Under the pieces are notes generated by a model. That model saw only the letters and a list, made by a program, of their open reading frames with translations. It was not told the origin of the DNA and did no database searches. Position numbers and translations under genes: made by a program. Below, in pieces: positions 1 to 6,802 of a stretch of 6,802 bases of DNA (position 1 is its first letter; each line of letters begins with the position of its first letter). Source of the DNA: Phycisphaeraceae bacterium (GTDB lineage: Bacteria; Planctomycetota; Phycisphaerae; Phycisphaerales; Phycisphaeraceae); assembly GCA_016763955.1 (NCBI GenBank), contig JAESSU010000263.1, forward strand, positions 1 to 6,802. Direction: 5' to 3'.

Positions 1-93
1 TTCGCCAAGGCCATCTTTTTGGATTTTTTCATAGCAGGCAAACAAGCGACCTAGCACATAAGGCACGTCAGAGCGATCAGGATCAAGAGCCAC
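1..93 (-). CDS. cas11c: Probable internal start for Cas11c within cas8c (partial)
   Basis: In type I-C systems the small subunit Cas11c is made from an internal start near the 3' end of cas8c, in the same frame. Here a GTG at 93-91 (Cas8c residue 474) is preceded, after a 7-nt spacer, by GGAGGA at 106-101, the strongest Shine-Dalgarno match inside the gene. The product would begin [20 protein letters not shown] after the initiator; the LGRLFA element near the N-terminus resembles, as I recall it, the start of known Cas11c proteins. Only 31 codons are in the window. If Cas8c has its usual length, the product would be about 110-130 residues, as expected for Cas11c. The start is inferred, not proven. 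Confidence 0.6.
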   Translation of the reverse strand, partial: MALDPDRSDVPYVLGRLFACYEKIQKDGLGE

Positions 94-1512
94 GGGCAAT
101 TCCTCCATAGGTGAATTTAAAATGCGGTGATGACGATTAATACAGGCTTTAAGAATGCCCACACGACGAGCTGAGACACGACCATCAGTCATGATGTGTC
201 GCAAGACAGCGATGTAAAATGATTCGGGATAACGGTTGCCAGTAAGGATCGCGGACATCAAGCTCCCCGCAAGCAGCGGCGGAATATCTTTGGCATCTCG
301 AGCCGTTTCCCAGAGCAGCTCACGCACCATCGGTGGAGGTGACGGCGGCATGCCTGGCTTAGGCGGACGATCCATGCCGATGATGTTCAAGTCTTGCAAG
401 TGTTGTTGCACACGCTGGAGTAGTTGGCCGAGGTTGCCGGTAAACCAATAGCGGATGCTGATGCGTGCAGCATTGGGGGAAAGTCCTAACACATAAAATT
501 GAGTTTGAGGATCGCCGAGTTCATCCGGCGGCGCGCTGCCGTTAGCAATGCGATGCAGCGGTGCATGGATGTTCTTTTTTTGTTCTTCATCTTCAATATA
601 GCCAAACATCTTGCCCCATAAATTTTCAGCAGGTGATGGTTTTTCTGTCCAGAACACTGTGGTGGCATCACCGATAATCACACGTCGTTGTTTTTGAGCA
701 AGCAGGTGGTTTAGTGCTGTGCAATATCGGAATGTAGCTTGCTCGGAGACTGGGGCATTGTAGGACTGGGTATTGCCATAGGATTCATAGGCTTTGTCAT
801 TAAATGAGACCAGTGAACCACCAACACTTTGCCCGCCGACAATGCCTTTAATCTTGGGTTCATGTAAACGGGCCAGCGTCAATTGTTCACCGGTGATTAG
901 ACATTGGCCCACCTGCTGCGGCTCTTTTTCATCTTCAACCGGCGCGTTAAGTGTGGACCGCCAGTAATCTTGAATCTTGGGCCGATCATGCACATAGCCA
1001 GCTTGACCGCGAATTTGAAAGACGCCATTGTGATTGGGGGCTTCAAGTAAATCCTCACGTCCATCGGCTTGGCTGATATCCCATTTTTCTAAAAATCGGC
1101 AGACTGATGAATAGCCTGGATCATCAATCTGTTTTTCGCGGGCCAAATGTTCTTCACGAAGTTTTTCAAAGGCTGCCGTTGCGCGATCCTGTTCCTTGTC
1201 TAGTGCTTTGCCAGTCTTCCCTTTGGCTTTTTGAGCAGGCACCATCCCTAGCAGATACGCTGAATTATCCCAGAGAAAACAAGGGTTCAATCCGGAGCCC
1301 GAAGGTTTGGTTTGTCCGGGCATGGTCATGGCAACAGGACGCGGCTTTCCTTTTTTATCATGATCAATAATTTGAATTGCATGGAGTTTGCCATCGGTTT
1401 CTATTACCACACGAAAACCTATTTGCTGCACACTAAAACCAAAGGACGCAATCGCCACCGTTGGATCATCGCGTAATCGTTGATAGTAATCATGTAATGC
1501 TTGGAGGATCAT
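1..1512 (-). CDS. cas8c: Cas8c/Csd1, large subunit of type I-C Cascade (3' end outside window)
   Basis: Cas8c is the large subunit of the I-C Cascade surveillance complex; it recognises the PAM and helps open the target duplex. The frame is open for 504 codons from an ATG at 1512 and runs off the left edge. The N-terminus ([13 protein letters not shown], then [11 protein letters not shown]) and the segments [63 protein letters not shown] and [17 protein letters not shown] are typical of the Csd1 family. Usual family length is near 570-620 residues, so about 80-110 are missing. The ATG overlaps the cas5c stop (ATGA), and AGGTGG lies 4 nt upstream, pointing to translational coupling in one operon. 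No frameshift was seen in this gene. The identification is firm; the host group is not. Confidence 0.95.
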
Positions 1513-2210
1513 GCAACCACCTGCCTTTGCACATCACGGAGATTGATGATGCCATCTTTCATCACTGCACGGAAAAATTGAGGCTGTGGGTTTAAGCGTT
1601 TGCCAGTGTGCCCATCGATGACCGCGCCTTTTTTGTCCGGCTGGTAATCCATGTCATAGAGCATGAACCCAAAATCTTTGTCTCGCTCATTTTCAGGCAA
1701 TTCACATTCAGGTAAAGGCTCGTCCCCTTCAATCAACTTGAAATGGGCAGGAAATTCTCGACATCCCAGATAAGGATGATGGAAGTATTGTCCCTGACGC
1801 GCTCTTCGTGAAAACATCGCAAAATGTTTTTGTTCTTTTTCACTGGCATCAAGCATTTCAAAATGTGCCTCAATGACGTACCCCACATCACGGAGCAATA
1901 AAGACGCTCGTTGCTGGCGTTCCTCTTCGACGATCATGCCGAGATTACCTTTGCCTTTTTTCATAGCTGTCTTAGCATTGCTGTATGATGCTTTGGAACC
2001 CACCTCATTACGGCGGATATTCATCCAGCGAACCGGCTTAAGCACATGAATCGCATCGATCACCCAACGAATTTGTGGCTTCCAGTAAATAGCCTCCAGC
2101 ACACCTCGGGCGGCCGATGGCGTCATCACGTCGTAACTGACTCTCTCCGCTTTCATCTCGGGTCTGGTGAACAAAGCGTGCTCTCCCCAGACGTGTAATC
2201 GAATGCCCAT
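1509..2210 (-). CDS. cas5c: Cas5c/Cas5d, pre-crRNA endoribonuclease of type I-C
   Basis: In I-C systems, which lack Cas6, Cas5c cuts pre-crRNA at the base of the repeat hairpin, leaves an 11-nt 5' handle and stays bound to it in Cascade. The 233-residue protein has the family signatures in order: [20 protein letters not shown] at the N-terminus, [17 protein letters not shown] (residues 29-45, including Tyr42 as a candidate active-site residue), [18 protein letters not shown] (100-117), and the [16 protein letters not shown] block (142-157). Its length is normal and it appears intact. The ATG is preceded by AAAGGGG at 8 nt. The gene follows the small ORF after 28 nt and overlaps cas8c by 4 nt, so it lies mid-operon. 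The crRNA-like element at 2612-2707 is a plausible substrate. Confidence 0.95.
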
Positions 2211-2238
2211 TTGATTTTCCCCTTTCTCAAAAATGTTT

Positions 2239-2469
2239 TCAGTTCATGTTGTGTGATTTGTCGCGAAAGCGACGTGAACACAAGCCGCGTTTGCGGGCAC
2301 CAACCAACGCAAGCCAAGTGTGATTGGGGTCAAATTCTTTACCCATTTGAATGCAGAACTCCCTATGAGCTTGATCAAAAATTTCCGTGTATGGAGTGCT
2401 GTCAAGACCAACCCGCAATTTTGAAACAATTTGTGCAGCGATCGTAAGTTCTCGTTGTGTCAGTTTCAT
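2239..2469 (-). CDS. Small basic-tailed protein, first ORF of the cas5-cas8 operon, function unknown
   Basis: This 76-residue ORF has a good ribosome binding site (AAGGA, 7 nt before ATG) and lies 28 nt before cas5c on the same strand, so it is probably translated and is the first gene behind the promoter at about 2512. I do not recognise a family. It starts [18 protein letters not shown], a likely amphipathic helix, has a central segment [19 protein letters not shown], and ends in an Arg/Lys-rich tail (RRFRDK). There is no signal peptide or membrane segment. It is not a standard I-C cas gene. Because its promoter is the apparent target of the crRNA-like RNA, it could be a regulator, a toxin kept silent by Cascade, an anti-CRISPR-like modulator or an unrelated passenger. 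Nothing in the sequence decides between these. Confidence 0.6.
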
Positions 2470-2511
2470 GGTAAAATCCTTTCAATGATTCTTTGATGTT
2501 CCAATGTTATT

Positions 2512-2517
2512 AGTATA
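2512..2517 (-). promoter_or_regulatory. Candidate -10 box of the small ORF-cas5c-cas8c promoter
   Basis: TATACT matches the sigma-70 -10 consensus at 5 of 6 positions. It would put the transcript start near 2505, leaving a leader of about 36 nt before the ATG at 2469. The -35 region (GTTAGT at 2540-2535 with a 17-bp spacer) is poor, so the promoter may need an activator or use another sigma factor. A second, weaker pair, TTGCAT (2571-2566) and TAAACT (2549-2544), lies upstream. The -10 box sits inside the crRNA-like target. Confidence 0.5.
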
Positions 2518-2529
2518 TGATATTGTGAA
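2512..2529 (-). promoter_or_regulatory. PAM plus seed target of the crRNA-like RNA, over the cas promoter
   Basis: Read on the minus strand, TTC (2529-2527) is followed by ACAATATCATATACT (2526-2512). The guide-like segment at 2647-2661 reads ACAATTTCATATACT. Fourteen of 15 positions agree, with the one difference at position 6. TTC is the canonical I-C PAM and lies on the correct side. Cascade flips out every sixth guide base, so position 6 does not count. Pairing ends after position 15 (guide C, target A at 16). Binding here would cover the -10 box and should block transcription without licensing Cas3 cleavage. Confidence 0.82.
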
Positions 2530-2533
2530 AGAA

Positions 2534-2546
2534 AACTAACACGAGT
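2534..2546. repeat. Left arm of a 13-bp inverted repeat shared with the guide
   Basis: AACTAACACGAGT here is the exact reverse complement of ACTCGTGTTAGTT at 2659-2671, which lies in the distal part of the guide-like segment. On the minus strand this copy sits 4 nt upstream of the TTC PAM of the seed target. So the two parts of the guide correspond to two neighbouring promoter blocks in swapped order, and one linear guide could not pair with both at once. Confidence 0.85.
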
Positions 2547-2611
2547 TTACTACACTTTTCGGTGTATGCAAGAGTTTTTACAAAAAAACGATATTTTTCT
2601 TGCGTCAGCAG

Positions 2612-2646
2612 GTCGTTCAATGTCAAATTGGTACGCGGATTGAAAC
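2612..2646 (+). repeat. Solitary degenerate type I-C CRISPR repeat
   Basis: The 35-nt segment starts GTCG and ends GGATTGAAAC, like standard 32-nt I-C repeats (GTCGC... to ...GTGGATTGAAAC). The stem has drifted but still folds: 2614-2616 pairs with 2633-2635 and 2617-2621 with 2627-2631 (one U-G pair), with U2632 bulged and a 5-nt loop (2622-2626). Exactly 11 nt follow the stem, the length of the I-C 5' handle. No second good repeat follows, so this is not an array. Confidence 0.8.
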
Positions 2647-2658
2647 ACAATTTCATAT

Positions 2659-2671
2659 ACTCGTGTTAGTT
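2659..2671. repeat. Right arm of the 13-bp inverted repeat, inside the guide
   Basis: ACTCGTGTTAGTT is the exact inverted copy of 2534-2546, 112 bp away centre to edge. It occupies guide positions 13-25. It has neither a PAM nor a seed match when the guide is aligned to the promoter copy, so it is probably a trace of how the guide arose from promoter sequence, or a shared protein site. Confidence 0.8.
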
Positions 2672-2677
2672 ACTTGG

Positions 2678-2707
2678 CGCCCGCTTCACTGCGGGCGTCT
2701 TTTTTTT
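2678..2707 (+). terminator. Rho-independent terminator of the crRNA-like RNA, resembling a repeat hairpin
   Basis: CGCCCGC (2678-2684) pairs perfectly with GCGGGCG (2691-2697) around the 6-nt loop TTCACT, followed by TCT and seven further T residues to 2707. The stem and loop look like a I-C repeat hairpin, so this is probably a second repeat whose 3' handle has been replaced by a T-run. It would both end transcription and serve as the 3' hairpin of the mature RNA. It works on the plus strand only; on the minus strand no T-run follows. It overlaps the cas3 stop. Confidence 0.85.
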
Positions 2708-3908
2708 ATATCACCGACGACTCACCCATCACTTGTAATTCCCCAAGGCATAATCCCAATGTTTCGTCATAGCGGCTACTGTTGGACAAAACAGCTAATT
2801 GATCATTGTCTTTTAACATCTCAATATCCCCAGATTGCACCAAAGCATCCCAATGCCAGACCGGAATCTGAACGGTGTAACGTTGTATCTTGCGGTACAA
2901 ATCACGATTGGGTTTTTGATGCTGTAACTGTGAAATTAAATCATCCCCAACCTTGCCGTAAGACACCACGACCGACTTTTGCGTTTGCGGGATAAAGGTA
3001 AATCGCTGGGCAGCCGTTTTGTAATCAAAGAGCACTTTATTAATGTCACAAAAACATTTCATCACGTTGTGCTTATCCCATTGATCTGACTTCTTCCAAT
3101 AGTGCAACTCAAAATATTGCTTGATCGCAGTGAGATTCAACAGATCATCGGGATGATCGGGTATCACCTCTTGCGTACATTGGGCAGCCTGGCGCATGGA
3201 TCCTTTAGGAATATCATTAATGCCGTTCTCAGGTTCAAATACAAAAACCTCCCCCATGGCTTGCTTGCCTTCACGATTGCATCGGCCTGCTGCCTGAGCG
3301 ATGGAATCCAATCCCGCTAAGCTGCGATAGACCACGGGGAAATCAATATCAACGCCCGCTTCGATTAATTGTGTACTCACCACACGACACCCCCCGGAAG
3401 CTCGCCCGTCCTCGGAAGTTTTAAGACGTTCTTTGATTTTGTCCAAACAAACGGAGCGATGGGCGGGACACATGGCGGCGCTAAGGTGATACACATCGCC
3501 GACGTGTCGTAGAGATTGATAAAGATCAGCTGCTCGCTTGCGGGTGTCCACAATGGCTAATACTTGCTGATGTTTAGCCAAACGATCTGTCAGCGTATTG
3601 AGCGTGATCTTGCCAATGGTTTTGACGGTCACTCTTTTCATTCGCTCAAACAATTGCTGCGGCTTATCAATGATCTCACATGCGTTTTGCAGGCCGATGG
3701 CAAACCCTTCGCGTTGGATCACCGCAGGCTGCGTGGCAGTGCAAAGAACAATCGTGCAGCCGTAGTTGCGAACCAGTTCATCCAACGCAGCAAGGCAAGG
3801 TTCAAGCAAATCCACGGGGATGGCCTGAGCTTCATCAAGCACTATCACACTGTTGGCAATGCGATGCAGTTTTCGACATCGTGATGTACGATTGGCAAAA
3901 AGTGATTC

Positions 3909-3913
3909 AAAAA
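3909..3913 (-). other. Second frameshift site in cas3
   Basis: The minus strand reads CAATTTTTGAATC. As it stands the frame gives NVQFLNHFLPIV and stops at 3845. With one extra T it reads NVQFFESLFANRTSRCRKLH and continues straight into VIVLDEAQAIP, which is the expected Cas3 sequence between motif Ib and the DEAD-type box. The correction is therefore well defined: one base lost from a T6 run. Confidence 0.88.
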
Positions 3914-4749
3914 TTGAACATTGGTGGTCACCACAACCGGTGCATCCCAGTTCTCCGCAGCAAGCCTCATCTGCTTATTCTCTTTATCTGGTGATAGATT
4001 GCTGTGATGTTCCAACACAACATCATCTTCAAGCACCTTGCGAATAATGTCAGCGTTCTGCTCAATAATACTGGTAAACGGCAGGGCAAAGATCACACGA
4101 CGCAAATTATTGCGATGCGCATGTTGTGTGGCAAACGCCAAACTCGAAAATGTCTTGCCCCCACCGGTCGGCACGGTCAAACTAAAAAAACCAGGCTTAT
4201 TTCTCGCAGCTATAACACACTGCTGATAAACCGCGTCACGACATCGTCCGACTTGAGTCTTCAGATTGCGCTTGCCAGCAACACAATCATCAACTCGTTT
4301 GGCCCATAATTGCCAGTTGGGTGCAGTGATATTTCTCGCGTTAAATTGGCAGGCATTATAGTGCAATTCAGTGGCTAGAAAGTCGGCATCCACCAGAGCA
4401 GAGAACATCATCCGCCCCCAAAATGCAACTTGAAATGCAGCTTCGTTTGGTGTCAGTTTTAATTGCAAAGAAGGCATGGGGATGGTCGGAATTTGTTTTA
4501 ACTCTGAGGGGATGTCCACCGGTTCGATACGTTTGTGCAGACGATGTATCAATGTGCCCGGGACATCACGATTCGCCTCTATTCCAGCATCGGCTAAGCC
4601 CCCATGATGACCGGCAATGCAGTAAGCAGCGATGCGTCCCAAAGGCTTTAACGGCCCGTCTAGCATTTTTATCGCATGTTGCGCACCTGCCGAACTGTGA
4701 TCGATTTTTCCCACAATGTCTGCATCTGAATCGTCTTTAGCAGCACCGC

Positions 4750-4755
4750 TTTTTT
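4750..4755 (-). other. First frameshift site in cas3 (A6 run, coding strand)
   Basis: The coding strand reads CTC AAA AAA GCG. The HD segment ends in WQNYLKK in this frame; the next frame continues SGAAKDDSDADIVGKIDHSS, giving the conserved DHS motif. One extra A, or a -1 slip on the A-run, joins them. Natural slippage is possible here, since a lysine tRNA can re-pair on AAA after a one-base slip, but a lost base is the simpler reading. Confidence 0.85.
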
Positions 4756-5069
4756 GAGATAGTTCTGCCAGGCATCGGAGAGTTTCCCAAGATCATGCCA
4801 TATCGTCAGGTGATATAAAAAGAGTTCAGCGTTGAAAGGAGTCGCAAAAGTTACCGCAAGCGATGCAACGCGATTGAGATGTAATTCAAATGATTCCCAG
4901 TTTTCCTGAGGATTTGGGCCGTGAGCAAATACGTTCATTCCGCAAGTGGGAATTAATAGATTGCCCGCAATTAGATTTTTTTGATGAGTATTAGACACAA
5001 ATTCCCCCCTGATGTGAATCCACCTAACAGTAATGATATTTTTACGATAAAGCAACATGCCACGACACT

Positions 5070-5107
5070 GAACTATTTAGTTCCTGTTTTTATACCTGTT
5101 TTTAATA
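5070..5107 (-). promoter_or_regulatory. Candidate cas3 promoter/operator region
   Basis: The 115 bp between the cas3 start and the plus-strand ORF are AT-rich and hold the only visible control signals. An inverted repeat GAACTA-TT-TAGTTC spans 5070-5083, and CCTGTTTTTA is directly repeated at 5083-5092 and 5095-5104 (12-bp period). On the minus strand TATAAA (5094-5089) and TAAAAT (5112-5107) could be -10 boxes, but no good -35 is seen. A TATAAA start would fall near 5082, on the inverted repeat, so that repeat could be a repressor site. All of this is inference from pattern. Confidence 0.35.
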
Positions 5108-5113
5108 TTTTAG

Positions 5114-6802
5114 ACCACGATTCCTGCTGAAGCACTTAAGCGGCAATACGAAGCGACCCTTCACGATCACTTGTCACAGATTAGAGATGCGTACAATCCC
5201 TCCCGAAACTTCGGCGCAATTCTAGGGCATGGGGACGAGGGGAAAGTTCAACTGCAAACGGGTAAAAAAATCCATGCTGCACTTAAACGTGACCCGATCA
5301 ATTACACCAATGCCAATGGCGAAACGGTCAGCATCAACCCGATCAATCACTACAACGATTTTATTGCGCATGCTGTTGATATTCTCAGAGCAGGCAAAGC
5401 CTTTGATGACGGGTTCACAACCGCCAAACCAACGAACCTCAACCCGCAGCTCGAATCAGCCGTCGAAAATATTCGGCAATACTTTAATGCCATGCTCGAT
5501 CGCGCCGACGAAGTGGGCTTGCTCCCCGGCAAGCGGACACTCGAAAAAGTCGGCAAAGAGTTTGAAGAAATTCAAACCGAATTGGATGGGTTGATTAAAG
5601 AGGCCGACGGCTTGCGAGCTGCAGGAATCACGCCAGACGATGATATTGCAAATTTTGCTAAATCCGTTTTGGACAATCCGCAGTCTGGGGCGCATAAGTT
5701 TCGAATATTCGACCTTGACGCTACTGATGTAAAAATGATCGAAGACGCTACGGGCCTAAAACTTGAGGGTTACACTTATACGGTTGATAGCGACGATATA
5801 AGACATGCTTTCAAAAAACATGGAGACGCAAAAACCGAGGCTCGCCATGGACAACAAGCGTTAAGCATTAACGATCTTTCTTTGCTTCGTGCAATACTTA
5901 AAAACCCAGACGAAATTAAATTGTCGAAGGAATTGTCAGGACCAAATAAGCTCCCCGCAATAGAATTTATCAAAGAGGCCAACGGGAAGCTGTTTGTAAT
6001 TAAAGAAGTGCGTGCGGGCAAGAAATTGCTTGCGTTTAAAACTGCATATAAAAAAAGTTCCCGACCGGCTAATGCTCAAGGCCCTAGCCATAACATCCAA
6101 AATGGGGCAGGAACGAACTCAAGTATCGGCTCGGCCACTCCCCAAGTCAGGACCATTTACACTTCCATTCCCGAAGAATGGCACAATAAAACGCTGTTCG
6201 ACTGGGGAAGCACAGGTTTGATGAACGAAGGCAAAGTTAAGATTGGTCGTCGCAACACTTTTAGCCCGCTGTGGTTGGATCAAGTCAAACGTATCAAGCG
6301 CGGTGAGAATCCCGCAGTGATCCGCGAACTGCGAAAAATGACTGATGAAATTTGGGAAGTCCGAAAAAAAACCGGCAAATACTGGAACACAGACCACTAC
6401 CTAGCATCGCCCGACGCAATCGCCCAAGCGCAAGCACGGGTCAACACCCGCAAGCTAAACCGGCTCGACAAACAACTCAATGCTGCTGAATCTCGACTCG
6501 AAGCCAAACGCGGTCGGCTAATTGAAGTGCAGCAGTTCAATGCCAATAGCAAGAACTATTTCACTCGTCGCTTTTTAGCAGAGCAAGTCAAGAACCGACC
6601 TGTTGAATTTGCCTCATGGCTCAAGCGTTCTTGGCAACGCGATCGCAACTTAATCACGGACATTGAAACCGGTAAGCGGGTCCGAATCGAACCCAGCGAA
6701 CGCCAGATCATCGATCATCTACGCGAACAACTCGACATCCCCGAAAGCGTCCGCACCGAAGGCGACTTGGCAGACAGCCCCGAACTCTACGAACGCTACC
6801 AA
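5114..6802 (+). pseudogene. 5'-truncated phage/mobile-element protein with a PBECR-like nuclease domain (3' end outside window)
   Basis: The frame is open for 563 codons after a TAG at 5111 and runs off the right edge. It has no credible start: the first in-frame ATG is at about codon 129, and the TTG at 5171 has no ribosome binding site. The real N-terminus is therefore missing, or the gene is broken. Residues about 178-314 look like the PBECR fold (phage Barnase-EndoU-ColicinE5/D-RelE-like nucleases): DIRHAFKKHGD (228-238), then RHGQQALSINDLSLL, KNPDEIKLS, a run ending in KLFVIKEVRAGKKLLAFKT and TAYKKSS. Such domains occur in phage head-type and large polyvalent proteins. The part before it is helical and acidic; after it come a low-complexity linker (about 315-345), a unit rich in Trp and Lys, and a charged coiled coil (about 447-475). 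The overall protein family is uncertain. Confidence 0.65.

Follow-up and report, generated by a model that had tools for sequence, protein, structure and literature searches.

The window analyzed here, 6,802 nt in length, is an entire contig of a 3.58-Mb assembly (559 contigs, 78.5% complete). Its minus strand carries cas3 in three ORFs, a 76-aa ORF, cas5c and cas8c; the interval that separates cas3 from the 76-aa ORF holds, on the plus strand, a predicted RNA gene composed of one repeat, a guide and a terminator-like hairpin (Table 1). Two frame breaks interrupt cas3, at window positions 4744-4753 and 3896-3914, both close to A/T runs, and these may reflect either decay of the nuclease gene with Cascade retained as a regulator, or assembly errors. 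The reading frames of cas5, of cas8 as far as the contig end and of the 76-aa ORF are intact, unlike that of cas3. Searches of the 78.5%-complete assembly returned neither cas7 nor, with two repeat patterns, a type I-C array. An ORF of phage type (5171-6802, plus strand), which carries a PBECR3 nuclease-like domain, adjoins the 5′ side of cas3. Elsewhere in the same assembly, contig C349 (locus L001) holds cas1 together with ORFs that resemble, by eye, cas2 and the end of cas9, which look like a second CRISPR type. The closest relative, among the best 80 of 172 cas5 matches, is Planctomycetes bacterium syqfu, whose cas5 is 80% identical; its cas3-cas5 interval contains neither the guide RNA nor the small ORF.

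Table 1. Features of the window, and genes behind the target in the window and 25 further loci
Feature	Position or locus	Strand	Basis
cas8c/csd1, truncated by contig end	1..1512	-	TIGR01863 4.7e-111
cas5c	1509..2210	-	TIGR01876 9.6e-52; PF09704
76-aa ORF, next gene behind target; small-protein family with motif LPYTDEF, termed PYT-EF	2239..2469	-	ORF and profile
Target ACAATATCATATACT, 14/15 identical to guide, mismatch at position 6	2512..2526	-	sequence
PAM TTC	2527..2529	-	sequence
Lone degenerate type I-C repeat GTCGTTCAATGTCAAATTGGTACGCGGATTGAAAC	2612-2646	+	sole match of repeat pattern in assembly
Predicted 11-nt 5′ handle of processed RNA, CGGATTGAAAC	2636..2646	+	sequence
Guide; bases 1-15 pair with target	2647..2680	+	sequence match
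Terminator-like hairpin, 9 pairs (8 G-C), plus T run	2676..2707	+	folding; hairpin 2676-2699, then T8
cas3, split: 4669-5058, 3845-4714, 2706-3848; two frame breaks	2706..5058	-	ORFs and family matches
PIN gene with FitA-like ribbon-helix-helix ORF across target	L044, L051, L057, L064, L083, L090, L126, L129		
Other PIN-gene loci	L049, L073		
DUF3990 gene and second ORF, then cas5	L087, L098, L156		
Small hydrophobic ORF behind target	L079, L121		
PYT-EF ORF behind target	window, L016, L045		
Unassigned small ORF behind target, away from cas3-cas5 junction	L048		
cas5 or cas3 as first recognized gene behind target	L033, L060, L066, L125, L130, L174, L182		

An earlier note on this DNA had described a lone degenerate I-C repeat followed by a guide and a terminator hairpin, and all three elements are indeed present at 2612-2707 on the plus strand. 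The single CRISPR repeat (2612-2646) sits outside any array, within the cas locus, and its 3′ end, ACGCGGATTGAAAC, is close to that of the array repeat of syqfu (L020), from which the stem letters differ. Handles are 11 nt long, and the handle predicted here was delimited on that basis. The hairpin and the T run behind it would terminate the RNA. The predicted stem of the repeat is no more stable than those of shuffled sequences (z -0.12), and in the best predicted fold of the whole RNA, guide bases are paired with the repeat. An ordinary CRISPR array was considered and rejected: there is a single repeat only, and the match of the guide halts after base 15, short of full spacer length.

The match itself lies on the minus strand at 2529-2512, where, as the same note had it, TTC is followed by a stretch identical to the guide at 14 of 15 bases, with the sole mismatch at position 6 and no continuation after position 15. 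TTC is the type I-C PAM (PMC8406640). When the region 2211-2611 was simulated as 20,000 first-order Markov versions, with sixth bases ignored, TTC-flanked runs of read bases reached at least 9 in six versions, at least 10 in two and at least 11 in none, compared with 13 observed. Moreover, TTCACAATNTCATA—TTC plus the first 11 bases, the sixth left free—occurs once in the 3.58-Mb assembly, at the target site. The target is placed 43-57 bases upstream of the small ORF's start codon and contains TATACT (2517-2512, minus strand), a possible -10 element of a predicted promoter. At the window target, no sequence stood out as a sigma-70-like promoter (shuffled sequences score equally in 72%), and a promoter search called none on the minus strand. 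Guide bases 13-25 (2659-2671, plus strand) have an exact second copy at 2546-2534 (minus strand), in the same sense as the target and 20 bases upstream of it, with no adjoining TTC; the two guide-matching pieces stand in swapped order in the leader relative to the guide.

Comparable loci were gathered via cas5 as 207 type I-C locus records, which form part of the existing loci and include some places in duplicate: the best 80 of 172 matches in named genomes, 17 from the order of the window (window included), 90 from three further groups and 20 extra stretches. A first scan covered 97 loci and 364 handle-like sites, that is, repeat 3′ ends outside arrays. The 24 bases following each site were taken as the guide and compared at every position of the locus, with sixth bases ignored and the PAM excluded from the ranking. 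Runs of at least 12 read bases were found at 15 of the 364 sites, and 13 of these, the window among them, are flanked by TTC; the other two were judged artefacts, one caused by an array edge and one by a direct repeat at another place in the locus. Among the 349 sites scoring 4-11, TTC occurs at 14, which is background. A second set (110 records, 78 sites) yielded 12 sites with at least 10 read bases, 11 of them with TTC, comprising four re-fetches and seven new pairs. Under a lenient scan, 25 of 164 sites reached 13 of 15 read bases and 23 had TTC, adding six new pairs; the two top sites that lacked TTC were artefacts. The total is 26 repeat-target pairs, the window and 25 others with different letters, each with a TTC-flanked target. 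Most of the 207 locus records contain no such guide-target pair.

The signal depends on the register of these matches. In a phase control on 104 sites, ignoring multiples of six gave 14 sites with at least 12 read bases (13 with TTC), whereas ignoring another phase, or none, gave only one or two (0-1 with TTC). Likewise, shifting the start of the guide by 1-12 bases either way abolished TTC-flanked matches of at least 10 bases, save for one at +5, as against 13 at shift 0. These controls, along with the blind PAM counts of the first and lenient scans, are free of pair-selection bias. The pairs themselves entered the set because they match (L125 and L130 owing to their TTC as well), so the following counts lean that way, and related loci among the 26 are not independent: mismatches fall at position 6 in 22 of 26 pairs and at position 12 in 19 (41 of 52 cells), compared with six of the 260 cells that make up positions 1-5 and 7-11. 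Own pairs match at a mean of 11.7 of the 12 read positions within 1-14, whereas 650 swapped pairs match at a mean of 3.8, the maximum of 11 arising between related loci. Where related loci differ, the target follows the guide at read positions in 195 of 200 differences among eight VapC-type loci, in 21 of 25 among the three PYT-EF loci and in four of four in the DUF3990 group; at positions 6 and 12 it follows in none of 41 among the VapC-type loci, none of four among the PYT-EF loci and none of 45 over all groups.

The covariation across other I-C loci that the earlier note had proposed as a check is therefore borne out by 25 further pairs, and positions 6 and 12, unread on its premise that Cascade skips every sixth guide base, drift freely across the 26. 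Covariation at read positions, the adjoining TTC and drift at 6 and 12, taken together, leave little room for any explanation other than Cascade reading the pair. A close relative of the window itself bearing the RNA was not found among the collected loci. Of the 26 loci, 23 have A as the target base at position 6 on the PAM strand, though this base mismatches the guide in 22; A makes up 38% of target bases (20 pairs).

The 26 pairs share an anatomy. Under a loose rule, 22 of the 26 have a hairpin followed by T, which begins 24-41 guide bases downstream of the repeat (16 for L045); from its position, the RNA would comprise one repeat, about 30 guide bases and a terminator. Of the 26 RNAs, 23 are antisense to the cas genes. 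The distance from repeat end to target spans 55-595 bases, and the match is 14-21 bases long in those 18 pairs whose run of read bases reaches at least 12.

What lies behind the target varies considerably. A PIN-domain gene is found there in 10 of the 26 loci and a DUF3990 gene in three. PIN genes beside FitA-like ORFs are in general toxins, and the PIN and DUF3990 cargo genes here are likely toxins; Pfam itself gives no function for DUF3990. In L087 (from the cultured Roseburia porci), L098 and L156, the DUF3990 gene and an ORF of about 150 aa lie between the target and cas5, co-directional with cas5; this second ORF matches no Pfam family in L087 and L098. Small ORFs of 62-70 aa in L079 (5652-5843, minus strand), L121 (1182-1370, minus strand) and L065 (5699-5911, minus strand; its guarded target is weaker) have alike L-L-P starts and a strongly hydrophobic stretch, and are candidate small membrane proteins.

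The window's own target is followed first by a gene for a protein of a new small-protein family, which we name PYT-EF. The 76-aa protein matched no known family, and a single-sequence search of 5.8 billion proteins returned only itself. A profile search retrieved 13 other PYT-EF proteins, one apparently the L045 protein itself, which share LPYTDEF and a basic tail, and weak matches turned up in 21 other genomes when 301 genomes of the order were searched in six frames. A weaker PYT-EF-like ORF lies between cas3 and cas5 in L032 (about 5785-5980, plus strand), where no guide RNA was detected. Three helices are predicted for the 76-aa protein (mean pLDDT 78). This protein may act as a regulator or as a toxin.

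Because of both the sequence and the covariation, guide, PAM and target belong together. We consider it very probable that the window encodes a type I-C, CreR-like single-repeat RNA, predicted to repress the small ORF-cas5-cas8 operon of its own locus by steering Cascade onto that operon's leader. How this would proceed, from RNA processing through Cascade binding and repression to release, we infer by analogy with CreR and CreA precedents, as they are described in passages of PMC13131331, PMC12737573 and PMC9458426. Cas5c would cut the repeat, leaving the handle on the RNA; Cascade loaded with this RNA would bind TTC and about 15 bp ahead of the 76-aa ORF, blocking transcription of that ORF together with cas5 and cas8. 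In a Xanthomonas I-C system, 27 bp were required for self-target killing (PMC8406640), so an R-loop of about 15 bp would be too short for Cas3 attack and the predicted outcome is a block with no cutting. A shortage of Cascade, its occupation by crRNAs or an anti-CRISPR block would release the operon.

Because many of the sister RNAs precede a PIN or DUF3990 gene, the RNA of the window may guard, besides cas5-cas8, the small ORF too. More broadly, we lean towards viewing the I-C cas3-cas5 junction as a guarded slot, at which a single-repeat RNA aims Cascade, through about 15 bp read in a six-base rhythm, at cargo swapped between lineages. That cargo would be PIN toxins with their antitoxins, DUF3990 proteins, small membrane proteins, PYT-EF proteins or the cas operon itself.

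A related reading shifts the emphasis from autoregulation to addiction: the RNA would act mainly as the antitoxin of a CrePA/CreTA-like module, with Cascade silencing a PYT-EF toxin and cas5-cas8 riding along. Such a module accords with the 13 of 26 loci whose target is followed by a PIN-domain or a DUF3990 gene, with the PYT-EF ORFs that occupy the same slot in the guarded loci L016 and L045, where the guide letters differ, and with the high diversity of CreT toxins (PMC9458426). We nonetheless judge it rather unlikely, since the PYT-EF-like stretch between cas3 and cas5 in L032 has no detected RNA, only one of 22 weak PYT-EF matches in the order's other genomes (L016) adjoins a cas5 match, and the model of a small three-helix protein has weak matches only, several of them DNA-binding domains.

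Readings that set this use of Cascade aside fare considerably worse. A decayed array could leave an orphan repeat with the scar of a self-targeting spacer, as the degenerate repeat and the out-of-frame cas3 might suggest; a spacer derived from the locus should, however, match over its full length, whereas the 18 longer pairs stop after 14-21 bases, guide and target change in step between loci and a terminator-like hairpin lies downstream in 22 of 26, which renders a remnant very unlikely. Still a shade less credible is a transcription-factor operator or a duplicated piece of promoter in which Cascade plays no part: the second 13-base copy of guide bases 13-25 upstream of the target would suit it, but it fails to predict the adjoining TTC, the start of the guide at the repeat end or the mismatches in phase with six. 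Finally, the solitary repeat and the phage-type PBECR3 ORF beyond cas3 recall Racrs, phage-borne solitary-repeat RNAs that inhibit Cascade. Racrs are encoded in viral genomes (PMC10651486), whereas the window RNA lies between cas genes beside a PAM-flanked target, and we regard this origin as extremely improbable.

RNA-guided self-repression by Cascade is already known. Shmakov et al. 2023 reportedly cataloged standalone CRISPR repeat-like elements with partial matches to promoters of cas or cargo genes, mostly in type I systems; our RNA shares with these the standalone repeat and the partial match, and parts of the present set may be listed there already. CreR RNAs have been named for I-B, I-E and V-A (PMC13131331), or for "Type I and Type V-A" (PMC12737573), and the window resembles them in its ectopic repeat within the cas locus and in a partial, PAM-flanked match before cas genes with no long match. 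It differs in being I-C, in having one repeat and a terminator-like hairpin, and in a cargo that varies among loci. No I-C bearer of a CreR-like RNA is named in the review passages or among the literature matches listed. CreTA modules, with one or two ectopic repeats and a partial promoter match (PMC9458426), are likewise similar in RNA design and logic, as are CrePA modules, and the PIN and DUF3990 genes behind the targets extend that likeness. CreTA and CrePA have been described for subtypes I-B (PMC9458426) and I-F, and CreP typically has a KilA-N domain (PMC12737573), whereas the first gene in the window encodes an uncharacterized 76-aa protein, followed by cas genes. In the Francisella Cas9 system, scaRNA also lets an effector serve as a repressor, by way of a degenerate repeat and a match of 15 bp (PMC9458426), features that the window shares; scaRNA, however, works with Cas9, on a different target gene and with a different RNA architecture.

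If our reading is correct, RNA-guided self-control of CRISPR systems extends to subtype I-C, by means of a simple RNA of one repeat and a terminator. The 26 natural pairs record, on an evolutionary scale, which bases of the guide are checked by I-C Cascade, with positions 6 and 12 free and the others not, and the genes behind the targets are candidates for new toxins or regulators. Should the junction prove to be a guarded slot, an anti-CRISPR block of Cascade would free the cargo and fresh Cascade together. The variety of that cargo suggests a general route by which Cascade is made indispensable, such that anti-CRISPR attack would trip an alarm.
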